NCBI GenBank assembly: GCA_951813535.1
Contig: OX638345.1
Coordinates: 3,092,608 to 3,156,607, forward strand
DNA from: an uncultured Dehalococcoidia bacterium
GTDB taxonomy: Bacteria; Chloroflexota; Dehalococcoidia; Lucifugimonadales; UBA3495
Length of the DNA stretch: 64,000 nucleotides
Direction: 5' to 3'
Shown here: positions 1 through 64,000 of the stretch, in pieces
Layout: each line of letters begins with the position of its first letter
Position numbering within the stretch: the stretch's first letter is position 1
Notes under the pieces: generated by a model
Database searches by the model: none
The model's input: only the letters and a program-made list of their open reading frames with translations
Told to the model about the DNA's origin: nothing
Made by a program: the position numbers and the translations under genes

Positions 1-41
1 ATCCGGTGAGTGTTCCGTGTAATTACCCTCCCACCGGCTGC

Positions 42-1370
42 TCAGGCCCGCGGTCCCTGGAGTTCGGCATCGTTGGACTGAGACGGCGACGGTCGCGGGT
101 TGCCCAGCAGGACGAAGCAAAGACACCCGATAAAGCCAACGACCATCGTTGCCGCTGAAAACATGAACAGCGATTCCCTGAAATCGATGATCGAGGCAAA
201 TGCCACCAGTGCCAGGGATTGAATTACGTGAGCCGGCACGATGGATATGCCAGTGATGGTCCCAAAGTTGCTCCTCCCGAAATAGACGCCGCGCGCCGCC
301 AGACCCAACGTGATTAAGCCCCCGGAACCAATGGCCATAATCACGGCGAACGGGACCACCGTCGGCGCTGCCTCAGCGAATAGCAGCAAAACGGTCGCCA
401 CAACCTGCAGCGCAGCGCAGCCGAACATTGCCCACCGGATGGGGACTCGGTCGCCAATCATCCCCACCAACCCGGTCGCCGCCAATGAGCTCAGTGTCAT
501 AGCCACAATTACTATGCCGCTTTCCAACAATGATAAGCCGCGTTCTGCCAGCAACAGCGGAATAACAAAGATAACCACAACCCACAAGGACGAGTTGAAG
601 CCGATGCCCAGGGTCATCAGCCAGAATGCCCGCGTTCGCATCGCCTCGCGCCATGTGTAGTCGGGTAATACGACGCCGCTCTGCGATTGATCTGGCTCAG
701 ACTCGGCAATGCTGCCCGGATCGACGCCATCGGGGAGTTGGCCGTGATCCTCAGGTCTATTTCGCACCAACCTTGACAGCGGCCAGATGAGCGCCAGCAA
801 CACTGCTGCCACGACCAGCCATGCCGCCGGAGTATTGACGGTCCCCAGCAACCCTGCTGCTATGCCGAGCGTCGGGATAAAAAGCCAGGCGGCGACTGAG
901 GGCAACAACATCAGGCCCATCGCGGTCGCTCGACGTCGCCGGAACCAGTTGTTTACCGCCGCCGCCATCGGCAAGTGCGAACCAGCGGTCGATCCGACGA
1001 CCAGCGCCAGGAGCGACAGGTAGTAGATCGGCATGAAGCTCGAGCCCGCGAGGAGCGCAAACCCGCCGCCCATGGAGGCAAATCCCCATACGACCGTGCG
1101 CCGGGCTCCCCAGCGGTCCACCGCCCATCCCACGAGTGGCATCAGCAACACCGGGGACACGGACTGCAACAGCCCCAACCATATTGCCAACCCCCTATCC
1201 CCGGTATCGTTAGCCAGTTGATCGCCCAGCAATGCACCGGCAATTTTCGGCATGCCGAAACCATCGCCGGCCACTGCCAGGACAAAGGCTGCGACCAGAA
1301 CCAGGCGCCACCCGTAGAACCGTCTCCGGCGCGGCGGCGCAGCCTCACCTGCGGTTACCGGATTATCCAT
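42..1370 (-). CDS. MFS transporter, monocarboxylate-carrier-like
   Basis: A 442-residue multi-pass membrane protein with about 12 hydrophobic segments split into two halves by a hydrophilic loop near residues 205-240. The N-terminus carries FYGW just before the first helix, and the first half has the MFS loop 2-3 signature DRWGARR; a basic NNWFRRRRATAMG segment precedes the next helix. FYGW plus the RNRPEDHGQLPDG loop is typical of the oxalate/formate and monocarboxylate (MCT-like) MFS branch, so an organic-acid substrate is likely but not shown. It lies on the same strand as the monooxygenase at 1511 but is separated from it by a hairpin, so it is probably its own transcript. Family call is firm; substrate is inference. 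Confidence 0.88.
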   Translation of the reverse strand: MDNPVTAGEAAPPRRRRFYGWRLVLVAAFVLAVAGDGFGMPKIAGALLGDQLANDTGDRGLAIWLGLLQSVSPVLLMPLVGWAVDRWGARRTVVWGFASMGGGFALLAGSSFMPIYYLSLLALVVGSTAGSHLPMAAAVNNWFRRRRATAMGLMLLPSVAAWLFIPTLGIAAGLLGTVNTPAAWLVVAAVLLALIWPLSRLVRNRPEDHGQLPDGVDPGSIAESEPDQSQSGVVLPDYTWREAMRTRAFWLMTLGIGFNSSLWVVVIFVIPLLLAERGLSLLESGIVIVAMTLSSLAATGLVGMIGDRVPIRWAMFGCAALQVVATVLLLFAEAAPTVVPFAVIMAIGSGGLITLGLAARGVYFGRSNFGTITGISIVPAHVIQSLALVAFASIIDFRESLFMFSAATMVVGFIGCLCFVLLGNPRPSPSQSNDAELQGPRA

Positions 1371-1432
1371 CTCGTAGCCCAGCGTTCAGCTCGCACTATT
1401 TTTCGACGCGCTGCACCAGCGCGAAACGCAAA

Positions 1433-1460
1433 CAGGGGCAGGATTTTCAACCCGCCCCTG
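1433..1460 (-). terminator. Hairpin downstream of the Baeyer-Villiger monooxygenase gene
   Basis: On the minus strand a 10-bp stem (CAGGGGCGGG with its near-perfect complement, one mismatch) closes a loop of about 8 nt and is followed by TTTG. It sits 50 bp beyond the stop of the monooxygenase gene and before the MFS gene, as expected for a terminator. The U tract is short. Confidence 0.55.
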
Positions 1461-1510
1461 CATTTTGTGCCAGGCCTCTAAAACCCCGTGGCCGGCGCGA
1501 TTGCTCCCGC

Positions 1511-3145
1511 CTAATCCAGGGTGAAGCCCTCGTAGTCGTTGGCGGCGACCTCGGCGCGCTTGGCGCGCATGGCCGGCGCCGTGTCCGGCGCGGTCAGCAG
1601 CACCCGGGCCTTGCCGGGTATGTTGGCGCCCACGAACCACGAATCCGCCTGCGTCCGCAGGATGTTCTCGCTGTCATCCTTCATGTGCTGCACCCACGCC
1701 TCCTCGGCCTCGGGCGTGGCCATGATCCGGGTGTGCCCGCTGTCCCGGACGTGGGCCATGGCGTCGGTGACCCACTCCACCAGCGGCTCCGCAGACCGGG
1801 GGAAGTTGCCCACGGAGGCGGCGTTGATGGTGAAAATGTTGGGGAAGCCGTAGCTGGACATTCCCATGTAGGTGCGGGGGCCGTTGGCAAACTTTTCCTT
1901 GAGCACCTCGCCGCCGATGCCCTCGATGTGAATCAGGTTGAGCGGGCCGGTGACGGCGTCGTAGCCGGTGGCGAAGATGATGACGTCCAGTTCGTGCTCG
2001 CTTCCGCTTTCCAGCTGAATGCCCCGGGGGGTCAGGCGCGCGATGGGGTCTTCGCGGACGTCAACCAGCAGGACGTTGTCGCGGTTGTAGACCTCGTAGT
2101 AACCGCTCTCGCAGGGCAGTCGCTTGGAGCCGAACATGTGGTTCTTGGGGGTCAGCTTCTCAGCGACTTCGGGATCGTGAACCCGCTCCCGAATCTTGTT
2201 GCGAACGAACTCGGCATAGTCTTCGTTGGCCTCGCCGGGCATCATGATGTCGTAGAAGTTTGACAGCCACTTCTTGAAACCGGGCTCGGCCCACAGCCGC
2301 TCGTACTGTTCCAGTTTTTCATCCTCGGAAACCGCCAGCGCGGAACGGGGATCAAACTCGTGCATGAAGGAACCGGGGGTGGACAAGCACTGCTCGAAAA
2401 TCTCGGGGTAGTGGTTCTTGATGTAGTCCTGCGTCTCCGGGTCGATGACGGCATTGCGGAGGGGCACGCAGTAGTTGGCGGTCCGCTGGAAGACCGTCAG
2501 GTGGGCGACTTCACCCACGATTTCCGGTATCAACTGGACGGCGGTGGCGCCGGTCCCGATGACGCCCACGCGCTTGCCGGCCAGGTCCATGCCTTCTTTG
2601 GGCCACCGGTTGGTATGGCACCACGCCCCTTCGTAACTCTCCAGACCCTCAAACTCGGGGACGTAGCGGGCCGACAGAATGCCGATGGCGGTGATGACAA
2701 ATTGCGCCCGGACCTGATACCCGTCGTCGGTCGTGATGTTCCACCGGTTGGCAGCTTCGTCATAGACCAGGGATGCAACCCGGGAGTTGAACCTGATGTC
2801 GCGGCGCAGGTCGAACTTGTCGGCGACGTAGTTGAGGTAGCGCTCGTTCTCCGGCTGGCCGGAGTAGTGTTCCTGCCACTCCCACTCCTGGAGCAGTTCC
2901 TCGGAGAAGGAATACCCGTAGGTGTAGCTCTCGGAGTCGAAGCGGGCCCCAGGATACCGGTTCCAGTACCAGGTGCCGCCAACGCCGTCGCCTTCCTCGA
3001 GCGACCTTACCGAGAAGCCCAGCCGCCGCAACCGGTACAGGGAATACAACCCTGTGACCCCGGCGCCGATGACGACAACGTCAAATTCTTCTACGCCTCC
3101 GGCGGAATGCCCGTTGGAAGACGTTTGCTGCAAGGACGTAGTCAT
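1511..3145 (-). CDS. Flavin-containing Baeyer-Villiger monooxygenase
   Basis: A 544-residue FAD/NADPH enzyme of the cyclohexanone/phenylacetone monooxygenase type, which would insert oxygen next to a ketone to give an ester or lactone. The FAD-binding GAGVTG lies at residues 27-32, followed by the GGTWYWNRYPGARFD block at about 56-70 that is characteristic of the family. The NADPH-binding GTGATA is at 197-202. The family fingerprint FxGxxxHxxxWP is present at 171-182 as YEGAWCHTNRWP, so its first Phe is Tyr here. An AGGAGGG ribosome site lies 5 nt upstream of the ATG. Length is normal for the class. The ketone substrate cannot be told from sequence. Confidence 0.93.
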   Translation of the reverse strand: MTTSLQQTSSNGHSAGGVEEFDVVVIGAGVTGLYSLYRLRRLGFSVRSLEEGDGVGGTWYWNRYPGARFDSESYTYGYSFSEELLQEWEWQEHYSGQPENERYLNYVADKFDLRRDIRFNSRVASLVYDEAANRWNITTDDGYQVRAQFVITAIGILSARYVPEFEGLESYEGAWCHTNRWPKEGMDLAGKRVGVIGTGATAVQLIPEIVGEVAHLTVFQRTANYCVPLRNAVIDPETQDYIKNHYPEIFEQCLSTPGSFMHEFDPRSALAVSEDEKLEQYERLWAEPGFKKWLSNFYDIMMPGEANEDYAEFVRNKIRERVHDPEVAEKLTPKNHMFGSKRLPCESGYYEVYNRDNVLLVDVREDPIARLTPRGIQLESGSEHELDVIIFATGYDAVTGPLNLIHIEGIGGEVLKEKFANGPRTYMGMSSYGFPNIFTINAASVGNFPRSAEPLVEWVTDAMAHVRDSGHTRIMATPEAEEAWVQHMKDDSENILRTQADSWFVGANIPGKARVLLTAPDTAPAMRAKRAEVAANDYEGFTLD

Positions 3146-3202
3146 AAATCCCTCCTGTTACCCTGGTGACACGCGTCGGCCAAAAATGGATACGGTGGCC
3201 CG

Positions 3203-3208
3203 ATTATA
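3203..3208 (-). promoter_or_regulatory. Candidate -10 box for the Baeyer-Villiger monooxygenase
   Basis: A perfect TATAAT on the minus strand, preceded directly by TG, about 58 bp upstream of the start at 3145. No convincing -35 at 16-18 bp. Confidence 0.4.
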
Positions 3209-3280
3209 CACTGGGAAAGCGTTCCGGGTGGCTGGAGGCGCTAGGAAATCCTGCGGGTCGCCTGACGGTCGCTCGCCCGC

Positions 3281-3289
3281 TGCTATACT
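3281..3289 (+). promoter_or_regulatory. Extended -10 promoter for the tandem dimeric-barrel gene
   Basis: TGCTATACT, a TG-N-TATAAT-like extended -10 box, 58 bp upstream of the ATG at 3348. There is no recognisable -35. The same arrangement recurs before many genes of this window. Confidence 0.5.
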
Positions 3290-3347
3290 GCCGGTTAGAC
3301 TGAAAATCCGAGGCGCACCGGTGCGTCCGACGAGACGGAGTTGAGCT

Positions 3348-4022
3348 ATGGCGACGAGGAGAAAAGGCGACGGACTGTTGCTGGTGTACAGCGACGTGGC
3401 GCCGGAGCACGACGAGGAATACAACCGCTGGTACAACGAGGAGCATATCCCCGAGCGTCTGTCGATACCGGGCGTGCTCGACGCTGCCCGCTACCAGGCG
3501 GTCCAGGGCGGCCCCAAATACCTGGCGGTGTACGAGCTGGACAGTCACGAAGCGTGGTACTCGGACGGGTGGCAGAAATGGCTGAAAGAACCCACCGAGT
3601 GGTCGCGACGCATGTCCCCCAGCGTGATCGGCACGGAGTACATCCGCAACCTTTACAAGCGGGTGCATCCCCAGGAACTATCCGAGGAGACGGCGCAGGC
3701 CGGCATGTCTCCCCTGATCCTGGTGGGCCGGATGTCGGTCCCGGACCATCTTGAGGCCAAGTGGAACGACGCTTACAACAACGAGCGACTGCCCATGGCC
3801 CTCGACATCCCCGGCTACATCCGCGCCCGCCGGTTCCAGGCCGTGATGGGCGAGCCCAAGTACGCCACCGTTCACGAGATGGAATCGCTCCAGATCGCCG
3901 AAAGCGATGCCTGGAAGAACTGGAGTACCATCGTGACACCGGTCTGGACCCACGAGGTGCGCCCGCACATGGTCCACGGCGAAGGATCTCCCGGGGTATA
4001 CCAGCGCATCTTCCCGGAATAG
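3348..4022 (+). CDS. Tandem dimeric alpha-beta barrel (EthD/ferredoxin-like fold) protein
   Basis: A 224-residue soluble protein built from two similar halves, about residues 8-105 and 118-218. Each half opens with a hydrophobic strand (LLLVYSDVAPEH; LILVGRMSVPDH), then an acidic/aromatic helix ending in NEEHIPERLSIPG or NNERLPMALDIPG, then ARYQAVQGGPKYLAVYEL or ARRFQAVMGEPKYATVHEM. This is the layout of EthD/dimeric alpha-beta barrel proteins, here fused in tandem so that one chain could form what is normally a dimer. Such folds include small oxygenases, isomerases and dehalogenase-like enzymes; no catalytic residue identifies which. It stands next to the monooxygenase gene, divergently transcribed, so a role in the same catabolism is possible but unproven. 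Confidence 0.7.
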   Translation: MATRRKGDGLLLVYSDVAPEHDEEYNRWYNEEHIPERLSIPGVLDAARYQAVQGGPKYLAVYELDSHEAWYSDGWQKWLKEPTEWSRRMSPSVIGTEYIRNLYKRVHPQELSEETAQAGMSPLILVGRMSVPDHLEAKWNDAYNNERLPMALDIPGYIRARRFQAVMGEPKYATVHEMESLQIAESDAWKNWSTIVTPVWTHEVRPHMVHGEGSPGVYQRIFPE

Positions 4023-4048
4023 GAACCGTCACATCTGGCAATCTGCAA

Positions 4049-4070
4049 GGGGCGGCCGGTTGGTCGCCCC
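4049..4070. terminator. Hairpin between convergent genes
   Basis: A 9-bp stem (GGGGCGGCC pairing with GGTCGCCCC, one G-T pair) and a 4-nt loop lie between the convergent genes ending at 4022 and 4092. There is no clear U tract, so this is a candidate bidirectional terminator. Confidence 0.5.
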
Positions 4071-4091
4071 TCGGCTTGCCACGGATGTAGG

Positions 4092-5258
4092 TCAGGTGTA
4101 CAGCGAAGCCGTAGTCTCAGCGCCCATCAGCACCTGCCCGCCGTGCTCGAAGTTGTTGGGCAGGCCGGAAATGTGCTGGCCGCTGACGTGCAGGTCGCGG
4201 AAGAACCGTTCCAGCCCCACCGAGCGGTGGATGGCGTTGGTGCCAGCCACGTTGAACAGCCGGTCCACCACGTCCACGGAGCGGCGGATGGCATGGGTTA
4301 TGGCCAGACGAGCCCGCACGGCCCGATCCATGAGGTCGCTCTTCTGGTGCACCTGGGCGTCCCACATGCTGCCCACCGCGTCCAGCACGTAGGTGCGCGC
4401 CCCGTCCAGTATGGCCTCGCATTCGCCGTACGTTATCTGAACGTAGTTGCGGTCGCGCAGCAGCATGGGCGAGTTGGTCGTGCCGGCGCCGGTGGCCAGG
4501 TCGTGAAACGCGTTCATCGCGCCGCGGGCCATGCCCAAGGCGTTACCCGCGGCCAGCGTCCAGCTGATCAGGATCGAGGTCTGGGCCGGGTTGTACAGCG
4601 GGCCGGGATGATACGACGGGTCGCCGCGCCGGTAGGAGTGGCGCGCCGGCACGAACACGTCGGAATACTCGCAGTCGTTGCTGGCGGTGCCGCGCATCCC
4701 CAGGGTGGTCCAGTTATCGATCACCGTCCCTGATGCGACGGGCGCGACGACCACCTGTGTAGCCGGGCTGCCATCGTCGTTGCGCGCCGGCGACCCGTCG
4801 TGCTGCAGCAGGCGGCAGTTGAGGAACAGCGCGGTGGAGTGGTCGATCCCGCTCAGGTAGTTCCAGCGCCCGTTGATGACGTACCCGCCCTCGGTGATGG
4901 TCGCCGTGCCTTCCGGTCGCGCCGAGCCGGAACCCAGCATGGCCGGAGGATCACCGAAAATCTCCTTCACGGCATCAACGGTGAGACGAGCCAGCGCCGC
5001 CGTGATCGCGCTCCCGTTGAACACGCACCACCCTGCGGACCCGTCGGCCCGGGATATGGTTTCCACCACCCGAAACGCCGTCAGCGGATCAAGTTCGGGA
5101 CCGCCCAACGCCTGTGGCGCGTACAGGCAGAACAGATTGTGCGCCGCCATCCGGTCGGCCAGATCGGGCGGCAGTTGACACTCCGCGTCAATCCGGTCGA
5201 GGTTCGCCAGGATTTCCGGCTCAAAGGTTTCGGCAACGCGGACCAGGTCTTCGGGCAT
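4092..5258 (-). CDS. Acyl-CoA dehydrogenase-fold flavin monooxygenase/oxidoreductase
   Basis: A 388-residue protein with the three-part acyl-CoA dehydrogenase fold. An N-terminal helical region holds PQALGGPELDPLTAFRVVETISRADGS, a central beta domain has TWxTLGMRGTASND-type residues (NWTTLGMRGTASNDCEYSD near 180-200), and the C-terminal helical domain contains an Arg/Asn-rich NAIHRSVGLERFFRDLH segment. This combination is closer to the group D flavin monooxygenases (HsaA, DszC, IacA-like) than to true acyl-CoA dehydrogenases, which use a Glu base not evident here. It likely oxidises an aromatic or steroid-like substrate with FMNH2 supplied by a separate reductase. No reductase is adjacent. 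Substrate unknown. Confidence 0.8.
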   Translation of the reverse strand: MPEDLVRVAETFEPEILANLDRIDAECQLPPDLADRMAAHNLFCLYAPQALGGPELDPLTAFRVVETISRADGSAGWCVFNGSAITAALARLTVDAVKEIFGDPPAMLGSGSARPEGTATITEGGYVINGRWNYLSGIDHSTALFLNCRLLQHDGSPARNDDGSPATQVVVAPVASGTVIDNWTTLGMRGTASNDCEYSDVFVPARHSYRRGDPSYHPGPLYNPAQTSILISWTLAAGNALGMARGAMNAFHDLATGAGTTNSPMLLRDRNYVQITYGECEAILDGARTYVLDAVGSMWDAQVHQKSDLMDRAVRARLAITHAIRRSVDVVDRLFNVAGTNAIHRSVGLERFFRDLHVSGQHISGLPNNFEHGGQVLMGAETTASLYT

Positions 5259-5290
5259 TGAGCGGCTCCATCAGTGATGCTGTGCCGGAC

Positions 5291-5296
5291 ATTATA
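5291..5296 (-). promoter_or_regulatory. Candidate -10 box for the acyl-CoA dehydrogenase-fold gene
   Basis: A perfect TATAAT on the minus strand, 33 bp upstream of the start at 5258, preceded by GGC and without a clear -35. Confidence 0.4.
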
Positions 5297-5401
5297 GCCG
5301 TGGGATATCGACGTCCCACCGGAGGATGACTCGGGCGGCGATGGATAGCCCGGTCTGTACGCCCGTTGGCCGGCGGCTTTACAATGGATATCCGGCGCTG
5401 C

Positions 5402-5489
5402 GGAGGGATGGCAGAGTGGACGATTGCGACGGTCTTGAAAACCGTTAACCCTCACGGGTTCGTGGGTTCGAATCCCACTCCCTCCGCCA
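5402..5489 (+). tRNA. tRNA-Ser (anticodon UGA)
   Basis: An 88-nt class II tRNA with a complete cloverleaf. The acceptor GGAGGGA (5402-5408) pairs with TCCCTCC (5479-5485), followed by the discriminator G and an encoded CCA (5487-5489). The anticodon stem ACGGT/ACCGT flanks the loop CTTGAAA, so the anticodon TGA is at 5436-5438. A long variable arm (AACCCTCACGGGTTC) and the T-arm GTGGGTTCGAATCCCAC complete it. The long variable arm and the UGA anticodon together identify serine. Confidence 0.97.
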
Positions 5490-5506
5490 ATCGGAAGATC
5501 ACCCGA

Positions 5507-5950
5507 TCACCATTGCCGGCCCGGCTCCCGCTCCTGCATCAACTCTCCAAACAGGGTGAGCACCTGGTCGATGCGCAGCACGACGATTGCACCGACGCTG
5601 CCCTGCAGGTAGCGCTCGTTCACCAACCCCGATTCCAGCAAGCGATCGGTCATGTCCTCGAACACCTGCCCCTCCCGGTGCACGGAGGCGGTGCAGCGGA
5701 ACTTCCAGCCGGCGTCCTGCTCGGTGTTGCGGAACAGGACGATGACCTTCGGGTTCCCCTCAATGTGGTCCAGGGGGTTGCGGCCGGTGCGGTCACGGTA
5801 GATCAGCGTATCCTCGCCCACCGTGAGCACGGTTCCGATGTACCCGCAGTTGGGCGTGCCGTCATCGGAGGCGGTCGCCACGATGCAGGGGTAGCCGTCG
5901 TCACGGGCACGGTTGATCAACCGCGACATTTCTTCGGTCAGTTGTATCAT
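5507..5950 (-). CDS. Pyridoxamine-5'-phosphate oxidase-like FMN-binding protein
   Basis: A 147-residue split-barrel flavoprotein. The sequence begins with a helix (MIQLTEEMSRLINRAR), then the first barrel strands CIVATASDDGTPNCGYIGTV, LIYRDRTGRNPLDHIEGNPKVIVLF and WKFRCTASVHREG, a pattern typical of PNPOx-like and general-stress FMN proteins. It would bind FMN or F420 in a homodimer; its substrate is not known, and it lacks the PLP-binding tail of true PdxH. I chose the ATG at 5950 because it sits one base after the stop of the preceding gene (5952), which indicates translational coupling; longer versions would run far into that gene. It is the last gene of a three-gene operon. Confidence 0.82.
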   Translation of the reverse strand: MIQLTEEMSRLINRARDDGYPCIVATASDDGTPNCGYIGTVLTVGEDTLIYRDRTGRNPLDHIEGNPKVIVLFRNTEQDAGWKFRCTASVHREGQVFEDMTDRLLESGLVNERYLQGSVGAIVVLRIDQVLTLFGELMQEREPGRQW

Positions 5951-5951
5951 C

Positions 5952-7031
5952 TCAACCCTCTCCGACGGCCGGCGCTCGTCCGGCGTTGATGTACTCCACC
6001 GCGCGACGGTGGCTTTCCAGCAGGCCGGGAACGCGGGCCGGGTCGGTACGGCCCCAACCGCACTCGCTGGCCACGCCAAAGGAATCGGCGAATCCTCGGG
6101 CGGCGTCGATGCGAGTTCGGTCACCGACCTCGTCGTCATGGTGGATCAGGCCCAGGATCAAGTCAGTCGCATCGGGCAATCGCAGCCCATCCAGCGGCGC
6201 GAAATATTCGCGATCCGTTCTATCCTGGGGAACCGGCATGTGCATGAAGTCCAGGGGCCGCTCCAACTGACCTGCAATCCCGTTGGCGATCTCGACCAGG
6301 ATCCCCATGTCCCTCGGCATCACCAAGTGCTCATCGCGGGGCGACCCGTAGCACAGGTGGTAGCCAAGATCCACTGTCTCCGGAACGGCGTTGCCCAGCC
6401 GTCCAAGCTCGGCGAAAATCTGTTCCTTGTAGTCGGCGGGTCGGTGCGGGAAGTAGTCCTCGAACACCAGCACTTCCTGGCAAACGTCCCACTGTATAGA
6501 CAGGCGGTCATGCGGGGCGGACGCAAGAGTCTCATTGACCGCCGACAGCAATGAGCGCTCGTAGGTGGGTAAGTACGCGTCGCGCGCCGACGGGCTCACG
6601 TACATGTACGCCGTTGCCATCGGTGTGGGCAGCGACACCTGGAAAAGGGCGTCACCCGGAATGACCCCATCTCCTTGTAGGCGGGCATACAGGTCGAAGG
6701 ACTCCAGCGCCGCCTCGGCGTAACCGGTGGGAAAGTCGACGGTGCCCGCGTCAACGCCCGGCCTGAAGCGAATGTAGGAAGTTTCGCGCAGCAACTGGCC
6801 GTCCCACTGATACAGGGCGTAGGGCGGCTCGTCCGGATCGGGCTCCATGGCCGGATGCTGCTCCAGCATCTCCCGCTGGAACCAGATCCAGCGACCGCGC
6901 CTTCCGGTTTCGCCGTCGGAGATCCGCCGCAGGTGCTCACGCCAGGCATCGCTCACGGTCCGGAAAACGGTTTCCGCATCGGGCAGCGGAACACTGCCCA
7001 CCAGGTGCGCCCAGCTACTCGCTTCAACCAT
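5952..7031 (-). CDS. MetE C-terminal-like (UROD/MetE superfamily) protein
   Basis: A 359-residue protein resembling the lone C-terminal TIM-barrel of cobalamin-independent methionine synthase. Visible marks are HLVGSVPLPDAETVF near the start, the central HLCYGSPRDEH (compare His-x-Cys of the MetE zinc site) and VASECGWGRTDPARVP near the end (second zinc Cys). With no N-terminal half it is probably not a full methionine synthase; stand-alone members use other methyl donors or unknown substrates. I start it at the ATG at 7031, which lies after the stop of the upstream dipeptidase gene (7063); the longer reading would overlap that gene by 41 bp. Middle gene of the operon. Confidence 0.7.
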   Translation of the reverse strand: MVEASSWAHLVGSVPLPDAETVFRTVSDAWREHLRRISDGETGRRGRWIWFQREMLEQHPAMEPDPDEPPYALYQWDGQLLRETSYIRFRPGVDAGTVDFPTGYAEAALESFDLYARLQGDGVIPGDALFQVSLPTPMATAYMYVSPSARDAYLPTYERSLLSAVNETLASAPHDRLSIQWDVCQEVLVFEDYFPHRPADYKEQIFAELGRLGNAVPETVDLGYHLCYGSPRDEHLVMPRDMGILVEIANGIAGQLERPLDFMHMPVPQDRTDREYFAPLDGLRLPDATDLILGLIHHDDEVGDRTRIDAARGFADSFGVASECGWGRTDPARVPGLLESHRRAVEYINAGRAPAVGEG

Positions 7032-7062
7032 AAATCCCCGATCGACCCGTCCGGGCGGCAGA

Positions 7063-8175
7063 TCAGCCGATGACGCGGCGGAAGTAGTCCAGGGCGTTGC
7101 CACCGACTATCTTGAGCACGTCCTCGTCGGAGTGGCCCCGCCGGATCAGGCCCCGCACGATGTTCTTCCCGTCGGCGGGTGACTCCAGGCCGTTGAGGTA
7201 CGGAGCCGGCAGTTGGTCCGGTCCCCGTCCCAAAAGCACCCGGTGGAACGCCACGTGGTCGCCCACGGTGGTATCGGTCCCGATGCCCACGTGATCGACG
7301 CCCACCAGGTTGACCATGTAGTCATAGTGGTCCAGAACGCACTCGATGTCCTGCTCGGGATCGTCGCTGAGGGAGTTGGGCACGGCGGTGATGCAGACCA
7401 GGCCGCCGTTGCGGGCGCAGGCCAACAGCTCCTCGTCCCGGCGGGTCCGGCCGTTGGGGCGTAGCGTGTAGGACGCGTTGTGGCTGAACACCGTCGGCGC
7501 GCGGGAAACCTCGATGGCGTCCATCGCCGTGGGGGTCGAGGCGTGGGACAGATCAACGGCCATGCCCAGGTCGTTCATACGGTGAACCACCTCCACGCCG
7601 AAGTCGCTCAGACCCCCCGGGTTGCGCTCCGTCTGGCCGTCGCCGATGAAGTTGCGCCGGTTGTAGGTGATTCCGGCCAGGCGCACGCCCATGCCGAACA
7701 GCGCGTCCACCCGCTCGATGCGGTTCCCGATGGCCAGGTGTTCCAGCGTGGGCAGGAAGCCGATCTTGCCCTGCTGGCGCGCCGCCATTATCTCGTCTGC
7801 GTTGCCCACCCGCACGATGCTATCCTGGGTCGCCACGTCGGCCAGCATCCCGCCAACCTCGGCGGCGATGTCCTCATATTCCATGAAGGACATATCAGTG
7901 GTGCTCTTGAACCCGCTGAACGCGCTGGCGGTGGTGACCGCAGACCAGCCTCCGGCCTCTACCGCCTGGTAGCCGTACTGGTAGCGGCTGGTGCGCAGGA
8001 ACTCGATGAACCGGTCCATGTCCTCCGGCAACAGGAAGGGGTGCTGGTGAACGTCGATCATGACCGCCTGGTCCATGATGCGCTCGAAGCGGGTCTGCTC
8101 GGCGGCGCTCAGTGGCACCTCCGACGACGGCACGCGGCCGACCTCGCGGACCATTTCGAAAATCTGAGTGACCAT
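7063..8175 (-). CDS. Membrane dipeptidase family protein (peptidase M19)
   Basis: A 370-residue amidohydrolase-fold enzyme of the renal dipeptidase family. Metal-binding features are DVHQHPFLL near residue 40 (the family usually has D-x-H-x-D, so the second Asp is His here), a Glu in LPTLEHLAIG, the His of DLSHAS, the SHNAS motif, and the VGIGTDTT segment near the C-terminus. Bacterial homologues cleave dipeptides or D-amino-acid dipeptides. The start is the ATG at 8175, 6 nt after a GGAGGG ribosome site; a TTG two codons earlier would overlap that site. It is the first gene of an operon with the MetE-like and PNPOx-like genes, with gaps of 31 and 1 bp. Confidence 0.88.
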   Translation of the reverse strand: MVTQIFEMVREVGRVPSSEVPLSAAEQTRFERIMDQAVMIDVHQHPFLLPEDMDRFIEFLRTSRYQYGYQAVEAGGWSAVTTASAFSGFKSTTDMSFMEYEDIAAEVGGMLADVATQDSIVRVGNADEIMAARQQGKIGFLPTLEHLAIGNRIERVDALFGMGVRLAGITYNRRNFIGDGQTERNPGGLSDFGVEVVHRMNDLGMAVDLSHASTPTAMDAIEVSRAPTVFSHNASYTLRPNGRTRRDEELLACARNGGLVCITAVPNSLSDDPEQDIECVLDHYDYMVNLVGVDHVGIGTDTTVGDHVAFHRVLLGRGPDQLPAPYLNGLESPADGKNIVRGLIRRGHSDEDVLKIVGGNALDYFRRVIG

Positions 8176-8253
8176 GGACAACCCTCCTTTAATCTACGGT
8201 CAACAGCCCATGCGGTACACGCGGTTCGGTAACCGTGGGCGGCGAGGTCACGT

Positions 8254-9084
8254 TCACATCGTGCGCCAGGCTTGCCCCTCCGTCAGGGCCAGGAACTGCT
8301 CCACCAGCGTCGGGTTGGACACGATCAGGCCCGGAGAAAACAGGGTGGCGTCCTTTAGGGTCGCGCGGTCCAGCACCTGTCCCCCCGCTTCTCTCGCCAG
8401 CAGCACGCCCGACGCGATATCCCACGCCGACAGGCTGTGGTGGAAGTAGAGGTCGAGGCGGCCGCACGCCGCGTAGGCGATACTGAGGGCGCTGGAGCCC
8501 ATCAGCCGGTATCCCTGGACTCGGGGCCAGACACCGGCGGCCAGTTCCAGCAGCAGCTTCGCCTGGTCAAAGTTGTAACCCAGGTCGAACCCCAGCACCG
8601 CCTCGTCGATGTCATCTCGGTCGGAAACATTTATGGTCTGGCCGTTCAGCGAGGCGCCGCGTCCCTTCTGCGCCGAAAACATCTCGTCGCGAACCGGGTC
8701 GTAGGTGACGCCGCACACCACCTGATCACCCTCGGCGATGGCGACCACCACGCAGAAATGAGGGATGCCCTCGGCGAAGTTGCGCGTGCCGTCGATGGGG
8801 TCCACCACCCAGGTGTAGGGGGACGAACCGGAAACGGGGGCCGACTCCTCGGAAAGGATGCCGAAATCGGGGTATTCCTCGGCCACGTAATCCAGGATCA
8901 ACCTCTCGGAAGCCAGGTCGGCGTCGGTGACCACGTTGGCGCGGCCCTTCAGGCTAACCTCCACCTCGGTGCGGAAACGCTCCGCAACCAACTCGCCGGC
9001 GCGTCGGGCGGCAATTTCGCACACCGCCAGGGCAGACCGGCCGGACCGTGAAGTGGGTATTTCATCGACGCTTGGGGTGGACAT
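8254..9084 (-). CDS. Inositol monophosphatase family protein
   Basis: A 276-residue metal-dependent phosphatase of the IMPase/FBPase/CysQ fold. The metal-binding motifs are in order: the Glu pair in GILSEESAP, WVVDPIDGTRNFAEG (D-P-I-D-G-T), and the C-terminal WDIASGVLLAREAGGQVLD. A conserved DADLASERLI segment lies upstream. This would hydrolyse inositol-1-phosphate or a related sugar or nucleotide phosphate; the exact substrate cannot be told. The extended -10 box at 9119-9127 gives a short leader of about 28 nt. Length is normal. Confidence 0.92.
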   Translation of the reverse strand: MSTPSVDEIPTSRSGRSALAVCEIAARRAGELVAERFRTEVEVSLKGRANVVTDADLASERLILDYVAEEYPDFGILSEESAPVSGSSPYTWVVDPIDGTRNFAEGIPHFCVVVAIAEGDQVVCGVTYDPVRDEMFSAQKGRGASLNGQTINVSDRDDIDEAVLGFDLGYNFDQAKLLLELAAGVWPRVQGYRLMGSSALSIAYAACGRLDLYFHHSLSAWDIASGVLLAREAGGQVLDRATLKDATLFSPGLIVSNPTLVEQFLALTEGQAWRTM

Positions 9085-9118
9085 CAGAACAGACTCACGG
9101 CTGCGAAAGGGATGGCGC

Positions 9119-9127
9119 AGTCTAGCA
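9119..9127 (-). promoter_or_regulatory. Extended -10 promoter for the inositol monophosphatase gene
   Basis: TGCTAGACT on the minus strand, matching TG-N-TATAAT with the recurring TGCTA core. It lies 35 bp upstream of the start at 9084. Confidence 0.5.
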
Positions 9128-9225
9128 TCCGGCGTTCAGCACCGACAACCGAACCGGCGTAAGCAAGCTGACACCGGGAGCCCCCGACTTGTGGGGAGTT
9201 CAGTACCGATGGAGTCAGAGCGCCG

Positions 9226-9234
9226 TGCTATACT
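9226..9234 (+). promoter_or_regulatory. Extended -10 promoter, predicted leaderless start
   Basis: TGCTATACT ends 6 bp before the GTG start at 9241. Transcription normally begins about 7 nt after the -10 box, so the first transcribed base would be the start codon itself. No Shine-Dalgarno sequence is present between them. Confidence 0.55.
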
Positions 9235-9240
9235 CCGGCC

Positions 9241-9699
9241 GTGAGTACGCCGGGAGACAGGCCACTGGTAGGTGTGGGAGTGGTGTTCATCAGGGGCGGA
9301 AGAGTCTTCCTGGCGCAGCGGCAGGGAGCGCACGGCGAGGCGACGTGGGGATCGGCGGGCGGCCATCTGGAATTTGGAGAAACCCTCGAGGAGTGTGTGC
9401 GCCGGGAGGCGCTTGAGGAGTTGGGAGTCACGGTGGGTGTCCTCCGTGTACTCTGCCTGAGCAATATTGTTGCCTATGACCGCCACTATGTGGACGTGGA
9501 GTTCCTGGGGGATATTGGTGACCAGGAGCCGGTTCCCCAGGCAAGCGACGGGTCTTTCTGCGAGTACGGCTGGTTCCCCCTGCGCGAGCCGCCGCAACCT
9601 TTGTTCGAGCCCATGCGCCTGGCTATCGCCAGCCTGTTGACGGGCGAGTGGTATCACCCACCGCCCGGCGAAGGTCCGGGCGCAGCGCATCCCGATTAG
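9241..9699 (+). CDS. Nudix hydrolase
   Basis: A 152-residue MutT/Nudix protein. The Nudix box is complete, running from GHLEFGETLEE through REALEELGV (pattern G-x5-E-x7-R-E-x2-E-E-x-G). Preceding strands VGVGVVFIRGGRVFLAQRQG and following CLSNIVAYDRHYVDVEFLGDI fit small nucleotide-type Nudix hydrolases of the GDP-mannose/dCTP-like branch, whose substrate is uncertain. The GTG at 9241 is the only upstream start that keeps the first strand, and it coincides with the predicted transcription start. It faces away from the phosphatase gene and sits 214 bp before gyrB. Confidence 0.92.
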   Translation: MSTPGDRPLVGVGVVFIRGGRVFLAQRQGAHGEATWGSAGGHLEFGETLEECVRREALEELGVTVGVLRVLCLSNIVAYDRHYVDVEFLGDIGDQEPVPQASDGSFCEYGWFPLREPPQPLFEPMRLAIASLLTGEWYHPPPGEGPGAAHPD

Positions 9700-9725
9700 C
9701 GGGAAACCGGGTCAAACGCATCTCG

Positions 9726-9752
9726 AAATTCGCCGAACATTTTGGCGGATTT
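9726..9752 (+). terminator. Candidate hairpin after the Nudix gene
   Basis: AAATTCGCC and GGCGGATTT form a 9-bp stem with one G-T pair around a 9-nt loop, 26 bp past the Nudix stop and before the gyrB promoter. The stem is A-rich on its 5' side and T-rich on its 3' side, as in bacterial terminators, but no long U run follows. Confidence 0.45.
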
Positions 9753-9805
9753 CCTGAAAATCGTGAATTCCTGACATCTGTCGCGTGGCAATGCAACAGC
9801 AGATT

Positions 9806-9814
9806 TGGTATAAT
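9806..9814 (+). promoter_or_regulatory. Extended -10 promoter for gyrB
   Basis: TGGTATAAT, a perfect extended -10 (TG-N-TATAAT). A weak -35 GTGGCA lies 18 bp upstream at 9785-9790. The predicted start near 9821 gives gyrB a leader of about 93 nt. Confidence 0.65.
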
Positions 9815-9859
9815 GCTAGGCACGCCAATACTGGATATTGTTGTACTGCGTTACAGTAA

Positions 9860-11905
<2,046 letters not shown>

Positions 11906-11933
11906 CCGCCCTACGGTTCCGGGGGCCACCGCG

Positions 11934-12467
11934 ATGCGACGTGACGGTCTGTCCGTGCTGATCCCCGTGGAAGAACTTTGGGCCGGCGTGACCACGCTGG
12001 CCCGCCAAATTGACCGCGATTACGGGACCACCGGGGTAGTCGTGGTCAGCGTGCTCAAAGGCGCGGCCATTTTCACCGCAGACCTCCTGCGTGCGCTCCA
12101 GGTGGAAGTGCATCGCCTCGAATTTGTGAGGGCAAGCAGTTACGGCAGCGGAACCGAGTCATCGGGTGACGTCCGCGTCACCGGGACGCTGGAAACCCGG
12201 CACATCGAGGGCCGGCACGTGCTGATCGTCGACGACATCGCGGACACCGGGCACACGTGCGCAGCCGTTACGGAGTACATCAGCGGGCTCCGACCAGCAT
12301 CCCTCCGCTACTGCACGCTCCTGGACAAACCGGAACGCCGCGAGGTTGCGGTCCAGTACGACTACGTCGGGTTCACCATTCCCAACCATTTTGTGGTCGG
12401 TTACGGGATGGATTTCGACGAACGATACCGCGGGCTGCCAGCGATCTATTACTTCCCGGACGCCTGA
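11934..12467 (+). CDS. hpt: Hypoxanthine phosphoribosyltransferase
   Basis: A 177-residue type I phosphoribosyltransferase for purine salvage, converting hypoxanthine or guanine plus PRPP to IMP or GMP. The PRPP-binding loop is VLIVDDIADTGHT, and an upstream SVLKGAAIFTADL segment forms the pyrophosphate loop with its Lys-Gly. The flexible-loop region EFVRASSYGSG and the C-terminal YDYVGFTIPNHFVVGYGMDFDE (purine contact and closing Asp) match Hpt closely. It begins 28 bp after the gyrB stop on the same strand, with no terminator between, so co-transcription is likely. Confidence 0.95.
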   Translation: MRRDGLSVLIPVEELWAGVTTLARQIDRDYGTTGVVVVSVLKGAAIFTADLLRALQVEVHRLEFVRASSYGSGTESSGDVRVTGTLETRHIEGRHVLIVDDIADTGHTCAAVTEYISGLRPASLRYCTLLDKPERREVAVQYDYVGFTIPNHFVVGYGMDFDERYRGLPAIYYFPDA

Positions 12468-12500
12468 ATCAACTGCCAGTGCCAGGCGCATCCGCCGCCA

Positions 12501-13628
12501 TCATTGCTCGGCGAACGGGTTGCCTTCGGGCAGTTTTTCGACGCACGCGCGAAGTGCGCGCAACGCCGTGTCCCTGGACTCCACCAATTGCGCCGGACCC
12601 GCAGCTACGGCGATTTCCGGTATGTCGGCCTCGAACTCCGGCCAGCACTCGTCGTAGGGTCGTTGCAGCGAGATGGCGACCAGGTGACCGCCCAGCGTTG
12701 CCTGCAGTGCTATCAGGGTGTACCGGTCGTTGAGTTCAAACGCGAAAAGTTGCGTTTCTCCCAGGTACACAAACGGGAGTTCTTCGCGCAACGCCTGTTG
12801 CCGGCATTCGGAAAATGCGACCATGGCGTTGCCCCAGGCAGCATGGAGCTCGCTGGATTCTCCGGCCGACACGACGGCAGGCTGGAGAGCATGGAAGCCT
12901 TCGCGGCAATGGTCCAGGCTCGCCAGGGCCTCACCTTTTGATCGTTCCCAGATACTGTCGAACCAGGTGGACACACGGTCAGCCCGCACCCCATCGGAAT
13001 TGGCGAAAAACCTCTGAGCGTCGACCTCCGCCCATTGTCCGTCCAGGCATGGCGACAACTGCGCGAAAATGAAGTCGAAGTAGGCATTGAATTCCACAGG
13101 CCCAAGGCCACTGTGCGCCCCCAATCGCTCGACTTCCGCTTCCAGTGTCGCGTAGCACGGATTTCCAGGGTGCCACATCTCCAGCATCTTGGCCGGTGCA
13201 TCAAGGTCGGGCGCGTGATTGGTTCTAACTCCCAAAGCGCGGTAGGTCAGAAGCGCGCCCCAGAGCACGTCGGTGTCAACCGGGCGGGGCCGGAGCATGC
13301 GACCGGTCAGTTCCTCCATCCTCTCTTCCGTTCTCGCCACGACCCCGGCCGGTACCGCCGGCGAAGGCTCCGCGTCGGCCGGTGCCGCGGGTGGTGGATC
13401 CGTCGTGCCCGCTGGCGCGGGCGCCGTGGCGGCCGGCGGCGCTGTTGGCGTCGGGACAGTTGCTGCGGCAGTGGGCGTCGAAACCGCCGGCGTCAACGGC
13501 GGTACGGTTGGAATAGGCGCTGGCGCCGGATCACACGCCGCGGCGGCCAGAACCAACGCCCCGGCCGCCGCCAGCATCCAGACAAATTTGCGGACGGAGC
13601 GATTTGCCTCCGGCCACCCCTGCTGCAT
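12501..13628 (-). CDS. Putative lipoprotein with Pro/Thr/Ala-rich linker
   Basis: A 375-residue exported lipoprotein of unknown function. A basic start, a hydrophobic stretch and the lipobox LAAAAC (Cys near residue 32) predict lipidation. Residues about 33-95 are almost wholly Pro, Ala and Thr, a flexible spacer to hold the domain off the membrane. The C-terminal region (about 98-375) is helical and has several Trp and Cys residues but no recognised motif. The ATG at 13628 overlaps the stop of the gamma-glutamyltransferase gene in a TGATG arrangement, so the two are translationally coupled; a shared role at the cell surface is plausible but unproven. Confidence 0.75.
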   Translation of the reverse strand: MQQGWPEANRSVRKFVWMLAAAGALVLAAAACDPAPAPIPTVPPLTPAVSTPTAAATVPTPTAPPAATAPAPAGTTDPPPAAPADAEPSPAVPAGVVARTEERMEELTGRMLRPRPVDTDVLWGALLTYRALGVRTNHAPDLDAPAKMLEMWHPGNPCYATLEAEVERLGAHSGLGPVEFNAYFDFIFAQLSPCLDGQWAEVDAQRFFANSDGVRADRVSTWFDSIWERSKGEALASLDHCREGFHALQPAVVSAGESSELHAAWGNAMVAFSECRQQALREELPFVYLGETQLFAFELNDRYTLIALQATLGGHLVAISLQRPYDECWPEFEADIPEIAVAAGPAQLVESRDTALRALRACVEKLPEGNPFAEQ

Positions 13629-15259
13629 CAGTAGGCCACGGCCTGGCCGTCTCCCCGAGGATCCGACGCGCCGGCCAGCACGCCGCGACGCCGGTCGCGC
13701 ATGATGAGCTGCACCACGCCGTGGTAGGCACCCAGCGGGTTTTGCACCACATTGTGGCCCATCCGGCCCAGGTCCCGGATCGCGTCGTCGGGCATTCCCA
13801 TTTCCACCCGCAGTTCACCGGCGCGGTTGATTGTCGCGGGGTCGGTACCGGGGAAGCTGTGCCAGCGCGGCGATTCCACGGCATCCTGGGGCTGCAGTCC
13901 CCCGTCAATCAACTTGGTCAACATCTGGATGCCAACCTGCGGCTGGACGTCGCCGCCCGGCGTACCGCCGACGATGGACACCTCTCCGCCCACGGTGGTC
14001 AGGTAGCAGTTCAGCGTGTGCATGGTGCGCTTGCCCGGCTCTATGACGTTGGGGTGGTCCGGCTCCAGGCTGAAGCCGCGGCCGGCGCGGTTGTTGAACA
14101 GTACCCCAGTGCCGGGGGCGACGACGCCGGAACCAAACCCGTTGGACAGGCTGTGGATCCAACTGACCGCATTGCCCTCACCATCGGCGACGCAGAAGTA
14201 GGTGGTGTCGCCGCGCCCGTCCACGGGCGTGAGCGGGCGCACCTCACCTCCCGCCTGGAAGGGGTGGATCTGGTCGCGCCGCATGTCGGCGTACTCGGTC
14301 GACAGCAGACCATCCAGCGGCCAGTCGATGAAATTGGGGTCGCCGGCGAGGCGGTTGCGGTCCGAGTACGCGATCTTCTTCGCTTCCACCAGCAGATGTA
14401 TCGAGTCCGCCGAGTTGGGCGTCATCGACGACAGGTCGTGACCGCTGACGATGTTCAGCATCTCCAGCAACAGGAAACCCTGCGATGGTGGCCGGGTTTG
14501 GTACACCGTGTGCTCGCGGTACGTCGTGCTGATGGCGTCGCCGACGTCGGCGCAGTGGCCGGCAAAATCGGCCTCGGTGAACAGCCCGCCGGCGTTGTTG
14601 AGGCCCTCCACCATTTTCGTCGCGATGTCGCTGCGGTAAAAAGCGTCCGCTCCGCCCTCGGCAACAGCGCGCATCGTATTGGCCAGATCGCCGTTCACCA
14701 GCACCTCGCCGACCCGTGGTGGCCGTCCGCCGTTGGCCAGGTAGATATCCGCAGTAGCGGAAAAACGCGCCAGCAATTCCGCGTTGCCGGCGAAGGACCG
14801 CGCGATGCGAGGCGAAACGGGGAACCCTCGGTCGGCGTACTGGACGGCCGGGGCCAGCAGATCGGCGAACGGCATGGTGCAGAAACGTTGATGCATGGTC
14901 TCCCACGCCGCAGCCTCGCCGGGCACGGAGATCGAGTGCGGGCCTTGGATGGGCATCAGGGCGAGGCCCTGGCTCCGGTAGTACTCTGCTTCCGCGCCCG
15001 AGGCGGCGACCCCGCTGCTGTTGATGTTGGTGACCCGGCCGCTCTTGGCGTCGTAGGCGAGGATGAAAGAGTCGCCGCCGAGGCCGCAAACCGGCACCAG
15101 GGTGACGCATTCCACGGCTGCAACGGCCAGGGCCGCGTCAAACGCGCTCCCGCCCTCCTGCATGACGCGGAGACCGGCCGCCGCCGCCAAGGGCGAGTTG
15201 GAGCAGACCATGCCGTTCTGGCCGTACACGGCGCTGCGGGTGAGTTGGGTGATGGACAT
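13628..15259 (-). CDS. Gamma-glutamyltransferase
   Basis: A 543-residue Ntn-hydrolase of the GGT family, which cleaves gamma-glutamyl bonds such as that of glutathione or makes related transfers. The large-subunit part has AAAGLRVMQEGGSAFDAAL, GLGGDSFILAYD and the substrate-binding TRPPSQGFLLLEML. The autoprocessing nucleophile is the first Thr of GRGDTTYFCVADGEG near residue 352, at the usual large/small subunit junction. The GGTPGGDVQPQ loop follows near the C-terminus. The start at 15259 is chosen for AGGAGG 8 nt upstream; longer forms add 46 residues without family similarity. No classical signal peptide is visible, as in the cytoplasmic branch of this family. Confidence 0.93.
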   Translation of the reverse strand: MSITQLTRSAVYGQNGMVCSNSPLAAAAGLRVMQEGGSAFDAALAVAAVECVTLVPVCGLGGDSFILAYDAKSGRVTNINSSGVAASGAEAEYYRSQGLALMPIQGPHSISVPGEAAAWETMHQRFCTMPFADLLAPAVQYADRGFPVSPRIARSFAGNAELLARFSATADIYLANGGRPPRVGEVLVNGDLANTMRAVAEGGADAFYRSDIATKMVEGLNNAGGLFTEADFAGHCADVGDAISTTYREHTVYQTRPPSQGFLLLEMLNIVSGHDLSSMTPNSADSIHLLVEAKKIAYSDRNRLAGDPNFIDWPLDGLLSTEYADMRRDQIHPFQAGGEVRPLTPVDGRGDTTYFCVADGEGNAVSWIHSLSNGFGSGVVAPGTGVLFNNRAGRGFSLEPDHPNVIEPGKRTMHTLNCYLTTVGGEVSIVGGTPGGDVQPQVGIQMLTKLIDGGLQPQDAVESPRWHSFPGTDPATINRAGELRVEMGMPDDAIRDLGRMGHNVVQNPLGAYHGVVQLIMRDRRRGVLAGASDPRGDGQAVAY

Positions 15260-15339
15260 GGTAGATGCCTCCTGGCACGGCGGGGTGCGCAACCAAGCGC
15301 TCGATCCGGATTTTCTGATAAGACAGTTGATTGTGTGAT

Positions 15340-15345
15340 TATAAT
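15340..15345 (+). promoter_or_regulatory. Candidate -10 box for the solute-binding protein gene at 15439
   Basis: A perfect TATAAT in an AT-rich patch of the divergent intergenic region 15260-15438, about 94 bp before the start. The best -35 (CTGATA at 15315) is 19 bp away, so the match is only fair. Confidence 0.35.
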
Positions 15346-15438
15346 CGACGGCGAACAAGGTCATGCCCTTCAAAATACACATTTTCGATATGCCCATCGC
15401 ATTGAACTAACGCCAGCGCCTTGGATCGGGGGAGCACG

Positions 15439-17625
15439 ATGTCCTTGAAGTCTTTGCCTGCGAGCTGGATCGCAATCGCCTGCCTGGTTTGCGCCCTTGG
15501 GGCGGTCCTGATTGTCGCAAGCCGAGTGGAGGCGGGAACTCCGCAGTGCCCCAGCACTTGGCCTCAGGCACAAGGCTCTGCGTCTGCCTCTGGTCAGGGG
15601 CTCGGTCACATCGAATTCGAAGACTTCTTCGACGACTCCAACGATGAGAAGTGGTTTGTCGTCCGCAGCGCCGACAGCAACAGTTACACCACCATCCGCG
15701 CGTACCCGGCTGCGCAAGGCGACGGCGGATACATAACCGGCTCCCCGGACGAAGTGTGCTTCCTGGTGGTACGCCGTCCCGGCGACACCGAGGACGCCGC
15801 CGAGCCCACGCAAGTGGTGTTCCCCAAGGAGCAGGAAGACTCCTGTCCCGGAATATTGGCGACACGTCCCGCCAGCGCATTCCCCGCCCAAAGATACCCG
15901 CACCTGGAAACCGCCCATCAGGACGTCCCTACCGACCTGCAGCGGAACGCATTGGACTTCGCGTTTGAAGTCGGTCAACGCGGTGGAACGCTCACCCTAC
16001 CAATGGGCGAAGAACCCCATACCTACAACCCTCGACACGTCGACGACGCCTACTCAGGCATCGTCATCAGTTACATCCACGAGGGCCTCACCGGCATCTC
16101 CTGGCCAGACAACGAGATCGAACCAGCCTTGGCCGAATCATGGTCTCACTCCGAGGACGGCCGCACCTGGACCATGAACCTCCGCCGAGGCGTGAAATGG
16201 CACGACGGACAGGACTTCGACGCCGACGACGTCGTCTTCACTTACCGACACTTCCACGACGAACCGATCAAAAAGATCGACGACTACACCGTTGAGATCG
16301 TTTTTCTAACCCCCCAGGTCGATCCGGACTTCCGCCGAGACTACGAGGAGCACCTGACCGTCCCCATACTCCCTCAGCACATCGTGGAACCCGTCGTGAT
16401 CTTCAACGATGAAGGCAATTTCTACGACCTGCCGGACGGTTTCTGGAACGTCCACCCGGACCCCGGCGATCCAACCCCCGCCGATGTTGTCGGCACCGGT
16501 CCGTTCAAGTACCACAGCCACGTGCACGGCGAAAGCATCACCCTGGTACGCAATGACGACTATTGGCTCAGGGACGCCGACGGCAACCCCCTCCCCTACC
16601 TCGACGCGGTCGTCTTCCGCTTCTATTTTCCGCCTGACCCTGCCCAGGGGCCCGACCAGGAAGAACTTGAAATAGCTGCCTTCCGTGCCGGGGAGATTGA
16701 CGCCATCGACCTCAACGGCCGCAGGTTCGAGGAACTACGCCCTTACCAGGAAGCAGAGAATTTTTACCTTCAACCGCTGGGTCCTGACTTCGATAGAGGG
16801 TTCCTGGTCTTCAACCAGAACCCGGGACAAGACGCCGAAAACGGCGAACCTTTCGTCGACCCGGAAAAGCTGGTCTGGTTCAGGACCAAGGTATTCCGCC
16901 AGGCAGTATCCCACTCGATAGACCGTGACCGCATAATCCGGGAAGTCCACAGCGGCCACGGCTTCAAGCAGTGGGCTTTCATCAGCCCCGCCGCCGGAGA
17001 CTTCCACAACCGCCGGGTACGCCGCTACGAGTACGACCTGGCTCAAGCCAACGCCATGCTGGACTGCCTGGGCTGGCAAGATACCGACCGCGACGGCATC
17101 CGCGAAGACCGCAGCGGCAACGACATCGTCTTTACCATCGAAATGCCGCAGGGCAGCGCCGCGAGCGACACCACGGCAAACATCATCCAGGAAGGATTGC
17201 AGGCTATCGGCGTCCAAGCCGAAGTCAGACGCATCACCTTCCGAGAAATCGTTCTCAAACTGCTCGACAACTATCAGTGGGATGCCATCATCATTGGGCT
17301 CACCGGTGGCCCCGACCCGGACGGCGGGTTCAGGGTATGGCACAGCAGCGGCCATCTCCACATGTGGAACCCCGAACAGGAATCACCCGCTACAACCTGG
17401 GAAGCCCAGATCGACTCCCTTCTGGTCAAGGCCGTCACCGAGTTGGACCATGACAAACGTGTCGAGTACTACCACGAGATCCAGGAAATCGTCGCCGAAC
17501 AGTCGCCTGTACTGTTCACCACTCTGTCGGAGAGGCTGGTCGCCGTACGGGACGTCTTCGGCAACACCACTCCCACACTCCGTGGGCTGTGGGATGCCCG
17601 CTACCTGTACCGCACCGACCAGTGA
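15439..17625 (+). CDS. ABC transporter solute-binding protein, family 5, with extra N-terminal domain
   Basis: A 728-residue exported peptide/nickel-type binding protein (SBP family 5). A hydrophobic signal segment at about residues 8-33 is followed by an extra region of roughly 135 residues (about 35-170) with three or four Cys and many acidic residues that is not part of the family. The SBP domain then begins (GGTLTLPMGEEPHTYNP) and contains EPALAESWSHSEDGRTWTMNLRRG, VGTGPFKY and the C-terminal lobe ending in RLVAVRDVF. No transporter partner genes are adjacent, so it is an orphan. I start it at the ATG at 15439 just after GGGGGAG; a TTG 18 bp upstream is possible. Ligand unknown. Confidence 0.85.
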   Translation: MSLKSLPASWIAIACLVCALGAVLIVASRVEAGTPQCPSTWPQAQGSASASGQGLGHIEFEDFFDDSNDEKWFVVRSADSNSYTTIRAYPAAQGDGGYITGSPDEVCFLVVRRPGDTEDAAEPTQVVFPKEQEDSCPGILATRPASAFPAQRYPHLETAHQDVPTDLQRNALDFAFEVGQRGGTLTLPMGEEPHTYNPRHVDDAYSGIVISYIHEGLTGISWPDNEIEPALAESWSHSEDGRTWTMNLRRGVKWHDGQDFDADDVVFTYRHFHDEPIKKIDDYTVEIVFLTPQVDPDFRRDYEEHLTVPILPQHIVEPVVIFNDEGNFYDLPDGFWNVHPDPGDPTPADVVGTGPFKYHSHVHGESITLVRNDDYWLRDADGNPLPYLDAVVFRFYFPPDPAQGPDQEELEIAAFRAGEIDAIDLNGRRFEELRPYQEAENFYLQPLGPDFDRGFLVFNQNPGQDAENGEPFVDPEKLVWFRTKVFRQAVSHSIDRDRIIREVHSGHGFKQWAFISPAAGDFHNRRVRRYEYDLAQANAMLDCLGWQDTDRDGIREDRSGNDIVFTIEMPQGSAASDTTANIIQEGLQAIGVQAEVRRITFREIVLKLLDNYQWDAIIIGLTGGPDPDGGFRVWHSSGHLHMWNPEQESPATTWEAQIDSLLVKAVTELDHDKRVEYYHEIQEIVAEQSPVLFTTLSERLVAVRDVFGNTTPTLRGLWDARYLYRTDQ

Positions 17626-17652
17626 CGCTTGGCGGGCGCTGCGGCAGGCGTG

Positions 17653-18168
17653 TCACAGCGCGGCGGCGTCCCCAAACAACACCACGCCGGTCCGGTCGTC
17701 CACCTGCTCCAGCAACCGCCGGACGACCGGGCCATCCGGCGGGACTACTCGTTCGGGTGTAACTTCTGCCAGCGGGACCAGCACGAATGCCCGTTGCGTC
17801 ATCCGCGGGTGTGGGATTTGCAGGTCCGGCTCGGCCAAGTCCACCACCTGATCGCCATACAGCAGGATATCCACGTCGATCAGCCGCGGCCCCCACCGGA
17901 ATGATGGGGTGCGGCCGACGGTGGCCTCTACGGACTGGCAGGCCGCGAGCAGATCCTCCGGAGACAGGTCGGTCTCGTAGGCAGCGACCAGGTTGAGGAA
18001 GTTCGGTTGATCCGCGACGGCCCACGGCTCCGTCTCGTACACCGACGAACACGCGGTGCGCCGCATGCCCGGCGTCGAGTCCAGCAGTCGCAGGGCCTCC
18101 GCGAGCGCCGCCATGCGGTCGTCCAGGTTGCCGCCCAGGCAAAGGTAGGTTGTTACCGGTCCGGCCAT
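17653..18168 (-). CDS. folK: 2-amino-4-hydroxy-6-hydroxymethyldihydropteridine pyrophosphokinase
   Basis: A 171-residue HPPK, which adds pyrophosphate to hydroxymethyl-dihydropterin in folate synthesis. It begins with the conserved strand TYLCLGGNLDD and has the ETEPWAVADQPNFLNLV loop. The signature RWGPRLIDVDILLYG carries the catalytic Asp pair that binds the two magnesium ions, followed by LQIPHPRMTQRAFVLVPL. Its ATG lies inside the end of folP, with a 16-bp overlap, so it is translated from the same mRNA and its product (the pyrophosphorylated pterin) feeds FolP directly. Confidence 0.95.
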   Translation of the reverse strand: MAGPVTTYLCLGGNLDDRMAALAEALRLLDSTPGMRRTACSSVYETEPWAVADQPNFLNLVAAYETDLSPEDLLAACQSVEATVGRTPSFRWGPRLIDVDILLYGDQVVDLAEPDLQIPHPRMTQRAFVLVPLAEVTPERVVPPDGPVVRRLLEQVDDRTGVVLFGDAAAL

Positions 18169-19043
18169 CCGTCAGGCCTCCAGTCGCGCACAATGGCGTC
18201 GGTCATTCGGGCCACCCGCACCATCTGTTTCACGTCGTGCACCCGGACGATGTCCGCACCGCCCGCGATGCTCATTGCCACCGCCGCCGCGGTTCCTTCC
18301 ACCCGGTCGTCTGCCGGCAACCTCAGCACCCGGCCGATGGTGGACTTGCGCGACACCCCCAGCAGCAGCGGGTAGCCGAGCTCCTGCAGTTCGGGCAGCC
18401 GTCGCAGCAACTCCAGGTTGTGGTCGGCGGTCTTTCCGAATCCTATGCCCGGGTCGAGGATTACGTTATGGTCGGCAATGCCGGCCGCACTTGCGATCCC
18501 GGCGATGCGGCGCAGCCCTGCGATCACGTCGGGCACCAGATCGTCGTATTCCGCCTGACGTTGGTTGTGCATCAGGATCGCCGGAACGCCGGCGGCGGCG
18601 ATAACTCGCGCCATGTTGCCGTCGGCCAGCAGGCCCCAAACATCGTTGACCAGCGACGCGCCGGCCGCAATCGCCCGCCGCGCCACCGGGGCCTTGTAGG
18701 TGTCCACGCTGACGGGTATCCGGACGGCACGGCAGATGGCTTCCAGGGACGGCAGCAACCGATCGGCCTCCACCGACGCCGACACCGGCGTGCTGCCCGG
18801 TCGAGTCGACTCCGCGCCCACGTCCAGCATGTCCGCCCCGTCGGCTTCCATGCGCCGGGCCTGCTCAACTGCGGCCGGCACGTCACCGTCCAGCCCGTCG
18901 CCGGAGAAGGAGTCGGGGGCCAGGTTGATCACACCCATGACGTACGTGCGCCGGCCCCACACCAGTGGTTCTCCACCGGCCAAAGACAGGGCCGGAGCGT
19001 CCCGTCGAGCCGGTTGCCAGTTTGCGGTCAAATAAATCTCCAA
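18153..19043 (-). CDS. folP: Dihydropteroate synthase
   Basis: A 296-residue TIM-barrel enzyme that joins p-aminobenzoate to the pterin pyrophosphate made by FolK. Key motifs are MGVINLAPDSFSGDG (the usual NxTPDSF with Ala in place of Thr), DVGAESTRPGS with the pterin-binding Asp, VSVDTYKAPVARRAI, the NDVWG strand, DPGIGFGKTADHN and the C-terminal RVHDV. The start is uncertain: a TTG at 19043 is the longest, but a TTG at 19031 has GGAG 6 nt upstream and may be the real one. A TATAAT at 19073-19078 (minus strand) could be its -10 box. First gene of the folP-folK pair. Confidence 0.95.
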   Translation of the reverse strand: MEIYLTANWQPARRDAPALSLAGGEPLVWGRRTYVMGVINLAPDSFSGDGLDGDVPAAVEQARRMEADGADMLDVGAESTRPGSTPVSASVEADRLLPSLEAICRAVRIPVSVDTYKAPVARRAIAAGASLVNDVWGLLADGNMARVIAAAGVPAILMHNQRQAEYDDLVPDVIAGLRRIAGIASAAGIADHNVILDPGIGFGKTADHNLELLRRLPELQELGYPLLLGVSRKSTIGRVLRLPADDRVEGTAAAVAMSIAGGADIVRVHDVKQMVRVARMTDAIVRDWRPDGWPDR

Positions 19044-19163
19044 TGCCCACGCGGCGAGGGATTCCCGAAACCATTATACTTAGCCGCCGGAAACGACACG
19101 AACCGCCGGCCGGGCGCCCCGCCGCGACGGGCGCCTCGCTAGCATCGCCTATGGAGGCCGGAA

Positions 19164-20732
19164 TTGTCCACACCAGAAGAAGCGATCACCGAACCGGGTT
19201 TGGGAAATCTGCTGCGGCTGCAGGAACAGGCCGCGTTGGGAGGCGGGCAGCGTCGCATCGACCAGCAGCACCAGCGGGGCAAGATGACCGCCCGCGAAAG
19301 GCTGAACGCCCTGATGGACGACGGCACGTTCACCGAGATCGACCGTTTCGTCACCCACCGCACCACCGACTTCGGCCTGGCGGACCGCACGTTCCTCGGA
19401 GACGCGGTGGTCACCGGCTACGGCAACGTCGACGGCCGCCAGGTCTTCGCCTACGCCCAGGATTTCACGGTGTTCGGCGGATCGCTGTCCGAGGTGGTGG
19501 GCCAGAAAATCTGCAAGGTCATGGACCTGGCCGCCAAAACCGGCTGCCCCATGATCGGCATCTGCGACTCGGGCGGCGCCCGCATCCAGGAGGGGGCGCT
19601 GAGCCTGGCCGCCTACGGTGACATCTTCCTGCGCAACACCATGTACTCCGGCGTGGTTCCGCAGATTTCGGTCATCATGGGCCCTTCGGCCGGAGGCGCC
19701 GTCTACTCGCCGGCCATCACCGACTTCATCTTCATGGTGCGGGGCACCGGCCAGATGTACATCACCGGCCCGGACGTGGTCCGCGCGGTAACCGGCGAAG
19801 ACGTGACCCACGAACAGCTCGGCGGAGCCGACGCCCACGCGGCCCGCAGCGGCGTGGCGCACTTCGTGTCCGACTCGGAGGAAGAGTGCCTGGAGGAACT
19901 GCGCCGCCTGATTTCCTTCCTGCCGCTGAACAACCTCGACGACCCTCCGGGCTACCGCTCCGCCGATCCCGTTGACCGCGCCGACGAAGTCCTGCGGGGG
20001 GTAGTGCCGGCGGAACCGAACCGGCCCTACGACATTCGCGAGATCATCTACCACATCGTCGACGATGAGGATTTCATGGAAGTCCACGCCGGGTACGCGC
20101 CCAACGTCGTGGTGGGCTTCGCCCGGATGGCCGGTCGCACCGTGGGGCTGGTCGGCAACCAGCCGGCGTACCTTGCCGGCGTGCTGGACATCAACGCCTC
20201 GGCCAAGGCGGCCCGCTTCGTGCGGTTCTGCGACTGCTTCAACGTGCCCCTTGTGACGCTGGTGGACGTGCCGGGCTTCATGCCGGGCACGGAGCAGGAG
20301 TACGGCGGCATCATCCGCCACGGCGCAAAACTGATCTACGCCTACGCCGAGGCGACGGTGCCCAAGGTGGCGCTGATCACCCGCAAGGCCTATGGCGGCG
20401 CGTACATAGTCATGAGCAGCAAGCACCTGCGCTCGGACGTGAACCTCGCCTGGCCCAGCGCCGAGATCGCCGTCATGGGCCCGGACGGCGCGGTGAACAT
20501 CATCTACCGCGAGGAGATCAACAACGCCGACGACCCCGACGCCCGCCGCGCCGAACTCATCGCCGACTACCAGGATCGCTTCACCAACCCCTACGTGGCC
20601 GCCAACCGCGGCTACCTCGACGACGTGATCGATCCGGCGGCCACTCGGGCCACCGTCATTCGCGCTCTCGAAATGTTGCAGAACAAGCGGGACACGTTGC
20701 CGGCAAAGAAACACGGCAACATCCCGCTATAA
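19164..20732 (+). CDS. Acyl-CoA carboxylase carboxyltransferase (propionyl-CoA carboxylase beta type)
   Basis: A 522-residue carboxyltransferase that transfers the carboxyl group from biotin to acetyl- or propionyl-CoA. The N-terminal [19 protein letters not shown] block and the [23 protein letters not shown] segment are typical of PccB/AccD5 proteins. CoA and biotin sites are visible as [11 protein letters not shown]-type [31 protein letters not shown], and near the C-terminus [19 protein letters not shown]. It starts with TTG, 6 nt after GGAGG. The alpha (biotin carboxylase) partner is not in the window. With the mutase genes at 42367 and 44484 it suggests a propionyl-CoA to succinyl-CoA route. 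MmdA-type decarboxylase subunits are close relatives. Confidence 0.92.
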
Positions 20733-21184
20733 TGATGGCGCGGGAACAGAATGATCGGACGGGGTGGATCGGCATACCCAGCGTGCCGCCGGAACGGGCC
20801 GCCCAGGCCTTCATCGCGTTCTACCTGGCGATAACAGCAGCAATAGTCATCGACGTACTGTTGATTACCCACAATCACCGGCCGGGAACGTGGCAGCTGA
20901 CCACGGAGATGGTGTTTGACGACGGTGGCCCAATCGTAGCTTGGGCGCTGGCGGCAACATGGCCGGTTATGGAGACGATGAGAATGGTAATTGCAAGGAT
21001 TATGGAGAAACGGACATACCTACGGGGGCGAGAGAAAGGTATGGAGGAAGGTATCGAGATCGGCGAAAAGCGCAGCAACCGGCTTTGGCGGGAATGGGTT
21101 CAGCGCCGGGACCAAGCCGAAGCGCGGGGTGAACCTTTTACCGAACCGATGCCGGACGACACCGGGGACGGAGACTCTGCTTAG
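20732..21184 (+). CDS. Hypothetical protein with two predicted membrane segments
   Basis: A 150-residue unknown. Two hydrophobic stretches, near residues 25-46 (AFIAFYLAITAAIVIDVLLI) and 65-85, are followed by a strongly charged helical tail (MEKRTYLRGREKGMEEGIEIGEKR) with coiled-coil character and an acidic C-terminus. The ATG overlaps the last base of the carboxylase stop, and a second ATG follows at once; either may be used. It is probably part of the carboxylase transcript. No family recognised. Confidence 0.6.
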   Translation: MMAREQNDRTGWIGIPSVPPERAAQAFIAFYLAITAAIVIDVLLITHNHRPGTWQLTTEMVFDDGGPIVAWALAATWPVMETMRMVIARIMEKRTYLRGREKGMEEGIEIGEKRSNRLWREWVQRRDQAEARGEPFTEPMPDDTGDGDSA

Positions 21185-21205
21185 CTGCCGTCAGGGAGCC
21201 TTGCC

Positions 21206-21442
21206 ATGATACTCGAAAGCCTCGTCGTAAAGTGGTCGGTCCGGAAAGCAGGCCAGGCCGGATACAAAGCAGGGCGCGCCTTTGCCGAAGAGCGCGGCGG
21301 GGTGCCCGCGGCGGTCACAGATTCGCTGGAAACATTACTCGACGATCTGGCTCCCATCGAGCCACACATCGGTCTCGCCTCAGTCGATGGCAATCTCGTG
21401 ATTGTCACGATAAATAAACGAGATGCGTTCAAGGAAAATTAG
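21206..21442 (+). CDS. Small hypothetical protein
   Basis: A 78-residue protein of unknown function. The first half is basic and helical (KWSVRKAGQAGYKAGRAFAEE) and the second half ends in alternating strands (HIGLASVDGNLVIVTINKRD). A GGGAG ribosome site is 8 nt before the ATG, and the gene lies 21 bp after the membrane-protein gene on the same strand, which supports its being real. Nothing identifies its role. Confidence 0.5.
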   Translation: MILESLVVKWSVRKAGQAGYKAGRAFAEERGGVPAAVTDSLETLLDDLAPIEPHIGLASVDGNLVIVTINKRDAFKEN

Positions 21443-21525
21443 CTAAGACGCTGGGTGGCAAACTTCCGCGATGGTTTCTACAAAGCCCTTTCAGAGCCTG
21501 CCCAATCCGGCCGGGAGTAGCAATT

Positions 21526-22542
21526 ATGGAGTTTGGAGTCTTTTATCAAATCCCCTGCAACGAGGGCCAAACTCCCGCCGACCGTTACGCGGACGTGATG
21601 GCGCAAGTGCAGTTGGCCGACAAACTTGGCTACGACATGGCCTGGCTCGCCGAGCTGCATTTCGCCCGGCGCTTTTCGGTGATGCCGGCGCCCCTGCTCA
21701 TGGCGTCGGCCCTGTCGCAGACTACCGAGCGGATCATGCTCGGAACCGCGGTCAACCTGTTGCCCCTGCATCACCCCCTGCGCATCGCCGAAGAGGTGGC
21801 GACCTTGGACGTGCTGTCGGGCGGACGGGCCGTGTTCGGCATCGGGAGGGGGTCGAACCCCAACCATTACCGCGGCTACGGTATCCCCATCGAAGAGCGC
21901 AATGACCGTTTCGTCGAGGGCCTGGACCTCGCGCTTCGCGCCTGGAAGGAAGACGTGCTGGACTACAACGGCCAGTACTACCAGGCTGAAGGCATACGGC
22001 TGGAACCCAAGCCGGTGCAGCAGCCTCACCCGCCGGTGTACATCGCGTCCAACGGCGCCGACACCTTCCCGCTGGTGGGCAGCCTCGGCCACAGCATCCT
22101 GGTCACCCCGCTGATCATCACCGTGCAGGGCGTCAGCGACGGGCTGGCACATTATCGCGACACGTTGGCCGAGCACGGCCACGACCAGTCGGCCGTGAAA
22201 GTGGTGGTCAACGTTCCGGTATATGTGGGCGAAACTTCCGCAGCCGCCAAAACCGGCTTCGCCCCTACGGTGAACAACTACCTCGACACGCTGCGCAGCA
22301 TGCAGAATAATTCGCGCGGTTCCAGTCGCGCCAGCCAGCTCACCTACGAGGGCATTTACGACGAGCTGGGTGCCATCGGCGATCCGCAGCGAGTAACCGA
22401 ACGCCTGAAGCAGTTCCAGGAGTTGTACCAGCCCCAGGAATTCATGTGCTGGTTCAACATCGGCGGCATGTTGAGCAACGAGGAGGTCGGGCGGTCGATG
22501 CGGCTGTTCGCCGACGAGGTGATGCCGCACTTCCAGGATTGA
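21526..22542 (+). CDS. Luciferase-like (LLM class) flavin-dependent oxidoreductase
   Basis: A 338-residue TIM-barrel flavoprotein of the bacterial luciferase-like monooxygenase class. It opens with MEFGVFYQIPCNEGQ, then DKLGYDMAWLAELHFARRF (the D-x-x-W-x-E-H-H region, here with ELHF), RIMLGTAVNLLPLHHPLRIAEEVATLDVLSGGRAVFGIGRG and the C-terminal ELGAIGDPQRVTERL. Such enzymes use FMN or F420 to oxidise alkanes, sulfonates or other organics. LLM paralogues are numerous in SAR202-type Chloroflexota. Its stop overlaps the rarA start. Substrate unknown. Confidence 0.9.
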   Translation: MEFGVFYQIPCNEGQTPADRYADVMAQVQLADKLGYDMAWLAELHFARRFSVMPAPLLMASALSQTTERIMLGTAVNLLPLHHPLRIAEEVATLDVLSGGRAVFGIGRGSNPNHYRGYGIPIEERNDRFVEGLDLALRAWKEDVLDYNGQYYQAEGIRLEPKPVQQPHPPVYIASNGADTFPLVGSLGHSILVTPLIITVQGVSDGLAHYRDTLAEHGHDQSAVKVVVNVPVYVGETSAAAKTGFAPTVNNYLDTLRSMQNNSRGSSRASQLTYEGIYDELGAIGDPQRVTERLKQFQELYQPQEFMCWFNIGGMLSNEEVGRSMRLFADEVMPHFQD

Positions 22543-23891
22543 TGATGACTGGCCGGCAAAACGCCGGCGGGCTTTTCGAGCACGGACGCGAGCAGCAAGT
22601 CCGAGAAATGGCACCGCTGGCAGAACGAATGCGGCCTGCCGCTTTCGAAGAGTTCGTGGGGCAGGAGCACATCCTTGCCGAAGACCGGGTCCTGCGCCGG
22701 GCCATCGAAATCGACCGGGTGCCGTCAATCCTGTTCTGGGGGCCACCCGGGTCCGGCAAGACCACGCTGGCCAGGCTGATCGCCACCGTGACCCGCTCGT
22801 TCTTCGAGCCGGTCAGCGCGGTGTCCGCCGGGGTGGCCGATCTGCGCAAGGCGGTGGCTGCAGCCCAGGAACGCCAAGCCCTCTACCAGCAACCCACGAT
22901 CTTGTTCGTTGACGAGATCCACCGTTTCAACAAAGCGCAGCAGGACGTAATCCTCCCCTACGTCGAAGACGGTACCGTCACCTTCATCGGCGCCACTACT
23001 GAAAATCCCTCCTTCGAGGTCAACGCGCCACTCCTCTCCAGGTGCCGCGTGTTCACGCTGAACGCGCTCGATGACGACGCCGTGACGGTCATCATCAAAC
23101 GAGCGTTACAAGACAACCACCGTGGCTTGGCAACGCTCGCGCCGCAGCTGGAACCGGACGCGATGGGCCACCTGGTCAACATCGCCAACGGCGATGCAAG
23201 GGTGGCGTTGAACGCGCTCGAAATGGCGGTGGTGGCCGCCGACCCCGGCAGCAACGGCGAGCGTCGGGTCACGGTCGACAGCATCGCCGACGCCCTGCAA
23301 CGCCGCACGCCACAATACGACAAGGCCGGCGACAGCCATTACGACACCATCTCCGCCTTCATCAAGTCAGTCCGCGGCTCCTCTCCTGACGGCGCGCTCT
23401 ACTGGCTGGCCCGGATGCTCGAAGCCGGGGAAGACCCCATGTTCATCGCCCGCCGGCTCGTGGTCCTGGCTTCCGAGGACATCGGCCTCGCCAACCCCGG
23501 CGCCCTGCCCGTGGCGGTGGCGGCCCAGCAGGCGGTGCATTTCATCGGTCTGCCCGAGGGGCGCATTCCCCTGGCTGAGGCAACGGTCTACCTGGCCACC
23601 TCGCCCAAGAGCAACGCGGCATACATGGGCCTGGAGCGCGCGCTGGAGGATGTGCGCGGGCGACCCCACGAACCCGTGCCGCTGCACCTGCGCAACGCGG
23701 TGACCGGCCTGATGCGCGGCATGGGATACGGCGGGGGGTACAAGTACAGCCACGACTACGAGGGACACTTCGAGGCGCAGGAATACCTGCCGCCGGAGCT
23801 GTCTGACCGCAAATACTACGAGCCGTCGGATCAGGGTTCCGAAGCCGCCATCGCCGAACGCCTGCGCCGGTGGTGGGGCGACACCCGCTAA
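22542..23891 (+). CDS. rarA: Replication-associated recombination protein A (AAA+ ATPase)
   Basis: A 449-residue AAA+ ATPase of the RarA/MgsA/WRNIP1 family, which acts at stalled replication forks. N-terminal features GGLFEHGREQQ and PLAERMRPAAFEEFVGQEH are characteristic. Walker A is GPPGSGKTT, Walker B FVDEIH with the following RFNKAQQD, sensor 1 IGATTENPSFEVN, then the Arg finger SRCRVF. The C-terminal tetramerisation domain has the DSHYDTISAFIKSVRGSSPDGALYWLARMLE block and ends with KYSHDYEGHF. The ATG at 22542 overlaps the previous stop (TGATGATG) and keeps the conserved N-terminus. Confidence 0.96.
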   Translation: MMTGRQNAGGLFEHGREQQVREMAPLAERMRPAAFEEFVGQEHILAEDRVLRRAIEIDRVPSILFWGPPGSGKTTLARLIATVTRSFFEPVSAVSAGVADLRKAVAAAQERQALYQQPTILFVDEIHRFNKAQQDVILPYVEDGTVTFIGATTENPSFEVNAPLLSRCRVFTLNALDDDAVTVIIKRALQDNHRGLATLAPQLEPDAMGHLVNIANGDARVALNALEMAVVAADPGSNGERRVTVDSIADALQRRTPQYDKAGDSHYDTISAFIKSVRGSSPDGALYWLARMLEAGEDPMFIARRLVVLASEDIGLANPGALPVAVAAQQAVHFIGLPEGRIPLAEATVYLATSPKSNAAYMGLERALEDVRGRPHEPVPLHLRNAVTGLMRGMGYGGGYKYSHDYEGHFEAQEYLPPELSDRKYYEPSDQGSEAAIAERLRRWWGDTR

Positions 23892-23901
23892 CGCGATCCG
23901 G

Positions 23902-24504
23902 CTACAGCTTCAGGTGGGCCAGTCCGGCCGCCAGGGCTCCATGCCACTGTTCCGACACAGAAACCTCGTACCACGGTACTGGCGGATCCGGCTCCGCCGG
24001 CATGGGCTGGAGTTCGATCTGCCAGACGCCGTCATCGAGCCATTGGCCGTGCTTGTATCCCACTTGTTCGTAGGTGCCGATCCGACGCATACCCATCGAC
24101 TCATGCAGGGCGATGCTGGCGGCATTGGGAATTGTGATGGTGGCTACCGCGACGCAATATCCTTGCAACGCGAGGCAGCGAAACAGCGCTGTGTAAAGAG
24201 ATCGCCCAATCCCGCAGCGGTGGTATCCGGGATGAACGTAGATGGTCAGTTCGCACGCCCACTGATAGCCGGCGCGCGTCTTGAATGGGCTGGCGTAGGC
24301 GTAACCCGCGATTTCGCCGTCGTCGTCGCATACCAGCCACGGCATCCGCTCCGTAACCGATCGTACGCGACGGCGGAATTCGCACAGCGATGGCGGTTCG
24401 TATTCAAACGAGATGATCGTTTCACGAACCACGGGCGCGTAGATTGCGAGCATTTGCTCGGCGTCGGCTTCGGAAGCCATGCGGATTTGGAGGTTCTGTT
24501 CCAT
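23902..24504 (-). CDS. GNAT N-acetyltransferase, phosphinothricin acetyltransferase-like
   Basis: A 200-residue GCN5-related acetyltransferase. The start IRMASEADAEQMLAIYAPVV, the ISFEYEPPSLCEFRRR region and the acetyl-CoA loop YVHPGYHRCGIGRSLYTALF (R/Q-x-x-G-x-G/A pattern) place it with phosphinothricin/methionine-sulfoximine acetyltransferases; IPNAASIALHESMGMRRIGTY follows as expected. Family members detoxify amino-acid analogues or acetylate methionine sulfone. It converges on rarA with a 10-bp gap. The next upstream gene on this strand (24516) ends 11 bp before it, so the two may form an operon. Confidence 0.9.
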   Translation of the reverse strand: MEQNLQIRMASEADAEQMLAIYAPVVRETIISFEYEPPSLCEFRRRVRSVTERMPWLVCDDDGEIAGYAYASPFKTRAGYQWACELTIYVHPGYHRCGIGRSLYTALFRCLALQGYCVAVATITIPNAASIALHESMGMRRIGTYEQVGYKHGQWLDDGVWQIELQPMPAEPDPPVPWYEVSVSEQWHGALAAGLAHLKL

Positions 24505-24515
24505 TTGCGGGGTAG

Positions 24516-25322
24516 TTACTCATCTTGGGAATGCGCGTCGAGCCGCGTCTTGGCTCCAGCGGCCAATTGATCCTCGCAGACCTCAATGATGTTTTGCGCA
24601 ATCTTCCGTTTTTCCCATGCCACCAATTTCCTGTCCCGACATATCCGCATGGCTCGGTTGATGAGCGTCCACAGCGCAAACGGAGCCGTGCCTACGCCAA
24701 TGGGTCGGGTAAGGTGCAGCGCAGAGGGATGTACGTACAATGATGGAATTTGAAATGACATCCGATACAAACGGTCCTTGTCGGGGTGGTTCTCAAAAAC
24801 CTTCTTTCGCATTTTTTCAAATTTAGGCAATGCACCTGTCACATTTTCAGGCGCGCGACCAATCTGCTGCCTTATCTTGCGCTCTCTTTCCTTTGCACGT
24901 TGAGTCCACCAGATGCTGCCTGGGACGACCTCTGTATCGTAAGCCAGCGTTTGACTCAATTGGCGTACCTCTTCGTCTAAAGACTGACGAACCCACCGAC
25001 CTAGCGCGTCGGCGCAATCCTCTACGCAATACTCAAACGTGACCATATCTTGGAACATCGCGCGTTCGATTTTGGGGTATGTGGTCGAACGCCCTGCTTT
25101 CACTGCTTCATACACAGTTTCAAAATCGGCAACGATGCCGGCGGCATGAAGTGGGACGACGAGCCGCAAAAGGTGTTCCTTGGTCCAACAATCCTTGGTC
25201 CAAACTTCCTCGTCCCACTTTCCGCTACTGCGACACTCAGCGAGGACCGAAAACAAATCTGGGCGGATGCACTCAAGGGTCGTACTGTCGGGAGCCAGTA
25301 TCTTTTCGTATTCGTCGCCCAT
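24516..25322 (-). CDS. Hypothetical protein, possibly DUF5677-like
   Basis: A 268-residue soluble protein of unknown function. It is rich in Cys, Trp and charged residues, mostly helical, and contains HLLRLVVPLHAAGIVADFETVYEA, a basic central helix (RAKERERKIRQQIG) and the segment YRMSFQIPSLYVHPSALH, which recalls the conserved S-x-x-x-H-P region of DUF5677 proteins; that link is tentative. I start at the ATG at 25322, 6 nt after GAGGAGG; an ATG 6 bp earlier abuts the ribosome site. Base composition is visibly less GC-rich than that of its neighbours, which may mean recent acquisition. Confidence 0.6.
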   Translation of the reverse strand: MGDEYEKILAPDSTTLECIRPDLFSVLAECRSSGKWDEEVWTKDCWTKEHLLRLVVPLHAAGIVADFETVYEAVKAGRSTTYPKIERAMFQDMVTFEYCVEDCADALGRWVRQSLDEEVRQLSQTLAYDTEVVPGSIWWTQRAKERERKIRQQIGRAPENVTGALPKFEKMRKKVFENHPDKDRLYRMSFQIPSLYVHPSALHLTRPIGVGTAPFALWTLINRAMRICRDRKLVAWEKRKIAQNIIEVCEDQLAAGAKTRLDAHSQDE

Positions 25323-25480
25323 TGTCATCCTCCTCACCTGATTACCCCGCAAATGGAACAGAACCGATTTGAGCGGACATGGCACTCCGGAGGAATATGA
25401 TCCTCGTTTTTGGGATGATTATGAGCGGTCTCGCCCCGGGGCGTGGAGCGCAGGGCCGGAATGACTGAACCAAACTGCGG

Positions 25481-26410
25481 TCAAGGCGATGTATATACGT
25501 ACAGCAATTGGGACACCGATTGGTTGGGCCGCAGCTTCCGATCTATCACGGCCCGTACCTGCCAGCCCACGAAGGTATGGTGGGCGAGGACCGAAGGCAT
25601 GAGTGGGTCGGGCACCGTCAGCCGGAACGCCCAGTCGGTCTCCTCGTCGGCCGCGATGATCGCCGGCCGCTGCAAGACCTCGGACCCCTCGATCACCCGG
25701 GCCTGCTTGCTGCCCGATCGCTCCCAACGCATGAGCTCAACACGCAGCTCGCGCGCCTTGAAAGCCGCGCGTGATTTGATGGAGAGGCTGCCGGTTACGA
25801 TCCCACCGTTGGCCACCTTCGCCGAGTCCAGGGACAGGTCCAGCGTCACGTTGCGATACCTGCGGGTGGCATCCAGTTCTTCGGGCAACGGCCCTCCGCC
25901 CAGCGGCGGTACGTCGGAACTGCTGAACACAACCAGTTCCTGCCCGCAGTGGGCTGCCCGTCCTCGAGTGATATTTGCCAGCCATCCGTCACCCGCCGGC
26001 AGCCAGTCCGCTCGCGTCAGAATCGACGCCGACACTTCCCACGAGATGCGGGCGTACTTGCCTTTGACGGTGGGCGGCGCCGCATCCGGCAGCCTCAGCC
26101 GAACCGTATACCGCTGCGTTACCCCGCCTTCCATGGCCACGTCTTCCGCGAACACCTCGTCAATATGCGCGGGACCACCGGTGTTTCGGGCGCCGCGCCG
26201 ACCCGGCAGCATCATTTGCGGTACGGCGTCCCGCGCCGAGTCCACCCGCAACAGTTCGATCCGGGACAATCGGAGCACGCCCAGCGCTGCCTGGAAAGAA
26301 ACGTGGGGAGTCACCCGAATCTCGACATCCAGCGTGTCCCCGGCGTACAGCGGGCGTGAGTCGATGGCTACGCTGATATCGGCGGTGGGAGTTGCGGATT
26401 GCCGGAGCAT
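25481..26410 (-). CDS. Arrestin-like fold protein
   Basis: A 309-residue all-beta protein that reads as two immunoglobulin-like halves in the arrestin/Spo0M/Vps26 arrangement. The first half has LYAGDTLDVEIRVTP, and a first-half end TVKGKYARISWEVSASI. The second half has ANGGIVTGSLSIKSRAAFKARELRVELMRWE and ends AHHTFVGWQVRAVIDRKLRPN. The repeated W-x-V-x-A strand near the end of each half is a mark of arrestin domains. Bacterial examples such as Spo0M regulate membrane-associated processes, but the role here is unknown. No transmembrane segment. The family call rests on pattern, not on alignment. Confidence 0.6.
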   Translation of the reverse strand: MLRQSATPTADISVAIDSRPLYAGDTLDVEIRVTPHVSFQAALGVLRLSRIELLRVDSARDAVPQMMLPGRRGARNTGGPAHIDEVFAEDVAMEGGVTQRYTVRLRLPDAAPPTVKGKYARISWEVSASILTRADWLPAGDGWLANITRGRAAHCGQELVVFSSSDVPPLGGGPLPEELDATRRYRNVTLDLSLDSAKVANGGIVTGSLSIKSRAAFKARELRVELMRWERSGSKQARVIEGSEVLQRPAIIAADEETDWAFRLTVPDPLMPSVLAHHTFVGWQVRAVIDRKLRPNQSVSQLLYVYTSP

Positions 26411-26466
26411 GAGGCAAAAACCGGCTCAATCGTGGTCAAACGACGCGAGACGGCCTCCCGCCGGGT

Positions 26467-27057
26467 TCAGGAGGAGCGGATCGCCGCGATGGCCTCGTCT
26501 GCGGTGACGATGTCCGCCTGCCGGTTGAGGATGCGGCCGATGAGAAAGTCGTGCACGTCCGGTTCGCTGTCGGCGCAGCAGTCCTCCACGATATAGAGGC
26601 GATAATCGCGGTCGGATGCAAAGCGGGTGGTGGACAGCACCACCCCGCTGGTCGCGTATCCCAGCAGGATGATGGTGTCGATATTGTTTCCGGTCAACGC
26701 CACGTCCAAGCCGGTGCCGAAGAGCGCGTTCACCCGATGCTTGCCCACCACCACCTCGCCGTCTCGGGGGCGCACGTCGGGGTGGATCAGCGACACCGGA
26801 TCAAACACCGCCGGCTGACCCGAGGCTTTCCGCGCGCTGAACGTCTTGTTGCGCTCGCTGATTTCGGGATACCCGGGCCGGAACACCGTGGCGCAGTAGC
26901 AGACCATCAGGCCCGCCTCACGGGCGGCGGCCTGCAGGGTCGCCGTTCGAGCCACTACCCCGCGCTCCACGGCGTGGGGCAGGTTGCCCATGGCCTCCGC
27001 GTAGAAATCAGCAATGAGCAGCGCCGTCGTTGCGCGGTCGATGACGAAATCAGCCAT
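26467..27057 (-). CDS. Isochorismatase-family hydrolase lacking the catalytic cysteine
   Basis: A 196-residue alpha/beta protein of the isochorismatase/nicotinamidase family. The first strand TTALLIADFYAEA carries the catalytic Asp (D17), and the Lys appears in EVVVGKHRVNALFG (K106). The nucleophile position, normally Cys in G-x5-C-V, reads GYATSGVVLSTTR, so residue 139 is Val. Isochorismatases proper also lack the Cys (Gly there), so the protein could be an isochorismatase-type lyase or a non-hydrolytic relative rather than an amidase. It lies 9 bp after the threonine aldolase stop on the same strand and is probably co-transcribed. Confidence 0.82.
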   Translation of the reverse strand: MADFVIDRATTALLIADFYAEAMGNLPHAVERGVVARTATLQAAAREAGLMVCYCATVFRPGYPEISERNKTFSARKASGQPAVFDPVSLIHPDVRPRDGEVVVGKHRVNALFGTGLDVALTGNNIDTIILLGYATSGVVLSTTRFASDRDYRLYIVEDCCADSEPDVHDFLIGRILNRQADIVTADEAIAAIRSS

Positions 27058-27066
27058 ACCGAACCT

Positions 27067-28125
27067 CTAGTTGGTGGCGGCCAGGCGGCGCACGGTCCCG
27101 TTGACCCGCGACAGCGCCTCGTCTACGTCGGTCGATGAAATGTGCCGGTGGGTGACCATGCGCAGCGACTGCTCGCGGCTGTGGCTGACCAGCACCCCGT
27201 CCTCCCGCAGGGCCGCAATGACCTCACGGGCGTCGCCGACCTTGTCGCGATCCACCTCGAAGATGACGATGTTGGTGTGGATGCTGTCGGGGTCAACGGT
27301 GAGCCCATCAATGTCCGCGAGACCTGCGGCCAACCGTCGGGCGTTGGCGTGGTCGTCGGCGAGACGTTCTACCATCGTATCCAGGGCAACGAGGCCAGCC
27401 GCAGCCAGCACGCCGGCCTGCCGCATGCCGCCGCCCACCATCTTGCGCCACTTGCGGGCCTTGGTGATGAACTCCTGGGAGCCGCACAGCACGGAACCCA
27501 CCGGGCAGGACAAAGCCTTCGAGAGGCAGAAACTGACGTCGTCCACGTCCTTGGTCAACTCGGCCACGGGCACTTCCAGGGCCACCGCGGCGTTGAAAAT
27601 GCGTGCGCCGTCCAGATGCACCGCCGCGCCGGCCGCGTGGGCGACCTCAACGACTTCCCGGGTGTCCTGCGGGGTCATCACACCGCCGCTGCAACGGTTG
27701 TGCGTGTTTTCCAGGCATACCAGTGTGGAGGCGGGAACGTGAATGTTGGAGGCGTCGCGGATGGCGCCCGCCACGGATTCCGCTGCGATCCGACCGTTGG
27801 CCTCGTTCGGTACGAGACGGACCTGAGCGCCGGCAAGCGCGCTGGGACCGGCTGATTCGTTCCAGAACATGTGGGCTTCCTGGCCCATGATCATTTCATC
27901 GCCGCGGCTGCACCACGTCAGGGCGGCGACCAGGTTGCTCATGGTGCCGCTGGCGGTCAGCAGGCCTGCTTCCTGGCCCAGCAACTCGGCGGCGCGTTCC
28001 TGCAACGCGTTGATCGAGGGATCTTCCCCGAACACGTCGTCGCCGACCTCAGCATCGGCCATCGCCCGGCGCATCTCGTCGGTGGGGTGGGTAATGGTGT
28101 CGCTGCGCAGGTCGATGACAGCCAT
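27067..28125 (-). CDS. Low-specificity L-threonine aldolase
   Basis: A 352-residue PLP enzyme (fold type I, beta-eliminating lyase family) that splits L-threonine or allo-threonine to glycine and acetaldehyde. It opens with IDLRSDTITHPTDEMRRAM, then GDDVFGEDPSINALQERAAELLG, and GLLTASGTMSNLVAAL. The HLDGARIFNAAVAL block binds PLP (Asp-Gly-Ala-Arg), and the Schiff-base Lys lies in SFCLSKALSCPVGS. The ATG at 28125 follows GGAGG; the extended reading upstream has no family similarity and would pass the promoter. Transcribed from the extended -10 at 28185-28193. Confidence 0.94.
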   Translation of the reverse strand: MAVIDLRSDTITHPTDEMRRAMADAEVGDDVFGEDPSINALQERAAELLGQEAGLLTASGTMSNLVAALTWCSRGDEMIMGQEAHMFWNESAGPSALAGAQVRLVPNEANGRIAAESVAGAIRDASNIHVPASTLVCLENTHNRCSGGVMTPQDTREVVEVAHAAGAAVHLDGARIFNAAVALEVPVAELTKDVDDVSFCLSKALSCPVGSVLCGSQEFITKARKWRKMVGGGMRQAGVLAAAGLVALDTMVERLADDHANARRLAAGLADIDGLTVDPDSIHTNIVIFEVDRDKVGDAREVIAALREDGVLVSHSREQSLRMVTHRHISSTDVDEALSRVNGTVRRLAATN

Positions 28126-28184
28126 GAAGCCTCCAAATTCGGTGGGTAATCTCGGTTTGGTCGAGAGGGTGTTGGGTCGGCGCC

Positions 28185-28193
28185 ATTCTAGCA
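28185..28193 (-). promoter_or_regulatory. Extended -10 promoter for threonine aldolase
   Basis: TGCTAGAAT on the minus strand, 60 bp upstream of the start at 28125. The identical nonamer precedes the Uma2 gene at 37933-37941. Confidence 0.55.
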
Positions 28194-28235
28194 CAATGGG
28201 TAATGAAACCCGCCGGGTCATCCGTGCCTGTAACC

Positions 28236-28244
28236 TGCTATCAT
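28236..28244 (+). promoter_or_regulatory. Extended -10 promoter for the alpha/beta hydrolase
   Basis: TGCTATCAT, extended -10 form, 46 bp upstream of the ATG at 28290. It is back to back with the threonine aldolase promoter, about 43 bp apart. Confidence 0.5.
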
Positions 28245-28289
28245 GTCTCAACTGTCAGGTTCAGCACAAATTCGGCCGGAGGCGGCAAC

Positions 28290-28934
28290 ATGCGACAGAG
28301 CGCGGTCAGTTTCATAGCGAAAGGAATGACCTTCGAGGGCATCATCGCTTTGCCCGACGGTGAGGGGCCGTTTCCCGGCGTGGTGATGTGCCACCCGCAT
28401 CCGCTGCACGGCGGCAGCATGGACAACAACGTGGTGGTGGCCGTGACCTTCGGGCTGGCCGACGCCGGCATTGCCTCGCTGCGGTTCAACTTCCGTGGCG
28501 TGGGCAACAGCCAGGGCGAGCACGCCAAAGGGGAGAAGGAGCACGAAGAGACGCTGGTGGCCATGGACTTCCTCGGCGCCCTGCCCGATGTGAACGACGA
28601 GCGGATCGGCCTCGGCGGCTACTCCTTCAGCACCCGCGTCATCTGCGATCACAAGCAGCTTTACAAGAAGCCCCGGGCCATCGCGCTGGTTGCTCCATCC
28701 CTGGAGGCGATCACCGACAGCCCGCTCCAGTCGGACAAGACCCCGCGCATGATCATCACCGGCGACCGTGACCGTCTCGCCAACTCCGATGGCGTCGACC
28801 AGCAGTTGGGCAAGTTCGATCCCCCGGCCGATTATCACGTGGTGGCCGGCGCGGATCATTTCTGGGTGGGGCAGGAGCATCAGATGGCTGAAAAGGTGGT
28901 GCAATTCTTCCTGGACCATCTTGCCACACCGTAA
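28290..28934 (+). CDS. Alpha/beta hydrolase, dienelactone-hydrolase-like
   Basis: A 214-residue alpha/beta hydrolase. The strand PFPGVVMCHPHPLHGGSMDNNVV contains the HPHPxxGG motif of a widespread bacterial subfamily, and SLRFNFRGVGNSQGEH follows. The nucleophile elbow is GGYSFST (Ser in G-x-S-x-S), the acid is probably in ITGDRDRL, and the base is His in GADHFW. No signal peptide. The ATG at 28290 follows GGAGG and keeps the usual first strand; the upstream in-frame extension is not family-like. The lspA gene follows within 4 bp, so the two are likely co-transcribed. Substrate unknown. Confidence 0.88.
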   Translation: MRQSAVSFIAKGMTFEGIIALPDGEGPFPGVVMCHPHPLHGGSMDNNVVVAVTFGLADAGIASLRFNFRGVGNSQGEHAKGEKEHEETLVAMDFLGALPDVNDERIGLGGYSFSTRVICDHKQLYKKPRAIALVAPSLEAITDSPLQSDKTPRMIITGDRDRLANSDGVDQQLGKFDPPADYHVVAGADHFWVGQEHQMAEKVVQFFLDHLATP

Positions 28935-28937
28935 CCC

Positions 28938-29540
28938 ATGTCCCGGGCGCGGAGAGATCGTACCCCGATTTATCGGGATTGGACCCTGCTGCAGTTGGCG
29001 GCGTTGGCCCTGGCCCTGGACCAGCTCACCAAGTTCGTCGTGCGGCAGACCCTGGAGTGGCATTATTCCTGGCCAGCGTACGGTTTTTTTCGTTTCACCC
29101 ATGTGCAAAACACCGGTAGCGCCTTCGGACTATTGCAGGACCAGAACCTTCCGCTGCTGATCGTGTCCCTGGTCGGCGTGTTGGTATTGGCGTTCATCTA
29201 CCGTAGCCAGGAACGGCCCGGCATCCTGATGCGGATCAGCATCGCCCTGATGCTGGGCGGCGCGGCGGGGAACTTGGTGGACCGCATCTGGCAGGGGCAC
29301 GTCACCGATTTCATCGACATCGGACCGTGGCCAGTGTTCAACCTGGCCGATTCCTCCATCGTTGTCGGCCTGTGCATCATGGCGTGGGTGTTGGTTGTTC
29401 AGCGGGAAGCCCCCGCGGCGACGGTTGCAACCGGCAGCGCGGACTATGGCGCTTGTCCCTTGTGTGACGGTTTGATGATAGACCTGCCCAACGGAGCTCG
29501 CTGCGCCGACTGCGGCGTCCGGGAGCGCATGGTTCAGTGA
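28938..29540 (+). CDS. lspA: Lipoprotein signal peptidase with C-terminal zinc ribbon
   Basis: A 200-residue signal peptidase II that removes signal peptides from prolipoproteins after lipidation. Four hydrophobic segments are visible (about 17-37, 68-88, 98-115, 132-155). The catalytic aspartates are in GHVTDFIDIG (D124) and FNLADSS (D138), with NTGSAFGLL and GGAAGNLVDRI conserved. Unusually, a tail of about 40 residues (160-200) carries CPLC (173-176) and CADC (189-192), a zinc-ribbon-like pair absent from typical LspA. The gene ends by a GTGA overlap with the pseudouridine synthase gene, the common lspA-rluD pairing. The substrate lipoproteins in this window include those at 12501, 52727 and 56943. 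Confidence 0.95.
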   Translation: MSRARRDRTPIYRDWTLLQLAALALALDQLTKFVVRQTLEWHYSWPAYGFFRFTHVQNTGSAFGLLQDQNLPLLIVSLVGVLVLAFIYRSQERPGILMRISIALMLGGAAGNLVDRIWQGHVTDFIDIGPWPVFNLADSSIVVGLCIMAWVLVVQREAPAATVATGSADYGACPLCDGLMIDLPNGARCADCGVRERMVQ

Positions 29541-30520
29541 ACGGAACGTCGACAGCCAATACGGCACCCGGCGCTGCTGCGAAAGGCGAGCGCTATGATT
29601 TCGTCGTGGGCGCGAATCCGAAGCCAGGCCGGTTGGACGCCTGGCTGGCCCAACTGCCGGAGCTGTCCGCCGCCGGCCTTTCCCGCAGCCGCCTGCAGGC
29701 CCTCGCCGCGGACGGCTTGATCACGGTGAATGGAGGCCTTGCCCGCGCCTCCCACAAGATCCGGCCCCGGGATGCAATAACGGTGTGCGTCCCGCCAGCC
29801 CGATCCCCGGCCCACCTGGTCCCGCAGGACATACCCGTGCCCGCAGTCTTCGAGGACGAGCACCTCATCGTGGTGGACAAACCGGCCGGCCTTCCGGTCC
29901 ACCCGGGTCCCGGACATCCCGACGGCACCCTGGTCAACGCGCTGTTGGCCCGGTGCCCGGACATCCGGGGAATTGGCGGTGAACTCCGGCCCGGCATCGT
30001 GCATCGACTGGATCTCGACACCTCCGGCCTGATGGTGGTGGCCAAGACACAGACGGCGCACCAACACCTCACCGAGCAGTTGAAAAACCGCGAGTTCCGC
30101 AAGGAGTATCTGGCCGTGGCCGTGGGCATGGTCACGCCCGATTCCGGTACGGTTGACGCGCCAATCGCACGCGACCCCCGCCACCGGCAGAAGATGGCTG
30201 TGGACGCCGGCGGTCGCGTTGCGCGCACCCATTACGAAACCCTTGAGGAGTTGGAGGGGCACACCCTGCTCAACCTCGTGCTTGAGACGGGTCGCACGCA
30301 TCAGATCCGCGTGCACCTGGCCTACCTGGGATACCCGCTGTTGGGCGACGCCGTTTACGGCAAAGCCAGCGCCTCGGTGAACCGACAGTTCCTGCACGCG
30401 GCGCGGCTGGGCTTCCGTCACCCCGTCACCGGGGAATGGTTGGAGCATCGCGCCGATCTGCCGAGTGACCTGTCATCAATCCTGGCGGCGCTGCGAAAGG
30501 CGACCCGCTCGGCCGGGTGA
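29537..30520 (+). CDS. RluA-family pseudouridine synthase (RluD-like)
   Basis: A 327-residue RNA pseudouridine synthase. An N-terminal S4 RNA-binding domain (RLDAWLAQLPELSAAGLSRSRLQ ... VNGGLARASHKIRPRD) is followed by the catalytic domain with the RluA-class motif HRLDLDTSGLMVVAKT, whose Asp is the nucleophile, and later LETGRTHQIRVHLAYLGYPLLGD. The domain order matches RluD, which modifies helix 69 of 23S rRNA, but RluC cannot be excluded without alignment. The GTG start overlaps the lspA stop by 4 bp. Length is normal. Confidence 0.93.
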   Translation: MNGTSTANTAPGAAAKGERYDFVVGANPKPGRLDAWLAQLPELSAAGLSRSRLQALAADGLITVNGGLARASHKIRPRDAITVCVPPARSPAHLVPQDIPVPAVFEDEHLIVVDKPAGLPVHPGPGHPDGTLVNALLARCPDIRGIGGELRPGIVHRLDLDTSGLMVVAKTQTAHQHLTEQLKNREFRKEYLAVAVGMVTPDSGTVDAPIARDPRHRQKMAVDAGGRVARTHYETLEELEGHTLLNLVLETGRTHQIRVHLAYLGYPLLGDAVYGKASASVNRQFLHAARLGFRHPVTGEWLEHRADLPSDLSSILAALRKATRSAG

Positions 30521-30546
30521 AATCACCCATTAGCGAGCTGTGCCAG

Positions 30547-30996
30547 TTACCCCGGCATACCCAGCCACGCGGTAAAGGACAGCCCATCGGTGTACTGCTC
30601 CGGGAGCAGTCCCCAGAGCGTTTCCAGCAGCGCCCCCACTCTAACCAATCCAAGTTCCGTATCGGCCTGATCCAAGTCCATTTCGTAGAAATTGGCGTGC
30701 ATCGTTCGCGCTATCGTGATGGATTCACGGAATGAGCTGGGGGCATCCGACTCGTCCGCAATCTGCCGGGCCGCCGCCAGCACATCGTTGTGACGAAAGT
30801 GCCGCCACTCCCGGTAACTGGACACCGCTTTTACCATCTGAGCGAAGGCTCCCCAGGCCTTTTCACCGGTCTGGCACAAATCACCTTCCGCCAGGTAAGC
30901 CGGGCATTTCAGCCAGTATTCCCTGGCCTGGGCCAGGTGTTTGCCGATGCGTTCATCACGCAGATCGGGCGCTTCCGTGTATGTCGCAGGTGGCAT
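30547..30996 (-). CDS. PaREP1/HEPN-like protein
   Basis: A 149-residue helical protein. The central part [13 protein letters not shown] then [23 protein letters not shown] matches the PaREP1-type pattern (G-D-x-x-Q-A/T-x-E-K-x-W-G-A), a helical-bundle family related to HEPN proteins and common in archaea and Chloroflexota; function unknown, sometimes linked to nucleotidyltransferase or toxin partners. No such partner is adjacent. The ATG at 30996 is chosen because conserved sequence begins soon after it and a GGGAG lies just upstream. It converges on the pseudouridine synthase gene. Confidence 0.65.
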
Positions 30997-31128
30997 GGCT
31001 CCCTGTTGTCTCCTCGCCGGCGAACCCTGTATCCGATTGTTGCCCGCAGCACGCAAACCGTCAATGTGATGTACGGTGATGCCTCCGTCCATCCGTCGCA
31101 GTTTCGCGCAGTTTCGGCGCGCTCAGGA

Positions 31129-31134
31129 TATAAT
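31129..31134 (+). promoter_or_regulatory. Candidate -10 box for glnS
   Basis: A perfect TATAAT 67 bp upstream of the glnS ATG, without a clear -35. Two direct copies of GCGCAGTTTCG-like sequence lie just upstream (31096-31116). Confidence 0.45.
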
Positions 31135-31200
31135 CAACGGACAAACTGCGCTTCGCATCCGGAAACCGGGGCGAGGGATTCAGAAGACCGGGCAGCGACC

Positions 31201-32895
31201 ATGAGCGAAAATCACAATTCGTCATCTGACGAACTTCCCAGCGACTTCATCCGCACCATCATCAACGAAGATCAGGCCGCCGGAGCCTACGAGGGCCGCG
31301 TGGTGACGCGGTTTCCACCCGAGCCGAACGGCTATCTCCACATCGGCCATGCCAAGTCGATCTGCCTCAATTTCGGCATCGGCGAGCAGTACAAGGGCGC
31401 GCGATGCCACATGCGGTTCGACGATACCAACCCGACCCGTGAGGACATCGAGTACGTCGAATCGATCCTCGCCGACGTGAAGTGGCTGGGCTTTGACTGG
31501 GGCGATAACCTGTTCTACGCCTCCGACTACTTCGAGCAGTTGTACGAGTACGCCGAGCAGTTGATCCGCGACGGCAATGCCTACGTGGACAGCCTCACCG
31601 CTGAAGAAATCAGGGAGTTTCGTGGGACGCTGACCGAGCCGGGCCGGGAGAGCCCCGACCGCGACCGGCCGGCCGAGGAGAGTCTGGACCTCTTCCGCCG
31701 GATGCGCGCCGGCGAGTTCCCGGACGGCGAGTGCGTCCTGCGCGCCAGGATCGACATGACATCGCCCAACCTGAACATGCGGGATCCTGTGCTGTATCGC
31801 ATCCGCCACGCCGAGCACCACCGCACCGGAAACGACTGGTGCATCTACCCGATGTACGACTACGCCCACTCGCTGTCCGACTCCATCGAGGGGATCACCC
31901 ACTCCCTGTGCACGCTGGAGTTCGAAGATCACCGGCCGCTGTACGACTGGTGCCAGGAGGCGCTGGGCATCTACCGCAGCCGCCAGATCGAGTTCGCCCG
32001 GCTCAACCTGACCCACACGGTCATGAGCAAGCGGCGCTTGCGGCAACTGGTCGAAGAGGGCCACGTCGCCGGTTGGGACGACCCGCGCATGCCCACGCTG
32101 AGCGCCCTGCGCCGCCGCGGGTACACGCCTGAGTCAATCCGCGACATGTGCGAGCGCGTGGGCGTGGCCCGGCGCAACAGCATGACCGAACTCGCCCTGC
32201 TCGAGCACTGCCTCCGGGAGGACCTGAACCGCCGGGCTCCCCGGCGCATGGCCGTCCTGGACCCGCTGAAGGTGGTGATCACCAACTATCCGGAAGGCGG
32301 AAGCGAAGAGTTTGACGCCATCAACAACCCCGAAGACGAGGCCATGGGGACACGCCGCGTTCCCTTTGCGCGCGAGGTATACATCGAACGGGACGACTTC
32401 ATGGAAGACCCGCCCCGTCGCTTCTACCGGCTGGCGCCAGGGCGCGAGGTCCGGTTGCGCTATGCCTGCCTCGTCACCTGCACTGACGTCATAAAGGACG
32501 AGCGAGGCGATGTTGTAGAAGTCCATTGCACCTATGATCCCGAGAGCCGCGGGGGCAATGTGCCCGACGGACGGCGGGTCCAGGGCACGATTCACTGGGT
32601 ATCGGCGGCTCACGCCTTACCCATGGAAATCCGCCTTTATGACAACCTGTTCACGGAAACCGATCCCGCCGGGAGTGAAACCGATTTTCTCGACCTCATC
32701 AACCGGGACTCGCTGGATACGGTGACCGCCATGGGCGAACCCGCACTGACCAAGGCGAAGGCGGGGGACCGGTTCCAGTTCGAGCGATTGGGCTACTTCT
32801 GCGCCGACACGGATTCCCTGCCCGGCGCTCCAATATTCAACCGCACCACCACCCTGCGCGACACGTGGGCTCGCATCAGCCAACGCAGCCCGTAG
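31201..32895 (+). CDS. glnS: Glutaminyl-tRNA synthetase
   Basis: A 564-residue class I aminoacyl-tRNA synthetase charging tRNA-Gln directly. The GlnRS-specific opening [38 protein letters not shown] contains the HIGH motif, and the KMSKS counterpart is VMSKRRL. The segment [18 protein letters not shown] and the two C-terminal anticodon-binding beta-barrels (from about residue 355, with the [21 protein letters not shown] block) are complete. The ATG at 31201 starts the conserved N-terminus. Many bacteria lack GlnRS and make Gln-tRNA by transamidation; here GlnRS lies directly before gltX. Confidence 0.96.
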
Positions 32896-33012
32896 GTTGC
32901 CCGTGGCTGCCACCATTCCCCCACGACCCTTCGCCGCCCGCACTTGAAACGACAGATCCGTCCAGGAGGCCGCTAAACCGTCCTGGTCGGCCATACGAGG
33001 AGGCCAACCGCC

Positions 33013-34485
33013 GTGTCCGCGCCAGTCCGCGTTCGTTACGCGCCCAGCCCCACCGGCAACCCGCACATCGGCAACATCCGCACCGCGATGTTCAACTGGC
33101 TGTTCGCGCGCCGGAACGGCGGGCAGTTCGTCGTCCGAGTGGAAGATACCGACCAGGGCAGAATCACCGAGGGCGCGGTGGACCACATCCTTGACGGTCT
33201 CGAATGGCTCGGCATCGACTGGGACGAGGGCCCGCGCGTGGGCGGCCCCTACGGCCCGTACTTTCAGTCCGAGCGGCTGGAACGCTACCACGCGGCGGCC
33301 GAAAGTCTGATTGCCTCGGGCAACGCGTACCGCTGCTACTGCTCTCCGGAACGGGTCGCGGAGCTGCGCAAGGAGCAGGCCCGCAACAAGCAGCGGCAGG
33401 GCTACGACAGCCACTGCCGACACCTGTCCGATGCTGAGCGGCAAATCAAAGAAGCCGAGGGAGCGACCTCGGTCCTGCGCTTTGCCATGCCCCAGACCGG
33501 AGCGACCTCCGTGGAAGACTCGATCCGAGGGCACGTGGAATGGCAGAACGACCTGACCGACGATTTCGTCCTGGTCAAGTCCGACGGGTTCCCCACCTAC
33601 CACATGGCAGTGGTGGTGGATGACCACGCCATGGACATCTCCCACGTCCTCCGGGCTGAAGAGTGGCTGCCCAGCACCCCGCGCCATGTGCAGCTTTATC
33701 GGGCCTTGGGCATCGACATGCCGACCTTCGGACACCTGCCCATGATCCTCGGTTCGGACCGGGCCAAGCTTTCAAAACGGCACGGCGCCACCTCCCTCAT
33801 GGAGTACCGCGACGACGGGTTCCTCCCCGAGGCATTGATCAACTTCATGGCCCTTCTCGGATGGTCGCTGGACGGCGAGACCGAGGTAATGACACCCGAC
33901 ACCATTCGGGACAACTTCACGCTGGAGCGAGTCGGAAAACCGGCAGCGATTTTTGACTTGGACAAACTCCAGTGGATGAACGGCGTATACATTCGTCAAA
34001 CGGAAATCGACGAACTCGCCGACCGCATCCTGCCCTTCCTGGAGCAGGAATATCCCGCCCGGCTGTTGCCCATCGACCGGGATTACCTGCTGCGCATCGT
34101 CCCGCTGGTGCAGGAGCGGCTCAAAACGCTGGCGGACGCCCCGGACATGCTGTCCTATTTCTTCGAGGAAACTCTAGAATATGACCCGGCCAGCCTGATC
34201 CAGCGGGGCATGGATTCTCCGGGTACCCACGCCGCGATTGCCCGGGCCCGCGCGGACCTGGCATCCGTGCCGCTTGCCGAATTCGATCACGAAAATCTTG
34301 AAAATATTCTCAGGACTGCCGGCCAGGATCTCGAGCTATCCGGGCGCCAGTTCTTCGGCGCTTTGCGGACCGCCATAACCGGGCGCACGGCGACGCCTCC
34401 GCTCTTCGAGATGATGGAGGTGATGGGACCGGGGCGAGTGTTGCAACGGCTCGAAGCAGCCGCGGAGAAGGTATCAGCGCTCTGA
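33013..34485 (+). CDS. gltX: Glutamyl-tRNA synthetase
   Basis: A 490-residue class I synthetase for glutamate. It has RYAPSPTGNPHIGNIRTAMFNWLFAR (HIGH motif as HIGN), FVVRVEDTDQGR, the KSDGFPTYHMAVVVDDH segment and the KMSKS motif as DRAKLSKRHG. The helical anticodon-binding domain follows residue 320. A zinc-binding knob remnant (CYCSPERVAELRKEQ ... CRHLSD) is present, with Cys residues in place. It starts with GTG, 9 nt after GAGGAGG. GlnRS upstream suggests this may be a discriminating GluRS, which needs testing. Confidence 0.96.
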   Translation: MSAPVRVRYAPSPTGNPHIGNIRTAMFNWLFARRNGGQFVVRVEDTDQGRITEGAVDHILDGLEWLGIDWDEGPRVGGPYGPYFQSERLERYHAAAESLIASGNAYRCYCSPERVAELRKEQARNKQRQGYDSHCRHLSDAERQIKEAEGATSVLRFAMPQTGATSVEDSIRGHVEWQNDLTDDFVLVKSDGFPTYHMAVVVDDHAMDISHVLRAEEWLPSTPRHVQLYRALGIDMPTFGHLPMILGSDRAKLSKRHGATSLMEYRDDGFLPEALINFMALLGWSLDGETEVMTPDTIRDNFTLERVGKPAAIFDLDKLQWMNGVYIRQTEIDELADRILPFLEQEYPARLLPIDRDYLLRIVPLVQERLKTLADAPDMLSYFFEETLEYDPASLIQRGMDSPGTHAAIARARADLASVPLAEFDHENLENILRTAGQDLELSGRQFFGALRTAITGRTATPPLFEMMEVMGPGRVLQRLEAAAEKVSAL

Positions 34486-35308
34486 TCGGGGCCTGCATCG
34501 GCCCAGGGCTGCCCACGATTGGGGTATAGCGGCCGGCTGGTCGCTGACATTGCCTCTCCGGGCGCGGACTGGTTTTCAATTTCGGCCTCCCGAGGGCCCG
34601 CGCCGAGCATTCCTGCACGAAGCGCGCGCAACCCAATTCCAGGCACGGCGATCACCGTGGCCAGGACCCCTCCCAGGAGGCAGGAAAGGCTGGACCCGCC
34701 ACCGGTTGCCAGGGGCAGGACAGTCGCCATGGCCGACGTAAGCAACGCCGCCGCGTCGATGAGGGCCACGGGCGAACTCACGCATCGCCATCTTTGCCCC
34801 AGGCATACCCGACCGGCCCGGACCGATTCTCACGACGTATTCCACCAGAAACACGGCACGGTGATGTACTCGACGACGTGGAACCAGGCGCCGAAATTGG
34901 CTCGGAAACTGGGCGCCGTCCACAGGACGAGGAGAGGTCGAATTGACGGCTATTACCGCCGCCAAATCCATTTCCACCAGGAATGAACCTTTCCAGGCTC
35001 AAGCCAAACCCCCGGGATCGTTGACCGATTTGCGGCTCCAGCAGGTTGAACACCCGGCGGCGCAGGGTCCGCCGCGGGGTGTCTGGGATGGGGGTCGATT
35101 CGTGCGCCAGAATTCGCCGGCCACTATGAGTGGTTTGGCAGGCGGATGGGGCCGCTATCTGATATCTGCGCCCTCCGATGACCGGAAAACGGGTCCGGTT
35201 GCGCCGGGCAAACATAACATCACGGGGGTGGTCGGGGCCGCCGTCTCCGGTCGGTGCTGCTCTTCATTATAATTTGGAAAATCAATCAAAATTATTCGCT
35301 TTTTTGGG
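34486..35308. other. Gene-poor region with a possible degraded membrane-protein remnant
   Basis: No convincing intact gene, RNA or repeat is seen here. On the minus strand two stretches in one frame look protein-like: about 34570-34790 encodes a hydrophobic stretch (ALIDAAALLTSAMATVLPL ... LLGGVLATVIAVPGIGL) and, across a stop, about 34830-34920 encodes WFHVVEYITVPCFWWN. They could be remnants of a membrane protein, but the frame is broken and runs into gltX. The last 70 bp (35265-35340) turn sharply AT-rich and hold a promoter. Confidence 0.3.
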
Positions 35309-35337
35309 TTGACACCAATTCGTTTGGGGGTTGTAAA
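35309..35337 (+). promoter_or_regulatory. Sigma-70-type promoter for the metallo-hydrolase at 35482
   Basis: A perfect -35 TTGACA (35309-35314), a 17-bp spacer and a -10 TGTAAA (35332-35337, 4 of 6). It lies in an AT-rich patch about 145 bp upstream of the gene, so the leader is long (about 138 nt). Confidence 0.6.
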
Positions 35338-35481
35338 GTAGTGCCATGTTACCGACCAAAGGCACAGTCGGATTGACCTGTGGAATGGCCAGATAAGGCC
35401 AATTGATAGCCCGCCCCACTTTCGGTGCGGAGACATACAAACCGGTGGACGCGGTGAGTTGGGAGCGGGCGGAGATAAAAA

Positions 35482-36339
35482 ATGCAGTTCATCAGGAGCG
35501 ATCGAAAGATGACGATAAGCGCCGCAAAAATCATCAGCGACGGAGTGTTCAAGGTCGACGGCGGATCGAGTTTCGGATCCATACCCAAAATGATGTGGGA
35601 AAACCTCGTATCGACAGACCGCAAAAATCGGGTGACGATGGGCCTCAACTGCCTGTTGATCGAGTGCGCCGGCAAAAAAATCATCGTGGACACCGGCGTG
35701 GGTCCCAAGGATAACTTTCGCGACAAGGAAATGTACGGTCTCGTCCCCAGCCGACTGATGCGCAGCCTCAAGGGGCTGGGACTGGGCCCTCGGGATATCG
35801 ACGCGGTGGTACTCTCCCACCTGCACTTCAGCCACGCCGGCGGCTCGACCCGTATGGACCGCCTGGGCGACATGGTTCCCTCCTTCCCCAGGGCCACCTA
35901 CTACGTTCAGCGCTCCTGCTGGGAAGACGCCCATAACCCCTCGCTGCGCAATGCCGAGGCGTTCCGTGTGGAAGATTTCGCCCCCATCGCCGACCGGGGC
36001 CAATTGGAGCTTCTCGACGGGGACACCGAGCTGTTCCCCGGGCTCAGCCTGATCGTCACGGACGGCCACTGCCTGGGACACCAGATAGCGGTGTTCACCT
36101 ACGGCGGCGAGCGCATAGTGTACCTCGGTGATTTGGTCCCGACCCCCCATCATCTGGGCCTGACCATAATCTCGTCCTTCGACTACGAGCCTGAGACCAC
36201 GCTGGATCAGAAGCGCATCATCCTCGCTGAGGCCGAGCGTCAGGGCCACCTCCTGGTATTCGCCCACGGCCACGAGACCCGGGCCGGATACCTGGAGCGC
36301 CGGCAGGATATGAGCTACCTGCGCCCCGTGGAGTTTTAG
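35482..36339 (+). CDS. Metallo-beta-lactamase-fold hydrolase with altered metal motif
   Basis: A 285-residue MBL-fold protein related to N-acyl homoserine lactonases and similar hydrolases. LNCLLIECAGKKIIVDTGVGP gives the first strands and Asp, but the metal motif reads HLHFSH (113-118) rather than HxHxDH, so the Asp that holds the second zinc is Ser. Later ligands are present: the His of TDGHCLGHQ, the Asp of YLGDLVPT and the His of FAHGHE. It may therefore bind one metal or a different one. GGAG lies 7 nt before the first ATG; a second ATG at residue 10 is possible. Single-gene transcript from the promoter at 35309. Confidence 0.85.
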   Translation: MQFIRSDRKMTISAAKIISDGVFKVDGGSSFGSIPKMMWENLVSTDRKNRVTMGLNCLLIECAGKKIIVDTGVGPKDNFRDKEMYGLVPSRLMRSLKGLGLGPRDIDAVVLSHLHFSHAGGSTRMDRLGDMVPSFPRATYYVQRSCWEDAHNPSLRNAEAFRVEDFAPIADRGQLELLDGDTELFPGLSLIVTDGHCLGHQIAVFTYGGERIVYLGDLVPTPHHLGLTIISSFDYEPETTLDQKRIILAEAERQGHLLVFAHGHETRAGYLERRQDMSYLRPVEF

Positions 36340-36427
36340 TCCGGCACACTGGCGGAAGCCACCCGCCGGGCTTTGATCGAGTCGCCCTGCCTCGTCGAAG
36401 GCAGTGGCGACGGCGCAGCCGAACCCG

Positions 36428-37297
36428 CTACCGCGACCCGGTCGTGTAGGGCGTGTCACCCAAAGGGTGTTCGGCCCACTTGCCGGCTTCCACGGAAGCC
36501 AGGAAGTCAGACACCAGGCGATTGAAGAGTTCCGGCTCCTCCAGGTTGATGGCGTGCCCGCATTGGGGCAAAACTGCCAGGCCGCTTCGGGGGATCGCCC
36601 GTTTCATCATGATTGAAGGCTCGACGCACGGGTCGTCCTCGTCCCCGATCATGATGAGGGTGGGAACCTGGAGTTGGTTCATCTGCGGGATCAGTTGGTC
36701 GACGGTCGGCCGACGCAACTGGACGCCCCGGAACGTATAGGCCGAACCGCGGGCGTTGTGCCCGAATAGCAGCCGCATGAATTCCTCGTACCCGCGCGGG
36801 TCCTTGCGCTGCAACTGCACGCGAGTCGGACCGCTGCCATAATCCTTCATCACCGGAGGTGTGCCCTCGGCCAGAAGTCGGGCGGCCATCGCCTCTCCAC
36901 CGGTACGGAAGGCCTCGTTGTGGGTCGTGCCGGAGCCGGCCGAGGCGACGATGATGCCCTTACATCGCTCCGGGTATCGCAGGGCGAAATTTAGGGCGAC
37001 GTTGCCCCCCATGGACAGACCGCCAATGTAGGCTTGGTCAAGTCCCAGGTGGTCCATGAGCCGGCGCAAATCTTCGATGGTTATGTCCTGCGAGTAGGCA
37101 TCCGGTTCCGTGGGCACGTCGGACGGCGGGTAGCCACGATCGTTGTAGGTGATGACGCGGTAGCGGTGGCTGAAGTAGCGCACCTGCTGTTCCCAGCTCT
37201 CGTAGGAGCCGGCAAATTCGTGGCTCCAGATGAGCGGAAAGCCCTCGCCGGTTGACTGGTAGAAGATGCTGACGCCGTCGGAATCGAAGGTGGGCAT
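36428..37297 (-). CDS. Alpha/beta hydrolase
   Basis: A 289-residue alpha/beta hydrolase. The oxyanion-hole region reads FPLIWSHEFAGSYESWEQQV (usual HG replaced by HEF), the nucleophile elbow is GGLSMGG, the acid lies in IMIGDEDDPCVEP and the base His is in PQCGHAINLEEP. The lid region (about 135-195) is typical. Family members include esterases, haloperoxidases and ring-fission product hydrolases; the substrate is unknown. GGAG lies 5 nt before the ATG. It follows the Uma2 gene by 45 bp on the same strand. Confidence 0.9.
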   Translation of the reverse strand: MPTFDSDGVSIFYQSTGEGFPLIWSHEFAGSYESWEQQVRYFSHRYRVITYNDRGYPPSDVPTEPDAYSQDITIEDLRRLMDHLGLDQAYIGGLSMGGNVALNFALRYPERCKGIIVASAGSGTTHNEAFRTGGEAMAARLLAEGTPPVMKDYGSGPTRVQLQRKDPRGYEEFMRLLFGHNARGSAYTFRGVQLRRPTVDQLIPQMNQLQVPTLIMIGDEDDPCVEPSIMMKRAIPRSGLAVLPQCGHAINLEEPELFNRLVSDFLASVEAGKWAEHPLGDTPYTTGSR

Positions 37298-37342
37298 GTT
37301 TGCTCCGTAAGGGTTGTTCCCTGGCTGGCTCGCAGTTTGTGT

Positions 37343-37897
37343 CTACCGGTGGCGGCGAAACAGCCGCCAGACCGGTACGCTGAAGCCGGGAAGAAGGTCG
37401 TCGCCGTCCAGCACGTCATCCTCACCCAGAACTTCGGGTTCTTGTCCGGGACGGTACCTGGTTACAGTTGTCGCTTCGGGGTCGCCGTACCAGACTTCCT
37501 GGCTCCCGAAATCCAGCCACATCTGCGCCCGTTCCGCGACCATGCGAGGTGTATCGCTGGGTGACTTAATCTCCACGGCCAGGTCTGGGACCAGCCGGCG
37601 GTAGCCAGCGGAAAAGCCCTCGATGCGGCCAGGCGCTATCCAGGCTACGTCAGGAGCTCGAACGGTATCCGGTCCAGATTCTAGCTGGAACCCAGCGTTA
37701 TCCCTCACGAATCCATGGTCATTTGCGTCAGCATACCAAACCAGGGCGGCGGCAAACCTGCCCGATACGTCGCCGTGCCCATCTCCAGGTGGCGGCATCT
37801 TTTCGGTCAATGCTCCTCTCACCAGCTCATACCGATACCCGTCGTCTGGCATCCGCAGCAACTCGTCCGCAGTGATCAATTTCGGGGTAGTTGTCAT
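37343..37897 (-). CDS. Uma2 family endonuclease (DUF820)
   Basis: A 184-residue PD-(D/E)xK-fold protein of the Uma2 family. The start TADELLRMPDDGYRYELVRGALTEKMPP is diagnostic; nuclease-core residues appear as VRAPDVAWI (Asp), DLAVEIKSPSD (E-x-K) and the downstream WLDFGSQEVWYGDPEATTVTRYRPG. Uma2 proteins are abundant in Cyanobacteria and Chloroflexota and may come from mobile elements; their biological role is not settled. The ATG at 37897 begins the conserved region. Transcribed from the extended -10 at 37933-37941, likely with the hydrolase gene downstream. Confidence 0.92.
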   Translation of the reverse strand: MTTTPKLITADELLRMPDDGYRYELVRGALTEKMPPPGDGHGDVSGRFAAALVWYADANDHGFVRDNAGFQLESGPDTVRAPDVAWIAPGRIEGFSAGYRRLVPDLAVEIKSPSDTPRMVAERAQMWLDFGSQEVWYGDPEATTVTRYRPGQEPEVLGEDDVLDGDDLLPGFSVPVWRLFRRHR

Positions 37898-37932
37898 GTC
37901 GCACTGGCCCGTCCGATATGCCTGTTTTCCGC

Positions 37933-37941
37933 ATTCTAGCA
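37933..37941 (-). promoter_or_regulatory. Extended -10 promoter for the Uma2 gene
   Basis: TGCTAGAAT on the minus strand, 36 bp upstream of the start at 37897. It is the same nonamer as before threonine aldolase. Confidence 0.55.
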
Positions 37942-37948
37942 CGCAAGA

Positions 37949-37974
37949 CCCCTCCGCCCGATCGGACGGAGGGG
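37949..37974 (-). terminator. Hairpin after the BNR-repeat gene
   Basis: CCCCTCCG and CGGAGGGG form a perfect 8-bp GC stem with a 10-nt loop, 29 bp beyond the stop of the BNR gene on the minus strand, followed by TCTTGCGT. It separates that gene from the Uma2 promoter. Confidence 0.6.
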
Positions 37975-38002
37975 CCGCGTTGGCAGGCATTTGGAGTGAA
38001 AT

Positions 38003-38989
38003 CTACTCGTTCGGCGTCAGCGCCAGAGAGCGGATTTCGCCGAACTCCTTCTGCAACTTGTCCCAGGTGTCCCCGCCGTCGCTGCTGACGTACACGTAAC
38101 CGTATATGCTGGCGGCCACCATCACGTCAGACACTCGGGGGTTGGCGGCGAACCAGTACACCACGGAGTTGGGAGTGGCCGACAACTGCGGAGCGTCCCA
38201 GGAGGCGCCGGCGTCGCGCGTACGGCGGATGGCCCCCGTCACGCCGGGAATCGTGTCGCCGTTGCCCACGAACATGGTGCTGGGGTTGTCGGGTTTGATC
38301 ACCATGCCACGGCAGTAGGAACGGGTGTCCTCGGCGTGGAAGCGCGGGAACTCGTGCAGTTCCCAGCTCTCGCCCTCGTCATTGCTGGTGGAAATGCCGA
38401 AGGGAGTGGTGCAGTAGATGGCGGATTCAGGTCCAGGCTTGAGCGCCATGCCGTGAATGTCGCCGTGGAACGGATCGGGACCCAGGTCGGGCAGGCGCGT
38501 CCAGTTGTCGCCGCCGTCCAGGCTGCGATACACACCGTCCACCTCGATGCCGGCCCACACCGTGCGCGTGTCCCGCGGGTCCACGATGATGTTGGTGGTG
38601 CGGGGGATCCCGATGGGGCAGGGCATCCGGACGCCCAGATCAAGCGATTCCCAACTCTTGCCACCATCCCGGGAGCGGAAGGCGTTGGGCCGGGTGCCGA
38701 CAAAGACGGTGTCCGAGTCATCGGGGTCTACGCCCACGGACCAGATCTGCAGGTCGTCCATGGGGGACTCGATGTACTCCCAGGTGAAACCGTTGTCGTC
38801 GGACCGGTACAGACCGTTGTCAGTGCCGGCGTAGATGCGATGCCGATTGTTGGGATCTACGGCCAGCGCGCGGATGTTGCATTCGGTGGGCAGCGGGTTG
38901 CGGATGCGGTTCCAGGATTCGCCGCCGTCGGGGCTGACCGACAGGCCGCCGCCCACGGTTCCGACGCTGATGGTGTAATTTCCGGCCAT
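38003..38989 (-). CDS. BNR/sialidase-like beta-propeller protein
   Basis: A 328-residue beta-propeller built of BNR/Asp-box repeats. Asp boxes (S-x-D-x-G-x-S/T-W) recur as SPDGGESW, SDDNGFTW, SRDGGKSW, SLDGGDNW, SNDEGESW, TRDAGASW and SSDGGDTW, about every 45 residues, giving roughly seven blades. The protein resembles the WD40/YVTN/BNR and photosystem II stability-factor-like group, which is expanded in marine Chloroflexota. No signal peptide is seen, so it is probably cytoplasmic; the function is unknown. The ATG at 38989 follows AGGAGG and starts the propeller directly. Confidence 0.85.
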   Translation of the reverse strand: MAGNYTISVGTVGGGLSVSPDGGESWNRIRNPLPTECNIRALAVDPNNRHRIYAGTDNGLYRSDDNGFTWEYIESPMDDLQIWSVGVDPDDSDTVFVGTRPNAFRSRDGGKSWESLDLGVRMPCPIGIPRTTNIIVDPRDTRTVWAGIEVDGVYRSLDGGDNWTRLPDLGPDPFHGDIHGMALKPGPESAIYCTTPFGISTSNDEGESWELHEFPRFHAEDTRSYCRGMVIKPDNPSTMFVGNGDTIPGVTGAIRRTRDAGASWDAPQLSATPNSVVYWFAANPRVSDVMVAASIYGYVYVSSDGGDTWDKLQKEFGEIRSLALTPNE

Positions 38990-39059
38990 GATAACCTCCT
39001 CAACTGCGCTAAAAGCGTAACGTGGGATGCCAGACGCGCGGCAATGCGCCGCTGCCCGA

Positions 39060-39068
39060 ATAATAGCA
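39060..39068 (-). promoter_or_regulatory. Extended -10 promoter for the BNR-repeat gene
   Basis: TGCTATTAT on the minus strand, 71 bp upstream of the start at 38989. Confidence 0.5.
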
Positions 39069-39177
39069 CACCCTTGGGCCGGGTCTGCCAACCGCCCCGC
39101 GACGCCAAACGGCGTGGCTGCGTCCTCACAGACCGCGCCGGAACCGACGCCGGCAGCGCTCTCGTCAGCGCCGGCGA

Positions 39178-40101
39178 TCAGAAGTTGGGCCGGTCGTTGC
39201 TGCCGGGCAGGTCGTAGTCGGGACGATCAATCGATCCGAAGTTTGGCCGCACGTTCATCTCACGCAGCCGGCGGACTCGTTCCTCGACGGGCGGATGGGT
39301 CGAGAAGAGGCGAGCCATCGAGCGGCCGCTGAGTGGGTTGACAATGAATAGATGGGAAGCGGCTTCATTGACTTTCATGGGTCGGATCTCGCTGCCCATT
39401 TCCAGCTTTTCCAGGGCGCGGGCCAACGCCTCCGGGTTGCCGCAGTTGTGGGCGCCGGTCTGGTCGGCCTGGAACTCGCGGGCCCGCGAAATGGCCATGC
39501 GGATGATGGTCGCGGCGATGGGCATGATTATGGCAATGATGAGCAGGGTGACGAAGTTGCCTCCGCCGCCCTCGTCGTCGTCGCTGTGGCCGCCGAAGCT
39601 GCTGAAGATCGCCGCGAACTGCGCCATGAAGGCCAGCATCGTGATCGCACCGGCAATGGTGGCGACAATCGTCATGATCAGGGTGTCGCGGTTGCCCACG
39701 TGCGCCATCTCGTGCGCCATTACGCCGGCCAGTTCCTCCCGGGTCAGGATGTGGCGGATACCGGTGGTCACGGCGACGGTCGCGTTCTGGGGATTGCGCC
39801 CGGTGGCGAAGGCGTTGGGAGACGGCTCGTCGATCTCGTACACCTTGGGCATCGGCATGTTGGCCAGGCGCGCCTGCTCGGCCACCAGTTGGTACAGTCG
39901 AGGGTCATCATCGGCGGTGATCGGCCGGGCGTGGGCCATGCTGAGCGCGATCTTGTCGCTGAACCAGTACGCGCCGAAGTTCAAGGCCAACGCGAACACG
40001 AGCGCGATTACCAGGCCAGCCTGCCCACCCACCGCGCCGCCGATGAGCAGCAACAGTCCAGTGAGAACCATGAGGAGGAAGAACGTCTTTATATGGTTCA
40101 T
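39178..40101 (-). CDS. htpX: Zinc metalloprotease HtpX homologue
   Basis: A 307-residue membrane metalloprotease (M48B) that degrades misfolded membrane proteins. Two N-terminal membrane helices (about 7-22 and 28-47) precede the PSPNAFATGRNPQNATVAVTTGI segment. The zinc motif HEMAH is at 130-134 in GVMAHEMAHVGNRD, the third ligand is the Glu of REFQADQ, and two further helices lie between (about 140-165 and 183-203). The C-terminal THPPVEERVRRL is conserved. A short Gly/Asp loop (DDDEGGGG) sits between helices 3 and 4. Transcribed from the extended -10 at 40146-40154. Confidence 0.95.
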   Translation of the reverse strand: MNHIKTFFLLMVLTGLLLLIGGAVGGQAGLVIALVFALALNFGAYWFSDKIALSMAHARPITADDDPRLYQLVAEQARLANMPMPKVYEIDEPSPNAFATGRNPQNATVAVTTGIRHILTREELAGVMAHEMAHVGNRDTLIMTIVATIAGAITMLAFMAQFAAIFSSFGGHSDDDEGGGGNFVTLLIIAIIMPIAATIIRMAISRAREFQADQTGAHNCGNPEALARALEKLEMGSEIRPMKVNEAASHLFIVNPLSGRSMARLFSTHPPVEERVRRLREMNVRPNFGSIDRPDYDLPGSNDRPNF

Positions 40102-40145
40102 TGCCTTCTCTCCAGCGGGTGAACGTGACCGGTCATTACAATTTC

Positions 40146-40154
40146 ATTCTATCA
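40146..40154 (-). promoter_or_regulatory. Extended -10 promoter for htpX
   Basis: TGATAGAAT on the minus strand, 45 bp upstream of the htpX start. Confidence 0.5.
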
Positions 40155-40222
40155 TCGGGCAGGTGGCGCACGGACCAGCGGACAGTACCAATCGATACAA
40201 TGGCTTCGGATCAGAGACCGAC

Positions 40223-40516
40223 ATGCGGATTGTCACCAGGAGAACGTTGCGCGAGTTTTGGCAACGGCACCCTGACGCCAGGCAGCCGTTGCTTGACTGG
40301 TACAAAGTGGTCGAACGTGCAGATTGGGAAGCGCCACGCCGAGTTCGGGAAAGGTATCCCAACGCCAGCATCATCGCCGGGAACCGGGTGGTATTCAATA
40401 TCAAAGGCAACACGTATCGGCTGGTGGTTAAGGTAAACTACGCTTACCGAATGGTATACATCCGGTTTATCGGCACGCACGCTGAGTACAACGCTATTGA
40501 CGCTGGAGAGGTGTAA
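40223..40516 (+). CDS. higB: Type II toxin-antitoxin mRNA interferase toxin
   Basis: A 97-residue HigB toxin of the RelE-like fold, which cleaves mRNA on the ribosome. The C-terminal half is highly typical: NRVVFNIKGNTYRLVVKVNYAYRMVYIRF, then the IGTHAEYNAI motif that ends HigB proteins. The N-terminus has REFWQRHPDARQPLLDWYKVV as in the family. The toxin gene precedes the antitoxin, the usual higBA order, with a 2-bp gap. A TACAAT at 40196-40201 may be the -10 box. Intact by sequence. Confidence 0.94.
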   Translation: MRIVTRRTLREFWQRHPDARQPLLDWYKVVERADWEAPRRVRERYPNASIIAGNRVVFNIKGNTYRLVVKVNYAYRMVYIRFIGTHAEYNAIDAGEV

Positions 40517-40518
40517 GC

Positions 40519-40908
40519 ATGTCAGAAATCAACCAAGTCCAGAATGAAGCGGAATACGATGCGGCGCTGGCGCGGATTTCCGAATTGTTGGATGCAGAGC
40601 TGAATACCGCAGAAGGAGAGGAACTCGACCGGATATCCACGCTGGTAGAGATCTACGAAGCGGAACACTACCCGATAGAAGACCCGGACCCCAGTTCAAT
40701 GATCGAATTTCTGATTGACCAAGCGATGGTGTCTCGAGAACACATGGAGGCGATGGTCGGGGGAAGCGACAACCTGGACGCGATGATGACGGGCCGAACG
40801 GCGATCACTGCGGAAGTCGCTCAACTGATGCATGAACGCTCAGGCATCCCAATCAAATTCTTCCTCAAAACCCCGACGGAGCCGGCGTCCGCCGCAGCCT
40901 CGGATTGA
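40519..40908 (+). CDS. higA: HigA-type antitoxin
   Basis: A 129-residue antitoxin partner to higB. The helical N-terminal part (AEYDAALARISELLDAE ... ELDRISTLVEIYEAEHYPIEDPDP) is the characteristic HigA lead-in, and the following residues 57-115 form a divergent helix-turn-helix (SMIEFLIDQAMVSREHMEAMVGG ... GRTAITAEVAQLMHERSGIPIKFFL). It would neutralise HigB and repress the operon promoter. Its stop is followed by a strong terminator, so higBA is a closed two-gene unit. Confidence 0.93.
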   Translation: MSEINQVQNEAEYDAALARISELLDAELNTAEGEELDRISTLVEIYEAEHYPIEDPDPSSMIEFLIDQAMVSREHMEAMVGGSDNLDAMMTGRTAITAEVAQLMHERSGIPIKFFLKTPTEPASAAASD

Positions 40909-40926
40909 AACACCCTGGCAATCGCT

Positions 40927-40965
40927 AAACGGCTGCCGCCCTTGAAAATAGCGCGGCAGCCGTTT
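40927..40965 (+). terminator. Terminator of higBA
   Basis: A perfect 13-bp stem, AAACGGCTGCCGC with GCGGCAGCCGTTT, and a 13-nt loop. The A and T ends of the stem are typical of rho-independent terminators, and it lies 18 bp past the higA stop. Confidence 0.8.
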
Positions 40966-41087
40966 CCATGTTTGCCGCGTAAATTGCTATTGGAGTGGCG
41001 CATATCGCTAAACGTGACGCTGTCAGCTTGCGAAACGTATTTCGTTAGCTCAATAATGCCCGTGCCATGATGGATGGGGGACATCGT

Positions 41088-41966
41088 ATGCAGAGTATCA
41101 AATCGCCGTGGGCTTCCACATTTGACCAGTTCGCCGGCTCAATTCAGGAGTCGGCAATCATCGCTGCGCCATTCATTCGCCGCCGCCCGTTGGAACGGTT
41201 GGAACGCAAACTGCAATCGCGTCAATCCGTTCGAATCGACCTGCTAACGAGCTTGGCAAGCCGCAGCCTCGCCGAAGGGTTGGTGGACTGCGAAGCATTG
41301 CTGTGGCTCTGTAAGCATGTGCCAGGAACGTCGATCCGCCACCTCCTGCACCTACACGCCAAGGCCTACGTTGCCGACAAGCACACGGCGATCGTCACGT
41401 CGGCGAACCTGACCGATAGCGGGTTGGTTCGAAACTTTGAACTGGGCGTGAAGATTACTGGGGTCTGTGCGGTCCATGAAATAGCCGATGATCTCACAGA
41501 ATACGGGGGCATGGGCGTCGCGGTTTCCAATTCTCAATTGCCGGAGTTGAACGGGTTGGCGCAGGAGGCGCAGGAGATAAAGGCGCGGGTCGACAGCACC
41601 AACCGCTCTGGTACAACCTCCCAATATGATGACGCCCTGAATGGGATCAACGAAAAATTGATTGGCTTGCGTGTGGCCGCTCCCGAGTTTGCGACTGACC
41701 CTAAGGAGTCGATAACGGGTCAATTCGCAGATGCAGTGCAGTTTGTATTGCGGAGGCACGGACCGCTGCCTACCAATGAAATAAATCCCCTGGTGCGCAA
41801 TCTCAAGCCAGAACTCTGTGACGACGAGGTAGACCGGGTGATCCATGGACAATCCTTCGGCAAACGTTGGAAGCACGACATACGCAACGCCCAGCAGCAG
41901 TTGAAGCGGCAGGGCCTCATAGTCCTCGAAAACCGCAGGTGGCGATTGGTCTCAGACCAGGAGTGA
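41088..41966 (+). CDS. Phospholipase D-like nuclease with C-terminal winged-helix domain
   Basis: A 292-residue protein with one HKD motif: the sequence HAKAYVADKHTAIVTSANLT has His and Lys in the spacing HxK-x4-D, followed by the serine/asparagine strand, so it belongs to the PLD/Nuc family whose members dimerise to make a two-HKD site. Residues about 205-292 look like a winged helix of the Mrr N-terminal or HARE type (GQFADAVQFVLRRHGPLPTNEI ... RNAQQQLKRQGLIVLENRRWRLV). PLD plus winged helix recalls restriction or DNA-repair nucleases. I start at the ATG with GGGGG 7 nt upstream. It lies in a small accessory island between higBA and the mutase gene. Confidence 0.75.
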   Translation: MQSIKSPWASTFDQFAGSIQESAIIAAPFIRRRPLERLERKLQSRQSVRIDLLTSLASRSLAEGLVDCEALLWLCKHVPGTSIRHLLHLHAKAYVADKHTAIVTSANLTDSGLVRNFELGVKITGVCAVHEIADDLTEYGGMGVAVSNSQLPELNGLAQEAQEIKARVDSTNRSGTTSQYDDALNGINEKLIGLRVAAPEFATDPKESITGQFADAVQFVLRRHGPLPTNEINPLVRNLKPELCDDEVDRVIHGQSFGKRWKHDIRNAQQQLKRQGLIVLENRRWRLVSDQE

Positions 41967-41968
41967 GC

Positions 41969-42370
41969 ATGACACAGCGAGACGTTACATGGGCGTTGGT
42001 AGATATGATCAGTTACGATTATTTGTGCCCTCCGAGCGACAACGAAGACGTGGTATTTGGTTTCACCCACAGCCGGGAAATCAACGAGATTTGCGCCGAC
42101 ATGATGCCCCCGCATACGGTCACTCCGATCACGAAAGCAGAGTTGGAGAGAGCGCTTGTTGACTACATCGGGCGACGGGGCATTGGCGAGGAGGATGAAG
42201 CCACCATTCGCAGGTGGATGGCAAACATGCCGGACAACATCGCTATCATCGAACGCGAACCGTTTCCGTTGGATGACCGACCCCCGGCGCCGCACCCATG
42301 TTGCCGCGCTTCTCTCGCTGTCTCAGACGCCGACAACCGCGCATCCCGATGGATAACGTGTGATCTATGA
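41969..42370 (+). CDS. Hypothetical protein paired with the PLD-like nuclease
   Basis: A 133-residue protein of unknown function. The first part (RDVTWALVDMISYDYLCPPSDNEDVVFGFTHSREI) and a helical middle with a Glu/Asp-rich stretch (GRRGIGEEDEATIRRWMANM) do not match a family I know. It begins 2 bp after the nuclease stop with AGGAG in place, so it is co-translated with it. Its end overlaps the mutase ATG by 4 bp, although the last 25 residues are Arg/Ser/Cys-rich and may be non-native. Possible partner or inhibitor of the nuclease; this is inference. Confidence 0.55.
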   Translation: MTQRDVTWALVDMISYDYLCPPSDNEDVVFGFTHSREINEICADMMPPHTVTPITKAELERALVDYIGRRGIGEEDEATIRRWMANMPDNIAIIEREPFPLDDRPPAPHPCCRASLAVSDADNRASRWITCDL

Positions 42371-43998
42371 GTTCCACCAGCAACGAGAACCCCCGCACCC
42401 TCTCCGGCCTCCCCATCGAACCGCTCTACACGCCGGCCGGCCTGGATACCAGCGGCTTCGACCCAGCGACGGACCTCGGCATCCCCGGCGAGTTCCCCTT
42501 CACCCGGGGCGCCTACCCCACCATGTACCGCGGCCGCCTGTGGACGCGTCGGCAAATCGCCGGCTTCGGTACGGCGCGGGCCACCAACGAGCGCTACCGC
42601 TTCCTGCTCGCCCACGGCCAGACCGGCCTGAGCACCGACTTCGATCACCCCACGCTCACCGGCTACGACTCCGACCACGAACTGGCCGAGGGTGAGGTCG
42701 GCCGCCTGGGCGTCGCCATCGACACCGCCGCCGATATGGGCGAGCTTTTCGACGGCATCCCTCTGGACCAGGCCAGCGTGTCGCTGACCATCAACCATCC
42801 CGCCATCGTGCTGCTTGCCATGTTCCTGCACAACGCGGAGCGTCGGGGCACGCCTTGGTCGGCGCTACGCGGCACCGTGCAGAACGACTCGTTGAAGGAA
42901 TTCCACGGCCAGAAAACCTTCGCCCTGCCGCCGGCCCCTGCCCTACGACTCACCACCGACGTGGTCGAGTTCTGCACGAAGCACGTCCCCAACTGGTACA
43001 CCATATCCATCAGCGGATACCACACGCGGGAGGCCGGCTCCGACGCGGTGCAGGAGTTGGCGTTCACCGTGGCCCAGGGGATGGCCTACGTGGAGTCTGC
43101 GATGCGGCGGGGACTGGCGGTGGACGAGTTCGCGTCGCGACTGTCCCACTTCTTCGGAGTGCACAACGACTTCTTCGAGGAGATCGCAAAGTTCCGCGCC
43201 GCCCGCCGCATGTGGGCGCGACTGATGCGAGACCGGTACGGCGCCAAACGCCCGGAGTCCATGCGCATGCGGTTCCACACCCAGACCCTCGGATCCACGT
43301 TGGTGCGCCAGGACCCGCTGAACAACATCCTTCGTGGCGGGCTCCAGGCGCTGGCCGCCGTCCTCGGCGGTACACAGTCGCTCCACGTCAGCGGCTACGA
43401 CGAGGCCTACGACATCCCGTCCGAGGAGGCCATGCGCATCTCCCTGGCCACGCAGATGATCCTGGCCGACGAGTCGGGTGTCGCCGCCACGCCGGACCCC
43501 CTGGGAGGATCGGCCTACCTGGAGGCCCTGACCAACCAGCTGGAAGAGGCCGCCATGGCCTACATCGAGCGCATCGATGGCATGGGCAACGGCAGTATGC
43601 TCGACGGTATGCTGGAGGCCATCGGCAGCGGCTACATCGAGAGCGAAATCGCCCAGGCGTCGTATCGTTACCAGCAGCGCGTGGAGTCGGGCGACTACAC
43701 GATAGTCGGCGTCAACGACGAGTACAGCGGGGACGCCTCCAACGCCGGCTCCCTGGAACTGTTCGAGTTCGATTACGCGGAAGAAGAGCGCCAGATCGAG
43801 CGCCTCACGACCGTACGCCAGGCACGCAGCGAATCCGATGCCGCGGCCAGCCTCCGCGACATCGTGAAAACGGCCCAAGCCGACGGCAACCTCATGCCCC
43901 CAATCCTCACCGCCGTGGCCGCCGGCGTCACCGAGGGAGAGATCATGGGCACCCTGCGCAACGAATGGGGCGAGTACGTGGACCCGGGAGTGTTTTAG
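42367..43998 (+). CDS. Methylmalonyl-CoA mutase large (catalytic) subunit
   Basis: A 543-residue B12-dependent mutase catalytic subunit without the B12-binding domain; that domain is encoded at 44484. The (beta/alpha)8 barrel motifs include EFPFTRGAYPTMYRGRLWTRRQIAGF, the ATPRTNERYRFLL-type ATNERYRFLLAHGQTGLS, NHPAIVLLAMFLHNAE, ISISGYHTREAGSDAVQELAF and RMRFHTQTLGSTLVRQDP. Such split enzymes convert methylmalonyl-CoA to succinyl-CoA; the 2-hydroxyisobutyryl- and ethylmalonyl-CoA mutases are relatives with the same layout. Its ATG overlaps the stop of the unknown gene at 41969. Length fits the large subunit of two-subunit mutases. Confidence 0.95.
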   Translation: MSSTSNENPRTLSGLPIEPLYTPAGLDTSGFDPATDLGIPGEFPFTRGAYPTMYRGRLWTRRQIAGFGTARATNERYRFLLAHGQTGLSTDFDHPTLTGYDSDHELAEGEVGRLGVAIDTAADMGELFDGIPLDQASVSLTINHPAIVLLAMFLHNAERRGTPWSALRGTVQNDSLKEFHGQKTFALPPAPALRLTTDVVEFCTKHVPNWYTISISGYHTREAGSDAVQELAFTVAQGMAYVESAMRRGLAVDEFASRLSHFFGVHNDFFEEIAKFRAARRMWARLMRDRYGAKRPESMRMRFHTQTLGSTLVRQDPLNNILRGGLQALAAVLGGTQSLHVSGYDEAYDIPSEEAMRISLATQMILADESGVAATPDPLGGSAYLEALTNQLEEAAMAYIERIDGMGNGSMLDGMLEAIGSGYIESEIAQASYRYQQRVESGDYTIVGVNDEYSGDASNAGSLELFEFDYAEEERQIERLTTVRQARSESDAAASLRDIVKTAQADGNLMPPILTAVAAGVTEGEIMGTLRNEWGEYVDPGVF

Positions 43999-44056
43999 TC
44001 GGCGGGCAGAAATGTGCGGTATATTGGCAGCGAGGATCGTGGCCCGGAGGCAGGAG

Positions 44057-44287
44057 ATGAAGTCGGTAACCACCAACCCACTGGCAGTCTTTACCATCAT
44101 CTTCTGCACTGCTTTCTTCGGCATCAGTTGGGCCGTGCTGGTCGGGCATTGGCTGGGCTTCAGTTCATTTAGCTATGACCAGTACATCATCGGTGAACTG
44201 TTGCCATTGGCCTATGCCGGCGCCGGGTTGTCCATAGGGTTCATGACGGCCATAATCGCCGTCAAGATTAACCGGCCGTCGCGTTGA
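44057..44287 (+). CDS. Small two-helix membrane protein
   Basis: A 76-residue protein with two hydrophobic helices (about 10-33 and 48-68) and short polar ends. GGAGG lies 6 nt before the ATG. It is inserted between the two mutase subunits together with another small membrane protein. No family recognised; the role is unknown. Confidence 0.55.
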   Translation: MKSVTTNPLAVFTIIFCTAFFGISWAVLVGHWLGFSSFSYDQYIIGELLPLAYAGAGLSIGFMTAIIAVKINRPSR

Positions 44288-44291
44288 ACCG

Positions 44292-44480
44292 TTGAAAAAG
44301 TTATTCGCCGACTTGGGCACGATGTGCTTGGGTGTAGCGGCTATCCTGATCGCCGCGGTGATAATCAGCATCGGCACTGACGAAGGTCCCCAGCCAGTGG
44401 TGATAATCGGCTTCGTGATTTTGCTCGTTGTTGGGGTCGTCCTACGCGTGCTGGACGACGGCTCTGCGGATGGCAGGTGA
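44292..44480 (+). CDS. Small two-helix membrane protein
   Basis: A 62-residue protein starting with TTG, with two hydrophobic segments (GTMCLGVAAILIAAVIISI and PVVIIGFVILLVVGVVL) joined by a short acidic loop, and a charged end. It begins 4 bp after the previous small gene and ends 3 bp before the B12-binding subunit, so it is embedded in the operon. Function unknown; being short, it is less certain than its neighbours. Confidence 0.45.
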   Translation: MKKLFADLGTMCLGVAAILIAAVIISIGTDEGPQPVVIIGFVILLVVGVVLRVLDDGSADGR

Positions 44481-44483
44481 ATA

Positions 44484-44930
44484 GTGATTTCGGCTGCTGA
44501 AACTGGGACGGGTCATCCACCCCGAGTCCTCCTCGCCAAGCTCGGCCTCGATGGCCATGACCGCGGCGTCAAGGTCATCGCCCGCGCGCTCCGCGACGCC
44601 GGCATGGAGGTGGTCTACCTGGGGATGCGGGTCACCGCCGACCAGGTCGCCGCGGCGGCGGCGCAGGAGGATGTCGACGTGGTCGGCATCAGCGTCCTGT
44701 CCGGCGCGCACATGCGTCTCATGCCGCGCATGGTGGACGCTCTGGAACGACACGGCCTGCGTGGAGCCGGTGCCGAGGGCGACGTGCTGCTTCTGGTCGG
44801 CGGCACCATACCCGACAGCGACGTCGAGCCGTTGCAGCAGATGGGCGTGGACGGCGTCTTCCCGGTGGGAACTTTCACCGCTCAGATGGTGGATTTCATT
44901 CGTGCGGGTTTGTCTCGGGAAGCGCGATGA
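44484..44930 (+). CDS. Methylmalonyl-CoA mutase small (B12-binding) subunit
   Basis: A 148-residue stand-alone cobalamin-binding domain. The base-off/His-on motif D-x-H-x-x-G appears as LDGHDRG, followed by VIARALRDAGMEVVYLGMRVTADQ, ISVLSGAHMRLMPRMVDAL, and the GG of LLLVGGTIPDSD, all standard for the mutase B12 domain. It partners the large subunit at 42367, although 485 bp and two small genes separate them. The GTG start is 3 bp after the previous stop. The stop overlaps the next gene by 4 bp. Confidence 0.95.
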   Translation: MISAAETGTGHPPRVLLAKLGLDGHDRGVKVIARALRDAGMEVVYLGMRVTADQVAAAAAQEDVDVVGISVLSGAHMRLMPRMVDALERHGLRGAGAEGDVLLLVGGTIPDSDVEPLQQMGVDGVFPVGTFTAQMVDFIRAGLSREAR

Positions 44931-46327
44931 CCTGGCCCCCGAAATATGACCCGGCCTACATTCCGAGCCGCGACGCCGAACATTGGGACGCCCGGTTGGA
45001 AACCATGGACCCGGCTGAGCGTGACGGGATCATCCTCGAGAAGCTGCGTGGGCAGGTCAGGTACGCCTGGGAGCGATCCGGATTCTACCGGGAGTTCTGG
45101 AAGGACGCTCCCGTGGATCCAGGACACATCCGCAGCCTTGATGAATTCGCCGAACTACCCATTCTCACCAAGGAAGAAGTCCGCGTGGAGCAGGAGGCGC
45201 ACCCGCCCTACGGCCGGTTCCTCTGCGTAGCGCCCGAACAGGTGTACCGCATCCACGGCACGTCGGGAACCACGGGCCGGCCAACGGTATTCGGCATCAG
45301 CCGCGGCGATTGGGAACGCATCGGGGAAGCCCACGCCCGCATCCTCTGGGCCGCCGGTGTGCGCCCGGCCGACACGGTGATGGTTTCAGCGGTGTTCAGC
45401 CTGTACGTCGGTAGCTGGGGTGCGCTGGTGGGCGCCGAGCGGCTGGGCGCCACCTGCTTCCCCTTCGGCGCGGGAGCGCCGGGCCAGACCGAGCGTGCGG
45501 TGGAATGGGCGCAGATGGTGCGGCCGGCCGCCTTGTACGCCACGCCGTCCTACGCCCTGTACCTCGCCGAGACGGCTCGCGAAATGGGCATCGACCCCCG
45601 TACGGGCTTTGGCTTTCGCCTGATGTTTTTCAGCGGAGAGCCCGGAGCCAGCGTGCCCGCCACCCGCCAGGCCATCGAGGATGCCTTCGGCTGCTACGTG
45701 GTCGACCAGGGCAGCATGGCGGAGATGACCCCCTGGATGACCAACGGGGGATGCCGCCACCTGGAGCGCGGCATGCACCTGTGGCAGGACATCGTGTACA
45801 CCCAACTCGTTCACCCCGAAACCCACGAACCCGTTGGCATGGGCGGCGAGGGAGTCCCGGTGTACACCCACCTCGAGCGCGAGTCCCAGCCCATGATCCG
45901 CTACTGGTCAGGCGACATCGCCCGGTGGGAGATGCTGGACTGTCCTTGCGGGAGAACTTATCCGACGCTGACCCAGGGCATCTACGGCCGCGCCGACGAC
46001 ATGCTGATCATCCGCGGCCAGAACGTTTTTCCCTCGCGCGTGGAAGACGTGCTCCGCAGTCTGGAAGAGTTCGGCGGCGAGTTCCGGCTGGTCGTGGAAC
46101 GGGAGCGCGGCTACCTCGACCGCCTGACGGTGCAGACTGAGGTGTCGGCCGGCATTTGGGCATCCGCAGCCGAGAGCGGACCGGACGGCCTTGAGGCGCT
46201 GCGCAGTCGCGTGAGTGACACGCTGCGCCGGGCCCTGGGCGTCGGCGTCTCCGTCGAGCTCAAGCCCGAGGGCGAGTTCGAGCGTACCCAGTTCAAGGCC
46301 CGGCGGGTGATCGATCTCCGGCAGTAG
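44927..46327 (+). CDS. Phenylacetate-CoA ligase-like AMP-forming enzyme
   Basis: A 466-residue adenylate-forming enzyme of the PaaK type, which activates an aryl acid with ATP and CoA. The N-terminal segment RYAWERSGFYREFW, the AMP-binding loop HGTSGTTGRPTVFGIS, YATPSYALYLAE, FFSGEPGAS, QGSMAEM and the hinge region YGRADDMLIIRGQNVFPSRVEDVL are all present. The C-terminal lid domain is complete (residues about 350-466). The 4-bp ATGA overlap with the B12-subunit gene shows co-translation, which suggests that the acid it activates enters the same mutase pathway; its true substrate is unknown. Confidence 0.93.
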   Translation: MTWPPKYDPAYIPSRDAEHWDARLETMDPAERDGIILEKLRGQVRYAWERSGFYREFWKDAPVDPGHIRSLDEFAELPILTKEEVRVEQEAHPPYGRFLCVAPEQVYRIHGTSGTTGRPTVFGISRGDWERIGEAHARILWAAGVRPADTVMVSAVFSLYVGSWGALVGAERLGATCFPFGAGAPGQTERAVEWAQMVRPAALYATPSYALYLAETAREMGIDPRTGFGFRLMFFSGEPGASVPATRQAIEDAFGCYVVDQGSMAEMTPWMTNGGCRHLERGMHLWQDIVYTQLVHPETHEPVGMGGEGVPVYTHLERESQPMIRYWSGDIARWEMLDCPCGRTYPTLTQGIYGRADDMLIIRGQNVFPSRVEDVLRSLEEFGGEFRLVVERERGYLDRLTVQTEVSAGIWASAAESGPDGLEALRSRVSDTLRRALGVGVSVELKPEGEFERTQFKARRVIDLRQ

Positions 46328-46409
46328 GTCGTCGCCCTGATCCCCAGCATCAGCCGGACGAATCGATCTCTGCCCGGACGCGGCATCAGGTTGATGGCCG
46401 TCCGTGAAT

Positions 46410-46418
46410 TGATAGACT
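46410..46418 (+). promoter_or_regulatory. Extended -10 promoter, predicted leaderless start
   Basis: TGATAGACT ends 6 bp before the ATG at 46425, the same distance as at the Nudix gene (9226-9234), so the transcript is predicted to begin at the start codon. No Shine-Dalgarno sequence is present. Confidence 0.5.
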
Positions 46419-46424
46419 GGACAC

Positions 46425-47207
46425 ATGGAGTGGCCCCTTCCCGACGCATCAATTTACCGGCCGCCCGGAATACCGGGCCCGCGGGCCCGCGTCGGCGAGA
46501 TCATGCCCGGACTGCATCAGCGTGGTTTGATCACCACCAGCGCCTTCCTGGTCATCACGGCCGACGCCGAAACCGGTGAGGACACGGTCACGATCATCGA
46601 CGCCGGCTGGCGGCTCTACCACCACCGCCGCATCATCGAATACCTGGGCCGTCTGGGATACGGTCCGGGATCGGTTCGCCAGCTCATCTCCTCCCACTAC
46701 CATCCGGACCACGTGGGCGGCATGGCCGGCCTGATTGAGGCAACCGGAGCGCCCCTGGCCGCGCACCGCACGGAAGCGCCCTACCTGGCTGGAGAGAACG
46801 GCCGTAAAGTGCCCAACCCGGTCAAGCCCCGGTGGCTCCGTCCATTCATGTGGCCGCTGTTGACCTGGATGAATCCCTCACGCGTGCCGGTGGCCAACCA
46901 CCTGAACGAAGGGGACGTCCTGCCGCTCCTGGGCGGCGCTACCGTGGTCCACACGCCGGGCCACACGCCGGGGAGCATCAGCCTGCACTTCCCCAATGAG
47001 GGCGTCCTGCTGGTGGCCGACGCGCTGCAGCGCTACCAGGGCCGTCTCACCCTGCCGTCCCGCTGGTTCTCCAGCGACATGGAGGCGGCGAAAGCATCGG
47101 TGCGCAAGCTGGCCGATCTGGATTTCGAGGTGCTCTGCTTCAGCCACTTCGAGCCCATGCGACAGGGCGCGCGAGCAGCGCTGCGGTCGCTGGCCGAGTA
47201 CGTATGA
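46425..47207 (+). CDS. Metallo-beta-lactamase-fold hydrolase
   Basis: A 260-residue MBL-fold protein with an intact HYHPDH metal motif (residues about 86-91 in SSHYHPDHVGG). Further ligands are in VVHTPGHTPGS, VVADAL-type LLVADALQR and the C-terminal CFSHFEPM. The loop PVKPRWLRPFMWPLL is long and hydrophobic, which may shape the substrate pocket. The overall pattern is like hydroxyacylglutathione hydrolase and related thioesterases or lactonases; substrate unknown. The ATG is favoured because it coincides with the predicted transcription start. Confidence 0.9.
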   Translation: MEWPLPDASIYRPPGIPGPRARVGEIMPGLHQRGLITTSAFLVITADAETGEDTVTIIDAGWRLYHHRRIIEYLGRLGYGPGSVRQLISSHYHPDHVGGMAGLIEATGAPLAAHRTEAPYLAGENGRKVPNPVKPRWLRPFMWPLLTWMNPSRVPVANHLNEGDVLPLLGGATVVHTPGHTPGSISLHFPNEGVLLVADALQRYQGRLTLPSRWFSSDMEAAKASVRKLADLDFEVLCFSHFEPMRQGARAALRSLAEYV

Positions 47208-47269
47208 TAGTTATCCTTCCCACGCGGTCCGCCCGCTCAAACCTTCGTCCCAGGTAGGAAACGTTGCTC

Positions 47270-48526
47270 ATGACTGATACCAACAGTTCTTCCATTCCCT
47301 CAAACGGTCTTCCGTTGCCCCTCGAGGGCATCCGCGTCCTCGCCGCCACGCACATCGTCGCCGGCCCCTTCTGTTCCCTGATCCTCGCCGATATGGGGGC
47401 CGAGGTGATAAAGATTGAGCGGCCGCGCACCGGTGACCTGGCGCGAGGCCGGGGCCCGTTCATCGGCGACGCCGAGTCGGGTCAGATCAGCAGCCGGTTC
47501 CTGGGGGTCAACCGCAACAAGAAGAGCGTGACCCTCGACCTGCGCAACGCGACCTGCAAGGCCGCCTTCGAGAGCCTGGTCGCCAACTCCGACGTGCTGC
47601 TGGACAACTGGGGACCCGGCGCTTTCCGCCGCCTGGGGCTGGGCTACGACCGGCTCCAGGAAATCAACGCCCGCCTGATCTATGCCGAGATCACCGGCTA
47701 TGGGGACGGCGAGGGCGCGCGGGGTCCGTTCTCCGACTGGCCGGCCAACAACCTTGCCATCCAGGCCATGTCCGGTTGGATGGACATCACCGGCGCGCCC
47801 GGTGGGACACCGCAGGCGGTGGGCGACAACATGGGCGATTCCGTCCCGGGCGTGTGGGCCGCCCTGGGCATCGTGCTCGCCTTGGAGACTCGCCGGCAAA
47901 CCGGCGTCGGCCAGCACGTGGACGTGGCAATGTACGAGTGCATGGCCTCCCACGTCATCAGCAACATGAATGCCTACCAGGCCACCGGAAACACCCCGGG
48001 ACGCACCCGGCAGGCCTCGCTGTCGCCGGGCCTCGCCCTGCGTGCGTCCGACGGGCACGTCGTCATGGCCGGCGTGCGCAGCCCGCAGCGGCTGGCCGGA
48101 CTGTGGGAATTGATCGGACGCACCGATCTGCCCGAGACTGACGAACGTTACCTCCAGCAGTTCCCGGATGCCGATTTCGTGTTCGACGAGATGATCCCGG
48201 CCATCGAGGAATGGTCCTCCCAGCGTCCCAAGTGGGAAGTCGCCGGCCGCCTCACCGAGCTGGGCTTTTCCATGGGCGTCGCCCAGAGCGTCGCCGACCT
48301 GGCCGATTGCCCACAGCTCGAAGCCCGGGGCATGTACGTCGAAACGGGCGACACGTTGGGCGGTACATTCCGGTCCCTGGCAACGCCCATACAGCTCACA
48401 TCGTGCCGCCAGTCGGACACCGGCACTCCGCCGAAGCTGGGCCAGCACAACGCCGAAATCCTCTGCACCCTGGGCGGACTCACCGCCGAGGAACTGGCGC
48501 AGTTGGAACGGGACGGAGCAGTATAA
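47270..48526 (+). CDS. CaiB/BaiF family CoA-transferase
   Basis: A 418-residue family III CoA-transferase, moving CoA between organic acids. It begins with LEGIRVLAATHIVAGPFCSLILADMGAEVIKIERP and contains NRNKKSVTLDLR, RRLGLGYDRLQEINARLIYAEITGYG, the QAMSGWMDITG segment and HVDVAMYECM, all family marks. The catalytic Asp expected at about residue 170-185 lies in VGDNMGDSVPGVWAALGI (Asp of the first VGD). Such enzymes are numerous in this group for carnitine, oxalate, succinate and aryl-acid pathways. It starts at the ATG at 47270; a TTG 6 bp earlier is possible. Confidence 0.94.
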   Translation: MTDTNSSSIPSNGLPLPLEGIRVLAATHIVAGPFCSLILADMGAEVIKIERPRTGDLARGRGPFIGDAESGQISSRFLGVNRNKKSVTLDLRNATCKAAFESLVANSDVLLDNWGPGAFRRLGLGYDRLQEINARLIYAEITGYGDGEGARGPFSDWPANNLAIQAMSGWMDITGAPGGTPQAVGDNMGDSVPGVWAALGIVLALETRRQTGVGQHVDVAMYECMASHVISNMNAYQATGNTPGRTRQASLSPGLALRASDGHVVMAGVRSPQRLAGLWELIGRTDLPETDERYLQQFPDADFVFDEMIPAIEEWSSQRPKWEVAGRLTELGFSMGVAQSVADLADCPQLEARGMYVETGDTLGGTFRSLATPIQLTSCRQSDTGTPPKLGQHNAEILCTLGGLTAEELAQLERDGAV

Positions 48527-48545
48527 TCCCATCGAGGTGAAAAGC

Positions 48546-48830
48546 ATGGGCGACAAAGAGCAACGCTATGAAGAAGTTAAAAGGCGGGCGCATGAAATCT
48601 ACGAAGCCAAAATACGACCTCGGCTGGCGCCCGGCGACGAAGACCGCTACGTAAAGATCGACGTGCTCAGCGGCGACTACGAAATCGGCGACAATTCGGC
48701 CACCACCGGGCGCAAACTTCGAGAGCGCCGGCCAGACGCGGTGATTCACACCATGCAACGTCACCGGAGCTATGTGGCTTACCTGCGTACTCCGGGGCGT
48801 CGCATTCGCGAAGAAAAGGCAAATCTTTAG
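48546..48830 (+). CDS. Small charged hypothetical protein, partner of the retropepsin-like protein
   Basis: A 94-residue soluble protein, rich in Arg, Glu and Asp. It opens with a helix (KEQRYEEVKRRAHEIYEAKIRPRL) and has KIDVLSGDYEIGDN followed by GRKLRERRPDAVIH and RSYVAYLR. GAGGTG sits 6 nt before the ATG at 48546, and a TATAAT at 48522-48527 may be its -10 box. It ends 1 bp before the aspartic-protease-like gene; the two resemble a toxin-antitoxin-sized pair, though I do not recognise the family of this first member. Confidence 0.65.
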   Translation: MGDKEQRYEEVKRRAHEIYEAKIRPRLAPGDEDRYVKIDVLSGDYEIGDNSATTGRKLRERRPDAVIHTMQRHRSYVAYLRTPGRRIREEKANL

Positions 48831-48831
48831 C

Positions 48832-49206
48832 ATGCAACATGGCATCGTAAACAACTATTTAGAGCCGATCGTTTCTCTAACTATTATCGGCAATAGCTCC
48901 CCGTCCGAAGCTATCGATTTCACAATCGACACCGGTTTTTCTGGCGAACTGACTTTGCCACAGGATTCCATCGATCGACTGAATCTGCTACGGGATGAAG
49001 AAGGCGTGCCGTATATCTTGGCTGACGGAACCCTGCGCGTCATGCCCAGGTACATCGGCCGGGCCCAGTGGCACGGGGAGATTAGGGAAGTGAATGTAAT
49101 CGACTCTGGATCAGAAGCATTGCTCGGCATGCAGTTGCTCGCCGGCAGCAACCTCAACGTCGAAGCTACTCCAGGCGGCGCGGTGATCGTCACCGAACTG
49201 GCGTGA
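48832..49206 (+). CDS. Clan AA retropepsin-like aspartic protease (DTGF type)
   Basis: A 124-residue small aspartic-protease-fold protein. The active-site loop is FTIDTGFSGELTLP, with Asp-Thr-Gly-Phe instead of the usual Asp-Thr/Ser-Gly-Ala; this DTGF form marks a known bacterial/archaeal family (AF_0612 type). Later GSEALLGMQLLAGSNLNV gives the conserved strand of the fold. A dimer would supply the second Asp. No protease activity has been shown for the family to my knowledge. The ATG at 48832 begins 1 bp after the stop of the partner, so they are co-translated. Confidence 0.85.
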   Translation: MQHGIVNNYLEPIVSLTIIGNSSPSEAIDFTIDTGFSGELTLPQDSIDRLNLLRDEEGVPYILADGTLRVMPRYIGRAQWHGEIREVNVIDSGSEALLGMQLLAGSNLNVEATPGGAVIVTELA

Positions 49207-49271
49207 GACGCTAACGGACTAAACCGACCCTCAGCCAGGAGAACTGTGGTAATCTTGCCACCGACGAAAAC

Positions 49272-49284
49272 GATAATCGTTATC
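49272..49284. promoter_or_regulatory. Palindrome resembling a Fur-family box
   Basis: GATAATCGTTATC, which is close to the 6-1-6 core of a Fur-type operator (GATAATnATTATC; one base differs). It lies directly before the AGGAGG ribosome site of the TPR gene, so protein bound here could block expression. No regulator has been tested. Confidence 0.4.
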
Positions 49285-49297
49285 AGGAGGACGAACG

Positions 49298-50737
49298 ATG
49301 TGTGCGACGTTGAAAAGTCGGAACGGGTTGACGGTCACGACCAACTCGCCAGCCGCGGCTGACCTCTACCAAGAAGGCCTCGACCTGGTCCTATCTCAGA
49401 ACTACGGCCCCGATGCCAAGCTCGAGGCGGCCCTGGAGGCAGACGAGGGGTTCGCCATGGCCCACGTCGTCCAAGCGTACGTTCTGCACCTGCAGACCAA
49501 TGTCCCGGCAGCTCGGGCCGCGGCGGAAAAGGCCATTGAACTGTCCGCCGGCTGCTCACGCGAAGAACAGCAAATCGCCCGGATCGTGCATAGCTTCACC
49601 CACGGCAAGGGCGCCGAGGCCATCGGGTTGGTCCACGAGCACCTGGACGAATTCCCCACCGACACGCTGGCCTTGCGCGTCGCGCAACGCCTGTACATGC
49701 TCGGCTGCTTCGGCGCCGGCGTTCCCGACTTCCCCAACCACCTGATGGCAATGATGCGCAAGGTGGCGCCAGCCAACGGCGACGACTGGGCCTTCCTGGG
49801 ACAATACGCCTTCGCCCACCACGAGACCAACCAGCCCGAAAAAGCCATGGACCTGGCCACCCGCTCCCTCGAGGGCAACCCGCAGAACGCGGTGGCCAGC
49901 CACTCGGTGACCCACTCCTACTTCGAGCAGGGCGACGCCGCCAACGGCGGCCGCTGGCTGGGCGACTGGCTGGACGGCTGGGACCGGCGTGCGTCGTACA
50001 ATACGCACCTGTCGTGGCACCTGGCCCTCTTCGAACTGGCCCAGGGCAAATACCGCCAGGCTCTTGACCTCTACGAAACCCACATCCGGCCCGGCGTGCA
50101 GGCACGCAACCTTGCCAACCTGCAGGACGCGGCCTCGTTGATGTGGCGCTTGCAGATCTATTCCGGCGCAGAGCCGGGCAAGCCCTGGGACGAAGTGCGG
50201 GAAATGGCTCTGCCAGCTGCCGAGACCCCGGGACCGGCTTTCCGCGACTGCCACGCCGCGCTGGCCTTTGCCGGCGCGGGGGACGCGGAGTCTACCCAAA
50301 AGTTCGTGGACCGCGTCAAGGCCCAGGGCGAGAAGGGCGACGATCTGTCCCGCGAGATGGTCTTGCCCATCGCGTTGGGCGCCGCCGCCTTCGCGGCCGG
50401 AGATTACGATGAAGCGGCCGACCTCATGGGTCCCACCTATCCCATGCTCGCCCGCATCGGCGGCAGCCACGCCCAGCGCGAGGTGTTCGAGGACACCCTC
50501 CTGGAGACCTACATTCGCGCCGGCCGCTACGACGAAGCCAAAGCCATGCTCGACGAACGCCTGTCCCGCCGCTCCTCGGTGCGCGACACCTACTGGATGG
50601 GCCGGTTGGAGGCCGAAGCAGTGCAGGGCAACCCCGACGCATCGCGCCAGTTGCTGGCCCAGGCCCGGGCGGCTTGGGCGGATACCGCCGACGAAGCCGC
50701 CGCTGAAATCCAGCGCTTGGCCATGGCAGCCGACTAG
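49298..50737 (+). CDS. Tetratricopeptide repeat protein, TTC38-like
   Basis: A 479-residue helical repeat protein resembling the TTC38 family. TPR-like pairs are visible from about residue 20 (ADLYQEGLDLVLSQNYGPDAKLEAALEADEGFAMAHVVQAYVLHL), and the family segment HHETNQPEKAMDLATRSLEGNPQNAVASHSVTHSYFEQGD and the SYNTHLSWHLALFELAQGKYRQALDLYE block are strong matches to it. No signal peptide or catalytic motif. Its role in bacteria is unknown. AGGAGG precedes the ATG by 8 nt; the palindrome at 49272 overlaps the leader. Confidence 0.85.
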   Translation: MCATLKSRNGLTVTTNSPAAADLYQEGLDLVLSQNYGPDAKLEAALEADEGFAMAHVVQAYVLHLQTNVPAARAAAEKAIELSAGCSREEQQIARIVHSFTHGKGAEAIGLVHEHLDEFPTDTLALRVAQRLYMLGCFGAGVPDFPNHLMAMMRKVAPANGDDWAFLGQYAFAHHETNQPEKAMDLATRSLEGNPQNAVASHSVTHSYFEQGDAANGGRWLGDWLDGWDRRASYNTHLSWHLALFELAQGKYRQALDLYETHIRPGVQARNLANLQDAASLMWRLQIYSGAEPGKPWDEVREMALPAAETPGPAFRDCHAALAFAGAGDAESTQKFVDRVKAQGEKGDDLSREMVLPIALGAAAFAAGDYDEAADLMGPTYPMLARIGGSHAQREVFEDTLLETYIRAGRYDEAKAMLDERLSRRSSVRDTYWMGRLEAEAVQGNPDASRQLLAQARAAWADTADEAAAEIQRLAMAAD

Positions 50738-50763
50738 GCTGCCACACACCGGCGAAAACGAAC

Positions 50764-50788
50764 GAGGGCGGGTTTGAAACCCGCCCTC
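50764..50788. terminator. Bidirectional terminator between the TPR and fmdB genes
   Basis: GAGGGCGGGTTT and AAACCCGCCCTC form a perfect 12-bp inverted repeat with a single central G. It lies between two convergent genes (stops at 50737 and 50811); AATTCTTT follows on the plus strand. Confidence 0.75.
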
Positions 50789-50810
50789 AATTCTTTGGCT
50801 GGCGTGTCGG

Positions 50811-51053
50811 TCAGTGGCCGCAGCCGCAGAAACCGCCGCATCCGCCGCCGCCCATCGGGGCCGGCATCGGCGAACCGCCCAGGTCGGCCATGTCGCCGGC
50901 GAAGCTGTCACCCTTGCTGACAGCGGCGAACACGGAGATGGCTCGCTTGGCGGGCTGCTCGCAGTGCGGGCAGTCAGCGCCCGTAGCAGACATCGGCTGC
51001 AATTTCTCGAACTTGTGGCCGCAGGTCGTACACCCGTACTCGTAGATAGGCAT
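50811..51053 (-). CDS. FmdB family zinc-ribbon protein
   Basis: An 80-residue protein starting MPIYEYGCTTCGHKFEKLQ, the diagnostic FmdB opening, with two CxxC pairs (CTTCG and CPHCE) that bind one zinc. The C-terminal part is Gly- and Cys-rich (GGGGCGGFCGCGH) with a final His, a common but unexplained feature. FmdB-type proteins are putative regulatory proteins of unknown target. GGGGGAG lies 7 nt before the ATG. Confidence 0.93.
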   Translation of the reverse strand: MPIYEYGCTTCGHKFEKLQPMSATGADCPHCEQPAKRAISVFAAVSKGDSFAGDMADLGGSPMPAPMGGGGCGGFCGCGH

Positions 51054-52035
51054 AAGAGACTCCCCCAGAGATGATGGCCAGAATATACGCCCGGCGGCCG
51101 CCGACCGTCAAGGCGCGACCCGCCCCGCCGCCTGCCTGCTCGCGCCCAAAATGTCATCGCAAGCTCTCTTTCCCTACTGATTGTTGCGCCCGCCTTCCTT
51201 TGTCATCGCGAGTGTCATCGCGAGCGAAGCGCGGCAATCTCGTCAACGGAGGATGCACCGTCCAGGCGAACCGACCACCAACCATGCTACCACCCGCATG
51301 CGTACCCGTTTTGCGGCACGGAAACGTCAGAATCAGGAATTTCAAGATTTAGGGATTACCAGGACTGCAACTGTTCCTTGTTCGAGATATGCCAATCCTG
51401 CCAAATCATAAAATCCCGTAAATCCGGCTTCTGACAATTTACGCATGCGGGCGCCCGTGAGGTCACCACTCTCTTGCCACAATACGAACGTATGCTCTAT
51501 AATGGCTGCACAGGCGATAAATCGGTTCCGTCGACCAGGTTCCGAGCGTTCACGGCCAGTCAGCACCAAGTCGCTGCCGGCTTTGGCGACTGTCTCTGAT
51601 CGCATTACTCAGGGTAGTCGCCCCGGCCACCGGGCCCGCCACAGCCCGCCATGCCGTGGGCATGGAAAATGAGAGCAAAAAACCCAGCGCACCACCTCCG
51701 GCCGTAGGGCTGACATCGCTCGGAACCTGGTCACCAACCGCAAATCCATCGCCTGTACACCCTGAACTCCAATGAGGAGGGCCATCACGGCATTGATCTG
51801 AACCCTGGCGCCAGCGGTAGCCATCGCCTGTCTGCTGCTTGCGCCACACGATTTCCGAAATCGAGCGCCTCTCCGCTGAGTCTTGGCATCGCGGGACTGA
51901 TATTCCCGGACTGATATTACGCGCGAAAGGTGGCAATCTCGCCAAAGCATGGGCCATTTCAAATGGCGACGAAATCGTCGGCGCCTTGTGGTCTCCGCTA
52001 TAACAAACTTGGCCCGCGCGACGGTCCGGTCGGAG
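51054..52035. other. About 1 kb without a recognisable gene, repeat-bearing
   Basis: Base composition and codon pattern here do not support a gene. The region holds the REP-like repeat at 51152-51245, a tandem duplication of GGACTGATATT near 51892-51919 and a weak partial copy of the REP-like sequence at 51921-51942. AT-rich stretches occur around 51340-51430. It may be a decayed segment or a repeat nursery. Confidence 0.5.
51152..51245 (+). repeat. REP-like repeats with core TGTCATCGCGAG
   Basis: Three copies of TGTCATCGC(A/G)AG, at about 51152, 51201 and 51213. The third is followed by CGAAGCGCGGCAATCT, which pairs with itself around GCGAAGCGC. This is the pattern of the repetitive extragenic elements that recur in many bacterial genomes. 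Copy number elsewhere in the genome is unknown. Confidence 0.65.
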
Positions 52036-52062
52036 TTGACATGCGACTGAGCCAGTGATAAT
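52036..52062 (+). promoter_or_regulatory. Promoter of the Fur-family regulator gene
   Basis: A -35 TTGACA (52036-52041) and a -10 GATAAT (52057-52062), 15 bp apart, upstream of the ATG at 52084. The spacing is short but both boxes match well. Confidence 0.5.
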
Positions 52063-52067
52063 CTCGC

Positions 52068-52080
52068 GATACGCCGTATC
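52068..52080. promoter_or_regulatory. Operator-like palindrome before the regulator gene
   Basis: GATACGCCGTATC, a perfect 6-1-6 palindrome located between the -10 box and the regulator ATG. Nearly the same sequence (GATACGCCGTATT) is one of the five boxes at 52581-52713, so the regulator probably controls itself and the next gene through the same sites. Confidence 0.6.
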
Positions 52081-52083
52081 ATT

Positions 52084-52551
52084 ATGGTAGCGCAGGCACA
52101 GCGACATTCCGGACACGAGCATCCGCGACCGCGTTCCGCAGCGGTGGTGGACGACATTGTGGGCCAGCTGAGCGACCGGGGATACCGGGACACCGAGCCA
52201 AGGCGGCTCGTGATCAGCGCCGTGGCCGCCCAGGGCCGGCCCTTCACGGCGGAAGAACTGTGCGCCTCTCTCCCCTGCGTGGGACGAGCCACGGTCTACC
52301 GCGGTCTGCGCCTCCTCGTGGAAACCGATCAGGTCTGCCGCGTGCTGCTGGAAGACCGCGAACTACGCTACCAGCTCAGCCACCAGGGACACCACCATCA
52401 CCTATTGTGCGCCGTCTGCGGAGCATCGGCGGACCTGGAAGGATGCGACGTCGAGGATATGCTCCGCGAGGCCGCCACAGCCGCGGGGTTCCGGATGAGC
52501 GGGCATTGGCTGGAAGTGTACGGCCGATGCGGTGAGTGCGCCGAGGGCTGA
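52084..52551 (+). CDS. Fur-family metal-responsive transcriptional regulator (probably Zur-like)
   Basis: A 155-residue Fur-superfamily repressor. The winged helix begins near residue 20 with LSDRGYRDTEPRRLVISAVAAQGRPFTAEEL and ends with the recognition helix region GRATVYRGLRLLVETDQV. The dimerisation domain has HQGHHHHLLCAVCG, with the regulatory-metal histidines and the first Cys pair, and a closing CGEC pair near residue 150 for a structural zinc. Its neighbour is a zinc-binding transport protein, so Zur is the best guess; Fur, Mur or PerR specificity cannot be read from sequence. The promoter has an embedded palindrome (52068-52080) that would allow autoregulation. Confidence 0.9.
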   Translation: MVAQAQRHSGHEHPRPRSAAVVDDIVGQLSDRGYRDTEPRRLVISAVAAQGRPFTAEELCASLPCVGRATVYRGLRLLVETDQVCRVLLEDRELRYQLSHQGHHHHLLCAVCGASADLEGCDVEDMLREAATAAGFRMSGHWLEVYGRCGECAEG

Positions 52552-52580
52552 GTTAGGGCCCGTCTTGTTTGGCGTCTTTA

Positions 52581-52713
52581 TTGATACCAACTATCTTTAG
52601 CATCGTATAATCGATACCAAATATCGTTAGCTCCACAGAATTGATACCAAATATCATATGTACATTTAATTGATACGCCGTATTGATTAGGTAGCCAATT
52701 GAAACCAACTACA
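52581..52713 (+). promoter_or_regulatory. Five operator-like boxes at 29-30 bp spacing
   Basis: Boxes start at 52581 (TTGATACCAACTATC), 52611 (TCGATACCAAATATC), 52641 (TTGATACCAAATATC), 52670 (TTGATACGCCGTATT) and 52699 (TTGAAACCAACTACA). Their spacing of 30, 30, 29 and 29 bp places them about three helical turns apart on the same face of DNA. Each is a GATA...TATC-type palindrome, weaker in the last. TTGATA of boxes 1 and 3 also serves as a plausible -35, with -10 boxes TATAAT at 52606 and TTTAAT at 52665. Likely binding sites of the Fur-family protein. Confidence 0.75.
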
Positions 52714-52726
52714 ACGGAGCAAACCG

Positions 52727-55000
52727 ATGAAGCCACCCATTAGAACATCCCTAACCATCACTAATGCTTTCCCGCTGCAGCGGGCCCTGGCGCTATTTAC
52801 CGCGCTGGCGGTAATTGCGCTGCTGCTGACGGCCTGCGGGGGAGAAGAACCGGGCCTCCCTCCGTCTGATTCTTCGTCCGCCGCAGGTTCCGTGCCGCCG
52901 GTCGCGGCCGCATCGTCAGATCCGACCGCCGCCCCCGCATCTGCTCCATCTCAGCCGTCGGCCCCCGCAACCGGTTCCGCCCCAAGCGAACCCGTCAAGG
53001 TGGTGGCCGGAAACGTTGTCCTCGCCGACCTGGTGCGCCAGGTGGGAAAGGACTTGGTGCAGGTGGATACCCTGGTCGCCGCCGGCGCTGATGCCCACAC
53101 CTGGCAGAGCACGCCAAGAGACAGCGTGCGCATCGCGGAAGCGGACCTCGTCGTCAGCAACGGCGCGGGGTTCTCCAGCCAGGTCGAGAGTCTGATCGAC
53201 AACGCGACGTCCGCAGACGCCGTCCGGGTGATCGCATCCGAAGGTTTGGAGCCCCAGGAACTCGTGGAACTACCTTTCCCCGAAGCAGACCATCACGAGG
53301 AAGAAGAACACGAACTGGAGCTGGCGGGTCGGCTGCTGATTGGCGACGGTGAGACGGGCGCCCTTTCTATCATCGACCTGGAGACCGGGGAAGTCCGTCA
53401 GGACGCGTTCGATCTCGGTTCCCGCGCCGGCCGGATCTATCCTACGAAGAGCGGACGCTTCGCCGTCGCCGTTTCCAGCGACGCCAATGCGGTGAACATC
53501 GTCGACGGCGGCATGTACCTGGAAGAGCACGGCGACCACGAGGACCTGGTGGAACGGGACGTGTCCACTCTGGGTATCGACCTGTCCGGCGACCGCCCGG
53601 TGCACCTGTACGTGGGAGGCGAGTGGGCCTCCGTGTTCTACGATGGCTCGGGGGACATCGTCCTGCTCAACGAACACGAACTGGAAGAGGAAGGCGCCTC
53701 CTACGAACCCATCGTGCTCAACGCCGGCCCCCACCACGGCGCGGCCGTGCCGCTGGCGGACGACCTGTTCGCCGTCACCATCCAACACCCCGATTTCGCG
53801 CAGAGCCCGGACGACTACCGGCGGCCCATCGGCGCTGAGATTTGGGACCTGGAAGGCAACTCACTGTACCGTGCCGAGGGCTGCCCCGATCTCCATGGCG
53901 ACGCTGGCAACGGGCACATGGCCGTTTTCGGCTGCACCGGCGGCGCGCTGATGGTAGAAGCTCACGACGGCGAGTACGAGCATGCTTTCATTTCGCCCCC
54001 GGCCGGATCACCCGACGACTTCCGTCTGACTTCCGTTTGGGGGTACAACGGTCTCGACCACTTCTTCGCCCTGGGGTCGGCGGTTGGCCTGTACGTCGTC
54101 GATCCGGAAGAAGGCGGGATGGAGCAGTTGATCGCGGCCAGCGAGGATCTGCGACCCATCCAGGTGGCGCTCAGCCACGACGGCGAGTTGCTGGTGGTGA
54201 TCATGAGCGACGGCGAGGTGCGGCTGTACGAGGCCCATGACCTGGACTTGCTGGCATCATCATCCGACGCCCTGGGCGACGAGATCGATCCCAGCTTCTG
54301 GGCCCGGCCCCATGTGGCCACCGCCCCGGGTCGCATCTTCATCACCGACTCGGCCGCCGGTGAAGTGATCGCCCTGGAATCCCACGACCTGGAGGAAGCG
54401 GGACACTGGGAAGTCGCCGGCAAACCCACCAAGATCGCCTTCGTGGGGGTATTGTCAGGCGAGGAACACGCCGAAGAGGGGCACGATCACCGCGAGGGCG
54501 ACCCACACTTCTGGCAAAATCCCCGGATGGTGGTCCATTACGTGAACCAGATCACCAACGGGTTGGTCGAGGCGGACCCGGCCAACGCCGCGGCGTACTT
54601 GGACAACGCGGCGGGTTACATCGAGGAACTGGAGGCCCTGGACGCCTACATCGTCGACGCGCTGGCTTCGGTACCCGCAGAACGCCGCGTGATGGTGACC
54701 TTCCACGACGCCTTCGGATACTTCGGCGAGCGCTATGACGTGGAGGTCCAGGCCTTCGTCGGCGCCCACGCTGAGGACGTTTCGCCTGACGATATCGCCA
54801 ACGTCCTGGAACTGGTGGAACACCGTGGCCTGCCCGCCGTGTTCGCGGAACCACAATTCTCCGGCGATGCCCTGGGGCAGGTTGCCAGGGACACCGGAAT
54901 CCAGGTCGGGATAATTCGCTCGCTGCCGGACGACGAGTATCCTGATTACATCAGCATGATGCGGTCCAACGCGGATCAGTTGGCGCAAATGTTGCGGTAA
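52727..55000 (+). CDS. Zinc-binding lipoprotein (ZnuA/AztC type) with an AztD-like propeller inserted
   Basis: A 757-residue lipoprotein (lipobox LLTAC, Cys37) with a Pro/Ala/Ser linker (about 41-88). The ZnuA/AztC-type lobe begins at about 90 (VVAGNVVLADLVRQVGKD), with zinc ligand His124 in GADAHTW. Where the His-rich loop of ZnuA should be, residues 189-195 (HHEEEEH) lead into about 370 residues (199-572) of beta-propeller closely resembling AztD: GRLLIGDGETGALSIIDLETG, PHHGAAVPL, CPDLHGD and FGCTGGALMV. A second His cluster (581-588) returns to DPHFWQNP (His594), then VTFHDAFGYF (His660) and a probable Asp735/736. It fuses a periplasmic zinc chaperone into its own receptor. No permease or ATPase gene is adjacent. 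Confidence 0.88.
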   Translation: MKPPIRTSLTITNAFPLQRALALFTALAVIALLLTACGGEEPGLPPSDSSSAAGSVPPVAAASSDPTAAPASAPSQPSAPATGSAPSEPVKVVAGNVVLADLVRQVGKDLVQVDTLVAAGADAHTWQSTPRDSVRIAEADLVVSNGAGFSSQVESLIDNATSADAVRVIASEGLEPQELVELPFPEADHHEEEEHELELAGRLLIGDGETGALSIIDLETGEVRQDAFDLGSRAGRIYPTKSGRFAVAVSSDANAVNIVDGGMYLEEHGDHEDLVERDVSTLGIDLSGDRPVHLYVGGEWASVFYDGSGDIVLLNEHELEEEGASYEPIVLNAGPHHGAAVPLADDLFAVTIQHPDFAQSPDDYRRPIGAEIWDLEGNSLYRAEGCPDLHGDAGNGHMAVFGCTGGALMVEAHDGEYEHAFISPPAGSPDDFRLTSVWGYNGLDHFFALGSAVGLYVVDPEEGGMEQLIAASEDLRPIQVALSHDGELLVVIMSDGEVRLYEAHDLDLLASSSDALGDEIDPSFWARPHVATAPGRIFITDSAAGEVIALESHDLEEAGHWEVAGKPTKIAFVGVLSGEEHAEEGHDHREGDPHFWQNPRMVVHYVNQITNGLVEADPANAAAYLDNAAGYIEELEALDAYIVDALASVPAERRVMVTFHDAFGYFGERYDVEVQAFVGAHAEDVSPDDIANVLELVEHRGLPAVFAEPQFSGDALGQVARDTGIQVGIIRSLPDDEYPDYISMMRSNADQLAQMLR

Positions 55001-55040
55001 CTCATTCTGGAGAAACGCCGCGAACTCCCCGTTTGCGATC

Positions 55041-55072
55041 AGGGGACTTTCCGAAGTCCCCTGGTTTTTGTA
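55041..55072 (+). terminator. Rho-independent terminator after the zinc-binding protein gene
   Basis: AGGGGACTT and AAGTCCCCT form a 9-bp stem with a 4-nt loop, directly followed by GGTTTTTGTATTT. It lies 41 bp past the stop. Confidence 0.85.
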
Positions 55073-55164
55073 TTTGCGCTCAATTCGCTACAATAGCTGC
55101 GTACGGTGGTATCGATAAGGGTTTATATTGTCGCGGTATATATTGTTGTGAACGGAGGCCATAA

Positions 55165-55746
55165 ATGAGTCGCAGTGTCACCGCCGGGATAGTTGTGGCA
55201 TTCATTGCCACGGCGATTGTCGCGATCCTGGTGCTCATTTTCCTGCTGACCAATCGAGCTGCGTCGACCCACGCCGACCTCACGGCTACGGCTGCCATGG
55301 TATCCCAGTCCGGCGACGCGATGGGGACGGTCACGTTCCAGCAACAGGGCGATGTCGTGGTGGTCGCCTTGGACTTGATCGGATTCCCCACTGGCGGTCA
55401 CGCGGTCGCCGTCCACGCGGTGGGTAGCTGTTCTCCCGATTTTGCCGCAGCTGGGGACCACTTCGAAGCCGAACCTTCGCGGATTGGCTTCGTCCATCCC
55501 AATTGGAAACGCAATGGGGTTCACGGAGATCACGGCGGAGACCTGCCCAACGTCTACGCCCACGCCGATGGATCCGCTCGCGCTGATTTCGCAACCGACG
55601 GGTTCACGCTGCTACTTGGCCACGACCACTCAATATTCGACGCCGACGGGTCGTCCATCGTGATCCATGAACTGCCTCAGGATTACGGAGTCGCGGAAGG
55701 GGACACCGGAGCAAGGGTGGCATGCGGCATCATAGACCGTAACTGA
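55165..55746 (+). CDS. Cu/Zn superoxide-dismutase-fold protein lacking one copper ligand
   Basis: A 193-residue membrane-anchored protein (hydrophobic segment at about 8-30). The SodC fold is clear: AGDHFEAE, HGDHGGDLPN, SSIVIHELPQDYG and TGARVACGII. By alignment with human SOD1 the ligands are His48=H84, His63=H99, His71=H120, His80=H123, Asp83=D126 and His120=H168, but position 46 is Ala82 in HAVAVH (normally H-x-H). The disulfide Cys pair (C89, C187) is retained. The zinc side is therefore intact and the copper side incomplete, so dismutase activity is doubtful; a metal-binding role fits its neighbour. GGAGG precedes the ATG. Confidence 0.82.
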   Translation: MSRSVTAGIVVAFIATAIVAILVLIFLLTNRAASTHADLTATAAMVSQSGDAMGTVTFQQQGDVVVVALDLIGFPTGGHAVAVHAVGSCSPDFAAAGDHFEAEPSRIGFVHPNWKRNGVHGDHGGDLPNVYAHADGSARADFATDGFTLLLGHDHSIFDADGSSIVIHELPQDYGVAEGDTGARVACGIIDRN

Positions 55747-55894
55747 CGCGCTCCTCCACGAGCCGCGGCCGCGCTCCGCCGTGAGCTGAGGGTCAAGACA
55801 CAGACTGGACGGTCTCCGCCCGCACCGGTAACCACCGCGACCGCTGCGCCGGCGGGCCGGGTCCGTCTCTGGCATGCGTACCTAGAGTCGGGCG

Positions 55895-56851
55895 ATGCAG
55901 CCGAACACCATAGCGCTCCTAGCACTCGCGGCCATCCTGCTTCTGACTGCCTGGAGTGGCTGCCGGTCTGGAGCCGCCTCCCCCTCCGGCAACCCGGAAT
56001 ACACCCGAACGCCGGCCCTGTCTGCTTACATTGGGAGCGTCGACGAGGTGATCGGCCCGGAGGGCCCGGTCTCCTCCGCATTTGATGACGCCGAATTCCG
56101 GCAGTTGCGCCGGCCCGATGCTATCCTGCCTGTATACGATCCGGCATTCCTCGACGCGCGCCAGTCCGATTTGCCCGGCGACGAGTTGGTCATCGGGCTC
56201 AATATCAACGGGGATGCGCGGGCCTATCCGGCCGGGCTCTTGTATCACCGCGAGATGGTGAACGATACCGTTGGAGGCGTGCCGGTGCTGGTCACCTGGT
56301 GCCCCCTCTGCTACACGGCGCTGGTGCACGACCGTCGGGTGGGCGGCAGCGCAGCCGTGTTCGGCAACCAGGGGGCGCTGTACAAGGGAGCGATGACCTG
56401 GTACGACCACGCCACGGGCAGCGTTTGGTCCCAACCTCTCGGAGAGGCTATAGCCGGCCCCCTGGCCGGAACTGACCTCGAGTTGGTGCCGTCCCAGCTA
56501 ACGACCTGGGAGCAATGGATTGCCGCCAATCCCCACAGCCGAGTGCTCGTTTCGGATATCCCGTCCACACCTTACAGCGGACGCCGACCGGGCGAGGATC
56601 ACGTGGCAGGCGTGGTGGTTAACGGCCAAGCCATGGCGTGGCCTTACCTGTCGGTGCTCGACGCCGAGACCCTGAACGCTCACATTGGAGGGATCGACCT
56701 CGCCATCGGCGTGGACACGGATACCGGAGCGATCCGCGCAGTCGCGTTGAACCGGGACAAAACGGAGCTGCCGGTGATCATCGCCTACCGGTGGGCCTGG
56801 GAAAAACTGTACCCCAACGGGCAGGTTGACAAAGGCCATCGTGTTCGGTAA
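55895..56851 (+). CDS. DUF3179 domain lipoprotein
   Basis: A 318-residue exported lipoprotein with the signal LLLTAWSGC. DUF3179 marks are RAYPAGLLYHREMVNDTVGGVPVLVTWCPLCYTALVHDR, with a conserved CPLC pair, then FGNQGALYKGAMTWYDHATGSVWSQPLGEAI and ELVPSQLTTWEQW. Members occur widely in marine and soil bacteria; their function is not known, though the Cys pair suggests a metal or thiol role. It stands alone between the SOD-like gene and the transporter genes; the promoter of the latter starts inside its 3' end. Confidence 0.9.
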   Translation: MQPNTIALLALAAILLLTAWSGCRSGAASPSGNPEYTRTPALSAYIGSVDEVIGPEGPVSSAFDDAEFRQLRRPDAILPVYDPAFLDARQSDLPGDELVIGLNINGDARAYPAGLLYHREMVNDTVGGVPVLVTWCPLCYTALVHDRRVGGSAAVFGNQGALYKGAMTWYDHATGSVWSQPLGEAIAGPLAGTDLELVPSQLTTWEQWIAANPHSRVLVSDIPSTPYSGRRPGEDHVAGVVVNGQAMAWPYLSVLDAETLNAHIGGIDLAIGVDTDTGAIRAVALNRDKTELPVIIAYRWAWEKLYPNGQVDKGHRVR

Positions 56852-56854
56852 ATT
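56826..56854 (+). promoter_or_regulatory. Promoter of the tandem-SBP transporter operon
   Basis: A perfect -35 TTGACA (56826-56831), exactly 17 bp, and -10 TAAATT (56849-56854, 4 of 6). It overlaps the end of the DUF3179 gene. A palindrome follows at 56879-56896. Confidence 0.65.
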
Positions 56855-56878
56855 GCGTCCGCTGTAACAATACTGTTT

Positions 56879-56896
56879 ATCATCATGTATGATGAT
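56879..56896. promoter_or_regulatory. 18-bp palindrome downstream of the transporter promoter
   Basis: ATCATCAT and ATGATGAT, perfect 8-bp arms with a GT spacer, about 18-36 bp after the predicted transcription start. A downstream operator is the natural reading; the regulator is unknown. Confidence 0.5.
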
Positions 56897-56942
56897 ATTG
56901 TACGGCGTAATCAATTCAAGAACGCGATGGAGGTGCACGATA

Positions 56943-58808
56943 ATGCTAACCAAACGCTCGGCACGAATCGCATTATGCGTATCATTGAGCCTGATTTTGA
57001 CGATTTCGATAGCGTGCGGCGCACCCGCTGAGCAGCAGCCGGAGACCAGCGCTCCAGCGGCCAGCCAGCAACAACAGCCCGCGGCAACCGCTGCGCCCGC
57101 GGCTCCGGCAGCCGCACCGGCCCAACCTACCGCAACCACCGCGCTGGCCCTGCCCGCGGGGATGAGCGACCGCGCGGCGGGAGGCGCCGCCCCCACCGCG
57201 GAGCCGACCGCAACTCCGGTACCCGAACCCACGGCCGGCGAGCCGGTTCAGAAAGACTTGCGAGTAGCCATCACTCCGCCCTACGCTGAGAACCTGCTGG
57301 GTTGGCGGGTCGGCGGGACCAACCAGGGAATGCTGCAACCCATGCAGGAGCAACTGTTCCAGCGTGACTACGTGACTTGGGAAGCGAAACCGATGCTGGT
57401 GACGGAATGGGAAGTCTCGGAGGATGGCGCGACGTGGCATTTCCAGCTGCGCGAGGACGTGCCGTACCATCACGGTGAGGACACTTTTGGCGTTTCCGAC
57501 TTCGTGTTCAGCCTCCAGTTGTGGTCCCACCCGGAGGGCAAGGGTGCCACCGACTGGTTCCACGAACTGCTGGGACCCGCGGGTGAGTTGCGGAGTATCG
57601 AAGTAGACGCGCTTGGCACGACCGCGGCGGTCGAACAAGTGTCGGACAGCGAGATGATCTGGCACGCCAACCGGCCGGAACTGTGGGTGCCCTTCTGGTT
57701 CTCCGACGCCTCCACGGACCCGCTCATCTACAGCCTGGACTACTGGCAGAAGGTGGGCGAGGACGAATACGCACAGAACCCGGTCGGGACCGGCCCCTAT
57801 AAGCACGTCAGCTATCAACAGGGCGCAAAGCTGGAATACGAACGGGCCTTCGAAGATCACTGGCGGGTCAACCCTGATTTTGACACGCTGACGTTCTTCT
57901 TCGCTGAGGAAGACCTGACCAGGGTAGCCATGCTGCGGGCCAAAGAAGCAGACATCGCCGAGATCCCGCGTGAACTCCAGGGTGAAGTCGTGAAGGCCGG
58001 TTTCCAGATCACACAGAGCACTCTGCCCGCCTTCATGGTCTGGGTTGGCATCGGCGGTCAGTATCTGGAAGACCGGCGCGACGGCAACGACCCGAACACC
58101 AATATTCTGGTGCGCCGAGCGATGAACCATGCCATTGACCGGAACGCCATCAACGAAGCCTTCTTCGACAACAAGATGGAACTGATGGCCAACACCGGTT
58201 GGCATCCTACCGATCCGGCCTATGATCCGGCGTGGGAGATCCCCGAATACAACCCCGACCTGGCGCGTGAGTTGCTGCAAGAAGCGGGGTATGCCGAAGG
58301 CGCTGGCCCCAGCGTCGAGTTCATGTCGGGCAAGTTGGTAGGCGTACCTGAACTTACGGAGATCGCCGTGCCCATCATCTCCTGGCTCGAGGAGGTTGGT
58401 TTCCAGGTCGACGCCCAGATCGGTGAGTTCCAGCCCATTCGCACGCGATACAAGGCCCGGGAAATGAACGGTACGTTGTGGACGCACCGGACCGGCTTTT
58501 GGCCATCGGGCCGCAACGTGCGGGTGTATTTCGTGAGCCCGAATCAGCAGGGAGCCGTGTATATGTACGAAGACCCGTATGTTGAGGAGGAATACGACCG
58601 CTGGAAACAGAGCGTTGACCCGCAGGAACGGGAACAGATCATGCGGGAGGTGGGTCAGTTCATGTATGAGAAGAACGCGACCATGCCACTCGGTTTCCTG
58701 TTCGCGGAGTTCGGCATCAACCCAGAGGTGGTCGTCGAATATTCGGTCAACAACAGCTACTTTGGCGGCATGAAGGGCCACGAATACACCAGGGTGGTCC
58801 GGAAGTAG
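56943..58808 (+). CDS. ABC transporter solute-binding lipoprotein, family 5 (copy 1)
   Basis: A 621-residue lipoprotein (lipobox SIAC near residue 25) of the peptide/nickel-binding family. An Ala/Pro/Gln/Thr-rich linker (about 30-95) precedes the SBP domain. Family marks are ENLLGWRVGGTNQGMLQPM, WEVSEDGATWHFQLREDVPYHHGEDTFGVSDFVFS, PVGTGPYKHVSY and ATMPLGFLFAEFG. The paralogue at 59214 is highly similar across most of its length. GGAGGTGC is 8 nt before the ATG. It heads an operon-like run of binding protein, binding protein, two permeases and a propeller protein. Ligand unknown; oligopeptides, sugars and nickel are all possible for this family. Confidence 0.93.
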   Translation: MLTKRSARIALCVSLSLILTISIACGAPAEQQPETSAPAASQQQQPAATAAPAAPAAAPAQPTATTALALPAGMSDRAAGGAAPTAEPTATPVPEPTAGEPVQKDLRVAITPPYAENLLGWRVGGTNQGMLQPMQEQLFQRDYVTWEAKPMLVTEWEVSEDGATWHFQLREDVPYHHGEDTFGVSDFVFSLQLWSHPEGKGATDWFHELLGPAGELRSIEVDALGTTAAVEQVSDSEMIWHANRPELWVPFWFSDASTDPLIYSLDYWQKVGEDEYAQNPVGTGPYKHVSYQQGAKLEYERAFEDHWRVNPDFDTLTFFFAEEDLTRVAMLRAKEADIAEIPRELQGEVVKAGFQITQSTLPAFMVWVGIGGQYLEDRRDGNDPNTNILVRRAMNHAIDRNAINEAFFDNKMELMANTGWHPTDPAYDPAWEIPEYNPDLARELLQEAGYAEGAGPSVEFMSGKLVGVPELTEIAVPIISWLEEVGFQVDAQIGEFQPIRTRYKAREMNGTLWTHRTGFWPSGRNVRVYFVSPNQQGAVYMYEDPYVEEEYDRWKQSVDPQEREQIMREVGQFMYEKNATMPLGFLFAEFGINPEVVVEYSVNNSYFGGMKGHEYTRVVRK

Positions 58809-58817
58809 GCGAGACCC

Positions 58818-58848
58818 GGGCGGCGTATTCAAGGTGATTGCGCCGCCC
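58818..58848 (+). terminator. Hairpin between the two solute-binding protein genes
   Basis: GGGCGGCG and CGCCGCCC form an 8-bp stem with a 15-nt loop, 9 bp past the stop of copy 1 and followed by ATTTG. It probably reduces read-through between the two binding proteins. Confidence 0.55.
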
Positions 58849-59052
58849 ATTTGACCTCTCTGCGGCCCGACCCATACCGGCCTCGCAATTGGCCTAATGA
58901 AGACTACGATTGCGTGCGCGTTTCCTGTTAAAGGTTGCCGATTGAGAGCATGAAATCGCAAATTATGCAGCCTTATTCAACGAGAACGCGTTATTTACAA
59001 GATTATAATTCCGTATATGTTACCTCTGATACACCGTGTTGTGCTCTATGCA

Positions 59053-59100
59053 TAATAATGATTATCCGATATGCCTCGAAGCGCAACATATCGGTTGACA
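59053..59100 (+). promoter_or_regulatory. Regulatory region of binding-protein copy 2: Fur-box-like site, inverted repeat and -35
   Basis: TAATAATGATTATCC (59053-59067) matches a 7-1-7 Fur-type operator (TGATAATnATTATCA) at 12 of 14 informative positions. It overlaps an inverted repeat, CCGATATG (59066-59073) with CATATCGG (59087-59094), which abuts a perfect -35 TTGACA (59095-59100). A -10 TACCTT lies 17 bp further on (3 of 6). The 405-bp gap 58809-59213 is notably AT-rich. Confidence 0.5.
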
Positions 59101-59213
59101 ATGATATGGATTTTCAGTACCTTCCGCCGTACGACTCGAACGGATTCGACCGTTTGGGCGATACAGGGCGTCGCATCAAGCCGACGAGCCAGGCGGCGCA
59201 GAGGTGGGAATCT

Positions 59214-61076
59214 ATGTCAAGAGGATTAGCTCTACGTACAGGAATCGTGGGCCTGCTGGCTCTCGCCGTAACTGCGGCAATGGCCTGTGGTGCTCCGGCT
59301 GAACAGGAGCCAGCGACCAGCGCGCCAGCCGCTGCACAGCAGCAGCTACCCGCGGCGACGCAGGCGCCGGCCGCCCAGGCGCCAGAGCAGCCAACGGCCA
59401 CCACGGCGCTCGCCCAGCCGGCCGGCATGAGCGACCGCGCGGCGGGCGGAGCAGCCCCGACCGTGGCCCCAGCCGCGACCGCGGTACCCGAAACAACCGC
59501 GGGCGAACCCGTACAGGCCGACCTTCGCGTCGCCATCACGCCGCCTTACGCCGAAAACCTTCTCGGTTGGCGCGTGGGCGGAACCAACCAGGGTATTCTG
59601 CAACCAATGCAGGAAGCCCTCTTCCAGCGGGACTACCAGACTTGGGAAGCCAAACCCATGCTGGCGGAATCGTGGTCCGTATCGCCCGACGGCAAGGAAT
59701 GGACGTTCAAGCTACGGGAGAACGTGCCCTTCCACCACGAAGGTGACACCTTCGGCGTCTCTGACTTCGTTTTCAGTTTCCAGTTGTGGTCACACGCTGA
59801 AGCCAAGACCGGCTTCGGTGACTTCTGGCACCAGATACTGGGGCCGGAAGGGGAACGGCAAACCTGGACGGCAGACGAGTTGGGAACCGCTCCTACCGTC
59901 ACGGAAGTCAGCGACAGCGAAATGGTCTGGAACATGAACCGGCCCGAGTTGTGGATACCGTTCTATGCTTCTGAGGCCACCACCGACCCGCTGATCTACA
60001 GCCTGGACTATTGGCAAACCAGCGGCGAGGAAGCCTACGCCGCGAGTCCCGTGGGCACCGGCCCCTGGCAACACGTCAGCTACGAGCAGGGCGCCAAGCT
60101 GGAATACGAGCGCGCGTTCGACGACCACTGGCGGGTCAACCCGGACTTTGAAACCCTCACCTTCTTCTTTGCCGAAGAAGACCTGACCCGCGTGGCCATG
60201 CTGCGCGCCGGAGAAGCGGATATCGCCGAGATTCCGCGCGAACTCCAGGGCGAGATCGTTAACGCCGGGTACGCCATCACGCAAAGTACACTGCCGGCGT
60301 TCATGGTGTGGATCGGCATCGGCGGTCAGTACCTGGAAGACCGGCGCGACGCCAACGACCCGAACACCAACGTGCTGGTGCGGCGGGCCATGAATCACGC
60401 CATGGACCGGGACGCCCTCAACGAAGCCTTCTTCGACAACAAAATGGAATTGATGGCCAACACTGGCTGGCACCCGACGGATCCGTCGTTCGATCCGGCG
60501 TGGGAGATCCCAGCTTACGATCCTGACCTTTCCCGCCAACTGTTGCAGGAGGCAGGCTACGCCGATGGCTCCGGCCCCAGTATCGAGTTCATGGCCGGCA
60601 AACTGGTCGGCGTTCCCGAACTGACGGAAGTCGCGGTGCCCATGATCTCCTGGCTGGAGGCAGTGGGTTTCACCGTTGACGCGCAGATTGGCGAGTTCCA
60701 GCCCATCCGCACCCGCTACAAGGCCCGCGAGATGAACAGCGTCCTTTGGACCCACCGGACCGGTTTCTGGCCGGCTGGCCGCAACATGCGGGTTTACTTC
60801 GTCAGTCCCTCCCTGGCCGGCGCGGTCTACATGTACGAAGACCCTTACACTGAAGACCTTTTCGGCAAGTGGCAGAACAGCGTGGATGAAGAAGAGCGGC
60901 TCAACCTGATGAAGGACGCCGGTCAGTACATGTACGAGCAGAACGCCACCATACCGCTGGGCTTCCTGTTCGCCGAGTTCGGCATGAACCCCAACGTCGT
61001 TGCCGAGTACTCAGTGAACAACAGTTACTTCGGCGGCATGAAGGGTCACGAGTACACCAAGGTGGTGCGTCAGTAA
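59214..61076 (+). CDS. ABC transporter solute-binding lipoprotein, family 5 (copy 2)
   Basis: A 620-residue tandem paralogue of the protein at 56943, with lipobox MAC near residue 25 and a similar Ala/Pro/Gln linker. Strings such as ITPPYAENLLGWRVGGTNQG, PVGTGPWQHVSYEQGAKLEYERAF, and NVLVRRAMNHAMDRDALNEAFFDNKMEL run almost unchanged from copy 1, so a tandem duplication is clear. The start is placed at the ATG 59214, after GAGGTGGG; a longer reading upstream would include the regulatory region. Divergence is greatest in the linker and around residues 150-200, which could alter ligand preference. Followed by a hairpin and the permease genes. Confidence 0.93.
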   Translation: MSRGLALRTGIVGLLALAVTAAMACGAPAEQEPATSAPAAAQQQLPAATQAPAAQAPEQPTATTALAQPAGMSDRAAGGAAPTVAPAATAVPETTAGEPVQADLRVAITPPYAENLLGWRVGGTNQGILQPMQEALFQRDYQTWEAKPMLAESWSVSPDGKEWTFKLRENVPFHHEGDTFGVSDFVFSFQLWSHAEAKTGFGDFWHQILGPEGERQTWTADELGTAPTVTEVSDSEMVWNMNRPELWIPFYASEATTDPLIYSLDYWQTSGEEAYAASPVGTGPWQHVSYEQGAKLEYERAFDDHWRVNPDFETLTFFFAEEDLTRVAMLRAGEADIAEIPRELQGEIVNAGYAITQSTLPAFMVWIGIGGQYLEDRRDANDPNTNVLVRRAMNHAMDRDALNEAFFDNKMELMANTGWHPTDPSFDPAWEIPAYDPDLSRQLLQEAGYADGSGPSIEFMAGKLVGVPELTEVAVPMISWLEAVGFTVDAQIGEFQPIRTRYKAREMNSVLWTHRTGFWPAGRNMRVYFVSPSLAGAVYMYEDPYTEDLFGKWQNSVDEEERLNLMKDAGQYMYEQNATIPLGFLFAEFGMNPNVVAEYSVNNSYFGGMKGHEYTKVVRQ

Positions 61077-61087
61077 ATCCGGTACAC

Positions 61088-61116
61088 GGAAGGGCGACCC
61101 TCCGGTCGCCCCTTCC
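61088..61116 (+). terminator. Hairpin between binding protein and permease
   Basis: GGAAGGGCGACC and GGTCGCCCCTTCC form a 12-bp stem with a 1-nt bulge and a 4-nt loop, 12 bp past the stop. No U tract follows, so this may act as a partial terminator or mRNA stabiliser, giving more binding protein than permease. Confidence 0.55.
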
Positions 61117-61156
61117 ATTGCCCAACATCCAACCCCTCTGACTGCGAAGGTCTCCC

Positions 61157-62077
61157 ATGCAACGGTTCATATTTTTGCGGGTGATACAGTCTGTCCTGGC
61201 GCTTCTGGTCATCAGCGCCGTGGTATTCGCGCTGGCGCGGGTCACCGGCGATCCGGTGGCCATCCTGCTTCCGGAGGACGCCAGCCCTGCCGTGGTCGAG
61301 CAGGTTCGCTCCAAATGGGGATTGGACCAGCCGATTTACGTGCAGTACGCACGTTACATCGGCAACTTCGTCACCGGTGACTTCGGCGAAGCCTGGGCAT
61401 ACGGAGGGGTGCCGATCACCGAGCTGATCGCCCGGCGGTTGCCCAACACCATCGTGCTGGCCGGTTTCGCCTGGATCATCAGCGCCTCCATCGCTTTGCC
61501 GATCGGCGTGATGGTGGCAGTCAAGAAAGACTCCGCCTTTGACTGGGCCGGGAAGGTAGTGGCGCTGATCGGACAATCAGCGCCATCCTTCGCCATCGGG
61601 TTGATTCTAATGTGGGTCTTTGCGGTGATCTTGGGATGGCTACCCACTTCCGGGAATGACGCCGGGTTCAAGTCAATCATCTTGCCCGGGGTGGCGCTGG
61701 GTTACTACAACGTAGCTGCGGTGATGCGGCTCACCAGATCATCGATGCTGGAAGTGCTGGACACCGAATACGTCAAGTTGGCCCGCATCAAGGGCATGCC
61801 AGAGCGCAAGGTTATCTGGAAGCACTGTTTCCGCAACGCGTTGATCGTCCCATTCACCTACATGGGCCTGATTGGAGCAGTGCTGCTGACGGGCTCGGTA
61901 GTCATCGAAACGGTGTTTGTCTGGCCCGGCTTGGGCGACCTCGCCATCGATGCCATCCGCAACCGCGACTTCCCGGTGATCCAGAGTATCGTCATCCTGT
62001 TCGCCGCGTTCTACATCTTCATCAACCTGGCGGTTGATGTAGCGTACGCCTACCTGAACCCGCGGATCCGCTACTAG
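61157..62077 (+). CDS. ABC transporter permease (DppB/OppB type)
   Basis: A 306-residue inner-membrane permease with about six hydrophobic segments. It starts RFIFLRVIQSVLALLVISAVVFALARVTGDPV, the typical DppB opening, and the ATPase-contacting loop (EAA-like) reads YVKLARIKGMPERKVIWKHCFRNALIVP. The conserved LPNTIVLAGFAWIISASIALPIGV and PGLGDLAIDAIRNRDFPVIQS follow the family. It pairs with the DppC-type permease that begins 46 bp later. The ATPase genes are not seen; they may lie beyond the window edge. Confidence 0.95.
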   Translation: MQRFIFLRVIQSVLALLVISAVVFALARVTGDPVAILLPEDASPAVVEQVRSKWGLDQPIYVQYARYIGNFVTGDFGEAWAYGGVPITELIARRLPNTIVLAGFAWIISASIALPIGVMVAVKKDSAFDWAGKVVALIGQSAPSFAIGLILMWVFAVILGWLPTSGNDAGFKSIILPGVALGYYNVAAVMRLTRSSMLEVLDTEYVKLARIKGMPERKVIWKHCFRNALIVPFTYMGLIGAVLLTGSVVIETVFVWPGLGDLAIDAIRNRDFPVIQSIVILFAAFYIFINLAVDVAYAYLNPRIRY

Positions 62078-62122
62078 ACCAGTTCCTGCCCTCGCTCTGC
62101 CGCCCACACAAGGAAACTAGCG

Positions 62123-63043
62123 ATGACCACCCCAACCGCGTCTCCCGGCATCACGACGACTCCCGCCGACGAATTGTATCGACAACGCGGTTTGATCGGC
62201 CGGGCATGGTCCAGCACGCGCCAGTACCCGATCATCCCGTTGGTGATCCTGGCGGTCATGCTCATAATCCCGGCGATCTTTGCCAACATGATTGCCCCGC
62301 ACGACCCGGTTGAGGTGAACCTGCGGGATCGCCTGTTGCCGCCGGCGTGGCAGGAAGGCGGGAGTTGGCAGTTCGTTCTGGGCACCGACCGGCACGGGTT
62401 TGACATCCTCAGCCGTATCATCCACGGGGCGCGGATTTCGCTGTCGATTTCCCTGCTGGCAATCGCGCTGGGCGGTGGAGTGGGAACGGTGCTGGGCCTT
62501 CTGGCAGCCTACGGCGGCGGCTGGGTCGACAACCTGATCATGCGGATCGTCGACATCAAGCTGGCGTTTCCGTCAATACTCCTCGCGCTGGTATTGGTGG
62601 CGGTCAGTGGACCAGGTTTCCAAACGGTGGTGCTGGTCATCGCATTGCTGCTGTGGGCCAGGTTCGCGCGGATGGTGCGGGGCGAGGCGCTGGCCATCAA
62701 ACAGCAAGACTTCATCGCCCGCGCGCTGGTCGCAGGGGCGTCTCCCACGCGTATCATGGTGCGCCACATTTTCCCCAACGTGGTGAATACTGTGGTTGTC
62801 CTGGCCACCCTGGAGGTTGGCCACGTGATCATCTTGGAATCTACGCTGAGCTTCCTGGGAGCCGGATTAGTAAAACCGACCCCCGCGTGGGGACTGATGG
62901 TGGCCGACGGTCGAACGCTGATCGTTACGGCCTGGTGGCTGTTCTTCTTCCCAACCATGGCCATCGTGCTCACCGTGCTATCCATGAACCTGCTGGGTGA
63001 CTGGCTCAGGGACCGGCTTGACCCCAAGCTGCGCAACGTGTAG
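62123..63043 (+). CDS. ABC transporter permease (DppC/OppC type)
   Basis: A 306-residue permease. It has an N-terminal extension of about 40 polar residues, then the helices, and an EAA-like loop reading [30 protein letters not shown]. The segment [17 protein letters not shown] ... [25 protein letters not shown] is diagnostic of DppC, as are [21 protein letters not shown] and the C-terminal [15 protein letters not shown]. Partner of the upstream permease; together they form the channel for the ligand delivered by the two binding lipoproteins. Confidence 0.95.
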
Positions 63044-63126
63044 CTTGAACCGGAAATCACGCATCGTGGCGGCGGGGTGTGTTATCGCATCCCGCCGCTA
63101 CTTTGACCCTTTGCAACCGGATTGAC

Positions 63127-64000
63127 ATGACGGCCCCACCCGAAAATCCCTCAGAACGCGCATCACACGAGCCAGCGAACCCGGCAGATGCCGACGGGTA
63201 CCTGCCCGATTGGGCGCAGCAAGCGCCACGTCGACGCCGGTTCATATCCAGGCGCAACGCGCTGATCGCCGTGGTGGCGTTAGTCGTCATCGGGTTCCTG
63301 GTCTGGATCAATTTCCCCTTCATTCCGGATCCGGTGATCCTGTTGAGCCGCCAACCGGAAGCGGTATTCGATTCCATGTCGCCCGGCGCGGGATGGACCA
63401 TGCACGGACGCAGCCTCGGCCAGACCCGTTACGCGTCGGACGTACTCGACGAACCCCAGGGGCAACTGGCATGGAGCGCCGACACCGGGCCGGCGACGTT
63501 GGCCGCGCCGATTGTGTCCGACGGACGCATATACCTTGGGGCGCACTTCCGTATCGCGGTGCTTGACGCTGGCACCGGTCAGGAGGTCGAGTCCATGCCG
63601 GCCACCGGACCCATTGGCAACTCGCTGGCACTGGCGAACGGCGCTCTGTACTACACCATGCCGGACCGCCGGCTGGTGGCGCGGAACGCCGAGACCCAGC
63701 AAATCCTGTGGGAGTACCAAATGGGCGACGCCACGTCGGGTCCGGTAGCAGTCGCCAATGGGATCGTGTACGCGGGGGCGCTGGACGGCGTGACTTACGC
63801 GGTGAACGCCACGACCGGAGAGTTGGTCTGGAGGCACGAAACTTTGGGAGAGGTACAGTCTCCCGCATCCCTCACTGACAACCTTGCGTTCGTGGCATCA
63901 GCGGACCGGAGCCTGTACGCGCTGGACTCGCGGACCGGACAGGAGCGGGCCAGGTTCCGGACTGGGGCATCGCTGGTCGCCGCGCCGGTGACGGCCAATG
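63127..64000 (+). CDS. PQQ-like beta-propeller protein, cut by the window edge
   Basis: At least 291 residues read from the ATG at 63127 without a stop. A cytoplasmic Arg-rich stretch (QQAPRRRRFISRRN) precedes one membrane helix at about 44-63, so the rest is outside. Propeller blades with the PQQ/BamB pattern recur (e.g. GQLAWSADTGPATLAAPIVSDGRIY, GVTYAVNATTGELVWRHETLG, SLYALDSRTGQERARF), about every 38-40 residues. Such membrane-anchored PQQ-propellers are common in Chloroflexota; some bind quinones, many only mediate protein contacts. It follows the permeases by 83 bp and may belong to the same operon. Confidence 0.88.
   Translation, partial: MTAPPENPSERASHEPANPADADGYLPDWAQQAPRRRRFISRRNALIAVVALVVIGFLVWINFPFIPDPVILLSRQPEAVFDSMSPGAGWTMHGRSLGQTRYASDVLDEPQGQLAWSADTGPATLAAPIVSDGRIYLGAHFRIAVLDAGTGQEVESMPATGPIGNSLALANGALYYTMPDRRLVARNAETQQILWEYQMGDATSGPVAVANGIVYAGALDGVTYAVNATTGELVWRHETLGEVQSPASLTDNLAFVASADRSLYALDSRTGQERARFRTGASLVAAPVTAN

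Follow-up and report, generated by a model that had tools for sequence, protein, structure and literature searches.

In the AztABCD system of Paracoccus denitrificans, the zinc receptor AztC and the zinc chaperone AztD are separate proteins that are slow to meet (PMC6689063, PMC7463823), and their association, at about 10^3 per M per s, is the rate-limiting step of the transfer of zinc from AztD to AztC (PMC6689063). The 64,000-nucleotide stretch of DNA from an uncultured Dehalococcoidia bacterium that was analysed here (hereafter the window) contains one gene in which the two proteins appeared to be joined. The initial annotation had read its product as a ZnuA/AztC-type lipoprotein with an AztD propeller nested in its histidine-rich loop, and had proposed that the metal is handed over within the chain. 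The question raised by this locus is therefore whether such a composite protein truly exists, and whether its organization would allow zinc to pass from chaperone to receptor within a single polypeptide.

A receptor domain interrupted by an AztD-type propeller

The gene is a single open reading frame, which starts with ATG and is uninterrupted by a stop codon (Table 1). The presence of a lipobox suggests that its product is a lipoprotein. The Pfam family ZnuA (PF01297) matched this product in two pieces, with a score of 246 bits for a cut-off of 29. When the two parts were scanned separately against NCBIfam, residues 85-197 aligned with positions 1-96 of the AztC profile and residues 572-757 with positions 91-276; both segments of the profile being covered, the receptor domain is complete. 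The interruption falls at profile positions 91-96, immediately before the DPHFW ligand motif, and thus in the loop where the insert had been placed by the initial annotation. A sequence search of the PDB returned AztC-type receptors that match both flanks of the insert. Both the PF01297 score and the presence of the three cleft histidine ligands assign the protein to cluster A-I (ZnuA/TroA).

Table 1. Positions in the window of the fused gene, of its domains and ligands, and of the upstream regulatory elements.
Feature	Positions	Strand	Basis
Fused receptor-chaperone ORF, 757 aa, predicted lipoprotein	52727..55000	+	ORF reading, Pfam/NCBIfam/PDB matches
Signal peptide and lipobox (LLTAC, Cys37), then Pro/Ala/Ser-rich linker	52727..52837	+	read from sequence
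Cluster A-I receptor domain, N-terminal half (residues 86-190), zinc ligand H124	52982..53296	+	
N-side His cluster (residues 189-195) preceding the propeller, variable among relatives	53291..53311	+	
AztD-type beta-propeller cassette (residues ~199-580)	53321..54466	+	profile, PDB and fold matches
AztD zinc site 2 hairpin HGDHED (H268, H271, D273 = PdAztD H99, H102, D104), predicted donor site	53528..53545	+	alignment; function PMC6689063
AztD zinc site 1 ligands H293, H337, H390 (PdAztD H124, H167, H218), propeller channel	53603..53896	+	alignment
Disulfide cysteines C386, C403 (PdAztD C214, C231)	53882..53935	+	alignment
C-side His junction (residues 581-588)	54467..54490	+	
Receptor domain, C-terminal half (residues 586-757), zinc ligands H594 and H660, conserved E708	54482..54997	+	
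Palindromic box (GATACGCCGTATC core) just 5' of the Fur gene start	52066..52082	+	
Fur-family regulator gene, candidate Zur	52084..52551	+	profile match; synteny
Five operator-like boxes (TTGATACNNNNTATC) at 52581, 52611, 52641, 52670 and 52699	52581..52713	+	29-30 bp apart

The insert itself was recognized as AztD. Residues 207-574 covered positions 3-355 of the AztD model NF038015 (E 2e-36), and in the PDB sequence search residues 189-588 matched the AztD structures 6ck1 and 6cmk (E 9e-32). For the receptor part, the best NCBIfam model was AztC (NF040870, an equivalog). Neither part reached the curated cut-off of its model: the receptor scored 190.9 bits for a cut-off of 350, and the propeller, despite coverage of the full profile, 125 bits for a cut-off of 400. 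The exact family names 'AztC' and 'AztD' are therefore too strong. With this qualification, profile, PDB and fold matches confirmed the initial reading, and we describe the protein as a cluster A-I zinc receptor (ZnuA/AztC-like) that carries an AztD-type beta-propeller inside its His-rich loop.

The fold of the insert was assessed on structure models. The whole-chain AlphaFold model, built from eight sequences, had a pLDDT of 50 and was too poor for showing how the propeller docks; AztD chains took all of its nine best fold matches, and cluster A-I receptors, AztC among them, came next, a result that we regarded as supporting evidence only. The propeller modelled alone reached a pLDDT of 70 and a pTM of 0.77. 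With Foldseek, its nine best matches were AztD chains (TM 0.71-0.79), and with VIA-align it superimposed on 6ck1 with a Z score of 35.1 (rmsd 3.2 over 359 residues), as compared with 22.8 for the next, unrelated propeller. The latter alignment paired residues 31-408 of P. denitrificans AztD (PdAztD) with residues 4-386 of the model, and ended at the C-terminal zinc ligand of PdAztD, which corresponds to residue 580 or 581 of the window protein. These models indicate that the insert has the AztD-type propeller fold over its full length. Of the limits initially given for the insert, residues 199 and 572, the first was retained and the second had to be moved to about residue 580.

Zinc ligands and the two junctions

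In PdAztD, only site 2 donates zinc to AztC, and the fourth ligand of this site is the C-terminal His408 (Neupane et al., PMC6689063). Site 2 sits on an extension to which both terminal strands and a hairpin contribute (PMC6689063). We assigned the ligands of the fused protein by alignment with the AztDs of Paracoccus, Shinella, Thermus and Deinococcus. The site-2 hairpin was found at residues 268-273 as HGDHED, a key motif that the initial annotation had overlooked, while all the elements that it had quoted (H124, H594, H660, PHHGAAVPL, CPDLHGD, FGCTGG and the His tracts at 189-195 and 581-588) proved to be at their positions. Among 60 fused rows of the alignment, H268 and D273 were kept in all 60 and H271 in 59, whereas for site 1 the counts were 59 for H293, 56 for H337 and 55 for H390. 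No other element of the fusions is as strictly conserved as site 2. The cysteines C386 and C403 were kept in 60/60 fused and in 14/14 standalone AztDs.

The standalone AztDs that we compared end in the site-2 histidine, except for one in which a ZinT domain follows. Among 57 fusions in which the distance was measured, 54 have a histidine 5-12 residues past the blast-defined end of the propeller. In the window, H581 lies 13 residues before the receptor ligand H594 and, judging from the alignment, it probably replaces the C-terminal His408 of standalone AztD as the fourth ligand of site 2. The initial annotation had viewed the His clusters on either side of the propeller as the path followed by zinc during an intrachain hand-over. 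The chemistry that such a hand-over would require is indeed in place, and the part assigned to the two clusters fared less well. The N-side cluster is variable, with a single histidine in the 20 residues before the propeller in 7 of 57 fusions, and the N-terminal His-rich motif of Paracoccus AztD is dispensable for zinc transfer (PMC7463823). The C-side tract is present in all fusions and plausibly supplies a ligand to site 2.

On the receptor side, H124, H594 and H660 were kept in 58/58 fusions. The fourth AztC ligand, Asp279, is not conserved in the fusion clade: the corresponding column holds Leu733 in the window protein, and the Paracoccus motif YSDAL corresponds to RSLP or YTGSL in the fusions.

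Gene neighbourhood and distribution

A gene for a Fur-family regulator precedes the fused gene in the window and in most relatives. This regulator is probably a Zur, although sequence comparison did not separate Zur from Fur or PerR. Operons with the order Fur-receptor-permease or, as is often so for the fusions, Fur-receptor-ATPase-permease occur in relatives. The fused gene is followed by an ATPase and a permease, whose families were checked, in L058, L061, L064, L120, L121, L131 and L132. Those relatives that have a name are MAGs assigned to Chloroflexota and Dehalococcoidia. Within the genus, the fused gene often has directly after it a gene for an ABC-3 permease that is 71-77 percent identical to one encoded elsewhere in the genome of the window; in this genome, ABC ATPase or permease genes adjoin neither of the two fused copies.

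An array of five boxes of the form TTGATAC-N4-TATC, the fifth of which (52699) has three mismatches, sits between the Fur-family gene and the fused gene, and their spacing suggests that several regulator dimers bind in phase on one face of the DNA. Across the genome, TGATACNNNNTATC has six exact matches, of which four fall at the two fused loci, and none when the pattern is read backwards. The remaining two matches, at or in unrelated genes, look like chance and were not retained as real boxes. Boxes related to these, in part with the same spacing (L041, L023, L061), also precede fused genes of other families and orders. Before the detached ABC-3 permease, the matches to the box were no better than chance.

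Other features of the neighbourhood were also recorded. A gene for a Cu/Zn superoxide dismutase adjoins the fused gene in the window (55165-55746) and in L037, L042 and L044, being located between the fused gene and the permease in L042; this adjacency suggests a zinc-responsive unit. A DUF3179 gene stands beside the fused receptor or the permease in the window (55895-56851) and in L040, L041, L043 and L057. The Fur-family gene that precedes the second fused copy (L054:6657-7151) is split over two frames, so that this copy may be without a working regulator of its own.

The initial annotation had suggested looking elsewhere both for the same architecture and for separate AztC and AztD, and both were found. 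The fusion recurred widely in a search that covered 99 relatives and 393 genomes of the class, while on the plasmids examined from Thermus, Deinococcus, Paracoccus and Shinella the genes are separate. Of the 46 AztD matches of the class sample, 32 belonged to frames of 763 codons or more and 14 to frames of 372-583 codons. A second group of the phylum also has the fusion, in two genomes (L120, L121), and we collected 58 distinct full-length fusions from the two groups of Chloroflexota. The genome of the window, which is complete in a single contig of 4.38 Mb, contains a second fused copy with 76 percent identity as well as two receptors that lack the insert and are accompanied by ABC genes of their own. 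In the insert-less relatives L057, L067, L071 and L073, an ordinary His/Asp-rich loop occupies the position of the insert. The first of these (L057:8434-9573), which is from the same genus and shows the same Fur-receptor-permease order, likely represents a loss of the cassette or the state before its gain.

Some variant arrangements were encountered. L129:5076-8176 comprises two tandem standalone AztD genes, and a receptor gene was not found nearby. In L070:6419-9187, the frame of the fused receptor continues into an ABC ATPase (922 aa), which is either an assembly frameshift or a further fusion. A gene annotated as AztD on a Phyllobacterium plasmid (L119:3911-5716, NZ_CP104968.1) in fact encodes AztD and, after a His-rich linker, a complete ZinT domain (PF09223, E 3e-82); it is another fusion of zinc-recruiting domains, in this case end to end.

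Cassette exchange and proposed zinc transfer within one chain

The histories of the two parts of the fusion were compared through two trees, one built from the receptor after removal of the insert and one from the AztD part of the same ORFs. In these trees, which were made by a quick method and include some long-branched rows, the genus of the window grouped with insert-less receptors according to the receptor (99 percent) and with fusions of many other families according to AztD (100 percent). Pairwise identities diverged likewise: the window and L058 share 71 percent identity in AztD but only 37 percent in the receptor, while L132 and L120 share 38 percent in AztD and 68 percent in the receptor. 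Clades defined by one domain were then rejected when forced together in the data of the other, as was observed for a 28-row AztD clade in the receptor data (AU p 4e-57), and for the receptor clade L132, L098, L120 and L121 (p 2e-57) and a larger receptor clade of 25 fusions (p 3e-8) in the AztD data. Paralogy alone was ruled out as the cause of this conflict, since both parts were taken from the same ORFs. These findings strongly support the conclusion that the AztD cassette was exchanged between receptor backbones, and in every case at the same loop. Direct repeats on either side of the cassette, which would be a trace of its movement, were searched for and not found.

We propose as the likely function of the fused protein, though with reservations, that it serves an ABC zinc importer as its surface lipoprotein receptor, and has a built-in chaperone that passes zinc on within the chain. 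The propeller would bind zinc at site 2 through H268, H271, D273 and a histidine of the C-terminal junction, probably H581. Since the termini of AztD are part of the site-2 extension, joining both of them to the receptor loop, and hence to the two rims of the receptor zinc cleft, should hold the donor site beside the acceptor site formed by H124, H594 and H660. Zinc would then pass within the chain, the slow association of two proteins being removed, and the loaded receptor would dock on an ABC-3 permease, encoded by the adjacent gene in many relatives and elsewhere in the genome of the window. When zinc is plentiful, the adjacent Fur-family regulator, if Zur-like as is probable, would repress the fused gene through the array of boxes. 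Counted against this mechanism are the absence of Asp279, the low pLDDT of the whole-chain model, a regulator whose sequence fits Fur or PerR as well as Zur, and the lack of a significant box at the detached permease and of ABC genes next to the two fused copies of this genome. That AztD is a transplantable cassette which, through several exchanges into the same loop, makes of the receptor a single-chain relay from site 2 to the cleft, with no protein-protein encounter, is a broader reading to which we give slightly better than even chances; the relay is the part of it that we infer.

We considered the possibility that the propeller acts as a store or scavenger of zinc on a tether, which would raise the local zinc concentration at the membrane or serve other clients, such as the neighbouring Cu/Zn superoxide dismutase or the insert-less receptors, without direct hand-over to its own cleft. 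Two high-affinity sites and long His tracts would suit this role, as would the superoxide dismutase genes that adjoin the fused gene and the standalone AztD genes found in some Chloroflexota without a receptor nearby. Yet, the insertion is precisely at the cleft-side loop, a position conserved over great divergence, and conservation is stricter at the donor site 2 than at site 1, which is of the storage type, so that we consider a mere store unlikely. It is even less probable that the fused receptor serves another metal, manganese or iron. YfeA and MntC are indeed among its best single receptor matches in the PDB, the Asp279 ligand is not conserved and the regulator is assigned merely to the 'Fur family', but the three cleft histidines, including the third, are invariant in the fusions, AztC is the best NCBIfam model and the insert has a zinc chaperone fold in which the zinc sites are intact. 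A ligand set of three histidines is typical of zinc receptors.

Cleavage after export, releasing a receptor and a chaperone that would act as the known separate pair, also seems very improbable to us. The linkers are flexible, acidic and in some relatives long, features that could make them prone to proteolysis, but cutting at both junctions would halve the receptor domain, and a conserved protease motif was not seen. The idea that the gene is a false ORF or an assembly fusion is refuted by the occurrence of 58 distinct fusions in independent genomes, with invariant ligands down to about 30 percent identity, and the window belongs to a single-contig genome; we give it virtually no credence. 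The evidence as a whole thus leads us to retain transfer within the chain as the preferred reading.

This architecture can be compared with that of known receptors. Plain ZnuA-type receptors have the same fold and the same loop position, but no inserted domain. The anchored-repeat ABC substrate-binding proteins of TIGR03772 are interrupted at about the same place, the N-terminal half of the fusion aligning with positions 2-79 of this profile and the C-terminal half with positions 311-485; their inserted part, which from its name ('anchored repeat') we take to be another domain, is not matched by the AztD cassette. The separate AztC and AztD share with the fusion the two folds, zinc sites 1 and 2, the disulfide, the three cleft histidines and a zinc gene neighbourhood with a Fur-family regulator and ABC-3 partners. 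They differ from it in that the fusion is a single polypeptide, the chaperone being housed within the loop of the receptor, and is devoid of Asp279; identity with the Paracoccus plasmid relatives is about 28 percent for the AztD part and 32 percent for the receptor part. In the published docking model of AztC and AztD, which is unverified, the receptor loop enters the propeller channel. Such threading seems impossible in the fusion, because the receptor loop is there the tether to the ends of the propeller, while site 2 could still face the cleft. The AdcA protein of streptococci is similarly a zinc receptor lipoprotein covalently joined to a zinc-recruiting domain (PMC7858048, PMC6689063), but this domain is a lipocalin-like ZinT that is appended as a separate domain, rather than an AztD propeller inside the receptor loop.

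Fusions of a receptor with a recruiting domain are thus already known from AdcA, and what is new here is the nesting of AztD in the loop and the exchange of the cassette, of which no description was found in the literature searched, which covered few subscription papers. The hand-over from AztD to AztC has so far been known from kinetics and from a docking model, for two separate proteins. The single-chain version makes both testable: transfer should become first order, and the geometry of the linkers sets limits on the orientation of the two zinc sites towards one another. The His-rich loop of a zinc receptor can accept a whole folded chaperone and, if the reading of AztD as a transplantable cassette is correct, this loop would be a general socket for accessory metal-recruiting domains.
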